From assembly GCA_023475835.1 (NCBI GenBank), contig JAMCVM010000024.1, positions 1-43,467 of the forward strand: a DNA stretch of 43,467 bases, given 5' to 3'. A program made the position numbers and the translations under genes. The notes below the pieces were generated by a model. That model was not told the origin of the DNA, did not search any database, and saw only the letters and a list, made by a program, of their open reading frames with translations. Position 1 is the stretch's first letter. Every line of letters begins with the position of its first letter. Of this stretch, positions 1 to 43,467 are shown piece by piece. This DNA comes from Bacillota bacterium. Its GTDB lineage: Bacteria > Bacillota > Sulfobacillia > Sulfobacillales > Sulfobacillaceae.

Positions 1-148
1 GTGAGCGGTGCGTGGGGGAAACACATCCCCACGCGATGGGGCGGAAGCCACCCCCGAGCAGACGAATCCTGTGAGGACTGCGGGCCCCATAAGGGGCCGA
101 GAAAAGCCGAAAGAGATTATCGTAGGTTTTTTTAACCAGGTCGAGCTG

Positions 149-598
149 ATGGAAGTCAAGGGTACGAAAGTGATGATTGCCTCACCGCATCCTCTGTATC
201 GGGCATTGACGAATCCGGCCGTGTTGATGCAGACCATGCCCGGTTTGAAACAGCTTCAATCTCAAGGTCTGGGTACTTATGCGGCAGAAATGGAAATGGG
301 CGTAGCGTCGATTCGAGGTAGATACCATGGGATTTTGCATATCCAAGAGACTCGACCTCCCGAGGCCTATCGTTTATCCCTCAATGGCCGGGGCCCGGCC
401 GGGACGATCCAGATGGTGATGGAGGTGGGCTTAGAACCCCAAGGCAGTGCCACTGCGCTCCACTACCTAGGAAAGGCCAGTATGGAAGGCAAGGTGGCGG
501 GACTAGGTCAGAAGTTGTTGGATGGAGTCGCTCATTTGGTCTTGACCCAGTTTTTTAGCGGCATCGAGGAGTATTTGCATGGCCATCCGCCGTCATGA
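149..598 (+). CDS. coxG: CoxG-like protein (CO dehydrogenase subunit G family, SRPBCC fold)
   Basis: About 149 residues, the usual size for CoxG. The family is found with aerobic CO dehydrogenase and related molybdenum hydroxylases and is thought to help maturation or membrane recruitment. I chose the ATG at 149 because the protein from there (MEVKGTKVMIASPHPLYRAL, then a 'NP..L...MPG' segment) matches the normal CoxG N-terminus: a first beta strand followed by the 'L.dP..L...iPG' motif. The open frame runs on upstream to a GTG at 8, but that stretch is Pro/Arg-rich and unlike the family. The end overlaps the next gene by 20 bp, so the two are probably co-translated. The hydroxylase structural genes would lie to the left, outside the window. 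Family assignment is by motif memory, fairly sure. Confidence 0.8.
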   Translation: MEVKGTKVMIASPHPLYRALTNPAVLMQTMPGLKQLQSQGLGTYAAEMEMGVASIRGRYHGILHIQETRPPEAYRLSLNGRGPAGTIQMVMEVGLEPQGSATALHYLGKASMEGKVAGLGQKLLDGVAHLVLTQFFSGIEEYLHGHPPS

Positions 599-1196
599 CA
601 TTTGTGCGGTGATTTTAGCCGCCGGATTAGGTTCGCGCTTGGGGCAACCCAAGGCCAAATTGGCGTGGCCAGGCTATCAAAACCTTCTCGACCGAGCGGT
701 GAAGTGCGCAGCGCCTTGGGCGGACGGCATTCTTGCCGTGATTCCCCGGAATATGAAGGCACCTCCAAAGACTCAGGTTCGGGTGGTGAGAAACCACGAT
801 CCCTACCGTGGGATGGCGTCTAGCTTAAAGGTTGCGGTAGACGCACTCATGGCGCATTATGAGGTTAATACGGTGGCTTTTATGTTGGTGGACCAGCCCT
901 TTGTGCAGGCGGACGATGGTGCATTTCTGGTGCAATGTTGGAAACAGCGAGACCCGGGAGTGCGAATATTGCGACCGCTTTATGATGGCGTGCCGGGACA
1001 TCCCCTCTTGATGGAATGGTCCTTGGCAGTGGAACTGGTCGCACGGATTGAAGGCGACGTGGGCTTGAGCAAGGTTTTGAAGGACCGTCCTGATTTGGCG
1101 ACGGTGTCTCGGCGGATTGACGGTCGACCCAATCCCAACTTTGACGTGGACAGCTGGTCCGATTATCTGCTGGCTATGGACTGGCTTAAGCGTTAG
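579..1196 (+). CDS. MocA-like molybdenum cofactor cytidylyltransferase / NTP transferase
   Basis: A 205-residue protein of the MobA/MocA nucleotidyltransferase family. It would transfer CMP (or another nucleotide) from NTP to molybdopterin, giving the dinucleotide cofactor used by xanthine/CO-dehydrogenase-type enzymes. Near residues 12-28 it has the nucleotide-binding loop LAAGLGSRLGQPKAKL, then MLVDQPFV carrying the metal-binding Asp (usual 'DqP'), a 'GVPGHP' segment, and near the C-terminus a 'NFDVDSWSDY' element matching the usual 'diDTpeDy'. It overlaps coxG by 20 bp, which fits one operon for maturing a molybdenum hydroxylase. CTP versus GTP use cannot be read from the sequence with certainty; the context favours cytidylyl transfer. 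Confidence 0.8.
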   Translation: MAIRRHDICAVILAAGLGSRLGQPKAKLAWPGYQNLLDRAVKCAAPWADGILAVIPRNMKAPPKTQVRVVRNHDPYRGMASSLKVAVDALMAHYEVNTVAFMLVDQPFVQADDGAFLVQCWKQRDPGVRILRPLYDGVPGHPLLMEWSLAVELVARIEGDVGLSKVLKDRPDLATVSRRIDGRPNPNFDVDSWSDYLLAMDWLKR

Positions 1197-1223
1197 GGAG
1201 GGATGGTATAATGAGGCATCTGA

Positions 1224-1240
1224 GACCTCGAAACGAGGTC
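1224..1240. repeat. Perfect 7-bp inverted repeat before the hydrolase gene
   Basis: GACCTCG-AAA-CGAGGTC is a perfect palindrome with a 3-base loop. It lies 17 bases upstream of the hydrolase start and just after a TATAAT-like stretch at 1207-1212. No T-run follows, so it is not an obvious terminator. It could be an operator or a stabilising 5' hairpin. The function is inferred only from its position. Confidence 0.45.
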
Positions 1241-1257
1241 AGAACGGAGAATCAACG

Positions 1258-2016
1258 ATGGCGATGCACACCGACAAAGGCGTAATCTTTCATGTTTTGG
1301 GCGATGGGCCAGAGGCCGTTCTTTGCCACCCGAGCTTGGGATTGGGCCGTTTTTTGTTTCATCGGCTTCAGCCGCGGTGGTCGGCGCGGTACGCTGTAGT
1401 GAGTTGGGACCCGCGAGGGGTGGGAGACAATCGGTTGCTTGCGCCTAGCCTGGAGGCGATGGTGGCCGATACGGAGGATATCGCCGCGGTTTTGGATCGT
1501 CCGGTTCATTTAGTGGGAGTATCCTTAGGATCGTTTGTCATGGCCCGGGTTGCCGCTCAAACGGCGGGGAGAATTCAGACCGTGGCGCTAGTCAGTACCA
1601 GTGTCGGCTTTTCTGATGGAGCCGCCATGGTGGCTGAGCGGGCCCGACGCATTGAGAGTCAAGGGATGGTCGAGTATGCGCGAGCGTATAGCCAAGAGGT
1701 TCTTACTGAATTTGCTCGGCCTGAGGTGCGGGAAAACCTGGCCGAAGAATTGGCCGACATGGACCCCAAAACGTACTTGGAGACGATGGCATTCACGTAT
1801 GCCGTCGACAATGGGCCCGTCTTTGCTCAAGTACAGCAGCCTACCTTGGTGGTCGTGGGCACGCTGGATCAGATCACGCCCCCGGCTGAAGCCGAAATTG
1901 CGGCGCGCGTGCTTCCGAACAGTTGGCTTGCCGTGGTGCCTCGAGCGGGCCACTTAATCCCTCTGGACCAACCCTTGAGACTGGACGAAACATTGCAGGA
2001 ATTTTGGCAAGCCTAG
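1258..2016 (+). CDS. Alpha/beta-fold hydrolase
   Basis: A 252-residue alpha/beta hydrolase. The nucleophile elbow GVSLGS puts the catalytic Ser at about residue 89. The acid is likely the Asp in VVVGTLDQITP and the His is in the C-terminal AGHLIP. 'SWDPRGVGDN' near residue 50 matches the usual 'D.RG.G.S' strand. The ATG at 1258 is preceded by GGAGA at 1246-1250; a longer open frame from 1117 lies inside the upstream gene and is not coding-like. Among known relatives it most resembles 3-oxoadipate enol-lactonase or haloperoxidase-type hydrolases, but substrate cannot be predicted. It sits 60 bp after the MocA-like gene and 24 bp before the kinase. Confidence 0.8.
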   Translation: MAMHTDKGVIFHVLGDGPEAVLCHPSLGLGRFLFHRLQPRWSARYAVVSWDPRGVGDNRLLAPSLEAMVADTEDIAAVLDRPVHLVGVSLGSFVMARVAAQTAGRIQTVALVSTSVGFSDGAAMVAERARRIESQGMVEYARAYSQEVLTEFARPEVRENLAEELADMDPKTYLETMAFTYAVDNGPVFAQVQQPTLVVVGTLDQITPPAEAEIAARVLPNSWLAVVPRAGHLIPLDQPLRLDETLQEFWQA

Positions 2017-2040
2017 TCCGATGGGATTTGGAGGTGGCGT

Positions 2041-2946
2041 ATGGACGAAGGTCGGACACCATTTCGGTGGGTAAGAGGGCTTACAATTTTAGGACCGACG
2101 CTTTTTGTGCTGATAGCCGAACTCTTTCGCTATTTTTATCTCAGGCCTGTTTTGGCACCCTGGCAGGTGAGCGGGGTCGCCGTGCTAGTGACCATGATTG
2201 CGGCGGGCGGTTTTTCTAGTTATGTCTTTGGCGTGGTCCGGAGCATAGAACAAGAACGCAATCGATATCGGGAGTCGATGTTGGCCTTGCAGGAACGGGA
2301 ACGCCTTGGCCGCGAAATGCATGACGGCTTAGCACAGGACTTGGCAGCCTTGAAATTTACCATTCACCGCATCCGCGATCGATGGTATAGCGGAGTAATA
2401 TCCCGTATTGGGCTCGATTTGGACCAAACCCAGGCGATGATCGAGCGGTGTTCTGATCACGGGCGTCAGAATCTTTACGACTTAAGAGCCGGTCATGAGT
2501 TGATCCGTGGTCTTTGGCGGACGCTGAGTCTTCAAATTGATGATTTTCGAAGTCAAACTGGAATAAGCATCGAGTGGAGGAGACGACCCGAGGTCCAAGA
2601 GCCCATGGATCCTCGGGTCTCTGGGCAACTTCTCCGTATCGTGCAGGAAGCGTTGGTCAACGTGCGCAAGCATTCCGGGGCGAAGCGGGTGCTGGTGGAG
2701 GCAGTATAACGCGGAGCCGAATTGTGTTTGTATGTCCGAGACGATGGGAAGGGCTTTATTCGATCGAAAGAGGCTGAAGGGCGCCATTTCGGATTGCTGG
2801 TCATGCAAGAGCGCGCCCATTCCGTCGGGGCCAATGTCGTGATTGCAAAGAACCCTGAGGGGTGGAGCACCGTGGTGGAGATCTTTTGGATCAACCGGGA
2901 GGGAGGCGAGGTGGATCGCAAAAGCAAGGCTTCTGTTAGTGGATGA
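2041..2946 (+). pseudogene. NarL-family sensor histidine kinase, split by an in-frame TAA
   Basis: Read through, this would be a kinase of about 301 residues. It has two N-terminal membrane segments (about residues 15-33 and 45-66), a HisKA_3 dimerisation domain with the phospho-accepting His at about 94 (REMHDGLAQD), and an HATPase domain with N-box (EALVNVRKH) and G-boxes (DDGKGF, GLLVMQERA). A TAA at 2707-2709 interrupts it between the N and G1 boxes. The frame is otherwise continuous, and CAA (Gln) would restore it. The first product (222 residues) would lack most of the ATP site. It starts at ATG 2041 after GGAGGTGG and its 3' end overlaps the regulator start. A sequencing error is possible, but the partner gene is damaged too. 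Confidence 0.8.
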
Positions 2947-3563
2947 TCACCGCTTATTTCGCTCGGCTAGCAAGGATCTGATTGACCGGGAACCGGATCT
3001 TATGGTGGCAGCTGAGGCTAGAGACGGAGAGACCGCGGTGAAGTTGGCCGAAGAGACGATGGCTGATCTGATGTTGATGGACATTAACATGCCGGGCATG
3101 GGCGGATTGCAGGCGACCCGGGAAATTAAGCGGAGGATGCCGTCGGCTTCTATTGTCATGCTGACTGCCAGCGACCAGGACCAAGTGTTGTGGGATTCCA
3201 TAGTAGCCGGGGCGGAGGCATATTTAGTCAAGACGGTAGATCCTAGCCAGTTTTTACGGCAAATCCGGTCCCGTCTTAAATGGAGAAGTTCCATTGGTCG
3301 GGCCGTTGGCAGTCAAGTTGCGCCGCTTGCTGCAAGAGCGCGACCTAGAGCCGAATCTCGCCTCTTTAACCGAGCGCGAACGGGAGGTTTTGGCTTTTGT
3401 CGGCGAAGGCGCCAGCAACCGCCAGATCGCTCATCAGTTGAATATCGCTGAGAGTATCGTGAAGAACCAGTTGCGGAACATCTTGCAGAAATTCCACTGT
3501 GCCAACCGAGTGCAAGCGGCGGCCTATGCCATTCGCCAGGGATTGGTTAAAGAGCCACAGTAA
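2911..3563 (+). pseudogene. NarL/LuxR-type response regulator with two +1 frameshifts
   Basis: The best start is GTG 2911, with GGGAGG at 2901-2906. From it the frame needs one base removed in the A-run 2920-2923 to give MDRKARLLLVDDHRLF, a typical receiver N-terminus. The receiver domain follows, with the acidic pair VDDH, the phospho-accepting Asp in LMLMDINMPGMGG, the Thr in MLTAS and the Lys in LVKTVDP. A second extra base near AAA 3278-3280 separates it from the HTH_LuxR domain (LTEREREVLAFVGEGASNRQ onward). Both lesions look like a one-base gain in a short A-run. No single intact frame encodes the whole regulator, so with the broken kinase this two-component system is probably dead, unless these are assembly errors. 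Confidence 0.75.
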
Positions 3564-3578
3564 AGGACGGGAAGGCTG

Positions 3579-4307
3579 ATGGACTCGCCTGAAATGAGTT
3601 TGAGCCAGCACCTCGAAGAGTTGCGAACGCGCCTTTTATGGATGATTGCGGTGGTGGGCGCTTGCTTTTTTGCTGGCTATTTCGTGGCTAAGCCGGTCAT
3701 GTTTTGGCTGGTTCGGCGGTCCATTCTTCATCACCTGGTTGTCATTGGCGTCGTGGAGGCGTTTTATGGCGTTATTCAGATTGACTTTATCATGTCGCTG
3801 ATCGTGTCTTCGCCTTTTTTGCTCTTTCAACTGGCCGCGTTCGTGTTTCCGGGATTGACGGATCTGGAACGGCGGATGGTGGGCTGGTTCTTGGTCCCGG
3901 GGGGACTCCTGTTTTTGGCGGGGTCGGCCGCCGGATTTTTCTGGTTTGTGCCTGTCGTGCTGCGGGTAATGCTGTCTTTCACCGGTCACGGGCTCGAACC
4001 GCTATGGACGTTAAGTAGTTATCTTTCCATTGTTATTGACCTTTCGGTACCCTTTGGCATTGTTGCCGAATTGCCGCTAGTGTCGGGGTTGTTAAGCCAC
4101 TATGGCATCTTGTCGCCAAGCCTCTTTGCCCGCTATCGGCGCTACGCTATTTTAATTGCCTTTGCGATCGCAGCGGTGCTGGCACCGCCGACCGCTCTCT
4201 CGATGATCTTAATGGCGATTCCGATCTACTTAATTTACGAGTTGGCATACGTCGTCTCGCGGTTGGCCTATCGTCCCGGCGCGAGAGGGGGAGTCGTCGA
4301 GAAATAA
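3579..4307 (+). CDS. tatC: Sec-independent (twin-arginine) translocase subunit TatC
   Basis: A 242-residue polytopic membrane protein with about six hydrophobic segments. The N-terminus has the TatC signature (MSLSQHLEELRTRLLWMI), and the conserved loop appears as FQLAAFVFPGLTDLERR. TatC is the receptor that recognises twin-arginine signal peptides of folded, often cofactor-bearing exported proteins. No tatA is adjacent in the window. It begins 15 bp after the broken regulator, behind a GGGAAGG-like ribosome binding site. The frame is intact although the gene just upstream is ruined. Family assignment is firm. Confidence 0.92.
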   Translation: MDSPEMSLSQHLEELRTRLLWMIAVVGACFFAGYFVAKPVMFWLVRRSILHHLVVIGVVEAFYGVIQIDFIMSLIVSSPFLLFQLAAFVFPGLTDLERRMVGWFLVPGGLLFLAGSAAGFFWFVPVVLRVMLSFTGHGLEPLWTLSSYLSIVIDLSVPFGIVAELPLVSGLLSHYGILSPSLFARYRRYAILIAFAIAAVLAPPTALSMILMAIPIYLIYELAYVVSRLAYRPGARGGVVEK

Positions 4308-4403
4308 TGGGCCAAGAACGCGCGGTCTCCTTCAAGGAGCATCGACGCCGGGCATCGGGGTCGCCGAGGAGCACCGAAAGGCGTCGCCGCTTTGTGCCGT
4401 CTC

Positions 4404-4431
4404 TTGGCATCCGAAGTGGTTGGCGTATAAT
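4404..4431 (+). promoter_or_regulatory. Sigma-A-type promoter of the TCA operon
   Basis: TTGGCA at 4404-4409 and a perfect TATAAT at 4426-4431 are separated by 16 bases. Transcription would start near 4438, about 320 bases before icd. No gene starts immediately downstream, so the promoter most likely serves the icd-mdh-sucCD block. Assigned by sequence match and position only. Confidence 0.65.
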
Positions 4432-4437
4432 CAAAAC

Positions 4438-4757
4438 CGGGGCCCGGTGGCCGACCTAGGGTGCAGTGAAGCCGGGTAGGAACGGGCGTCGACTGCCAGC
4501 ATGGCGAACGATGCGACTAAAAAATCGGTGGATGATGGACCTCGGCATCCAGGCTTCGGGAAAAACGCTTGTCCGTCGAAGAGCGTGGCCCGACAGTATG
4601 AGCTGAGGCTTCCCGGAGAGTGGGTCGCAGTCTGGGTTGGGGGAGCCGTCGACAGAACGGTGCCCTGCTTAGTTGGTGTGCGCCTGGTGTGGTGAAGTGA
4701 AGATGGTGAAGACTTAGAGAAGGGGCAATTCAATGATTACCCGAGGAGGAACGATAG
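4438..4757 (+). other. Long untranslated leader upstream of icd
   Basis: About 320 bases between the predicted start of transcription and icd, with no convincing gene. A 64-codon frame at 4501-4695 lacks a ribosome binding site and any family resemblance. I looked for RNase P RNA, tmRNA, SRP RNA, T-box and common riboswitch motifs and recognised none. The stretch is GC-rich with several short complementary segments (for example GCAGT at about 4462 with ACTGC at about 4494), so folding is plausible. It could be a structured regulatory leader or plain 5' UTR. Confidence 0.4.
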
Positions 4758-5981
4758 ATGAGTGAGGTCGAAGGAGCCAAGATTACATATGTGGATGGCC
4801 AACTGAAGGTCCCGGAGCAGCCCATTATTCCTTTCATCGAAGGCGATGGGATTGGTCCTGACTTGTGGCGAGCGACGTCGCACGCGGTGAATGCAGCGGT
4901 CGAAAAAGCGTATGGCGGTCGCAAAAAGATTGTGTGGAAAGAGGTATTGGCTGGGGAAAAGGCGTTTAAGGCCACCGGCGAATGGTTGCCGGAAGCCACA
5001 CTAGAGGCTATGCGGACCTACCGAGTAGGACTTAAGGGACCGTTAACTACGCCGGTCGGCGGCGGAATCCGTTCGTTAAATGTGACCATCCGCCAGGAAT
5101 TAGACCTTTATGCGTGTGTGCGTCCGGTGCGCTATATTCCGGGAGTGCCTTCGCCCATGCAGCGCCCGGACAAGGTGGACATGGTCATCTTTCGAGAAAA
5201 CACCGAGGATGTATATGCTGGGATAGAGTGGCCGGCAGAGGGAGAAGCCGCCGAAAAGGTCATTCGTTTCTTGAACCAGGAGATGGGCACTCACATCGAT
5301 CTTACGGCTGGAATCGGAATTAAACCGATCACGCGATCCGGCAGCGAGCGCTTGATTCGTCGCGCCATTCGCTATGCCATTGATCATGGACGACGTTCGG
5401 TCACTATGATGCATAAAGGCAATATTATGAAGTTCACTGAAGGCGCGTTCCGGGATTATGGGTATGCTTTGGCCAAAAGGGAATTTGCTGATGACGTGAT
5501 TAGTGAGGCCGATCTCTATGATCGCTACCATGGCGAGGCACCTAAGGGCAAGGTTGTGCTTAAAGATCGCATTGCGGACATTATCTTTCAGCAAGTGTTG
5601 TTGCGGCCCGACGAATTTGACGTGATTGCCTGTCCGAATTTGAACGGTGATTACCTTTCCGATGCTCTGGCCGCCCAAGTGGGTGGGGTGGGCATGGCTC
5701 CTGGTTCCAATTTGTCGGACGAGGTGGCCGTGTTTGAAGCCACTCATGGTACCGCGCCCAAGTACGCGAACCTGGATAAAGTGAATCCGAGTTCATTGAT
5801 GCTTTCGGCCATCATGATGTTAGAGCACTTGCAGTGGAACGAAGCCGCGAACATGGTGCGGTCGGCTATCGAGCGCACCATCGCGGATCGGGTGGTCACC
5901 TACGATTTGGCGCGTCAAATGGAAGGCGCCCATGAAGTCGCCACGTCGGCGTTTGCCGAAGCGATGGTAGAACGGATGTAG
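4758..5981 (+). CDS. icd: NADP-dependent isocitrate dehydrogenase
   Basis: A 407-residue protein of the prokaryotic NADP-isocitrate dehydrogenase type. It oxidatively decarboxylates isocitrate to 2-oxoglutarate. Visible landmarks are the N-terminal [14 protein letters not shown], the substrate segment with Ser in [33 protein letters not shown], the catalytic Lys/Tyr region [16 protein letters not shown], the metal-binding Asp cluster around [20 protein letters not shown], and the cofactor loop HGTAPKYA. The ATG follows GAGGAGGAACGATAG. It is the first gene of the TCA block, with mdh 42 bp downstream. Intact and confidently assigned. Confidence 0.95.
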
Positions 5982-5999
5982 CCATTCCGATGGGAATGG
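5982..5999. repeat. Intercistronic hairpin between icd and mdh
   Basis: CCATTCC-GATG-GGAATGG directly follows the icd stop codon. It has a 7-bp perfect stem and a 4-base loop but no T-run, so it is more likely an mRNA-stabilising or attenuating element than a terminator. mdh has its own GGAGG site just downstream. Confidence 0.5.
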
Positions 6000-6023
6000 T
6001 GAACTGATAGGAGGCATATTGCA

Positions 6024-6953
6024 GTGTTTAAGCGGCGAAAGATTACGGTAATCGGGGCAGGCGCGACTGGAGCGGCCACCGCCCATTTGTTGGCGCTGAA
6101 AGAATTGGGCGACATTGTGTTGGTGGACGTGGTCGAGGGAGTGCCGCAAGGCAAGGCGCTCGACATGTGGGAATCGGGTCCGGTGGAGGGGTTTTCGGTC
6201 AAAGTGACGGGAACCAATCAATACGACGACACGGCGGATTCCGATATCATCGTGGTGACGGCAGGCATGCCACGAAAGCCAGGCATGAGTCGCGACGATT
6301 TATTGAAAATTAATGCCGACATCGTCTATCAAGTGGTAGAAAAGGCTTCGAAAGTATCGCCGAATGCGGTCATTGTGGTCTTGTCCAATCCCGCCGATGT
6401 CATGGCTTATGTGGCTCAAAAAGCGAGCGGGTTTGCTCACCACCGGGTGATGGGCCAGGCCGGGGTGCTGGATTCGGCTCGGTTTCGCACATTTTTGGCC
6501 GAGGCTCTGGGCGTATCGGTCAGGGATGTGACCGCGTTTGTGATGGGTGGGCATGGCGACGCCATGGTGCCGCTGGTGCGCTACTCGTCGGCGGGGGGGA
6601 TTCCCGTCGATCGCTTGCTGGACGCAGCCACCTTAGAGAAGATTGTCACTCGAACCCGGGGAGGCGGCGGTGAAGTCTTGGGTTTGATGAACGTCTCGGC
6701 GTTTTATGCGCCCGGGTCTTCATTGGTGGAGATGGTGAAGGCGGTCTTGTTGGATGAGCGCCGAATTTTGCCGACCATCAGCTATTTGAACGGGGAATAT
6801 GGGGAACACAACATTTATGTGGGAGTGCCTGCCATCTTAGGCGGGGCCGGAGTCGAAAAGGTGCTAGAGGTCGATTTCACACCGGAGGAAGCTCAGGCGT
6901 TCAAATTGTCAGTGAAATCGGTGCGGGATCCTCTATCCCAATTATCATACTGA
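6024..6953 (+). CDS. mdh: Malate dehydrogenase (LDH-like type)
   Basis: A 309-residue NAD-dependent malate dehydrogenase of the lactate-dehydrogenase-like group, interconverting malate and oxaloacetate. It has the Rossmann glycine motif VIGAGATGAATAH near the N-terminus, the NAD-ribose Asp in DIVLVDVVEG, the substrate-binding loop with Arg pairs (TAGMPRKPGMSRDDLL), the NPADV element, and the catalytic His in FVMGGHGDAMVPL. The Arg in the mobile loop favours malate over lactate. The GTG start at 6024 is supported by AGGAGG about 9 bases upstream. It lies between icd and sucC in one transcriptional direction. Confidence 0.93.
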   Translation: MFKRRKITVIGAGATGAATAHLLALKELGDIVLVDVVEGVPQGKALDMWESGPVEGFSVKVTGTNQYDDTADSDIIVVTAGMPRKPGMSRDDLLKINADIVYQVVEKASKVSPNAVIVVLSNPADVMAYVAQKASGFAHHRVMGQAGVLDSARFRTFLAEALGVSVRDVTAFVMGGHGDAMVPLVRYSSAGGIPVDRLLDAATLEKIVTRTRGGGGEVLGLMNVSAFYAPGSSLVEMVKAVLLDERRILPTISYLNGEYGEHNIYVGVPAILGGAGVEKVLEVDFTPEEAQAFKLSVKSVRDPLSQLSY

Positions 6954-6986
6954 CTGACGGAGAACGCTTAAATTAGGAGGGAATCG

Positions 6987-8099
6987 ATGAAACAGTACGA
7001 GTATATGGCCAAAGGTCGTCTAAAAGAGCGGGGGATTACTGTACCCCCAGGGCGGATTGCGGATACACCGGAAGAGGCGGCCAAAGTGGTAGCGGAAATC
7101 GGCCCGTCTGCACTCAAAGCGCAGGTATTGGTCGGCGGCCGAGGGAAAGCCGGAGGCATTAAATTTGCTTCCACTCCCGAAGAAGCGGTCATCCAAGCGA
7201 AAGCGATTTTAGGTATGGATCTCAAAGGCTATCGCGTGGATCGCCTTTACGTGGAGGCAAAGCTCGAAATCGAGCGTGAGTTGTATGTGTCGGTGACCAC
7301 CGACCGCAATGCCAAAAAACCTTTAGTAATGGCATCGGCAGCCGGTGGAGTGGAGATTGAAGAGGTGCAAGATGACCTCATCATTCGCCGCTTAGTCGAT
7401 CCGGAAGTCGGTGTGCTTCCTTATCTGGGGCGGGAAATTGCCGAAGCCATGAACTTGTCGTTGCCGTTGGCTCGCGAGTTTTCGGAGCTTTTGGTTCGGC
7501 TGTATGCCATTTATCGCCAAGAAGATGCTGAACTCGTCGAGATTAATCCTTTGGTCGTGGTTGATGGCCACTTAATTGCCGCCGATGCGCGTCTTAACAT
7601 CGATGACAGCGCGCTTTTTCGTCATCCTGAGTTCGAATTGGTGGAAGAAGGGTCCGCACTCGAACATACCGTCCACCAATTGGGGCTGGCGTATGTCGAA
7701 CTCGACGGCGATATTGCGGTGATGGCCAACGGTGCTGGCATGGCGATGGCCACCTTGGATGCGATTCAACATTACGGCGGCCGACCGGCTAACTTTTTGG
7801 ACGCCGGAGGTGGAGCGGCCGTGGAGCCCACGGCGCAGGCGCTTTCCGTGTTAGTGGGCATGCATCCCAAAGCGATTTTTATCAATATCTTTGGTGGCAT
7901 TACGCGGTGTGACGATGTGGCTCAAGCGATTTTGCAAGTGCGTCGCAGTCAAGGAATTCCCGTGCCCTTGGTCGTGCGATTGGTCGGCACCAATGAACAA
8001 AAGGGTGTAGCCATGTTGGAGGAAGACGGCATCGCCGCCTTCTCGGAGATGTCTGAGGCCGCCCAACGGGTAGTGGAACTAGCCGGAGAGGGGCGTTAG
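6987..8099 (+). CDS. sucC: Succinyl-CoA synthetase beta subunit (ADP-forming type)
   Basis: A 370-residue ATP-grasp subunit of succinyl-CoA ligase, which couples succinyl-CoA cleavage to substrate-level NTP formation. The N-terminal ATP-grasp region holds LKAQVLVGGRGKAGGIKFA and the metal/nucleotide segment DAELVEINPLVV. The C-terminal ligase domain has NFLDAGGGAA and INIFGGITRCDDVA. The usual N-terminal 'yqaKellakyGi' appears as YMAKGRLKERGI. The ATG is preceded by AGGAGGGAATCG. The stop is immediately followed by sucD, so the two subunits are made from one message in equal amounts. Confidence 0.95.
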   Translation: MKQYEYMAKGRLKERGITVPPGRIADTPEEAAKVVAEIGPSALKAQVLVGGRGKAGGIKFASTPEEAVIQAKAILGMDLKGYRVDRLYVEAKLEIERELYVSVTTDRNAKKPLVMASAAGGVEIEEVQDDLIIRRLVDPEVGVLPYLGREIAEAMNLSLPLAREFSELLVRLYAIYRQEDAELVEINPLVVVDGHLIAADARLNIDDSALFRHPEFELVEEGSALEHTVHQLGLAYVELDGDIAVMANGAGMAMATLDAIQHYGGRPANFLDAGGGAAVEPTAQALSVLVGMHPKAIFINIFGGITRCDDVAQAILQVRRSQGIPVPLVVRLVGTNEQKGVAMLEEDGIAAFSEMSEAAQRVVELAGEGR

Positions 8100-8100
8100 C

Positions 8101-8970
8101 ATGGCGATTTTATTGCGCAGCGAAGATAAGATTATTGTGCAGGGAATCACAGGGAATCAAGGTCGGTTTCATACTGGGCAAATGGTCGCGTATGGCGCCA
8201 AGGTGGTCGGCGGGATTTCTCCAGGCAAGGCAGGCCAACAGGTCGAGGGTGTGCCGGTATTTGACACGGTCCGCCAAGCCGTGGCGGCTACCGGGGCTAC
8301 CGCGTCGGTGGTCTTTGTGCCTGCCGCCTTTGCCAAGGATGCGGCGTACGAAGCCTTAGAAAATGGCATTCGCCTGTTAGTGATGATTCCCGAGCATATT
8401 CCGGTTCAGGATTCGATTGACATTGTCACCCGGGCTCAAGCCTTGGGTGCCGTAGTCATAGGGCCCAACACCTTCGGGGTGATTACCCCGGGAGAAAAGA
8501 CCAAGATGGGGATCATGCCCAATCACATCTATCGGCCCGGGCCTGTCGGAGTTGTGGCCCGGTCGGGCACATTAAGCTACGAAATTGCCTTCAGCTTAAC
8601 CAATGCAGGGCTGGGCCAGTCGACGGTGGTCGGAATGGGCGGCGATCCGGTGGTGGGTCAGAACTTCATTTCGGTGCTTGAGGCTTTTCATCAGGACCCG
8701 GAAACCAAAGCCGTGGTGATGGTGGGGGAAATCGGCGGCAGTGCCGAAGAAGAAGCGGCTGAGTATGTGAAAACGCTCGGCAAGCCGGTGGTAGCCTATC
8801 TTGCTGGCCGGGCGGCGCCTCCGGGCAAACGCATGGGTCATGCCGGTGCGATCATTGAACGGGGCCGAGGGACCCTAGACAGTAAAGAACGGGCGCTGAC
8901 CGCAGTCGGAGTGCGTGTAGTGACCATGCCCTGGGAGGTGGCACCCGCGGTGCGCGAGATCTTGGGTTGA
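8101..8970 (+). CDS. sucD: Succinyl-CoA synthetase alpha subunit
   Basis: A 289-residue alpha subunit carrying the CoA-binding domain (VQGITGNQGRFHTGQMV) and the phosphohistidine loop GHAGAIIERGRGT, whose His is phosphorylated during catalysis. It pairs with SucC one base upstream. Typical elements include PAAFAKDAAYEA, GPNTFGVITPGE, ARSGTLSYE and GEIGGSAEEEAAEY. Full length compared with the roughly 290-residue family norm. It is the last gene before the strong terminator at 9116-9149. Confidence 0.95.
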   Translation: MAILLRSEDKIIVQGITGNQGRFHTGQMVAYGAKVVGGISPGKAGQQVEGVPVFDTVRQAVAATGATASVVFVPAAFAKDAAYEALENGIRLLVMIPEHIPVQDSIDIVTRAQALGAVVIGPNTFGVITPGEKTKMGIMPNHIYRPGPVGVVARSGTLSYEIAFSLTNAGLGQSTVVGMGGDPVVGQNFISVLEAFHQDPETKAVVMVGEIGGSAEEEAAEYVKTLGKPVVAYLAGRAAPPGKRMGHAGAIIERGRGTLDSKERALTAVGVRVVTMPWEVAPAVREILG

Positions 8971-9000
8971 CTCGGCGCAGCCGTCCATTGGAGGAGGATC

Positions 9001-9033
9001 ATGGTTTCTCAGGAGTCGCAGCGGGCCTTTTAG
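9001..9033 (+). CDS. Possible 10-residue micro-ORF with a very strong RBS
   Basis: ATG at 9001 follows GGAGGAGGATC and reads MVSQESQRAF before TAG. It lies 31 bp after sucD, inside the same transcript, about 80 bases before the terminator, and is followed by a 7-bp inverted repeat at 9065-9071/9082-9088. The ribosome binding site is one of the best in the window. It could be a leader-type peptide, the stub of a lost gene, or chance. No family can be named for a peptide this short. Confidence 0.3.
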   Translation: MVSQESQRAF

Positions 9034-9115
9034 ACCCAATGAAAGCTAATCCGAGCGGCTAGCTCGATTGAGACGGTGGATTCAATCGCCTGACCTGGCC
9101 TGTGAAAAGGCCTTG

Positions 9116-9149
9116 GCCGGTACCCGGGGGCACGGGTACCGGCTTTTTT
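9116..9149 (+). terminator. Rho-independent terminator of the icd-mdh-sucCD block
   Basis: A perfect 11-bp stem, GCCGGTACCCG (9116-9126) with CGGGTACCGGC (9133-9143), a 6-base loop, then six T residues (9144-9149). It faces the TCA operon and ends transcription before the divergent regulators. Confidence 0.93.
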
Positions 9150-9218
9150 GTGAAGTCTTGCTTTTCTCTAGAGAGCAGTCAGACCGCGGTCGAGAGACTC
9201 GGGCCGTGGGTTGTTCGC

Positions 9219-9602
9219 CTATGAGTGGCGATATCGATTGAGTTTGGTGCGGATCAACGCTTCGATTTCCTGCCAATCATCGCTGGACAAACGCTGGATG
9301 GCCTCTTTCCAGTCCTTGAGGTCCATGCCGTACGGCGGAACTCCCATTTCGCGCAGTGTATGCTGGTTGAGGATCCCAGCGGAAACCAACAGGGTCAGTG
9401 GGGGCACATTTAAGGCTTCCGCCAACCGGACGATGAGCGAGCCGGGCGGAGGCTGGCGGTGACCGCGCTCCATGCGGGATAAGTACGAAGGACTAATCCC
9501 TATCTGCGTGGCAAGATCCTCCAGGGATAGCGAATGGCTTTTTCGAAGTCTTCGAATTAACGATCCAAACGATTCTGAACGGTCAGCGTACATATCCATC
9601 AT
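9219..9602 (-). CDS. XRE-family transcriptional regulator (SinR/ClgR-like size)
   Basis: A 127-residue protein with an N-terminal lambda-repressor-type HTH: LIRRLRKSHSLSLEDLATQI, then GISPSYLSRMERGHRQPP, the classic XRE turn and recognition helix. The C-terminal half is acidic and helical, probably a dimerisation segment. Of three nearby ATGs (9602, 9599, 9593), the one at 9593 has the best spacing from AAGGA; I give the longest. It is transcribed away from a second small XRE gene, with two palindromes between them, so it likely represses itself and its neighbour. Target and signal are unknown. Confidence 0.85.
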   Translation of the reverse strand: MMDMYADRSESFGSLIRRLRKSHSLSLEDLATQIGISPSYLSRMERGHRQPPPGSLIVRLAEALNVPPLTLLVSAGILNQHTLREMGVPPYGMDLKDWKEAIQRLSSDDWQEIEALIRTKLNRYRHS

Positions 9603-9621
9603 GTCCTTATCCTATCTGGAA

Positions 9622-9639
9622 AATTGCCAATAGGCAATT
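9622..9639. promoter_or_regulatory. Palindromic operator O1 between the XRE genes
   Basis: AATTGCC-AATA-GGCAATT is a perfect inverted repeat with 7-bp arms and a 4-base spacer. It lies about 20 bp upstream of the - strand regulator's first ATG. Its core TTGCC...GGCAA is shared with the second site at 9692-9708. It is a likely binding site for one or both XRE proteins; the binding itself is inferred. Confidence 0.7.
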
Positions 9640-9662
9640 GCAGACAAATACTGCCAAGAAAT

Positions 9663-9691
9663 TTGCATTCCGACAAAAATATGGCTATGAT
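9663..9691 (+). promoter_or_regulatory. Promoter for the rightward small XRE gene
   Basis: TTGCAT (9663-9668), a 17-base spacer, and TATGAT (9686-9691). Operator O2 begins right at the end of the -10 box, so a bound repressor would block initiation. The gene's ATG is at 9720. Confidence 0.6.
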
Positions 9692-9708
9692 TTTGCCAAA
9701 TAGGCAAA
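9692..9708. promoter_or_regulatory. Palindromic operator O2 between the XRE genes
   Basis: TTTGCC-AAATA-GGCAAA has 6-bp perfect arms and a 5-base spacer. It overlaps the start region of the rightward promoter. It shares its TTGCC/GGCAA half-sites with O1, 70 bp away. A looser third half-site, CTGCCA, lies at about 9651. Confidence 0.7.
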
Positions 9709-9719
9709 GGTGATGGGCA

Positions 9720-9956
9720 ATGGCAATATTACGTGTGAACGTTGCGGCGTTCCGCCAATTAATGGAACACCATGGATGGTCAGAGCGAGATCTGTCGGAG
9801 CGTATGGGTCTTGCCTATTCTTACGTCAATCGTGTATTGGCGGGAAAGCGTCAGCCGGGATCGAAGTTTGTTGCAGGTGCGCTAGTGATCGGGATGACCA
9901 TGGACCAGGCGTTTGTGATCGACCAATCGACACCGCGGCCGGATCATCCGACCTAA
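9720..9956 (+). CDS. Small XRE/Cro-type DNA-binding protein
   Basis: A 78-residue protein made almost wholly of an HTH_XRE domain (FRQLMEHHGWSERDLSERMG, then LAYSYVNRVLAGKRQPGSKF). Cro-like in size, with no separate effector domain. It is divergently transcribed from the 127-residue XRE protein with two operators between them. By analogy with cI/Cro or SinR/SlrR arrangements the two may form a switch, but that is inference. It lies between the TCA terminator and hemA and could influence either. Confidence 0.75.
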   Translation: MAILRVNVAAFRQLMEHHGWSERDLSERMGLAYSYVNRVLAGKRQPGSKFVAGALVIGMTMDQAFVIDQSTPRPDHPT

Positions 9957-10073
9957 TGACCTTCGGTACCCAGCCATCCCCAATCATGGCGTCTACTCCA
10001 AGTCGTCTCGACTTTCGTGTATGATAGGAGGTAAGATTTCGATCACGGGATGAATTCGATGGGGGGTGGTGCG

Positions 10074-11384
10074 GTGAAGCTGCAGGTGGTAGGAATCAAT
10101 CATGTCACCGCCCCGGTGTCAATTCGGGAACAAGCAGAGATGAGTTCGGAAGAGATTTTGGCTGGGTATAGGACGCTAGCCGGATTGCATGCAGATGGTG
10201 GTGTAGTGGTTCTTTCCACGTGCAACCGTACCGAGTTCTATGTTGCCGGAGCGTTAACCTTAGCGGACATTCTGACTTGGTGGGAACAGTGGAGCGGAGT
10301 AGAACGCGGGCAATTGTCCGAATATCTCTACTGGCTCCAGGACGATCAGGCCATCGACCATCTTTTTAGAGTTGCCGCCGGGGTCGATTCGATGATTATC
10401 GGTGAACCCGAGATCTTGGGACAAGTAAAGGCCGCGTACCAGTTGGCCCAAGATGGCGGAGTGGCTGGAGTGTTACACCGGGTGTTTCAGACTGCCCTGA
10501 GAGTAGGCAAGCGGGCACGGACAGAGACCGCCGTCAGCCAAAATGCCCTGTCGCTGGGCCATGTGGTGGTGGAACTGGTCGAACGAGTATTTGGCCAGGT
10601 CAGCGGACTCAAGGTGTTGATTCTAGGCGCGGGCGACATGGCCGGGCTAGTGGCCCGGCACATTCACAGCGCCGGAGTTTTGGGAATCCAGATCGTCAAT
10701 CGAACGCCCAGTCGAGGCCGATCCTTGGCGAAGGAAGTAGGCGGGGAAGCTTATGGTTTGGACGACCTCGAGGGCTTGTTGGCCGGAGCCGATGTGATCA
10801 TCGCGGCAACCAAGAGCCCGGAGATTTTGGTGTCTGAACAAGTCGCCAGGAAGGCGTTTCGCGAGAGCGAACACCGTCTTCGCTTCTTTTTCGATCTTTC
10901 CGTTCCGAGGAACATTGATTCGGGCGTGCGGCGGAGCGGGCGGGAAGTGTTTGTCTATGACATTGATGATGTACGCTCCGTAGTCGAAAAGAATCAGGCC
11001 GAGCGTAGACGGGAGGCCGACGCGGTCGATCGCATCGTCCGCGAAGAGGTGGTTCAATTTAGAGAGGCTCTGAGGGCGACCGATATCGGGCCTTTGATTC
11101 GCGGCCTGCGAGACCGTGCTGAGGAGATTCGAGTCGCAGAGCTATCCCGGGTGATGACACGGTTAAATCATTTAGACGATGACGAACGCGATCTGATAGA
11201 ACAAGCGACGCGGCTTATGATCAATAAAATTTTGAATGAGCCCATGGTGAGTATGCGCAAATGGGCGGCTCGGGGTGACCATGAGAGAGTGGACATGGTC
11301 GTAGACCTTTTTCATTTGCGGCCCGAGGTCGAGGCCAAGACGCGGGCTATCATGGCTGAACGTCGTCTTGGCTCGTCAGGATAG
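10074..11384 (+). CDS. hemA: Glutamyl-tRNA reductase
   Basis: This enzyme reduces glutamyl-tRNA(Glu) to glutamate-1-semialdehyde, the first committed step of C5-pathway tetrapyrrole synthesis. Visible are the N-terminal VVGINHVTAPVSIRE, the catalytic Cys in VVVLSTCNRTEFY, the VDSMIIGEPEILGQVK motif, the NADPH-binding Rossmann loop LILGAGDMAGLVA, and a C-terminal helical dimerisation domain. I prefer GTG 10074, because homologues begin just before 'VVG.NH.TAP' and a GGGGTG-like site precedes it. An ATG at 10050 in the same frame would add eight residues. An AGGAGG at 10026-10031 is too far from either start to serve well. First gene of the hemAXCDB operon. Confidence 0.94.
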   Translation: MKLQVVGINHVTAPVSIREQAEMSSEEILAGYRTLAGLHADGGVVVLSTCNRTEFYVAGALTLADILTWWEQWSGVERGQLSEYLYWLQDDQAIDHLFRVAAGVDSMIIGEPEILGQVKAAYQLAQDGGVAGVLHRVFQTALRVGKRARTETAVSQNALSLGHVVVELVERVFGQVSGLKVLILGAGDMAGLVARHIHSAGVLGIQIVNRTPSRGRSLAKEVGGEAYGLDDLEGLLAGADVIIAATKSPEILVSEQVARKAFRESEHRLRFFFDLSVPRNIDSGVRRSGREVFVYDIDDVRSVVEKNQAERRREADAVDRIVREEVVQFREALRATDIGPLIRGLRDRAEEIRVAELSRVMTRLNHLDDDERDLIEQATRLMINKILNEPMVSMRKWAARGDHERVDMVVDLFHLRPEVEAKTRAIMAERRLGSSG

Positions 11385-11388
11385 CACC

Positions 11389-12186
11389 GTGTTGCGCGCC
11401 CTAATCACCGTGTTTTATCTTGTCGGTGCGGTATTTTCTGTGGCCGGATTTTACCGCCCCCGCCGTTTAATTTCGGCGACCGTCGTGACCGCCGTCAGTT
11501 GGGGGTTGTTGACGTTCTATTTGATTTATCTGGGGATGGCGGCGGCAGAACTCCCGGTCACCGGTTTCGGGACGTGGCTGGCGGTTTTGGTGTGGATTAT
11601 CGCTGGCATGGCTTTGATGGCGGTGTGGGTCTTTGGTGGACAGTATCGCGCCTTGTCAGGGTTTTTATTACCGGTGGGCGCCGTTTTTTGGTTGGCGGAT
11701 CTCGGTGTGGCTGACCGGGTACAGCGGATGCCGCTTTCGGGGTGGCTTCCGTTGCATATTGTGGCCGCGACCTTGGCGGTGGTGGCACTGTTGTTGGCGG
11801 CCATATTTGGGCTGATGTATACCGAAAAAGAACGGGAACTTCGCAAAAAGTCCGTCGAGGTATTTTATTACCGTCTCCCCGCGCTTCAAGAAATGGACCG
11901 TTGGAGCTCGCGTTTGGCGGGACTGGGGCTGGGGTTGTGGCTGGTAGCGTTAGCCGCGGGCGCACTGTCTGCGAGGCAGGTCGCGAGGCCGCCGATGGAT
12001 CCGCTGGCGGCGGGGTGGTCGCTATTTACAGCGGTGATGTATGGGTTTTACTTCATGATGCGCAGTGCCTTTGGGTGGAGAGGGCGTCCTGCTGCGGTAA
12101 TGTTGATGGTCCTATTTTTAGTCGTGCTTATCAATTTTTTGACGCTCAATTTACACTGGATCGTCGCCAGTTCCTTTCATTTTTGA
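11389..12186 (+). CDS. hemX: HemX / CcsA-type membrane protein
   Basis: An integral membrane protein of about 266 residues with seven to eight hydrophobic segments, in the place HemX occupies in the Bacillus hemAXCDB operon. HemX belongs to the cytochrome c assembly (CcsA/CcsB) superfamily and in Bacillus affects the level of glutamyl-tRNA reductase. The conserved segment WLPLHIVAATLAVVALLLAA carries a His typical of this family's haem-handling loops. The start could be TTG 11368 (overlapping hemA) or GTG 11389 behind AGGA. I chose GTG. Confidence 0.8.
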   Translation: MLRALITVFYLVGAVFSVAGFYRPRRLISATVVTAVSWGLLTFYLIYLGMAAAELPVTGFGTWLAVLVWIIAGMALMAVWVFGGQYRALSGFLLPVGAVFWLADLGVADRVQRMPLSGWLPLHIVAATLAVVALLLAAIFGLMYTEKERELRKKSVEVFYYRLPALQEMDRWSSRLAGLGLGLWLVALAAGALSARQVARPPMDPLAAGWSLFTAVMYGFYFMMRSAFGWRGRPAAVMLMVLFLVVLINFLTLNLHWIVASSFHF

Positions 12187-12222
12187 AAACGTCCAGAAAA
12201 TCGGCGAAAAGGAGACGATAAG

Positions 12223-13116
12223 GTGGCGAGTTTGCGGATTGGAACCCGGTCCAGTCCATTGGCCATGGTGCAGGCCATGGAAGTGCAGCGGGCCCTCGAG
12301 TCCCGGGGCCATCAGACGGAACTGGTTCCATTTCAAACCCGAGGGGACCAGATATTAGACCGAGCGCTGGACCAAGTAGGGGGCAGCGGAATATTTACCA
12401 CGGAGTTAGAATCGGCTCTGCGTGCCGGGGACGTGGACTTGGCCGTGCACTCGCTTAAAGACCTGCCCACGGAACTGCCCCCAGGCTTGGTGGTGGGGGC
12501 CTATTCAGCCAGCGAGGACCCCCGCGATGTGTTAATCGCGGCACGACCGATTGAAGGATTCGACCAAATTCCTCCCGGTGCTCGCATCGGAACTTCGAGT
12601 GTTCGCCGACGGGCATTCTTACGCGATCTTCGCGAAGACCTGGATGTGGTCGCCGTTCGCGGAAATTTGACTACCCGCTTCCGAAAAATGGAGGAACAGG
12701 CCTGGTATGGCCTCATCTTGGCCGCGGCCGGGGTTCACCGCCTGGGCTGGAAAGATCGGATAGGGCTCTATTTGGATCCTAAGGTCTTTGTACCCGCACC
12801 GGGACAAGGGATTGTGGCAGTCGAAGTGCGTTTGGATGACCCCGAAGGGTTGAAGTGGGTTGAGGAGGCGGTGGGAGACGCACAGAGCGCGGTTCGGGCA
12901 CGCGCTGAACGTTCAGTGCTCCACGCGTTGGGGGGTGGCTGTCAAATGCCTTTAGGCTGTTATGCGACGTGGATTTCGCGAACCGAGGTTTCGTTAATGG
13001 CTAAATGGGTGGATGGCCAAGGTCACGTTACGTTGGCTGGGATTTCAGGAAGCAGCCAAGACCCCGAGGGCTTGGGGCGACGACTCGCCGAACGCTTAAG
13101 CCAGGCTGGGAATTGA
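12223..13116 (+). CDS. hemC: Porphobilinogen deaminase (hydroxymethylbilane synthase)
   Basis: A 297-residue enzyme that polymerises four porphobilinogens on a covalent dipyrromethane cofactor. Landmarks are the N-terminal RIGTRSSPLAMVQA, the catalytic Asp region DLAVHSLKDLPTE, RIGTSSVRRRAFL, and the cofactor-anchoring Cys in LGGGCQMPLGCYA. The GTG start follows AAAGGAGACGATAAG. It lies 36 bp after hemX and 6 bp before hemD. Confidence 0.95.
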   Translation: MASLRIGTRSSPLAMVQAMEVQRALESRGHQTELVPFQTRGDQILDRALDQVGGSGIFTTELESALRAGDVDLAVHSLKDLPTELPPGLVVGAYSASEDPRDVLIAARPIEGFDQIPPGARIGTSSVRRRAFLRDLREDLDVVAVRGNLTTRFRKMEEQAWYGLILAAAGVHRLGWKDRIGLYLDPKVFVPAPGQGIVAVEVRLDDPEGLKWVEEAVGDAQSAVRARAERSVLHALGGGCQMPLGCYATWISRTEVSLMAKWVDGQGHVTLAGISGSSQDPEGLGRRLAERLSQAGN

Positions 13117-13122
13117 GCCTGG

Positions 13123-14442
13123 ATGCCTATGTCGATTCCAGACTTGACTTTGGTGGCCATGCCACCGGCAATGAACATAGGATGGTTGAGCGCGGAAGCG
13201 CTCTGGGCTTTGGAGCAGAGTGAAGTGATTGTTGCGCCCTTGCCGGTAGAACGCTTTTACGGGCCCGACTCTGGATGGTGGCAGAAAATTACCTGGTCTG
13301 ACTCCCCCGCAGGGGTGATTGCGAAGGGGTTGGAGGAGCAGCAGCGAGTGGTCTATCTGTACCCTGAGGGGGGAGGCCCAGCCTCCGTCTGGCAAATGTT
13401 GGATCAGCATCCGCAATGGCTCAAATGGATTAAACGAACAGCGCGAGTCTGGCCGATAACGCTGGCGGCCGACTGGTGGACGGACCCGAAAGAGCTGGGC
13501 GGGCGATGGCAGTTGCTGGCCGAAGACGACCAAAAGCGTCCGTCGATGTCGGTCTCGGTCGCCTCTTCGGAACAACATCGCCCATGGTTGCCGGCATCGC
13601 TGGCTCAGAGCATCGTGGTTGAGACGATGAGGGTAAAATCGTTGTCTCGACCATCTTGGTGGAGCACCCGTCCATTGTATGGCATCCGGTTGTTGGTGCT
13701 GCGTGAAGGGGAAGGCGCTGTTGGAGCCATCCGGGATCTTAGCCACTGGGGCGCGGAAGTGGCCCTCGAACCTATCTTGACGATTGAGCCGGCGCCCTTG
13801 AACGAACAGTGGTGGCGAAGCCTGGCACCGTATCAATGGACGATTTTTACTAGCGCCAATGCCGTCCATTTTACGATGCGAGCGCTTAGAACCCGCCGAT
13901 TAGAATTGGCGCGGTTTGGCGGCAAAGTGGCCGCGGTGGGATCAGCGACGGCGCGGGCGCTGGCCGAGTATGGCGTATTTGCGGCGTTGCAGGCGAAGGA
14001 TTCATTCGACCAAGAAGGTCTTTTGCAGGCCTTTGAAAGTGAACCCTTGGCAGGAGCTCGGGTCCTCTGGTTCACCGGAGACCGTAGTCGTCCCCGGTTG
14101 AGTGACGGCCTCAAGGCACGGGGCGCAGACGTCGATATGGTGCCAGTGTACCAAAATTGCCAACGGCCGTTGTCGCAGTGGGCAGTGAGCCAAATTCACG
14201 CGAGGAGCGTGCATGGGCTCTTGTATTCTTCGTCGTCTTTGGTCAGCGAACTGCTAAACCAACTGGATGATGGTACCATAGAGGTGTTGCGTCAGATCCC
14301 TGGTTTTAGCATCGGTCGCCAGACCTCATTAGCCCTTCGCAAGGCGGGATTGCTGGTTTCGGGGGAAGCGCCTCGCGCGAGTTGGCACGAGTTGGCGCAA
14401 ACGGTGGCACGATACTTCGAACATGATCATGATAAGAGGTGA
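13123..14442 (+). CDS. hemD: Uroporphyrinogen-III synthase with an N-terminal degenerate SUMT-like domain
   Basis: At 439 residues this is far longer than a stand-alone HemD of about 250. The C-terminal part (about 185-430) is the synthase that inverts ring D and cyclises hydroxymethylbilane: IFTSANAVHF, KVAAVGSATARALAEYG, WFTGDRSRPRLSDGLKARGA, LLYSSSSLV and SIGRQTSLALRKAG are typical. The first ~130 residues (LTLVAMPPAMNIGWLSAEAL; ALEQSEVIVAPLPVERFY; AGVIAKGLEEQQRVVYLYPEG) follow the order of a CobA-type uroporphyrinogen-III methyltransferase. However, the GxGPGD SAM-binding motif and the 'GGDPFVFGRG' loop are lost. It is probably a catalytically dead SUMT fused to HemD; the domain reading is by pattern, not alignment. 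The GTG of the hemB frame overlaps its stop. Confidence 0.85.
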   Translation: MPMSIPDLTLVAMPPAMNIGWLSAEALWALEQSEVIVAPLPVERFYGPDSGWWQKITWSDSPAGVIAKGLEEQQRVVYLYPEGGGPASVWQMLDQHPQWLKWIKRTARVWPITLAADWWTDPKELGGRWQLLAEDDQKRPSMSVSVASSEQHRPWLPASLAQSIVVETMRVKSLSRPSWWSTRPLYGIRLLVLREGEGAVGAIRDLSHWGAEVALEPILTIEPAPLNEQWWRSLAPYQWTIFTSANAVHFTMRALRTRRLELARFGGKVAAVGSATARALAEYGVFAALQAKDSFDQEGLLQAFESEPLAGARVLWFTGDRSRPRLSDGLKARGADVDMVPVYQNCQRPLSQWAVSQIHARSVHGLLYSSSSLVSELLNQLDDGTIEVLRQIPGFSIGRQTSLALRKAGLLVSGEAPRASWHELAQTVARYFEHDHDKR

Positions 14443-14450
14443 GGCGGTTT

Positions 14451-15428
14451 ATGTTTCCAGTCGACAGGCCGAGACGGCTTCGAGCCAGCGCTGCATTGCG
14501 CGATTTGGTGCAAGAGACCCGGTTGACCGTAGGACAGTTGATTTATCCGATGTTTATTCGATTTGGCAGCGACCATAAGATTCCGATTCGTTCGATGCCT
14601 GGAATTTACCAGTGGTCGATTGATCGCGCTCTTGAGCACCTGGCCGTGGTGCAGGAGATGGGAGTCCGCTCGATCTTGCTGTTTGGCATTCCCGAACATA
14701 AGGATGCGATGGGACGAGAAGCGTATGATCCAGAAGGCATCATTCAGCAAGCGCTACGCGCGTTTAACGAGCATTTTCCCCAATTGACGTTGATTGCCGA
14801 CCTTTGTCTATGCGAGTATACCGACCATGGACACTGTGGCGTGGTGAAAGACGGTTGGATTCAAAATGACGAGAGTCTCGAATTATTGGCCCGAACCGCA
14901 GTGCAACAAGCGTTGGCTGGAGCGGACATCGTGGCTCCGTCAGACATGATGGATGGGAGGGTAGCTGCGATTCGCGCCGCTTTGGACGGGCATGGCTTGA
15001 TCAATACGCCGATTATGTCCTATGCCGCCAAGTATGCCTCTGGGTTTTACGGACCATTTCGGGAAGCTGCCGAAAACACCCCAGAGTTCGGAGATCGTCG
15101 CACCTATCAGATGAACCCTGCAAACCGTCGCGAAGCGATAAGGGAGGTCGACCTCGATATTGCCGAAGGAGCCGACATCGTGATTGTGAAGCCGGCAATG
15201 CCCTATTTGGATATCTTAAGTGATATCAAAGGCCATGTTTCGGTGCCGGTTGCCGCTTATCAGGTCTCCGGAGAATATTCGATGATTCAGGCGGCGGCGG
15301 GGCATGGCTGGATCGACGCGAAGAGGGTGGTAGAGGAATCGCTGCTATCGATTCGCCGTGCCGGAGCTGACCTCATTATCACCTATTTTGCTCCTCAATA
15401 CGGGCAATGGCGACAGCAAGGGATGTGA
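14451..15428 (+). CDS. hemB: Delta-aminolevulinic acid dehydratase (porphobilinogen synthase)
   Basis: An enzyme of about 325 residues condensing two 5-aminolevulinates to porphobilinogen. The Cys-rich zinc site appears as IADLCLCEYTDHGHCG, marking a zinc-type enzyme. The two Schiff-base lysines sit in MSYAAKYASGFYGPFREAA and IVKPAMPYLDILSDIK, and YQVSGEYSMI is also typical. I prefer ATG 14451, well spaced from AGAGGTGAGG; a GTG at 14439 overlaps the hemD stop and would add four residues. It ends the hem operon here. hemL, the next gene in Bacillus, is not in the window. Confidence 0.94.
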   Translation: MFPVDRPRRLRASAALRDLVQETRLTVGQLIYPMFIRFGSDHKIPIRSMPGIYQWSIDRALEHLAVVQEMGVRSILLFGIPEHKDAMGREAYDPEGIIQQALRAFNEHFPQLTLIADLCLCEYTDHGHCGVVKDGWIQNDESLELLARTAVQQALAGADIVAPSDMMDGRVAAIRAALDGHGLINTPIMSYAAKYASGFYGPFREAAENTPEFGDRRTYQMNPANRREAIREVDLDIAEGADIVIVKPAMPYLDILSDIKGHVSVPVAAYQVSGEYSMIQAAAGHGWIDAKRVVEESLLSIRRAGADLIITYFAPQYGQWRQQGM

Positions 15429-15511
15429 TTTTGCGCCTCTTAGGTGGAGATCTGAGCTGAGGTCACGGTTTAGTTGCCGAACAGGTATACAGGGATAAAG
15501 GAGGGGTTGGG

Positions 15512-15697
15512 ATGCAAGAACGACAAGGTAGCGATGGGGCTCGTCGGGTGCACAACGAAGCGGTGGCTCTTTATGACATGAACGCGGACGATATGCTCCA
15601 TGCCACGGGTCATGTGGTGGCCGATTCGAGTCTGGGAACCATTTTAGATCCGCTACAGGCGAAATGGCGCGGACAACTCATCACCCAAGAGCACTAA
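15512..15697 (+). CDS. Small conserved-looking hypothetical protein (61 aa)
   Basis: A 61-residue ORF behind AAAGGAGGGG at good spacing. It is soluble, with no membrane segment, no Cys, a polar N-terminus and an Asp-rich middle (DMNADDMLHATGHVVADSSL). I recognise no family. The strong ribosome binding site and its place between hemB and selA in the same direction favour a real gene, but it could be chance. If real it might be co-transcribed with selA, whose start is 52 bp after its stop. Confidence 0.5.
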   Translation: MQERQGSDGARRVHNEAVALYDMNADDMLHATGHVVADSSLGTILDPLQAKWRGQLITQEH

Positions 15698-15749
15698 GAT
15701 GGCGCAAATTAGGCTCATGGACCCGGATTAGAGCGAGACGGAGAAGGGA

Positions 15750-17150
15750 ATGGGGATGGATCAAGCGTTGCAAGCGCGAATGCGTCAGATTCCCGCGATT
15801 CAGGAACTCTATCGACAATTGCAGTGGGAACGTCCGACGGTGTGGCAGAAGGAGGGGCTGAACCAGGTATTAGTCGAAGTGCGCGAGGAGGTCCGGAACG
15901 GTCAGGCGGTGCCGGTGTTGGATCGACTGCTGGAACGCATTCGGGATGCGGCCCAAAACTTGGCGACGCCTAGCCTGCGCCCGGTGATTAACGCCACCGG
16001 AGTGGTGATTCACACAAATTTGGGACGGAGTCCGCTGTCGCAAGAGGTGATGGATCGCGTGCGCCAGGTGGCGTCTGGATATTCTACGTTGGAATATCGC
16101 TTGGACCAAGGGGTGCGCGGGTCGCGCCACGATCATGTAGGTGCCTTGCTTCAGCAGCTAATCGGCGCTGAAGCAGCGATGGTGGTGAATAATAATGCCG
16201 CCGCGGTGCTTTTGGCACTGTCGCAATTGGCCAAAGGGTATGAAGTGATCGTGTCTCGGGGTCAACTGGTGGAAATTGGGGGCTCATTCCGCATTCCTGA
16301 GGTGATGGCAGCGTCCGGGGCTCATCTAATCGAAGTGGGGGCGACCAACAAGACCCATTTGGAAGATTACCGGCGGGCTGTGTCGGCTGAGACTCGGGCG
16401 ATTTTAAAGGTGCATGCCTCAAACTTTCGCATGGTTGGATTTACCGAGCAGCCGACGACCGCCGATTTGGTCACTCTGGCCCATGAACATGGCTTGGTCA
16501 TGCTGGAGGACTTAGGCAGTGGGGTCGTAGATGCCTTCTCGCTTGGCGGATATGTTGAACCTTCGGTGCGCGAAGTCCTGGCCGCCGGAGTGGATGTCGT
16601 CACGTTTTCTGGAGACAAACTGCTGGGAGGACCGCAAGCCGGGCTGATTGTCGGACGACGTAAATGGATCGATGGCATGAAAAAGCATCCTTTGGCGCGA
16701 GCGCTTAGGGTGGACAAGATGACGCTCACGGCCTTGGAGGCGGTAATTCGGCTCTATTTAGAGGGGAGGCAGGGGGAACTGCCGTTGTGGCAAATGTTGG
16801 ATGCGAACCCCTTAGAGTTACGCACCCGGGCCCGTCGTCTGGTCGCTCGGTTGCGACGAAATCTTCCTGAACTGATCGAGGTCGTGGCTGAGCTCGGTGT
16901 TTCCGCGGTGGGAGGTGGGTCTATGCCCGGAACTACGCTGCCGACGTGGGTTATCGCGCTGAGCGGCGGCGGAAGACCCGTGCATTACTTAGAAGCGGAA
17001 CTCCGTCGCGGACCGATGCCCGTCATTGCTCGGATTCACGAGGACCGTCTTCTCTTTGACCTGCGAACGGTCCTTCCCCACCAAGAAAGCGCCTTGCGGC
17101 AAGCGATCCTCGCGGCGGTGGGCGCGATCTACGAAAAAAATGAGCAGTGA
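15750..17150 (+). CDS. selA: L-seryl-tRNA(Sec) selenium transferase
   Basis: A 466-residue PLP enzyme converting Ser-tRNA(Sec) to Sec-tRNA(Sec) with selenophosphate. The N-terminal helical domain (RMRQIPAIQELYRQ) fits SelA. The core has PVINATGVVIHTNLGRSPLS, VVNNNAAAVLLALSQLA, LVEIGGSFRIPEVM, ATNKTHLEDY and the PLP-binding Lys in TFSGDKLLGGPQAG. Length matches bacterial SelA. No selB, selD or tRNA-Sec is adjacent, although selB often follows selA. A role in selenoprotein synthesis is therefore probable but depends on genes outside the window. ATG 15750 or 15756 is behind GGAGAAGGG. Confidence 0.9.
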   Translation: MGMDQALQARMRQIPAIQELYRQLQWERPTVWQKEGLNQVLVEVREEVRNGQAVPVLDRLLERIRDAAQNLATPSLRPVINATGVVIHTNLGRSPLSQEVMDRVRQVASGYSTLEYRLDQGVRGSRHDHVGALLQQLIGAEAAMVVNNNAAAVLLALSQLAKGYEVIVSRGQLVEIGGSFRIPEVMAASGAHLIEVGATNKTHLEDYRRAVSAETRAILKVHASNFRMVGFTEQPTTADLVTLAHEHGLVMLEDLGSGVVDAFSLGGYVEPSVREVLAAGVDVVTFSGDKLLGGPQAGLIVGRRKWIDGMKKHPLARALRVDKMTLTALEAVIRLYLEGRQGELPLWQMLDANPLELRTRARRLVARLRRNLPELIEVVAELGVSAVGGGSMPGTTLPTWVIALSGGGRPVHYLEAELRRGPMPVIARIHEDRLLFDLRTVLPHQESALRQAILAAVGAIYEKNEQ

Positions 17151-17173
17151 TAGGGTGCTCGGATAGGGACCAT

Positions 17174-17620
17174 TTAGCTGCTAGTTGGGTCCGCTTTGGC
17201 TACCAAAATTTTGAGTAGCGCTGCCAGCACCGTGTCTCCGGTCGACTTTTTAGTTTCGATCTGAAAAGTGACCAAGCCACCACGTTCTGCCCGGTCTTCG
17301 CGAACGACCACTTCGGTTTCTACGTGGATTGTGTCGCCGATGAAGGTTGGCCCGGTGAAGCGTACGCGATCCATTCCATAAAATGCCACGACTAAGCGAG
17401 GCTCCATGATTAACAGGCCGGAGGTAATGGCCAGAATTAACAAGCCATGCGCAACGCGCTGGCCAAATATGCTGTGCGCTGCATAGTCGCTATCGGTATG
17501 GAGGGGATACCAATCCCCGCTAAGACTGGCAAACAGGACAATATCCGTCTCGGTGATGGTGCGGGCGCGGGTTGTGGTGTGGTCTCCAAGGTGCAGTGCC
17601 TCAAATGGTTTGGTTAACAT
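17174..17620 (-). CDS. MaoC-like (R)-hydratase, hot-dog fold
   Basis: About 148 residues of the MaoC dehydratase family, convergent with selA. The hydratase-2 motif is visible as SLSGDWYPLHTDSDYAAHSI followed by GQRVAHGLLILAI: Asp and His of the active site in 'gD.nPlH.d..yA', then the overhanging segment. Members hydrate trans-2-enoyl-CoA or related thioesters. The ATG at 17620 is behind AAGGAG; an open frame extends to 17692 but is Arg-rich and overlaps a hairpin, so it was not used. Substrate cannot be predicted. Confidence 0.85.
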   Translation of the reverse strand: MLTKPFEALHLGDHTTTRARTITETDIVLFASLSGDWYPLHTDSDYAAHSIFGQRVAHGLLILAITSGLLIMEPRLVVAFYGMDRVRFTGPTFIGDTIHVETEVVVREDRAERGGLVTFQIETKKSTGDTVLAALLKILVAKADPTSS

Positions 17621-17676
17621 CGAATGTCTCCTTATGTGGTGTGGTCTCGTTGCTTCGGCTCGACGGCGTTTTAGGG

Positions 17677-17707
17677 CCACGGGCTCGGACATAATCTGAG
17701 CCCGTGG
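17677..17707. repeat. Long hairpin in the divergent intergenic region
   Basis: CCACGGGCTCGGA pairs with TCTGAGCCCGTGG across the loop CATAA: 10 perfect bp plus an inner three including one G-U. It lies between the MaoC gene (left) and an exported protein gene (right). No T-run follows on either strand, so it is not a standard terminator. It may be an operator or a 5'-UTR structure for either gene. Confidence 0.6.
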
Positions 17708-17751
17708 GCATATGGCTATAGTAGGCCAAGCCGAGGGGGCTGTCAGCGGTC

Positions 17752-18771
17752 ATGAAAGGGAAAGTCACACTATTTTTTTTGATGGTATTTGCGGCGATCC
17801 AAATCTATTTTGCCCGTCAGCCAATGACGCATCAAGTCGTTGGCTCCACTTGGATCGAAGTCAGTCGACAGGCAGGGGCGATCGTAGAGCGCCAACAAGG
17901 CTACTATCTGATTGCTGGCCACCGGGTGTACCAACTGCATGCCAACTCAGTGCACGTGGTGGCAAAGCCTCTTCAGGTGTCGTGGGAAGTGGTTCCTAGG
18001 CCGACTGGGTTTGGCACTTGGCAAGTGGCTTATACGCGTCAAGGGATGCCGGTAATCGGCAGTGGTCAGGCGGTATTTCCGAGTAGTCACGGCACGCAAG
18101 TGATATGGAAGGATCCTAGCAGTGGTCTGCTCTATCAGAGTCAGGGAGAAGGAGACGGCTTAAGCCCTTATGCCAGTTACTTGCGAAGCGTTGGGCGCAT
18201 TCTCTGGGCGCCCGACGGTGCTGCCGTGGCCGTCGAGGCGGTTGGACCTCAAGGCGCTGGGGTGTATGTCTTTGACGGGGACAAAAATCAAACCGTTCTA
18301 AGAACTCCCTCACCGATCCAGGATTTCGGCTTCACCCGACAAGAGACGGTGTTGGCGGCGCTGCGGCGCGGGAAAATTTTGTGGCAGGGCCACCCGAGGG
18401 TAAGCCTACCCGGATTAAGTCGCGCCTCGGTCGATAATGGAGTGGCCAGTATCTGGGGCATTCACCAGTCTCAGACGGTGTTGTGGGAGGACGGTCGAAT
18501 CCGCATGCGAAACCGACCCGACGTCACCTATGTGGGCAGTGCGGAATTTTCCGAAAACGGTTCCGACGTTGCCGTTTTGGCTGAGAATAGCGAGGGTAAA
18601 GGGGAACTCTATTTAGATGGTCCGACCCATCAATGGTCCTTGCGCCTGCCTTATGACATTGCCATCAGGAACTACCACTTGGACGGGTTTTTAGGCAACC
18701 GTTGGGTGTTGGTTAGCGTCGACTCGGGTCACGACCGCGGAACCTACGCTTGGTGGGTGAATGCCTTGTAG
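17752..18771 (+). CDS. Exported or membrane-anchored beta-rich protein of unknown function
   Basis: A 339-residue protein. The N-terminus (MKGKVTLFFLMVFAAIQIYF) is a short signal peptide or membrane anchor, with no lipobox Cys. The rest is rich in short beta-strand-like blocks with recurring Trp/Asp-Gly (ILWAPDGAAVAVEAV, AEFSENGSDVAVLAEN), reminiscent of WD40/TolB-like propeller blades. I cannot name a family. It stands alone between the hairpin and the tRNA-Val gene. The frame is intact and codon use looks like its neighbours, so it is probably expressed at the cell surface. Confidence 0.7.
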   Translation: MKGKVTLFFLMVFAAIQIYFARQPMTHQVVGSTWIEVSRQAGAIVERQQGYYLIAGHRVYQLHANSVHVVAKPLQVSWEVVPRPTGFGTWQVAYTRQGMPVIGSGQAVFPSSHGTQVIWKDPSSGLLYQSQGEGDGLSPYASYLRSVGRILWAPDGAAVAVEAVGPQGAGVYVFDGDKNQTVLRTPSPIQDFGFTRQETVLAALRRGKILWQGHPRVSLPGLSRASVDNGVASIWGIHQSQTVLWEDGRIRMRNRPDVTYVGSAEFSENGSDVAVLAENSEGKGELYLDGPTHQWSLRLPYDIAIRNYHLDGFLGNRWVLVSVDSGHDRGTYAWWVNAL

Positions 18772-19099
18772 CCCGCTCAGCACCGGAACGACACCCAGCG
18801 GCCAACCTACGGCGCTGAAGGGGAAGTCCGAGCGGGCTCGGCAGTCGAACGGGCAATGGGGCGCTAGGCGGCAGTTCCGTCAGTCTAAAACGGGTCCACC
18901 AGACGCTAAAACATCTGGCGACGATTGGGGACCTTCCCCTGGCCAAAGGCGCAGCCATGCATGCCATTCGCCGGGGGCTGATTGTGGCTGGGGTGTCTGA
19001 CGCGGCCACCGCGCATTTAATTCGATGGAAACCAAAACCAGGGCCTAATCCTAACCTCTATCGGGGAAAGCATTGCTATAGCCATCCGCTCCAGCCGGG

Positions 19100-19306
19100 G
19101 GCATTACCGCAACAGTCCCGGCGGCCGAGACCGTCCACCTAATCCCTGCCAGCCAGACTGAAGATCAGGCGGTCTGGGACGCCTAGCCATTTCTCGCCGA
19201 CTGGGCCGCGAAGGAAAATCTTGCCGCTCGTTTTGCCGCCGATATGGCGACAACGAAGGGCGTGATAATTCGCTCTCACATCGGCGATAAAATTGGCAAG
19301 CCCTAG
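19100..19306 (+). pseudogene. Relic of an unidentified gene upstream of tRNA-Val
   Basis: One frame reads coherently for about 68 codons (AAETVHLIPASQTEDQAVWD, then PFLADWAAKENLAARFAADM), with a single TAG at 19184-19186 where CAG would restore Gln, and ends at TAG 19304. No start codon or ribosome binding site is evident. The preceding stretch (18772-19099) continues in other frames only, as if frameshifted. I do not recognise the protein. It is called a relic because the reading is protein-like but broken. Confidence 0.4.
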
Positions 19307-19324
19307 GATTCATGCGGTTTGGGG

Positions 19325-19399
19325 TGGTGGGCGAACCAGGGATCGAACCTGGGACCCCCTGCTTGTAAGGCAGGTGCTCTACCGCTGAGCTATTCGCCC
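19325..19399 (-). tRNA. tRNA-Val (anticodon UAC)
   Basis: The complement gives a full cloverleaf: acceptor GGGCGAA paired with TTCGCCC, discriminator A and an encoded CCA. The anticodon stem is CCTGC/GCAGG around CTTACAA, so the anticodon is TAC and reads GUA. The T-loop is GGTTCGATCC. It is on the opposite strand to the two tRNA genes that follow. Confidence 0.95.
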
Positions 19400-19411
19400 T
19401 TAACCGCTTAT

Positions 19412-19440
19412 ACTATATCGTGGAGGGGGATTGGTGTCAA
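19412..19440 (-). promoter_or_regulatory. Promoter of tRNA-Val
   Basis: On the - strand: TTGACA (19440-19435), a 17-base spacer, then TATAGT (19417-19412), placed 13 bases before the mature tRNA 5' end. It is a near-consensus sigma-A promoter. Confidence 0.8.
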
Positions 19441-19775
19441 ATCCTTGGCAGCCGTAGGTGACTTCCGGCGGAGTTGATGGCAATCCTTCCGGTCGAGGTC
19501 CAAGAATTCCGAGGAAGCGGTGATGAGAGCGTGGGCTCACTTTTCTCGCGAAAATGCCCAAAAGAGGGCCGGGGTGATTCGAAGGCTGGATCGAGATACC
19601 ACAGAACCTTGAACCTGGGGTCAGCATCTTTGGGTTTAGACCCAACCAAGCATTTTCAGATGCCGATCTTTTTTGCAGTAGCGGCTGCATCGCGGATCCA
19701 TGAATGGGAAAGAAGTCAAATTGCTTGGCCGAGATGCCAACGATTTCAAAGGCAAAAATCGCTTAAAAGTTTAGG
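19441..19775. other. Intergenic region between the divergent tRNA promoters
   Basis: About 335 bases with open frames on both strands but no ribosome binding site or recognisable family. I see nothing beyond the flanking promoters. Confidence 0.5.
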
Positions 19776-19805
19776 TTGACAGATGAGTGCGGTCCGTGGC
19801 ATAAT
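19776..19805 (+). promoter_or_regulatory. Promoter of the tRNA-Asp/tRNA-Phe pair
   Basis: TTGACA (19776-19781), an 18-base spacer and CATAAT (19800-19805). Transcription would begin about 40 bases before tRNA-Asp. Confidence 0.7.
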
Positions 19806-19850
19806 GACGCTCGTGGCAGTTAACCGATAGTCGATGAAAACTAAATACGC

Positions 19851-19928
19851 GGAGGCGTGGTGTAGCCGGCCTAACACGCATGCCTGTCACGCATGAGATC
19901 ACGGGTTCGAATCCCGTCGCCTCCGCCA
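19851..19928 (+). tRNA. tRNA-Asp (anticodon GUC)
   Basis: The acceptor GGAGGCG pairs with CGCCTCC, followed by discriminator G and an encoded CCA. The anticodon stem CATGC/GCATG encloses CTGTCAC, so the anticodon is GTC. The T-arm is ACGGG-TTCGAAT-CCCGT. The gene lies 5 bases before tRNA-Phe in the same transcript. Confidence 0.95.
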
Positions 19929-19933
19929 TCGAT

Positions 19934-20009
<76 letters not shown>

Positions 20010-20020
20010 TAATTTAAATT

Positions 20021-20044
20021 CCTGCAATTGATGCAGGTTTTTTT
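20021..20044 (+). terminator. Terminator of the tRNA-Asp/tRNA-Phe transcript
   Basis: CCTGCA-ATTGA-TGCAGG followed by seven T residues (20038-20044). It is placed right after tRNA-Phe. Confidence 0.85.
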
Positions 20045-20526
20045 GTGTTTTGATCGCGGTCTGTGCTGGACGAGGATAGGATTACAATTCTCCGAGGCGT
20101 GGTCAGATGCGAAGGACTCACGCAGAAGCCGCTGCATCCTAGGCGTCGTTATCAGTGGAGCACGAACGGGACGCTTCTATCAATTCCTCGTCAAAGCCTC
20201 TCCGTCCTCAGCGCGGTGACATCGCCAAACAGCCGACCGTCTCGTCCTAACTGGTGGAATTTAGGCGGGGGAGTTGAGACCATTCATCGACTGGTAGAAA
20301 GCGCGAGTTCGGTTGACGCGAGATCGCAGATACCAATAAGACGTTTGCTAAGCCTCTGGGATACACGCGTCTCAGCGGGTGGAGGCTTCACGATTTAAAA
20401 CGGGGCCTATTGGCCCTTGATTTTTGACCGCCTAAGCTCTACAACAAAAGTAGCTCGCTTGCAGAGTGTACCCAAACGGGCAGGGCAGGATCGGAAAAGG
20501 AACTGCCAAAGACGGAAGGGTATTTC
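20045..20526. other. Non-coding stretch between tRNA-Phe and the nitronate monooxygenase gene
   Basis: About 480 bases without a supported gene; frames at 20028-20398 are not protein-like and lack ribosome binding sites. A GGGCC-TATT-GGCCC hairpin at 20403-20416, followed by TTGATTTTT, may be a weak terminator. Nothing else is seen. Confidence 0.4.
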
Positions 20527-21492
20527 ATGATCCACACCGAGATGACCGATGCTTGGGGCCTTCGCTATCCCATTGTGGGTGCTCCTATGGTGGCGGTTGC
20601 CGACGGTCGGCTGGCCGCGGCTGTCGCCTCTGCCGGAGGACTGGGCATGATCGGCATTGGCAATCAGTCTCCAGAGTTTATTCGAGAACAGTCAGAAGTG
20701 GCGCGGAGCGGTGGTGCGTTTGGCATTGGCCTCTCGGTCTGGACCCTGGAGAAACGTCCGGACTTGCTGGAGGCCTCTATCGCCCAGCATCCTGATCTCT
20801 TAGCGTTATCCTTCGGAGAGACTGCACCCTACGTTCCTCTGGCGCATGCCGCCGGGATTCGAGTGGCCGCTCAGGTGTCGAGTCGTCAGCAGGCGCTGGC
20901 TGCAGAGCGCGCTGGGGTGGACGTCATCGTAGCGCAGGGCGGGGAGGCTGGCGGCCATACCGGGGATGTCGCGACTTTACCGCTGTTGCAAATTGTCTTA
21001 GAGACCGTGAAGGTACCCGTGCTGGCGGCGGGTGGGATTGGTTCGGCCGCCGGAGTAGCCGCCGCGTTAGCTGCGGGGGCAGCCGGAGTTTGGCTGGGCA
21101 CGGCGTTTCTCGCCTGTCCCGAAGCGCTTCACAACCAGGCGGCGCGTTCCAGGCTCTTGGAAGCCAACGAGACAGAAACGATGAGAACCCATGTTTTTGA
21201 TGTCCTTACCCATGTTGACTGGCCGGATGAATATGCGGGCAGGGCTTTGACCAACCCGTTTCTATTGCAGTGGCAGGGAAATCCTCAATTTCAAACATCC
21301 AACCAAGCGGTCGAGCAATTTCGATCCGGGCGCGGCGACTACCAAGTGGACTATATCTACGCGGGCCAGGGCGTGGGGTTAACCACATCAGAGCAATCGG
21401 CGGCAGACATCGTCAGAGAACTTGGCGAGGGCGCCGAAATAAAGTTGCGGAATCGGATGCGTCAGCTTTTGGGTGAGCCGGTTTCTTCCTAA
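20527..21492 (+). CDS. Nitronate monooxygenase / 2-nitropropane dioxygenase family flavoprotein
   Basis: A 321-residue TIM-barrel flavoprotein. The N-terminal PIVGAPMVAVADGRLAAAV and GGLGMIGIG are the usual 'P.i.apM...a...lAaavs.AGglG.ig' start. VIVAQGGEAGGHTGD carries the family's active-site His, and VLAAGGIGSAAGVAAALAAG plus GVWLGTAFL form the FMN phosphate site. The family oxidises alkyl nitronates (such as propionate-3-nitronate) using FMN and O2; related proteins are FabK-like enoyl reductases, so the exact substrate is uncertain. A GGAAGG ribosome binding site precedes the ATG. It stands alone, downstream of the tRNA genes. Confidence 0.85.
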   Translation: MIHTEMTDAWGLRYPIVGAPMVAVADGRLAAAVASAGGLGMIGIGNQSPEFIREQSEVARSGGAFGIGLSVWTLEKRPDLLEASIAQHPDLLALSFGETAPYVPLAHAAGIRVAAQVSSRQQALAAERAGVDVIVAQGGEAGGHTGDVATLPLLQIVLETVKVPVLAAGGIGSAAGVAAALAAGAAGVWLGTAFLACPEALHNQAARSRLLEANETETMRTHVFDVLTHVDWPDEYAGRALTNPFLLQWQGNPQFQTSNQAVEQFRSGRGDYQVDYIYAGQGVGLTTSEQSAADIVRELGEGAEIKLRNRMRQLLGEPVSS

Positions 21493-21732
21493 CCTAGGGA
21501 GCTTAAAGATGTGCTTTTCGATGGTGAGGTCAGAGGCATTGGTAAGTTCTGACCGGGCATGATAGGCGAACGAAGGCAATCCGTGGATAGGTGAGGGGGA
21601 GGAGTGGCCTGCTGTGAATGGCCACCCTATCTGCGCTTAGGGTTCAGACTCTGGCTCGACCGCTTGATGCGGGAATAGCGCATTCATTCCTGTGAGTTTC
21701 TTTCGGTTATCGCCCGACACTCCTTCGCATGA

Positions 21733-22104
21733 AAAAGTCAATCTAAGTCGTCTTGCGATGGCCGGGTTTACGGCCAAAGCCTGGTCGACTGTTCCTTAGA
21801 ATGGATCGATGACATTCGATTGGCAGATCAGAGACCAAATCCACGTTGTTTTAGCGGAAGATATTTTAATGTTTGGGGAACCATAGGGGGGGTTCTGGGA
21901 GCCTTGTGGCTTTCGACGCTCATTGCGATATACTTCGAGTCGAATCTCATTTAGCTAGGCAATGTGCACCTCAAGATCGAACGAGTTCGCCATCGTTTTC
22001 GATATGTTGCCTTTCTTTGGCGGCGACGCACTGCGTAGGATCCAAAGTGGATTATGAGCATGATAGACGGCTATCCCCATGGGGGATACCAAGGTGTTCG
22101 ATGA
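21733..22104 (+). pseudogene. Relic of an unidentified membrane protein
   Basis: A frame reads coherently across about 120 codons but with TAG at 21952 and 22036 and no usable start. It includes a hydrophobic stretch (VWGTIGGVLGALWLSTLIAI) preceded by a polar, Cys-containing part (CSLEWIDDIRLADQRPNPRC) and followed by a basic part. CAG at both stops would restore Gln. I do not recognise the family. The surrounding 21493-22690 has no intact gene. Confidence 0.35.
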
Positions 22105-22208
22105 TGGTCTCATCGGGTTCGAGAGGATGCTAGAGACTCTCCGGGGTTAGGGGACATCTGTCAAAATGGGTTGTTGGACAGGCTGTGACGGGCGTTATCG
22201 CGTAAAGC

Positions 22209-22367
22209 GTGGGGCTATTTCGAAGAGCAATCCACCCTTTTGACCGAAAGGTTACGTTTGTTATGACGGAAGAATCGTCAGAAATAATGACCCGAGGCGA
22301 AGGAGTTTTGCTGGCGCAGCTTGATTGCACTCGCTGTAAAGGTATGATTAAGTTGGGAACGTTATAA
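22209..22367 (+). pseudogene. Short relic frame with a CxxC motif
   Basis: About 52 codons from GTG 22209, or 34 from ATG 22263, ending with LLAQLDCTRCKGMIKLGTL. The frame continues upstream past a TAA (CAA would be Gln) into VVGQAVTGVIA. The CxxC resembles a zinc-ribbon start. No good ribosome binding site is present. It could be a tiny gene or the tail of a decayed one; I lean to decay. Confidence 0.25.
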
Positions 22368-22690
22368 TGGTTGCTCTTTTGGGGCGTTTTCAGAGGAAGC
22401 CCGATTTAGAGACGTCTTTTATGGTCGGAACCCATACTGGGTGACCGATCCATAATGGTTTGGACGGAGTCTAGGTGGTCTAAACCAGTGGATAGGTCGA
22501 CTCATCTCAGCGGCTAATTCTATAAGAGCAGCGCGATGGGACGAAACATGAACGGGCTGGCGGCTACCTTTGGATTTGGAATGGCCATTGGCACCCACGT
22601 GCCGCGCAGTTTGAGGTCGATAAATAGGGATGCTATGGTGATTTGTCAGGTTGGTGTCCTTTCGCCACGGCAACGAGGGAGCAATCGATA

Positions 22691-23011
22691 ATGATACGGG
22701 CCTATGTCTTATTTGTCCTCGCAGGATTTGCCGAGATCGGCGGGGGATACTTGGTTTGGCAGTGGTTGAGAAATGGTTGGTCGTTCTGGATTGGCCTTTT
22801 AGGCGGGCTTCTACTCTTTTTTTACGGAGTGATTGCGACCCGGCAAGAGTTCGGTTCGTTTGGCAAGGTTTATGCGGCTTATGGAGGAGCGTTCATAGTC
22901 TTATCCGTTTTCTGGGGATGGGGGATCGATCATCGACGTCCGGATGTGACGGAGTGGGTCGGTGCAGGGATATGCTTGATTGGAGTGACGGTGATGCTTT
23001 GGAAACACTAA
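22691..23011 (+). CDS. YnfA/UPF0060 family small membrane protein
   Basis: A 106-residue protein with four hydrophobic helices and clear YnfA features: FVLAGFAEIGGGYLVWQWLR near the start, YGVIATRQEFGSFGKVYAAY in the middle, and FWGWGIDHRRPDVTEWVGAG before the last helix. The family is related to small multidrug-resistance transporters; its substrate is not settled. ATG 22691 follows GAGGGAGCAATCGATA. An upstream in-frame extension to 22643 is not family-like. It is an intact gene among decayed sequence. Confidence 0.9.
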   Translation: MIRAYVLFVLAGFAEIGGGYLVWQWLRNGWSFWIGLLGGLLLFFYGVIATRQEFGSFGKVYAAYGGAFIVLSVFWGWGIDHRRPDVTEWVGAGICLIGVTVMLWKH

Positions 23012-23149
23012 GGGCCGCTTTGGAGGGCGTCCCGTTGTCCTTCATGCGTTTTCGGGGTTCCTGCGGATCGCCATGGTCTTCTGTGATTGATGCTGGCCCC
23101 AGAAACTTAGACCATCTGGAAGACTCTCAAATGTTGCATGGACTCCTCG

Positions 23150-23269
23150 ATGAAAACATAGACTTCGCCGTTCAAGGTACAAGTGACCTTAGAACGCTTC
23201 AAAGAAGGAAACACCGTGACGGAGATGGTTGCCAAATACGACATTCACCCGGGACCATGGCATCGCTAA
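23150..23269 (+). pseudogene. IS3-type transposase OrfA relic
   Basis: A 40-codon stretch reading PFKVQVTLERFKEGNTVTEM, then VAKYDIHPG. It matches the N-terminal helix-turn-helix of IS3/IS150 OrfA proteins ('fK.kvaleal.ge.tv.ela.kygvhp..i..W'). A TAG at 23159-23161 and a TAA at 23267-23269 interrupt it, and the rest of the element is not recognisable. Clearly inactive. Confidence 0.55.
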
Positions 23270-23640
23270 AAGCGCTTAGCCCGGGACGGCGTTTCGCGTT
23301 CAGCTCTGAAGAACGTAATTTGGAAGTGCCTCTGGGTACCACGTTCGAGAATGTGCAAAACAAATTCTCGCAGCCAGGCCGGGATCGCTGCACGGCACTG
23401 TGAAATAATCAATAATGGGATCGTATGAGTGGCCGCCTCCACCTGGGGGAGTGGACAACCCTCGGAGACCGTGCGATGATGAATCGGATCGACTCGCATC
23501 TATCAGCGCGTGACGGGGGATTTTGTTGCGCTTCCGGAGGGTCGGTGACGGCCAACCCAGAAAAATTGCATGCCGATACCTATCTCAATCATCAAAGTTC
23601 TTGTGCGTCCGTGGCAGAGCAAACGGCAGCCGAGGCCGAG

Positions 23641-24060
23641 GCGCTCGATGCCTGGTTCATCGCTCTCCTCGTCTGGTTTGGGCCCGTGATGGAGGCCTTG
23701 CTCGGATTTCCGACCCCCGCAAACCCGAGCGCATCCAGCACCAACGGATCGTGGTGCTGGTCTTCGGGGTCCCGCTGTTTTTAACCCAGTGGACGTCCCG
23801 ACGCGAGGGCAATCGTCAAGTGACGGAACCGAAATCAGAGACGACGCTCCAAACGGCGTTCCCACAATGGAACAGCGTGCCGCACATGGATACGGTGGCC
23901 AACGTGTTGGAAAAGATTCCGCCGGGCGCGGTGGAAGCGGTCCTGACAGACATCATTAAAGACTTGCTGCACCACCGGCGGAATGTCCCATTTTGGGGGC
24001 TCGCCTATGATTCGTCGGCGTTGTGCTTGGGAACCCATAAGGATCCTGGACCGGGACCTT
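23641..24060 (+). pseudogene. DDE-transposase relic with frameshifts
   Basis: Two frames join into one transposase-like N-terminal half: DAWFIALLVWFGPVMEALLG in the first frame, then after a shift near 23705 DPRKPERIQHQRIVVLVFG, FLTQWTSRREGNRQVTEP, HMDTVANVLEKIPPGAVEAV and LTDIIKDLLHHRR. This order resembles transposases whose N-terminus reads 'dPR...ritY....l...gl..fl...gSRrq.nr....phmdTl'. The catalytic 'DGT' block and the C-terminal half are not readable. Inactive relic; the exact IS family is uncertain. Confidence 0.5.
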
Positions 24061-24542
24061 GGCATGGTTTGCGGCGACTACCATGGGCAGCTACCACACA
24101 GGCCTGGAATTTCGCTGGGGTGCGGTTCTCAAGCGACCGCGACGACGTTCTGGACGGAATTTGTGTTACTGCCATACTGCCAGCCAGGAGAAGGAGCAGG
24201 ATGGTGAGCGATGCAAATCTGCCCCAGTAGGATATTGGAGTTCGGATGCCATGTTGCATAGAGAATGGTCGGCAGGAGAAAGGGCACGAGAAAGGGCAAG
24301 AGAACCAGCCAGTCGAAACGGGAACCTTTGGATGAGGGGAAATGGGTCGTGATCTCCAGCGCTGTCGACCCGGTGGCGGTCGGGCACCTTGTAGAGACCT
24401 TAAGGTACCTCACCGACACCGGGGATGATGCTGGCGGGACCCTATACGACCTGAAAGTCCAAAGTCAAGGCGAAACCGCACCACCCTGAGGATGCACATC
24501 CAACGTAATCGTGCGACAATGGTGTCGACGGGAGGTGCCTTG

Positions 24543-25610
24543 ATGAAACGATCGTCAGAGCTCAAGGCGTATTTGACGCATGGTGATCCAGTGGTCCGAC
24601 GCACAGTGTTACGTTATTTTGCGGGGTCGGTCTCGGACGACCCGGATCTCATGGTTCGGGTGTTAGATCTTTTGCCCACAGTAGACGTGCGCGAGCAGCG
24701 GTCAGTGCTGGTCCAGTCCCGCCGCTTTATGCAAACGCCCGCGAGTATTGAGCGCTTGGGCGAGATACTCATCAGTCAACCGCAATTGCGTGATCTGGCC
24801 GAATCGTTATTTTTGTTATCAGCGCCCATATTGCTTTCATCCTATTCGGAGCTTTTCTCTGCACTTTCCCATAAGGGGGGTCAAGTGGCGCGAAAAAGGC
24901 TTGAATTGTTGCAAAAAGACAGCCAGGAGTTGCTCGCCCGGTTGGAGGGTTATGCGGATCAGGGTAATCAGTCGTGGAATGAGACGGGCCACCAGGATGC
25001 GATGTATCTGATCCGCGAGTTGGCGGGCCGTGAAGACGCTCCTTGGGGCATCCTAGCCTCCTGGGCTTTCGACCGAGGCCATGACGAGGTCAGCTATCGG
25101 GAAATACTGGGCGTGACCGCCGTTGGCTATGGGCCGTTTGAGAAAATGGCGGAACGGCTGTTGGACAATTTTGCCGCGGAGAATGATCTGCTCAACGAGG
25201 AAACCGAACAGACGCTGACGGTGTTAGCTACACCCGAACTCGTGCAAACGATTGTGTAGCGATATCCAGCCGAGCCTTGGGAGGTGCGGCTATGGCTGGG
25301 AGGGATCGTTGCTCGATTCAAACATCCGATGTCGGAACTAGCCCTCTTAGCGATGCTACCGCATGAGCCCGACCCCTCCCTGCGTCTGGATTTGGCTATG
25401 GGATTATGCGATCTCTATAGCATTGAGTCGATGGAGGTGGTGAAGGGAGTCATCGCCGAGGACTGTTGGCCGGACGTGGTCGACCTCATGGAGGCAGCGT
25501 ATACCAATGCCGTGGTCAATGGGTGGCACGACCCGGACATGGCGAATTGGCGGAAGGCAGTTCAGGAGATGGATAATCGATCGGTTGATGCCACGGAAGA
25601 AAGGGACTAA
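24543..25610 (+). pseudogene. HEAT-like helical repeat protein split by an in-frame TAG
   Basis: Read through, this is about 355 residues of amphipathic helices with HEAT-repeat character (LKAYLTHGDPVVRRTVLRYF; LALLAMLPHEPDPSLRLDLA). The ATG at 24543 follows GGGAGGTGCCTTG. The stop is TAG 25257-25259; the same frame continues without a break (RYPAEPWEVRLWLGGIVARF) to TAA 25608. CAG (Gln) would restore it. The first part (238 residues) could still be made. No domain with known activity is visible; such repeats usually bind proteins. Family unknown. Confidence 0.65.
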
Positions 25611-26228
25611 GCGGATTGCCCGGGCGAGGATCTGGAGCCACGGCAAAGTGGAAGGCAAATCCTCTGGGAAATGGACCCAATTTTGCTGCTGGCTGAGGTG
25701 TCACTCGGCGGACGACGTAAAGCACGAAAGCCCATCATCTCCCATATGGTCGGAGGGGGTACAAGTTCGGTCAGCCGTAGGCGGGGATGGAGGTAATCCT
25801 GGGAGTGGTCCGATGGTTCGAGACGACCTTGGCCAAAAGTGGCGGATGGGTAGGGCACAGTGTTTTGGACCTCGCAAGCCTGGACGGTTAGCGACACAAA
25901 TAACGGCTTCCTAATCCGGTGGATGCTTCGGTGCGGGCACCCCCACCGGAGTCTTGTCGGCCTCATCTTCTGGACCCATGGAATTTTGCCGTAGTGGCGT
26001 CTCGAGGGAATTGTGGGTTCGGAACTCGCACATCTCCAACGCGAAGTCTTTCGCGCATGCCGTAAATATTAAGGGAAAGAGCCGCCATCCGTTTTGAGTG
26101 GGAGAATGCGACGGATCCGGTTTAGGCAGGTATTGAAGGCCACGGACGCCCTGCCCACTTGCTGTCGTCAGCCGACGCCGCTCTAATCCTTCTCACGAAG
26201 GTCTCGGCATTGGTTTTATGCCAGGCGT
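25611..26228. other. Non-coding or decayed stretch
   Basis: About 620 bases between the HEAT-like gene and the DUF1641 relic. Short frames exist on both strands (for example a 42-codon ATG frame at about 25672 on +), but none has a convincing ribosome binding site or family resemblance. I see nothing definite. Confidence 0.4.
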
Positions 26229-26926
26229 TTAGGGGTCGGAACGGCGGTCCATGGGCAGCAGTGGGGTTCCTAAACTTACGGCAAACGGTAACATCATTTG
26301 CGTCTGCTTGTCCCTCATGAGGTGCATCGTCCCGCCTAGGCCACCGAAACGCGCCGACTTTTGTTGGGCTTCTTCGGATGCGGCTTTAATTTTTGCAGTC
26401 AAATCTTGGATTTCCAACTGATCGACAGATCGACAGATCGACAAACGCAATCATCGCGGTGAAGTATTTGTCCCAAGGAAGATGGTAGGGCTCAGGAAAC
26501 GCCATCATCGATTTGCGAAAGGCAGCCAATAAGCCGCTCCTGTGGAGCATGGTCGCTGTGTCCCAAAACTCGGGCAAGGTGTCCAAGAATTCTTGGTCCT
26601 TCATCACGCTAGAAATCTTCAAGCCTTCGTTGAGCACGTGACCCACCAGGTCCGCATGTTTGACCATCCCGATAGCTCTTAGGTCCTTAGTCATGACATC
26701 AGTGGTCTCTCGGTCGCTCGCGGCTGCCGCAAGTCTCGCCAAGTTGTCTGGACGCATCTGCTCAATGAAATCGGTAGACTGTGCAGGTAATCCACCACTA
26801 CCCCAATGACTGCGACCGGCTTAATAGTGGCAGCAAACCCTTGGAATAGGCCAAGAAATCCAGGATTCGGTCGAGTAGTCCCGATTTTTCCATTTCCACC
26901 AACAGATCGGCATAAGCGGGCAGAGC
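26229..26926 (-). pseudogene. DUF1641-type protein, broken by frameshifts
   Basis: Spread over several frames: EMEKSGLLDRILDFLAYSKG, then STDFIEQMRPDNLARLAAAA, SDRETTDVMTKDLRAIGMVK, TLPEFWDTATMLHRSGLLAA, and finally TAKIKAASEEAQQKSARFGG. This fits DUF1641 proteins, helical partners commonly encoded next to sulfide:quinone oxidoreductase-like flavoproteins, and a decayed copy of such a flavoprotein lies directly upstream. One frame loss is exactly explained by an 8-bp tandem repeat at 26420-26443; another lies near 26800-26830. The junction with the upstream relic is unclear. Recognised from memory of the family; moderate confidence. Confidence 0.55.
26420..26443. repeat. 8-bp tandem repeat (three copies of GATCGACA) inside the DUF1641 relic
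   Basis: Three perfect tandem copies of GATCGACA. On the coding (-) strand, removing two copies (16 bp) joins the two flanking frames into TAMIAFVD-QLEIQDLTAKIK without a break. The repeat therefore probably grew by slipped-strand replication from one copy to three and put the gene out of frame. Confidence 0.85.
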
Positions 26927-27597
26927 CTATATCACCGCGAGGCCCGCATCCTCGGCAATGGTGTCCCCAGGGGTAAATAGGGTCACTTTCTTTGGGCCGC
27001 CCCCGCCATGGGGTTCCAGCCAATGGCCAAAGGACCGCATGACCTCGACCGATGGTCCTTCAGAAGCGGCCTCGGCCGTCGGTACCGAGTCTTGAGACAT
27101 GGTACCTTGATGACAGCGCGCCGATTCCACTACCCGGGCCTCCCTGATAGTCTTCGTGGAGATAACGGCGGAGATTTTCACCGTAATAGGTGTCACTCAG
27201 GCTATGGCCGTATTTGGCAAACCCCTCAATCTGGTCGTAGCCGAGATGGAGCCCTACTGCCACCACGACCTAGTCATAGTGAAGGCTTTCCATGGATGAA
27301 CCCGGACCTTGATTCGGAACAAACCCTACGATTTGCCCTTCAGGATCGAGACTCATGACTTCCGCCTAAACGAACCGAATCCCGTCCTCGGCTAACACTG
27401 CGGAGTCTGACATGGGCATGGAGCATATGGGATTTTGGTTCTCGAAGACTTCGCAGGAGATATTCGGTACAAACAAGAAAAATGGCTTACGGTCGATGAC
27501 GATAATCTCCCCTCGCCTTCGCAAATTCTTGAATTTTTTGTGCTGCTCCCAGGTTGGCAAAGTTTGACCCTAACACGATGACTTTTGGCTCGCGCAC
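26927..27597 (-). pseudogene. Sulfide:quinone oxidoreductase-like flavoprotein, decayed and truncated
   Basis: From a possible GTG at 27597 the relic reads KVIVLGSNFANLGAAQKIQE (FAD Rossmann motif), then after a shift EIIVIDRKPFFLFVPNIS, GIRFV-stop-AEVMSLDPEG, HYD-stop-VVVAVGLHLGYD, and finally SARCHQGTMSQ and KKVTLFTPGDTIAEDAG. This is the order of an SQR-type FAD enzyme, which oxidises sulfide and passes electrons to quinone. Stops lie at 27366, 27270 and 26927, with frameshifts near 27540 and 27140. The C-terminal half is missing; the frame runs into the DUF1641 relic, suggesting a deletion. The catalytic Cys positions cannot be judged. Confidence 0.6.
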
Positions 27598-28183
27598 GGC
27601 GACCGCTTCTAAATGCTTACTGTTACTTATTTATTATCGCGGTTATGACCGAAAAACAAGAATGTACCGACAGAATAAGAATTTGCTTGATCAGCAAAAG
27701 CCATACTGACTATCAGGTTTTTCGCATATTTTTTCCGTGGCAGGCTACGTGCCGAAGCCGTCTGCAGGTCTTGGACGAAACGATGATCGCGCTGCCGATC
27801 CGGTTTTCATGAAGGCGTACGGCGCGTGGGTCACACTCGATGAGCGGATTACGGCAGGTTGCAGCCAAGGTCCCGGTCAAAGCTGCAAAGATCATAACTA
27901 GGCCCCTATTCGCCTATTCCGATATCGGTGAATGGAACCAGGGAGGAGGGCGTTGGTCAATAGCCCAGGGATTTTGCTACAGATGGTCGCGGGAGCGACT
28001 ATTTCGAGGGTTGACGCACTGGCGCCGAACGATATCCTGTTTGTTGGGTGCAGAGCGCTCTCAGTCATTTACGAAAAGGTGGCGGGGGCTAACTTGGAGA
28101 GGATGGGCTGGGCGAGCGGAGAAACCGGTCCGGGATGGAAAGGTGGGGCATCGTAGCTTGAGTGGGATCAATGCTGCGCGACC
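27598..28183. other. Decayed or non-coding stretch with one protein-like frame
   Basis: An AT-richer patch (27600-27720) followed by sequence whose frame at 27932-28156 (+) contains a coherent stretch (ILLQMVAGATISRVDALAPN, then DILFVGCRALSVIYEKVAGA). No ribosome binding site suits it, and I do not recognise a family. It may be a relic. Confidence 0.35.
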
Positions 28184-29182
28184 TTAATAGTTGGAGCGAG
28201 CCCATCGTTTGTTTTCGTAGAGGCGAGCGTCGGCGACATGGTAGCAGGCTTCGAGAGTCAGACCCTCCTGGGTCCACAGGGCTCCGCCAACGGCGGCAGA
28301 CAACCCATTGGATTCACGTGCGACGATGGCTTGCAAACGGAGCATGGCCGTGGTCGGATCCATCGCGGTGGCGTGATTGGTCTCGAGTACGACCAGAAAT
28401 TCGTCTCCCCCCCAGCGGGCGACCAGGTCGTCCGGGCCCATCGCATGCACGAGGATTTCGCCGACCCTCTGAAGTGCGGCGTCGCCCGCAGGGTGGCCAT
28501 GATCATCATTGATTCGCTTAAGGTTATTGATATCGAGCACGCCGACGATGAGCGAATTTGACGATTGTCTGGGTGCGGTAGAGAAGGAGGTCCACTTCGC
28601 GATGAGGCCACGACGATTAAGCAGGCCAGTCAAAAGGTCGTGATCGCGAGCCTCTTCGGCTAGTCGGATTGCAAACATCAAATCCAAGCCCAAGGCAATT
28701 TGCGCAGCGCAAACATCAATAATTTGAGTGTGCACGGTAGCGGCGGCCTCCGATTTTCGGCGCGTTCGAGCCGCCACCAGGTAACCTGCTTGGTGTCCCT
28801 GGGGCGCAATCGGCCAGAGACCAAATTCGGCAATGCCGAAGTGTCGAGCGTCGGTTTGGATGGGTTCCGGGGTGTTTTCAGGTTCGACCCACTGCTCTAG
28901 CGGGAGGACCGTCCTTTCGGACTCCAGCATTGCCTCCACCCAAGATTCAAGCCGTCGGGGATCATCAGCAAAAGGCCCCCAAGATTCGAAAATTCCTGCG
29001 CTCTCATCCGGCGTATCAGGCCGAACTAGGCGCCTTTGGTACACAAAGAATCCTGCATCGACTTCTGCCCAGTCTCTGAGGGCTTCCGCGGCAAGGTGGA
29101 GCAGTGTGCTGCCGCGGTCGGCCTTGGACCATAGTCGGGTGCGATATAAAAATCCACGCAGACGGTTCTCTTCGTCGGCCAT
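28184..29182 (-). CDS. Diguanylate cyclase (GGDEF) with an N-terminal GAF-like sensor
   Basis: A 332-residue soluble protein. Residues ~1-170 look like a GAF-type sensory domain (RGSTLLHLAAEALRDWAEVD; FGLWPIAPQGHQAGYLVAAR). Residues ~175-330 form the GGDEF domain, with DHDLLTGLLNRRGL, DINNLKRINDDHGHPAGDAA and the intact active-site motif RWGGDEF at about 256-262. It should make cyclic di-GMP from GTP. The product-inhibition I-site RxxD, expected five residues before GGDEF, is absent (GPDD there), so feedback may be weak. The ATG follows AAAGGGGACGTT. No phosphodiesterase or receptor gene is nearby. Confidence 0.9.
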   Translation of the reverse strand: MADEENRLRGFLYRTRLWSKADRGSTLLHLAAEALRDWAEVDAGFFVYQRRLVRPDTPDESAGIFESWGPFADDPRRLESWVEAMLESERTVLPLEQWVEPENTPEPIQTDARHFGIAEFGLWPIAPQGHQAGYLVAARTRRKSEAAATVHTQIIDVCAAQIALGLDLMFAIRLAEEARDHDLLTGLLNRRGLIAKWTSFSTAPRQSSNSLIVGVLDINNLKRINDDHGHPAGDAALQRVGEILVHAMGPDDLVARWGGDEFLVVLETNHATAMDPTTAMLRLQAIVARESNGLSAAVGGALWTQEGLTLEACYHVADARLYENKRWARSNY

Positions 29183-30100
29183 AACGTCCCCTTTCGCTCA
29201 CGCTCGCACCTCAGGCGGATCCCTACACGAGCTTTTTCGATGAGTTTTGGTTCGCCCTCGAGTACGAGGCACACGAATTGCCTTATCGCTGATAATAATT
29301 CGGCATTGAAGGCGAGCTTCCTGCATACCGGACCGGGATTTTGCCTATTCGGCACACGGTGGACGGCGAACCACGATTCGGGCAACGAAACGGTCTTTGA
29401 GATAGGATTCGGCTCCGATAAGGGCAAACCGTGGTCGAGTTCTTAGCATCGAAGAAGTTTTTGAGCCATCCCTTCTGCCCGTTCCGATAGAGAGCGTTGC
29501 TTCTGGGAGTGCGGCCTGCCCATGGACTACGAGACTCTAGCTATACTGTGAATGGATAGTTTCTAGACGAAATCACGATGGTCCTGAAGTGTCGACACCC
29601 GAGGAACGGTTAGAACCGGATCGCAGCATGGGGCGGGTCGTGTATTGATTTTTAAATGGCCGCGACCCGGAAGCACTGTACATGTTCATTGGGTACTTTG
29701 AGTGTAATCGCCGCCATATTCCGTACGATGCCTTGTGATCCGCCTTGTCCCTCCAAAACGCCGTGACCCAGGCGAGAACGCGAATGATCGGGGTGTGGCC
29801 GGCCGTCCACAGCATCATGGCATAAGCGACTCGGAGCATGTATTGGTAGCTTGAGCAAGGGTGATGGCCCTGATCCTTGATCCCCAATGGCGGGCTTGGT
29901 GCGATCACGAATGCCTTGGATTCGAGTGGATATCTTAAACGCTGAACTGGTCGGTCCAAGGCAACAGTGCAGGTCAGAAATTTTTGCTAACAGAACATCG
30001 CATAGTTCATCATTTCAGCCACAAACGTTTTATAGTGCGGGGAACTGAAACGCTGTGCGGGTTCGAAGGCTATTTCAGTCTCGCACTAGGTCCGCTAGTT
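29183..30100. other. Stretch without a recognisable gene upstream of the GGDEF gene
   Basis: About 920 bases. Frames on the - strand at 29187-29427 (LSAIRQFVCLVLEGEPKLIE) and 29573-29959 (SYQYMLRVAYAMMLWTAGHT) are the most protein-like, but neither has a clear ribosome binding site or known family. They may be relics. I saw no RNA gene or repeat here. Confidence 0.35.
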
Positions 30101-30455
30101 GACACTCCCCACGGCTAAAGCCGGGGGATTCTTACGAGGAACTCACTCACGTGAGCTTTACTCGCAAAGGGTGAGCCAAACACCCCCTATTCAGTCGCCC
30201 GAAGGTCTCTGGTTACTTGCCGTGATGGTTAGACTTCGCTAACCACCTTGGTTCGCCGAATCCGGTTAACGTCTGGTCTTGACGACGCGATCCATTTTAC
30301 GTTTCCCACGATTGCGGGAGACAACCGCCAATGTCTCCATTTGTCAAAGGGCGAACACATTCTGAGTATAGCACCCAAGGTATAGCTCGGAGACGACAAC
30401 CCTTCGCCTGACGGCGAGCGCCTGATATTCCCATAGCTAAAGCTAGGGGTTTTAC
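30101..30455 (-). mobile_element. Non-autonomous IS200/IS605-type element or remnant with two terminal hairpins
   Basis: Two hairpins of identical design lie 340 bp apart in the same orientation: CCCC-A-CGGC-TAAA-GCCG-GGGG at 30107-30127 and CCC-A-TAGC-TAAA-GCTA-GGGG at 30430-30449. Direct (not inverted) subterminal hairpins of this type are typical of IS200/IS605 ends. The interior has no intact tnpA or tnpB. It abuts the 3' end of a permease relic, as if inserted there. It could be a PATE-like derivative or two leftover ends; exact borders are not determined. Confidence 0.55.
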
Positions 30456-30464
30456 GGCGCATTT

Positions 30465-30956
30465 GATAATCTCTTCGTCAATTTCGTTAAGCGCCTTCAT
30501 GACTTCGGTAGCGGCGCGACTACGATATCCACTGGCCACACCCCAATAATAAAAGCCGAGGGCGCAATCCCTTTAAGTCCGGTCAAAGGAATCGGCCGAG
30601 GGACGTTTTCCATCGTCTGTCGAAATACCGCAGCAGAAACGGGGCCCACCATTTAAGTGAACACGGTAGCTTCCGAAATCACCGCCACCAATGACTGCCA
30701 AGCAGAAAACGCAGCCAAAAAACACGCTGACCATTGTTGATGCGATGAGAGGAACCCTGGGAACCCGGGTCTTAGGGTTGATCTTGGTGAGATCTTTAGG
30801 GAGGTAGCCATTACGCCCTAAAGCGTTCAGGACGCGAGTCGTTGACGCTAGGTAAATACTACCAGTTCCTGCTGATGACAAAAAAGCATTCAGCTATTCT
30901 TGTAGGATCTGGTTCCCATTGCGGATGCCGATAAGGCCGATCGGTCGCCTTCGCAT
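30465..30956 (-). pseudogene. APC-family amino acid permease relic
   Basis: ATG at 30956 sits behind a perfect AAGGAGG site and reads MRRRPIGLIGIRNGNQILQE, a TAG at 30894-30896, then FLSSAGTGSIYLASTTRVLN, ALGRNGYLPKDLTKINPKTR and VPRVPLIASTMVSVFFG. The last parts are typical of the middle of APC permeases ('GrnG.lP..f.kvnp.t.vP'). The N-terminus is joined directly to the middle, so several hundred bases are missing. The 3' part continues in other frames (KGIAPSAFIIGVWPVDIVVA; ASGYRSRAATEVMKALNEID) to the IS200/IS605-type hairpin. Inactive. Confidence 0.6.
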
Positions 30957-31039
30957 AAGGACCTCCTTCCCTATGGAGATCATGCCTGCAGCCATGGTTG
31001 AGAGCACTGCACAATCAGACGGTTGGTTCGGTTTCGAGA

Positions 31040-31801
31040 TTAACGCAGGGACGACCCGCCATCGATAGCAAACTCTTGACCGGTAATCTGATTGGCTCCC
31101 GACGACGCTAGAAAGAGAATGGAAGGTGCAATGTCTTCAGGGAGTAAAATCCGTCCCAAAGGTATTTTTCTTCCCTCAATCTCCGACCAATTTTTCGGTT
31201 GGCCTTCGGCCCGTTGGACGCGATCCTCGCCTGGGGTAAGGACCCAGCCTGGGTGGACGCAGTTGACTCGAATCTTGGAAGGTGCCAAGGCACGGGCTAG
31301 GTTTCGGGTGAGCGTTGACACGCCCCCCTTAGACGTTGAATAGGCAAACAAATCGGGAGCGCCACCCGTGGCATTGACCGATCCCACGTTGACGATGCTA
31401 GCACCCGTGGCGCGTTGAGCCAACAAGGGTACAAAGCTCTGACAGCAATGAAAAACTCCCTTCAGGTTTACCCCGATGATCTCATCCCAAAGAAGGTCGC
31501 TGGTTTCGGACAAGGTGCCTCGGGGGAAAATGCCGGCCACATTGACTAAGACATCGAGGCAACGAAATTCCTGTTGGACCCGGGTGGCCAAACGTTCTAC
31601 TGAGGCATGCTGGCTAACGTCAGTCCTTGCCTCGAACACATTTTCAAAGTCGCTGGCTCCTGACCATTCTTGGGCAAAACTAATATCGGCAGCGATGACC
31701 GTAGCTCCGGACTCAGCCAACCGACGGACCACTTCGGCGCCGATGCCGCTTGCTCCTCCGGTCACAACTGCAATTTTTTCGCTAAAATCAAAGACCAACA
31801 T
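31040..31801 (-). CDS. Short-chain dehydrogenase/reductase (SDR, FabG-like)
   Basis: A 253-residue classical SDR. It has the cofactor motif VVTGGASGIGAEV, an Asp-ending second strand (VIAADIS) favouring NAD(H), NVAG, the catalytic Ser in VNVGSVNATGG, the YSTSKGG triad (Tyr and Lys), and the C-terminal EFAIDGGSSLR. Full length and intact. Substrate unknown; relatives reduce sugars, 3-oxoacyl thioesters or alcohols. Its ATG lies only 34 bp after the stop of the dead IS607 tnpB, so any nearby promoter must lie within the element. A GCAGGGG site precedes the start. Confidence 0.9.
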   Translation of the reverse strand: MLVFDFSEKIAVVTGGASGIGAEVVRRLAESGATVIAADISFAQEWSGASDFENVFEARTDVSQHASVERLATRVQQEFRCLDVLVNVAGIFPRGTLSETSDLLWDEIIGVNLKGVFHCCQSFVPLLAQRATGASIVNVGSVNATGGAPDLFAYSTSKGGVSTLTRNLARALAPSKIRVNCVHPGWVLTPGEDRVQRAEGQPKNWSEIEGRKIPLGRILLPEDIAPSILFLASSGANQITGQEFAIDGGSSLR

Positions 31802-31835
31802 AGACCCCTGCCTTTCTAAACATAGGTAAGCATGT

Positions 31836-33021
31836 TCAAATTCCTGAGTTTGCGCTCAGCACATCGTTCTGCAAGGTTGCAGAATATGGCCCTAGCTGGG
31901 CAAGAATGTTGCGAGCCGAATTTTCGTCGCGATCCATGACGAGGCCACATTGCGGACAATGATACGTCCGCGTCCACAACGGCATGTCTTGACGATAGCC
32001 ACACCCCGAGCGGTCTTTCGAGGTATAGCGCTCGCTGATCCTGTAGGCCTGCTTGCCGTTGCGTTGCGCTTTGTAGTGGACCATCTGCACGAATTGGTAG
32101 AGACCTCATTCATTTTGCACACTGCGGTGCAGCCCCTTGGTTCGTTGGGTGGCGTTCTGCGATTTTTGCACCATCTGTTGTTGCGACAGATCGCCGAGCA
32201 CGATAGCCCTTTCAGCCTGTCGTGTCAGGAAAGCGGAGGCTTTGTGCAAGGCATCGCGGTGCTGACGACGTTTTTGTTCGGATACGCGATGATACACCTG
32301 AGTCAAGTAGCGATATCGCCGGGATCCCTTCTGACATCGACTCCGTAACCACCGAATGCGATCAAGCGGTTTGTTGTACCAACGATAAGCGGTAAAGCCG
32401 CCAATATGCAGGCAGCGTCCGGTCGTGCTATAGCCTGTGGCCAGGGTTTTAATCCCCAAGTCATAAGCGATGGCGCTTCCATCATCCGCTGGGGGTGAGG
32501 ACTCATGCATCTCCGCTAGAAATGTGGCGTCATAGTGCCCTTCCGCATCTCGGGTGATCGCCACTTCTCGAAACGGAATAGGCGTCGTTTCCGTCAAGAT
32601 GGCATGAATATCAGCGAACCGCTTCGTCTTCCCGCGCCCGCCCGTCGGAAGTTATGAGAGTTCGACCCTCTATCCGGATGGACATGCCGGGATACTTGAG
32701 GGTGAAGAATTTCTGTCGAGGACGGTAGCGCGAGAATCCCGGCCCTTCCCCTTTTTTCACGCGACGAAAAAACGCTTGCAGGGCTTCATCGAGCCGGAAG
32801 AAGACTTCGTGGAGCAACTTGCCATAGACCGCGTTGATCTCGGGATCAATCCCACGGCTTTGTTGCAAGGTCTTCTTCGCGTCATACAGCGACCCCTTTG
32901 CCCCCGCTTTCAACTGACCTAAATGCCAGTTGTGCAGGGCTCGACCCTTGGCTTGCAGGAACTCCAGCGTTTCCGCGTCGCGGGGAGACACATTAATGCG
33001 AATCTTTTTCGTTAAGAGCAT
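31836..33021 (-). pseudogene. TnpB (IS607 RNA-guided nuclease family), inactivated
   Basis: Read across lesions it is about 390 residues. It starts MLLTKKIRINVSPRDAETLE; a frameshift near 32640 joins RIEGRTLITSD to GGRGKTKRFADIHAILTE; a TGA lies near 32106; it ends with MDRDENSARNIL. The first RuvC Asp is present (AYDLGIKTLA) and the third (DRDENSARNIL) too. However, the second RuvC acidic residue, normally Glu in 'EDL', is Gly (IVLGDLSQQQM), and the first zinc-finger Cys is replaced (KDRSGCG instead of K.CSGCG). TnpB normally cuts DNA guided by an RNA from the element's right end; this copy cannot. Confidence 0.8.
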
Positions 33022-33604
33022 GTTTCAACTCCTTTCGGTAGGATCGCAAGCCATACAGGCGAGCACTGAAACCGTGAACCATCGCCAGCAAATCGTTGAC
33101 CATTTCTTGCTCAGGTGATAGCGTGTCTTGGTTCATCACCATGAGTTCGGTCCCATGTCGGGCACAAAACTCTGCGAACCACTCGAACCCAAACCGTACC
33201 AGGCGATCTTTGTGGGCCACAATCAGTTGACGAACTTTGCCCACTTCGATATCTTCAAAGAGTGGATTAAAGCCTTTTCGGTGATAGTTCAAGCCGCTCC
33301 CGATGTCCTGAATGGTGTCAGTGGGGACCATCCCGTGTTGCTGACAATATGGCTCTCACGCGGCGCCTTGATTGAGTAAATCAGGACGCTGACTACGAGT
33401 CGAAACACGCGCATCCAAGACGACGCGCTATTCGGGCTTCGCGACGACCCCGATGTACGCCAAATACTGATCTTGGGTGTAATACCGCCGATTGGTCGGG
33501 GATCGATGGCCTCTCAAGAAGCCCTCTCGATCCCACCGCTGCAACGTGGCGACCGTTTTCCCGATTAACGCCCCAAATTGTTTTGGAAAATAGGTGTGTG
33601 CCAT
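32993..33604 (-). pseudogene. TnpA serine recombinase of IS607, with two in-frame stops
   Basis: From ATG 33604 it encodes a MerR-type HTH (FGALIGKTVATLQRWDREGF; TNRRYYTQDQYLAYIG), then TAG 33428-33430, VLDARVSTRSQRPDLLNQGA with the catalytic Ser, TGA 33356-33358, and the rest of the resolvase domain (DIGSGLNYHRKGFNPLFEDI; VAHKDRLVRFGFEWFAEFCA) ending LYGLRSYRKELK. All parts are in one frame, so only the two stops break it; CAG and CGA would restore Gln and Arg. An Asp replaces the usual Tyr of 'YARVS'. IS607 TnpA carries out the strand exchange. Confidence 0.82.
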
Positions 33605-33610
33605 GCATAT

Positions 33611-33639
33611 ATTATAGCACATTTACACATGTGTATCAA
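33611..33639 (-). promoter_or_regulatory. Promoter of tnpA, nearly leaderless
   Basis: On the - strand: TTGATA (33639-33634), a 17-base spacer and a perfect TATAAT (33616-33611). The tnpA ATG at 33604 lies only 6 bases past the -10 box, so the message would start at or next to the start codon. ACACATGTGT, a 10-bp palindrome, lies in the spacer. Confidence 0.75.
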
Positions 33640-34414
33640 AACAGTTAAAGTCCTCCGACGGTTGATGGACCATGTCGTCCTCGGTGAAGTCTTGAATGAC
33701 TTCGGGGACCCTGCGTGACGAAGTCGCGTGAGCCCTCGACTATGATTCCAGATCTTCCTGGCTACGCATCCTTTACTTCGTTTGTACCATAAAAGAAGGG
33801 AGGCTGGCTAGCTACCCGGACTCGAGTGTACAAAATGGGCCTAGCATCTGCTGCCATGAAGATTGGCTGCACTGCGCCTGGATCAAAACGTGGGGGCGCG
33901 AACAGAGCGGTCCAAACGTAAACGCTTTGAGGTGATCTTGCTCGAAATCGGCGAGGTCTATAAATATGACCACAAGAAAAGAGGGTTTCATCGCGGATTT
34001 TTAGCCATTTGGGAAACCCTCGAGCTACTTCAATTCCCAGGGCAACCTCGGGGACGCCGACTCGACCCCGTATGTGCGGGAGGGTTGAGCAAGTTTTTCC
34101 GTCGACTTCTCTTCTTCACCCACCGCGTCTTTCATTTTCGCCACGTCCAAGCGAGCCCTGGCTACCGCTCGCAACGCCACGGACCTCTTCACGGCCCCGG
34201 TCCTAAAATAGCGTCTTCGCCCTGGGCTAGGACCCACTATGGCAATGGAGAGTGGAATACTATGGCACCGGCTTGGCACCTAGGACCTTCGGTGAGTGTC
34301 ATTGCAGTGACGCGGCCAGGCTGCCTGAATTGTTTTGCGACCAAAGTGGTGGTCCTGCTGTCAGTTCCCGGTCACCATCTTTTTGTAGTATAGACGGGTG
34401 GGGGATAGAGGGAG
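33640..34414. other. Non-coding or decayed stretch left of the glycosidase gene
   Basis: About 775 bases. The longest frame (33863-34393, +) lacks a ribosome binding site, changes character half way, and resembles no family I know. Its first part (RFEVILLEIGEVYKYDHKKR) is the most protein-like and may be a relic. No repeat or RNA gene seen. Confidence 0.35.
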
Positions 34415-37009
34415 CTAAGAGGGTACTTCGCGCAAGTTTTCGTGGCCAAAAGGTGACTTAGGGGCCACGGTCCGGGGCACGTCAAGAATTTGGTTCAAGT
34501 TGGCCGTGCGGTTGCCACTGGCGAACGCCTGTAGATTCAGCGCTAAATGATGGGACATTCTTGTCCCCGTACGCTGCAGGGGGATAGTGATAGCGATGGT
34601 CTGCCCCGGCGCTAAAGTCGAGAGAGAGGATATCGGATCCGGGGTGCTCCACCCTGTGGGGAGAGTAATTCTAAGGTAGCCGGTTTCGGTTTGGTTCGAT
34701 AGGTTCTCCGCGGTCACGGAGAGGTTAGCGCCCGATGGTCCCGCGAGTTCAAAGTGCCGAACAGACAATCGGTAGGGTGCAATGGCGGAGAGTGGCGAAC
34801 TATTGAGCCAGAGACTTAATGAAGACATGGACCAGTCGTGGGCAACCACGTAGGTGGGCCAGGCATTTATAGTGAAATGGAGCAGATTGTCCTTTACGGG
34901 GATGGGGTTGTCCATAGCCGAATAAATCTCGATGCCGGGTTGGCTAGGCAGGGTGATGGCGGTGGGCGTCGAGGACCAGATCGCCAACACCGTACGTCCT
35001 CCGTGGCCGCGAAAGGCCGCATCATCGACCATGGGGCCGAGATTTGGTGCAGAATCTTCAGCCTGGAGTCCTTCTAAGGTGCGATCCACCGCCCCCAGAG
35101 CCGCGTAGGCGGGGAGGGGGGCCAAATTGGGGCTTTCTTCGCCGTAGCCCCCGCCGTAGTAAGTTTGGGTGAAATAAAACACGGCTCCAACCCCACTAGC
35201 GGCGGCATCAATTCTGGCTTGCACCAAGTCTTGCGCCTGCGCTGCCGGTGAGACTTGCTTTGTGCTCCACCCTACTTCGGTAATCCAGATGGGAGCGCTA
35301 TCATGGTGTATCTGAAGGAATGTCCTTAGATTGTGTACTGCTTGGGTGAGCGAATACTCTGGGTTATTCGGGCCTTGAACGCCTGGATAGTAGTGAAACG
35401 TCCACCCGTTGGGCTTGTGGCGAACGGCGGGCCATTCCTGGCTTAAGTCATAGGCATAGCCGAGTACGAATGCACTCGGGTCGATAAAATGAATAGCCGC
35501 GACCGCCTGCGACAACAAGTGTCCATATTTTGCCGCGGAGAGACCCCAGTAATAGCGGGTCGAGGGTTCATTCCAGATCTCCCAATCGACAATTCCCGGG
35601 GGCGCTTGTTTTGCCCCCTGAGAGGCCGTGGGCCGAGGTTGGTAGTGTCGGACTAAGGCTCGGACAAACGCCAGGTATCGCGGCTTCAACGCGTGCCAGG
35701 GGTGAGCCTTGCTTGGCGAGGGGCCCGTGATGAGTCCAAGCACTTGAAGATGCGACGACTCGGCAGCCGTGATAATCCGACGGTATTTTGACCAATCAAA
35801 ACTCTGGCCAGGCGCAGGCAGGGGCAATTGCAGTCGGTAGCGGGTTATGCCTTGCTCGCGCATCAGGGTAAAATGCTCCTTTAAGAGAGCTAAAGAGCCG
35901 ACTTGACCCAACCCAGCAAGATTTTCATTTAGACCCGAGGTCGTGCCTGTAGAACTGGAGAGAGGCTGAGGGACGACGGCCAAAGCCTGGTCGGGAAGGC
36001 GGGTGGTCACGGTGTTGGGGGGGCTGGTATTAGCCAAACTCCACCGGATGCGATATAGGCCGTTGGGGATGTGGGGTAAAAACAGACGATGCGATACCGG
36101 TCGACTGCCATTCAAGTCAATTCGCAAGTGGCCTTGTCGGATGACGGGCGTAGTCACGCCGTGGAGGGTATAGCGGACCACTACCGATCGGGGGCGCACG
36201 CTGGGATTTTGAACGCTAATTGCATAAGCCAAAGGATTGCCTTTCATAAAGACCCCGGCCGCCTGGGATGGAGTGATCGACAGCGGTGGCGGGGGCGCTA
36301 GCAGAGTAAATTGGGAAAACGTCGCATCAATATTTCCGGCATAAAGGCCGACGTTCGTGGCCTCGGCGACTTGGTTGGGGGCGAATTGTGCGGAAAGGGT
36401 CCATTGCTTCGGCGGAGGTGATCCCTGAGGCCATACCATGCCGTCCACCACCAGGCCATTAGACAGCAGTTCCATGTGATAGTGGACCCCAAGGCGGGCA
36501 TGGAAGGGAGCAGAGGCCACCCAGGCGGTGTTCTCGTTCAGCAGGCTAATTTGGTTGTGCAGAATGACTAACGACCACTTATCCGGACTGTCGCCGCCGA
36601 GTCCATGGACAAACAGACCCACGCGCCAGTCGGGGTCTTTCGGCACTTGATTGATGGTCACGACGGTGGAGAGCCAAGCATCGGGTTGGGCATAGGGCAT
36701 GTACAGAAATTGTCGGTCCAGGTGGGTTGAGAGCAAGTTATTGGCGGTTAGACCATGAGAGGTTAACTGCCAATCACCACTGTAGACAGTAAAAGGATCT
36801 AGCGTTCCAGTGGAGAAATTGTCGAAGAACAATTGATTTTGGCTATCCGCTGGAGCCGTGCCTAAGGGCGTGGAAATCACTACAGCCGCGGATATCGCTA
36901 ATAACCCGGCGGCCCACCAAGACCAACTGACGAAAACTGGCCAACGACGTCGGAGCCGTCGGCTTCGAGCGACGCGAGAACGAACTAGGGGGTAGGCGCG
37001 CGTATACAA
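34415..37009 (-). CDS. Large secreted glycoside-hydrolase-like protein (clan GH-A fold)
   Basis: 864 residues. A basic N-terminus and a hydrophobic segment at about 30-48 (WWAAGLLAISAAVVIST) form a long signal peptide or anchor. Residues ~60-238 look like a concanavalin/LamG-type sandwich (FFDNFSTGTLDPFTVYSGDW) and ~240-345 like an Ig-type domain. A TIM-barrel follows (~365-640), with the clan GH-A acid/base Glu in DWEIWNEPS (about 481) and a nucleophile Glu in IWITEVGWST (about 578). A C-terminal beta-sandwich (~750-850) resembles NEW3/CARDB modules. It probably cleaves a polysaccharide outside the cell; the GH family (5, 39 or other) and substrate are not clear. TTG 37009 follows GCGAGGTGA. 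Confidence 0.8.
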   Translation of the reverse strand: MYTRAYPLVRSRVARSRRLRRRWPVFVSWSWWAAGLLAISAAVVISTPLGTAPADSQNQLFFDNFSTGTLDPFTVYSGDWQLTSHGLTANNLLSTHLDRQFLYMPYAQPDAWLSTVVTINQVPKDPDWRVGLFVHGLGGDSPDKWSLVILHNQISLLNENTAWVASAPFHARLGVHYHMELLSNGLVVDGMVWPQGSPPPKQWTLSAQFAPNQVAEATNVGLYAGNIDATFSQFTLLAPPPPLSITPSQAAGVFMKGNPLAYAISVQNPSVRPRSVVVRYTLHGVTTPVIRQGHLRIDLNGSRPVSHRLFLPHIPNGLYRIRWSLANTSPPNTVTTRLPDQALAVVPQPLSSSTGTTSGLNENLAGLGQVGSLALLKEHFTLMREQGITRYRLQLPLPAPGQSFDWSKYRRIITAAESSHLQVLGLITGPSPSKAHPWHALKPRYLAFVRALVRHYQPRPTASQGAKQAPPGIVDWEIWNEPSTRYYWGLSAAKYGHLLSQAVAAIHFIDPSAFVLGYAYDLSQEWPAVRHKPNGWTFHYYPGVQGPNNPEYSLTQAVHNLRTFLQIHHDSAPIWITEVGWSTKQVSPAAQAQDLVQARIDAAASGVGAVFYFTQTYYGGGYGEESPNLAPLPAYAALGAVDRTLEGLQAEDSAPNLGPMVDDAAFRGHGGRTVLAIWSSTPTAITLPSQPGIEIYSAMDNPIPVKDNLLHFTINAWPTYVVAHDWSMSSLSLWLNSSPLSAIAPYRLSVRHFELAGPSGANLSVTAENLSNQTETGYLRITLPTGWSTPDPISSLSTLAPGQTIAITIPLQRTGTRMSHHLALNLQAFASGNRTANLNQILDVPRTVAPKSPFGHENLREVPS

Positions 37010-37149
37010 ACCATCACCTCGCTGCTATCGAAGCGCTTCCCGGGCTAAGCATCGAAAGACAAAGCGCAGTCTTTCTTTGAAGGCTCGGATTAGGAACGCC
37101 GTATGGTACGATTTCACTCCCCGTCAATGGGTGGACCGGGGGGCTAACC

Positions 37150-38118
37150 TCATTGGTAGAAGTTGCGTTCCCATCGATGCCGTTTTAAAAGCGCTAGACG
37201 ATCCGAAGAGAGCTTGCGCCCATCGCTCACTTGGCAGTTGCGTTCAACATTGGACAGAGTTCGCATGCCCGGAATGACCGTCGAAACCGCATCCGGAGCT
37301 AAAGTAAAGCGAAGCGCGGCATCGGCCAGGTCGTCCACTGAGATGTTGAGATCGCGTGAAATGGCTAGCGCCCGTGCGTGGACGTCGCGCTTGCGATCAC
37401 CGTGAAAATAATGAGAGCGAAAGTCTTCAGCGGCAAATTCGGTTTCCGGAGTGATCTTTCCAGTCAAGCCGCCCTCGTCAAAAGGTACGCGCACGATAAC
37501 GCCTACCTGGTGCTGCTGACAGGCGGGGAACAGGGCATCTTCTGGCGTTTGGTCAAAGATGTTATAAATCACTTGGACCATGTCTACTACCCCAGTCTCA
37601 ATCAAGCGCAACGCATTGTTTGGCTGATGATCGTTAATGGAAATGCCAAACGCGCCGATTTTTCCTTCGTGTTTTAACGCCTCAATGGTCTCTAGCCAGT
37701 CGCCTTGGCCGACCCACTCATCGGACCAGACATGGAACTGTTGAACATCGATCCGGTCTAAACCTAGGTTCTTTAAACTGCGCTCGGTGCACTGGCGGAC
37801 ATAACTCCCAGGAAAGGCTTGGTCGCTGGGGATTTTCGAGGGGGCGGGCCACTTTCCGTTTTTGGGAGGGATCTTGGTGGCGATATAGACGCGCTCGGAA
37901 CGGCTCCGTACCACTTGCCCCACCAGTTGCTCGCTGTGGCCGTCTCCGTAGGCGAGAGCGGTGTCAATAAAATTTACGCCCAGATCGATGGCCCGATGTA
38001 AGGCATTGAGCGATTCATCGTCGCGTGCGCCCACCCAACCGCTTTGGCCAATGCCCCAGGCGCCATATCCAACTTCGGACACACTCAGTCCAGTTTTTCC
38101 TAATGTTCGATAATGCAT
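37150..38118 (-). CDS. Aldo/keto reductase
   Basis: About 322 residues of the aldo/keto reductase superfamily, NADPH-dependent carbonyl reductases with a TIM-barrel. The start [20 protein letters not shown] is the standard N-terminus. The catalytic tetrad is visible: Asp and Tyr in [14 protein letters not shown], Lys in [10 protein letters not shown] and His in VQQFHVWS. The C-terminal [18 protein letters not shown] is the nucleotide-binding loop. ATG 38118 follows GGAGGTTAGAATCC; the open frame to 38190 is upstream padding. It lies next to the glycosidase gene in the same direction, which may hint at sugar-derived substrates, but that is a guess. Confidence 0.92.
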
Positions 38119-38335
38119 GGATTCTAACCTCCAGTGGACTAGATTGCCTATGAAACTTGCGAGGGTTGGCAACCGCATGGGTTGTATCAAGTGTCAAGCT
38201 GGACCTTGTCCCAGATCGGTTTTGCCGAGGCGATCGAGAGAGCGTCGCAACACTCGGGTGCAAGGACCATGGCTTGCGCGTGACCCAGAAACGCTTGCCA
38301 ACGGGTCCACTTTCGCTCCGCGTGCCTTCGGCCGC

Positions 38336-38632
38336 CTATCCCAGAGAACGAGAAGAGGCTTGTGCCGGGGAATCGGAGGCGGGAAAACGCACTTCGTTGA
38401 TAGCCAGCTTATCCAGTACGGATTGGGCGAGATCGATGTCCATGGTTCTGCAAAAGTGGAGCAGATAGATCATGACGTCGGCGACCTCAAAGCGGATGGC
38501 GTCCAAGGTCTCAGGATCGGAAGAGACCTCGGAACCCCACTGAAAATGTTCCATCAGTTCGGCTGACTCGATCGCGATGGACATGGCTAAATCTTTGGTG
38601 GAAGGATCCCAGTGGCGGCGGCGATTAAACAT
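38336..38632 (-). CDS. MazG-like nucleotide pyrophosphohydrolase
   Basis: A small all-alpha NTP pyrophosphatase of the MazG/RS21-C6 type, which removes pyrophosphate from (d)NTPs for house-cleaning. The signature is FNRRRHWDPSTKDLAMSIAI, then ESAELMEHFQW and FEVADVMIYLLHFCRTMDID: the metal-binding 'ExxE...ExxD' set is present (ES-AE; EVAD). ATG 38632 has GGAGG at good spacing. However, the family's first helix (DALRQIAEAVAM) is encoded just upstream in frame and should belong to the protein. A GGAGGAGG site precedes an ATC codon there, so an unusual or mutated start is possible. Confidence 0.8.
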   Translation of the reverse strand: MFNRRRHWDPSTKDLAMSIAIESAELMEHFQWGSEVSSDPETLDAIRFEVADVMIYLLHFCRTMDIDLAQSVLDKLAINEVRFPASDSPAQASSRSLG

Positions 38633-38821
38633 AGCGACCGCCTCCGCTATTTGCCTTAGAGCATCTGTGTCCGCGATCCGAAACCCTCCTCCGGAATGGT
38701 TGAATGGACTGCCGGCGCGCCGCCCCGGCAGGGGCCCGCCATCTCCGTTCCCGTCTATTATAAGGTTCTTGGCAAGGATCGCCAAATTTTTCCGGGGCGT
38801 TTCGCTTCGGGGCAAAAACGT

Positions 38822-40594
38822 CTAACCACCCAATGCCATGACTAAGAGAGCCAGCGCCCGCCGCAGCCGATTGACTTGGTCTAAGGAGGCGTTGGGATTG
38901 GCACCATCGCGAGCGCGCCAAGCCGCCGTTACAGCCAGGGCGAGAAGATGCTGGCGCGAGAATTGAGGAAGCGCCGGATGGAGCGCCGAGTTTCGGTGAT
39001 GAATCAAGTCGCGCCGGCGCACCATCAAGACGGTGGCCAAAAGGCCTACGGTCGCCAATGACGCGCCGGCGAACACGGCATCACGGGTGCCCAACAAAAA
39101 TGAGGACCGGGCGAAGACCGCTAGTTGTGAAAAATATGGTAGACGCGTATAGGTGGGTCCCGCACGCTTCAATCCCAGGCTGCCGGCAATAGGGCCGGCC
39201 GATCGCAGGCCCGAGAGGATGGCATCGCGGACGTGGGGACCGCCGAGTTGCGTGACCGAGAGGCGATCGGTCTTAATTCGCATCCAATAGTTATAACGGT
39301 TGCCCAAGAGGGCGGCCAAGGCAGCGATACCAAAAGCTACCCCGGTCTGACGGGCGACGTTGCTGATTCCTGAGGCCATGCCCATTTGCCTCGGTTCCAC
39401 CGTGCCCATGGCCAGCGTAGAAATTGGCGGGTTGACAATGCCGTTGCCGATCCCGGCTAAAATTAGGCCGGGTAACAGCAACACCCATTGGTGAGGAAGA
39501 GTGGCGTGAACCAACCGGGTTAAGAGTCCGGTGCCCACGACGACAAACAACAGGCCGGTGGCAAGAATCCACTTGGGACCGATCCGGTCGGTAAACCGAC
39601 CGGCCAAAGGCGCTCCAATTAATACCAACGCAGACAGAGGTAAAAAGCGAAGTCCGGCCTGGAGGGGACTAAAGCCCAAATAATTTTGCATATAGAGCGA
39701 AAGATAGAAAAGCAAGGCGTAGAGTCCGCCGCTGAGAGTAAACGCCGCGATGGTCGATGCGGTAAAGCTAGGAATCTTAAATAACCGCGGGTCCAGCATA
39801 GGATAGGTAATCTTCAATTCACCCAAGACAAAGGCCAAGAGGCTCACGCCGCCGACGATAAAGAGCGTAACAACATAGGTAGACGACCACCCCTTTTGCC
39901 CGCCTTGCATCAGCGCCAGAACCAAGCAGAACAAGGCAATGGTGAGCGTGACTAACCCGTAGACATCGACCGCGCGTTTCATATGAATGTCGCGGGATTC
40001 GCGGATCGCCCAAATCCCCATTGCCATTCCTATCGCTCCGATAGGCACGTTTAAGTAGAATATCGATTGCCAGCCCACTTTGCTCACTAAAAGCCCACCG
40101 ACGAGCGGACCTAGTGCAGTGGCTAGACCGCTGACCCCACCCCAAATGCCAAATGCCGTACCGCGTTCACGCCCATGGAAGGTGGCGGTGATCAGAGACA
40201 AGGAGAGCGGCACCATGGCAGCACCACCGATGCCTTGAATGCCCCGAGAAATATTGAGGATATCGGCCGGGCTTAATGAGGCGACATGGATATGAGCGGA
40301 GACAGAGCACAATAATGATCCAAGAGCAAACACCGCCATCCCAACAAGGAATAAACGTTTTCGGCCAAAAAAGTCTCCGAGTCGACTCGCGGTCACCAAA
40401 GCGACCGCCACCACCAGGGCATAGGCATTGACTATCCATTGCAGCGAGTTGAAAGACTCGTGTAAGTCGTGCTGTATCGTAGGCAGGGCGACATTCACCA
40501 CGGTGACATCCAGTAAAGACATAAAGAGACCGAAGGCGATGGCCACCAAGGCCCACCAACGGCGAGGATCGGATGTGGATTCGGTTGGATTCAT
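38822..40594 (-). CDS. MFS multidrug exporter, DHA2 (14-TM) family
   Basis: About 590 residues with 14 predicted membrane helices. The start MNPTESTSDPRRWWALVAIA, FMSLLDVTVVNVALPTI (motif D1-like), SRLGDFFGRKRLFLVGMAVF (motif A) and GPLVGGLLVSK (motif C of drug:H+ antiporters) place it in the DHA2/EmrB-QacA group. It likely exports toxic organic compounds using the proton gradient. ATG 40594 follows AAGGAGCCATCCGCT; the frame is open to 40861, but the extra 89 residues are not family-like. The C-terminal ~100 residues, after the last helix, are Arg-rich and unusually long. Confidence 0.92.
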   Translation of the reverse strand: MNPTESTSDPRRWWALVAIAFGLFMSLLDVTVVNVALPTIQHDLHESFNSLQWIVNAYALVVAVALVTASRLGDFFGRKRLFLVGMAVFALGSLLCSVSAHIHVASLSPADILNISRGIQGIGGAAMVPLSLSLITATFHGRERGTAFGIWGGVSGLATALGPLVGGLLVSKVGWQSIFYLNVPIGAIGMAMGIWAIRESRDIHMKRAVDVYGLVTLTIALFCLVLALMQGGQKGWSSTYVVTLFIVGGVSLLAFVLGELKITYPMLDPRLFKIPSFTASTIAAFTLSGGLYALLFYLSLYMQNYLGFSPLQAGLRFLPLSALVLIGAPLAGRFTDRIGPKWILATGLLFVVVGTGLLTRLVHATLPHQWVLLLPGLILAGIGNGIVNPPISTLAMGTVEPRQMGMASGISNVARQTGVAFGIAALAALLGNRYNYWMRIKTDRLSVTQLGGPHVRDAILSGLRSAGPIAGSLGLKRAGPTYTRLPYFSQLAVFARSSFLLGTRDAVFAGASLATVGLLATVLMVRRRDLIHHRNSALHPALPQFSRQHLLALAVTAAWRARDGANPNASLDQVNRLRRALALLVMALGG

Positions 40595-41104
40595 AGCGGA
40601 TGGCTCCTTGTTCAGCGTATATCGATTCACCAGGGCCGACTCATCACGGTGCGTTGCATGCGGTGACGTGGATAGCCTGGGTGTTCGGGTTCCCTTCACC
40701 CAAACCCAATCACACCCATTGGGCCATAATGATCGAAGGCTACCGGAATCTAGGAGGTAGGTCAAGGTCCTCGCGATGGGCCGAAACCCGTCCGGTTTAA
40801 ACGATGCCTCTTTCTGGATGCTCTCCGGGTCCGAATGCTCCGTTGGTCCACCATAGGGCATGGCTTCGACCAGCGTTAGCTGTCATACCGAGAAGATGGA
40901 TGCAATAGATAGTCCGTACTTAAAGAGCGGGGTGTGGCCAGCCGCAAAGACGCCGCTCCAGGAAGAAACAGGAGACCTCTTTTTCTTCGCCCCAAGCGAG
41001 TTTCTCGCTTTGGCGGGGAATAGGGGGGCCGAGGAGCTAGAGCGCTCTACTAGATTCCCACTCAACTCTGGCAGTCGCCCCGGCATTGGTTCACTGTGCG
41101 CGGC
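40595..41104. other. Intergenic region between the MFS and aminotransferase genes
   Basis: About 510 bases with no supported gene. A hairpin (CCAAGCGAG-TTT-CTCGCTTTGG, about 40992-41013) lies within it. On neither strand is it followed by a T-run, so it is not a typical terminator. Promoters for the MFS gene must lie here, but none stands out. Confidence 0.4.
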
Positions 41105-42445
41105 TCATGGTGCTGGAGGCGTCTCGGCAACTTTTTGCGACGCATAGGCCAACGCCCGGTCCATAATCTCCAAACCTTGGTCCAATTCTTCGTCGCTGAT
41201 AACCAAAGGCATCAGCGTCCGGATGACGTGATTTTCCATCCCTGCCCGCATGAGGATCAGTCCATGCTCGTAGGCATATTGCGCCAAGTATTCAGCACAA
41301 CGCGTCGAGGGTTGGCGACTCGCTTGAGAGTCGACCAGTTCCAGTGCCTGCATCGCTCCCAGTCCCCTGGCCTCGCCCACGATCTGATAGCGCTGATGAA
41401 ACGATTCAAAACTCCGGGCGACTCTCTCGCCGATGGCCTTGGCACGCTCCAACCAGGAGGAGTCCTGTTCCAGTGCTTTGACCACTGCGAGGGCTGCCGC
41501 CAGCGCCAGAGGATTGCCGCCATAGGTTCCTCCGAGTCCACCGACGGACGGCGCATCCATAATCTCTGCCCGACCGATTACGGCCGACAACGGGAGGCCC
41601 GCCGCTAGGGATTTGGCTACGGTGATCAAATCGGGCTCGACTCCGCTGTGTTCACAGGCGAACAGGGTACCCGTGCGGCCAAAGCCGGTCTGAATCTCGT
41701 CGGCAATTAACAAAATGCCGTATTGACTCGTAATTTCCCGCAATCGGGGCAAAAAGTCTTTGGGCGGCACGAGAAAACCTCCCTCGCCAGCTACTGGTTC
41801 GACAATGACGGCGGCTACCTGATCGCCGGCAATCTCGGTCTGGAACAGTTCGAGCAAGCGGTTGGCGGCGATGAGGCCAAAATTCTCTTGGTGGCCCAAG
41901 GGATCGCGATAGGGATACGGATAGGCAACGTGGTAGATTTCGGGCGCCATAGGCCCGAAATCCGCGCGATAGGGTTGAGCCTTACCGGTTAGAGTCATCG
42001 TCAGCAACGTGCGTCCATGAAATCCGTAACGGAACGCCACAATGGCAGATCGCTTGGTGTAACTACGGGCAATCTTGACCGCGTTCTCGACGGCCTCCGC
42101 TCCAGAATTGATAAAGAGCACTTTCTTCGCCCAGTCTCCGGCGGTGATCGCGGCAAGGCGCTCAGCTAACTCAATGTACGGCTCGTAGGGCACGACGTTG
42201 ATCGAGGTGTGGATGTATCGATCCAACTGCTGCTTGACCGCCGCCACCACAAAGTCCGCACGATGGCCCAAGTTTTGTACTCCAATGCCACCTGCGAAAT
42301 CCAAGTACTCGTTGCCATCCACGTCCCAGATCTTCGCGCCCTCAGCCCGTTCAACGAAGATCGGCGTCGCCTGACTGACACCTCGCGGAATCGCAGATTG
42401 GCGACGACGCATAAGATCGATAGAACGCGGTCCTGGGATTGCCAT
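41105..42445 (-). CDS. gabT: Class III aminotransferase, 4-aminobutyrate transaminase-like
   Basis: A 446-residue PLP enzyme of the ornithine/GABA aminotransferase group. Landmarks are KIWDVDGNEYLDFAGGIGVQ near the N-terminus, the PLP-phosphate loop INSGAEAVENAVKIAR, YGFHGRT, VEPVAGEGGFLVPPKDFL, the PLP-pyridine Asp in LLIADEIQTGFGRTG, and the Schiff-base Lys in TVAKSLAAGLPLSAVIG. It would move the amino group of GABA (or a related omega-amino acid) to 2-oxoglutarate. GABA specificity is inferred from overall similarity; acetylornithine or other omega-amino substrates are possible. The ATG follows AAGGAGGAGATAGG. No succinate-semialdehyde dehydrogenase gene is adjacent. Confidence 0.88.
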   Translation of the reverse strand: MAIPGPRSIDLMRRRQSAIPRGVSQATPIFVERAEGAKIWDVDGNEYLDFAGGIGVQNLGHRADFVVAAVKQQLDRYIHTSINVVPYEPYIELAERLAAITAGDWAKKVLFINSGAEAVENAVKIARSYTKRSAIVAFRYGFHGRTLLTMTLTGKAQPYRADFGPMAPEIYHVAYPYPYRDPLGHQENFGLIAANRLLELFQTEIAGDQVAAVIVEPVAGEGGFLVPPKDFLPRLREITSQYGILLIADEIQTGFGRTGTLFACEHSGVEPDLITVAKSLAAGLPLSAVIGRAEIMDAPSVGGLGGTYGGNPLALAAALAVVKALEQDSSWLERAKAIGERVARSFESFHQRYQIVGEARGLGAMQALELVDSQASRQPSTRCAEYLAQYAYEHGLILMRAGMENHVIRTLMPLVISDEELDQGLEIMDRALAYASQKVAETPPAP

Positions 42446-42619
42446 CCTATCTCCTCCTTATTAGATTCGTCTATATACTCGGCATTAAAGATCTGAGACT
42501 GGGGCCGACCAGGTCTGAGCGCCTTGGCCTTCTTCACCAAGAAGTACGTTTCAATTCTTTAGTGCCAAATATATAGGTCACCGAATTAAAAACCTGGTTG
42601 GTTCCAAGATACCACAAGA

Positions 42620-42945
42620 GGGTGGTGCTCAGGTCGAGCGGAACATCGAAAAGATCTCGTATGTCTATGATCAGGTGCGGGCAAAAAGGGGTGCAAATTG
42701 GAATTCAAAGACCTCGTGCTCGGAGGATGTGACGGCACCTGTTGCATTTCCTTGGATTTCAGCATCCATGCGGAAAAACCTTTACGCGGAAAGCATCGAA
42801 AAGAGCAGCACCCGAAGGAATGTGTGCCGGATTCGCCCGGAGCCCAGCGACGCCAAGAATGCTCGGTGGATAAAATCACCCGAGCGATCACCCTGATTAA
42901 ACGTGCGGTCAAGCAAGGGTCGTTTCAATCATCCATCGTTCCGTA
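42620..42945 (+). pseudogene. IS4-type DDE transposase relic
   Basis: A fragment in two frames: ISYVYDQVRAKRG, then after a shift FKDLVLGGCDGTCCISLDFS, IHAEKPLRGKHRKEQHPKEC and VDKITRAITLIKRAVKQG. This matches the central part of IS4-like transposases ('f.DLvl...Dg...pLdfs.h.Ek...krrkeq', then 'K...ai.mikrA...g' before the missing 'DSWF' block). Both ends of the gene are gone. Inactive. Confidence 0.6.
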
Positions 42946-43436
42946 GACGACGAGTTCGCATCCTGAGGAGTTAGCGCAAGGAGGTTTGGATTGGGATAGC
43001 CTGGGCTTGCGATCGAATATTTCACGATACCAGATCTCGACTGAATATCGAGTCGAGGTGCACAGGGATTAAAAATGACGAGCGTTTGATAGAGGGCGAC
43101 GTGCACTGCGCGCTGTGGCCACGCTGCGATCACAGCGAATCGTGAATCCTATCATGACGAGAAAAAAGAGGAGAACGACAGTGCCTGCAATCGTCGTCGT
43201 TGGGGTCGGTTTTCGTAGCCGCTTGCAATCCTCACTCCTTGATGGTCGGTTAAGGATAACTTCCAATCCCAACGAATTGTAACTATTTAGGTATACCAAT
43301 TTGGTTCGTCCGAATTAAAGTAGAACGGCAGCCAAATCCATTGAAAAAAGTAAGGCATCCCCCTGGACCAAATCAAAAGTTTGTGATATCCTGCCCCCAA
43401 GTTGCGAAGCGGAGGGGAAAAGGGTCATGGCATCCA
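42946..43436. other. Intergenic region before the last gene
   Basis: About 490 bases without a supported gene. A possible promoter (TGGACC, then TGATAT about 17 bases on, near 43362-43390) lies before the partial gene, but it is weak. Nothing else seen. Confidence 0.35.
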
Positions 43437-43467
43437 AGGGTTCGAAGTCTGAGGTCACTCCGGCTGA
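43437..43467 (+). CDS. Start of a gene cut by the window edge
   Basis: ATG 43437 behind GGAGGGGAAAAGGGTC reads MASKGSKSEV and continues to the end of the window. The ribosome binding site supports a real start. Too little is present to name a product. Confidence 0.5.

Follow-up and report, generated by a model that had tools for sequence, protein, structure and literature searches.

The window, by which we mean the whole analysed stretch of 43,467 nucleotides (contig JAMCVM010000024.1 of assembly GCA_023475835.1, a Bacillota bacterium of the family Sulfobacillaceae), carries a hem gene cluster in the order hemA, ccsA-type gene, hemC, hemD and hemB (Table 1). Its hemD encodes a complete synthase domain behind a long N-terminal extension, and it is this extension that is unusual. 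In a Pfam profile search the synthase domain matched PF02602 along nearly the full model with an E-value of 5.4e-40 and 137.4 bits, compared with a cut-off of 27.5 bits, and a genome-wide profile search returned this ORF as the single PF02602 match in the source genome. As the sole HemD of the genome, with hemA, hemC and hemB alongside, the product presumably acts as its uroporphyrinogen-III synthase. Immediately upstream of the hem cluster, TCA-cycle genes were recognised by eye (isocitrate dehydrogenase, malate dehydrogenase and the beta and alpha subunits of succinyl-CoA ligase; 4758-8970, +). The selA gene (L-seryl-tRNA selenium transferase, PF03841; 15750-17150, +) lies downstream of hemB, and an ORF at 32106-32597 (-) resembles, likewise by eye, a fragment of a TnpB/OrfB transposon protein. 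A 257-aa antisense ORF overlapping hemD (13096-13869, -) was rejected as a real gene because it has no Pfam match, whereas the sense frame has homologues and a low dN/dS (see below). In the sister species this antisense frame is likewise uninterrupted, probably as a shadow cast by the codons of the sense strand.

Table 1. Features of the hem cluster and of the hemD gene in the window (positions are those of the whole stretch)
Feature	Position	Strand	Remark
hemA, glutamyl-tRNA reductase	10050..11384	+	family match
ccsA/hemX-type cytochrome c assembly protein	11368..12186	+	family match
hemC, hydroxymethylbilane synthase	12223..13116	+	stop codon 6 bases upstream of the hemD start codon
hemD	13123..14442	+	ORF of 439 aa: SUMT N-lobe remnant, linker and uroporphyrinogen-III synthase
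SUMT/CobA N-lobe remnant	13123..13488	+	residues ~1-122; profile links to relatives matching PF00590
SAM P-loop (GxGPGD) and following Leu-Thr, equivalent position	13153..13191	+	reads VAMPPAMNIGWLS; glycines and Asp lost
Conserved Asp of the SUMT YDRLVS motif, equivalent position	13237..13239	+	Pro39 in the window protein
Trp52	13276..13278	+	derived residue; in 21 of 22 family remnants, mostly Leu in SUMT
GGDP loop, equivalent position	13366..13380	+	EGGGP; Pro kept, Asp lost
Asp117	13471..13473	+	invariant in the alignment of 13 family remnants; near the lobe end
Linker	13489..13677	+	residues ~123-185; without recognisable C-lobe
HEM4/HemD catalytic domain	13738..14385	+	residues 206-421; PF02602, profile positions 7-226 of 231
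hemB, porphobilinogen synthase	14439..15428	+	start overlaps the hemD stop

Taken alone, residues 1-181 of the window protein gave no match in Pfam or NCBIfam, and neither this segment nor the whole protein reached the gathering score of TP_methylase (PF00590). The N-terminal domains of many HemD proteins in the same order do match PF00590, with E-values of 2.8e-15 (G013), 5e-14 (G034) and 1.2e-13 (G033) and weaker ones of 1.7e-8, 3.7e-7 and 8e-4; some of these relatives exceed the gathering score. The window protein is collinear with such relatives over its whole length, as illustrated by the protein from G012 (38% identity across residues 1-437). Profile-profile comparison (hhalign, local mode) linked the N-terminal profile of the window clade to two relative clades that match PF00590 (3.2e-6 and 1.4e-6), while the controls, a HemD profile and a reversed SUMT profile, gave 0.36-0.47. 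The direct comparison of the window-clade profile with the uroporphyrinogen methyltransferase SUMT was weak (0.007). Still, a profile pooled over the order aligned with SUMT at 9.3e-13, and a profile built from 13 family remnants mainly retrieved tetrapyrrole methylases among solved structures (CobF, 7e-9; 2ybo/2ybq, 3e-8), cytochromes following in the same search at 0.014 or weaker. Judged by these profile links through relatives and by the structure matches, the N-terminal domain is a SUMT-type N-lobe whose C-lobe is absent. The two lobes of SUMT span ~240 residues, and coverage is confined to the first: the pooled alignment occupies SUMT columns 3-135 of 251, and in relatives scanned singly the PF00590 alignments reach no further than position 141 of the 212 in the model, the stronger ones running from about 1 to 140. 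Only a few weak alignments from the genome scan, which read through into HemD, extend beyond position 141. The original prediction that HemD is fused to a degenerate domain of the SUMT type is thus borne out, remnant and HemD lying collinear in one ORF in the order CobA then HemD. The SUMT outline that it described is genuine by way of the relatives; it is that of the N-lobe, not of a whole degenerate domain. Moreover, it should be noted that the models, when applied within the order, cannot tell SUMT from its sister methylases, so that the case for a CobA origin is made by the fusion partner, by the position and by the class family f4 described below.

The residues required for SUMT chemistry have largely gone. 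As originally claimed, the GxGPGD and GGDP loops are not intact: the former is replaced by VAMPPAMN, a vestige of the latter persists as EGGGP without the Asp (Table 1), and the position of the conserved SUMT Lys (VGK) is deleted in the window protein. When 22 family remnants were aligned with SUMTs, the aspartates of GxGPGD, YDRLVS and GGDP and the Lys of VGK were absent from nearly all of them, and in the window clade the P-loop glycines had been lost in addition. Some relatives retain GGGPG and PGTP loops, and some clades a GGGPGD-like loop. With its SAM-binding and catalytic residues gone, the SUMT half is, as far as can be read from its sequence, not catalytic. Conversely, hydrophobic positions of the first strand, the first helix and the fourth strand are kept in 91-100% of the same 22 remnants, and Trp52 is, like Asp117, invariant in the second alignment of 13 family remnants. 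Structure prediction added little to this picture. AF2, supplied with two near-identical sequences, returned pLDDT values of 35.7 for residues 1-193 and 37.0 for the whole protein, the HemD part being equally low, and a Foldseek search with the low-confidence model of residues 1-193 gave no match below 0.001, the best matches being implausible at a TM of about 0.17.

Selection on the lobe was addressed by pairwise dN/dS (Nei-Gojobori), with neutrality evaluated by a simple binomial test. Between the two species of the window genus, dN/dS was 0.23 for residues 1-120, compared with 0.24 for HemD and about 1.0 for residues 121-189. On the strength of the first value, the N-terminal domain is to be read as a genuine translated part of hemD. 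The range of residues 1-185 originally given for the domain therefore needs division: residues ~1-122 constitute the remnant, and the remaining ~60 residues are a linker whose dN/dS in the genus is about 1. Taken by itself, the difference between lobe and linker in this pair is not significant (P 0.13). Across six other close pairs, values of 0.13-0.26 were obtained for the lobe, against 0.03-0.19 for HemD. Neutrality of the lobe was rejected with P 0.013 in the window pair, where the test draws on 13 substitutions, and with P between 1e-6 and 7e-11 in the other six. The remnant is under purifying selection, with dN/dS of 0.13-0.26 across the seven pairs. At the same time, the lobe evolves faster than HemD between genera, and its dN/dS lies above that of HemD in most pairs.

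The same fusion, which the original prediction had proposed to look for in relatives, is widespread. We found hemD in 40 of 42 genomes searched in the order, and extraction of the whole proteins revealed an N-terminal domain of ~150-210 residues in 33 of these; the remaining seven have at most ~50 residues ahead of HemD. In a HemD tree the order is monophyletic (100/99) and full fusions are basal, and at least two losses of the remnant took place within the order, in genus g2 and in g6 with g11. Intact CobA-HemD proteins of ~500 residues with GAGPGD and GGDP motifs predominate among those phylum relatives from which HemD was extracted, and they occur in the class too (families f126, f132, f135, f137 and f140). 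Family f4, a member of the class outside the order, has a better preserved half-domain for which SUMT/CysG models score best (2e-19). As f4 falls on a separate branch of the HemD tree and a full fusion separates it from the order (moderate support, 89/90), the C-lobe may have been lost from CobA-HemD more than once in the class.

Retention of the remnant does not follow the need for SUMT. The source genome encodes a separate full-length CysG-type SUMT on contig C74, adjoining a sulfite reductase. With PF01077 matches as the marker for siroheme enzymes, such an enzyme is accompanied by a full SUMT in 18 of the 33 remnant genomes, and both are lacking in 13. One of the two exceptions is a 61% complete genome with a siroheme enzyme and without a full SUMT; the other has a SUMT without PF01077 and, close by, a cluster of several further tetrapyrrole methylases that presumably relate to B12. 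Full-length SUMT thus tracks siroheme enzymes almost exactly across the genomes, and the remnant neither substitutes for SUMT where this is needed nor vanishes where it is not. The close tracking and the 13 genomes with neither enzyme indicate that the remnant is not kept for SUMT chemistry. The proposal that a retained dead domain has a structural or regulatory role is supported to the extent that purifying selection points to a non-catalytic role; binding the tetrapyrrole product and holding pathway enzymes together, the two functions it named, are candidates. Regulatory coupling to the siroheme branch is unlikely, as the remnant persists in genomes devoid of both SUMT and siroheme enzymes.

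Based on these data, we favour, with a probability of roughly 0.6, the assignment of the N-terminal domain to a pseudoenzyme lobe of SUMT that HemD has retained for a structural or docking function. Because selection keeps the lobe in shape, the dead methyltransferase half probably assists the heme enzyme by other, non-catalytic means. The ancestor would have been an ordinary CobA-HemD (SUMT-uroporphyrinogen-III synthase) fusion. In the order, its CobA half has lost the C-terminal lobe together with the SAM and catalytic residues, and SUMT chemistry falls to a separate full-length enzyme where siroheme or B12 is required, here the CysG-type protein. The remaining N-lobe would still fold, purifying selection preserving it as a structural component of HemD, and would most likely pack on HemD or dock a pathway partner, thereby stabilising or positioning the synthase. 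Since hydroxymethylbilane is an unstable intermediate, HemC would be the natural candidate for such a partner. What counts against a structural role is that the lobe is dispensable, HemD occurring alone in seven of the 40 order genomes. A more specific version is put forward tentatively, and we would sooner bet against it than for it: HemD may have co-opted the SUMT N-lobe as a specialised partner domain without catalysis, marked by the lineage-specific Trp52 and Asp117; it may dock hydroxymethylbilane synthase for channelling, and the half-domain may have more than one origin in the class.

The seven relatives without the lobe, and the usually faster evolution of the lobe relative to HemD, make slow decay the main rival to the structural reading. 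The lobe would then be a leftover whose changes are filtered only against harm to HemD, for example by an unfolded or sticky N-terminus, until it is deleted. The graded series that was observed, from intact CobA-HemD via the half-domain and the degenerate half-domain to none, speaks for such a process, as do the two losses in the order and the nearly unconstrained linker in the window genus. Still, the lobe is as constrained as HemD in the window genus and shows dN/dS well below 1 in all seven pairs, the newly conserved Trp and Asp suggest that constraint was gained, and the lobe was kept in 33 of 40 highly diverged genomes, so that we consider decay unlikely. Rather improbable is a role in holding tetrapyrroles, whereby the lobe would retain part of the uroporphyrinogen cleft and bind hydroxymethylbilane or the product so as to shield it or hand it over. 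SUMT does bind uroporphyrinogen III, the product of HemD, and the GGGPG and PGTP loops retained in some relatives would suit this idea; yet the SUMT cleft is located between both lobes, which renders product binding less likely for a remnant that lacks the C-lobe, and in the window clade the loops as well as the Asp and Lys positions are gone. Residual methyltransferase activity, either of the lobe alone or paired with a protein supplying the C-lobe, is very improbable: the GGGPGD-like loop of some relative clades would fit it, but the C-lobe is absent from the remnant, no convincing lone C-lobe was found in the source genome, and both the tracking of separate SUMT with siroheme enzymes and the 13 remnant genomes with neither speak against it. 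Equally improbable is a chance resemblance to SUMT of an N-terminal extension of unrelated origin, as the failure of the window protein to match anything by itself and the direct SUMT match of 0.007 are outweighed by collinear homology to relatives above the PF00590 gathering score and by the location of the lobe where CobA sits in CobA-HemD.

The window protein differs from each of the known systems it resembles. It shares the domain order, an intact HemD and the hem cluster setting with the bifunctional CobA-HemD fusions, which occur in intact form in the same class and phylum, but with the N-lobe only and without SAM and catalytic residues it would not be bifunctional. Compared with SUMT (TIGR01469) and TP_methylase (PF00590), the remnant preserves N-lobe homology and the hydrophobic core pattern, whereas GxGPGD, the Asp of GGDP, the conserved Asp or Lys and the C-lobe are missing. 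Plain HemD (PF02602) has the same complete synthase domain and differs by lacking the ~185-residue N-terminal extension, as is the case in genera g2, g6 and g11. The siroheme synthase CysG, of which the source genome has its own representative, contains the SUMT domain type ancestral to the remnant, but is a working methyltransferase that is not fused to HemD.

A fused enzyme half that has been stripped of its chemistry and of one lobe, while its second lobe remains under selection across an order, provides a natural experiment on whether CobA physically helps HemD. It bears on the hand-over of the unstable hydroxymethylbilane and on why the CobA-HemD fusion is so frequent. There is also a risk for annotation, in that such N-terminal extensions may be misread as a methyltransferase, or overlooked, when siroheme or B12 capacity is deduced from genomes. 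CobA-HemD fusions were reported in 1974 of 5564 Firmicutes and in 3448 of 5525 Actinobacteria (PMC11237513). Within the open-access literature, to which the search was confined, no account of a HemD carrying a degenerate or halved CobA was found.

Several further HemD proteins carry extensions worth recording. In families f136, f107 and f144 (L116-L120, L123-L125 and L127) HemD is preceded by short or odd extensions that by eye are possible SUMT remnants, Pfam giving no match or 0.015; the label 'remnant' on the f107 and f144 rows of the HemD tree was likewise assigned by eye and is not relied on. In two genomes of another phylum family, f52 (L135 and L138), HemD has an extension of ~100 residues that by eye is similar to a still shorter SUMT front. 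Finally, genome G089 contains a second HemD ORF of ~508 aa, the size of a CobA-HemD fusion.
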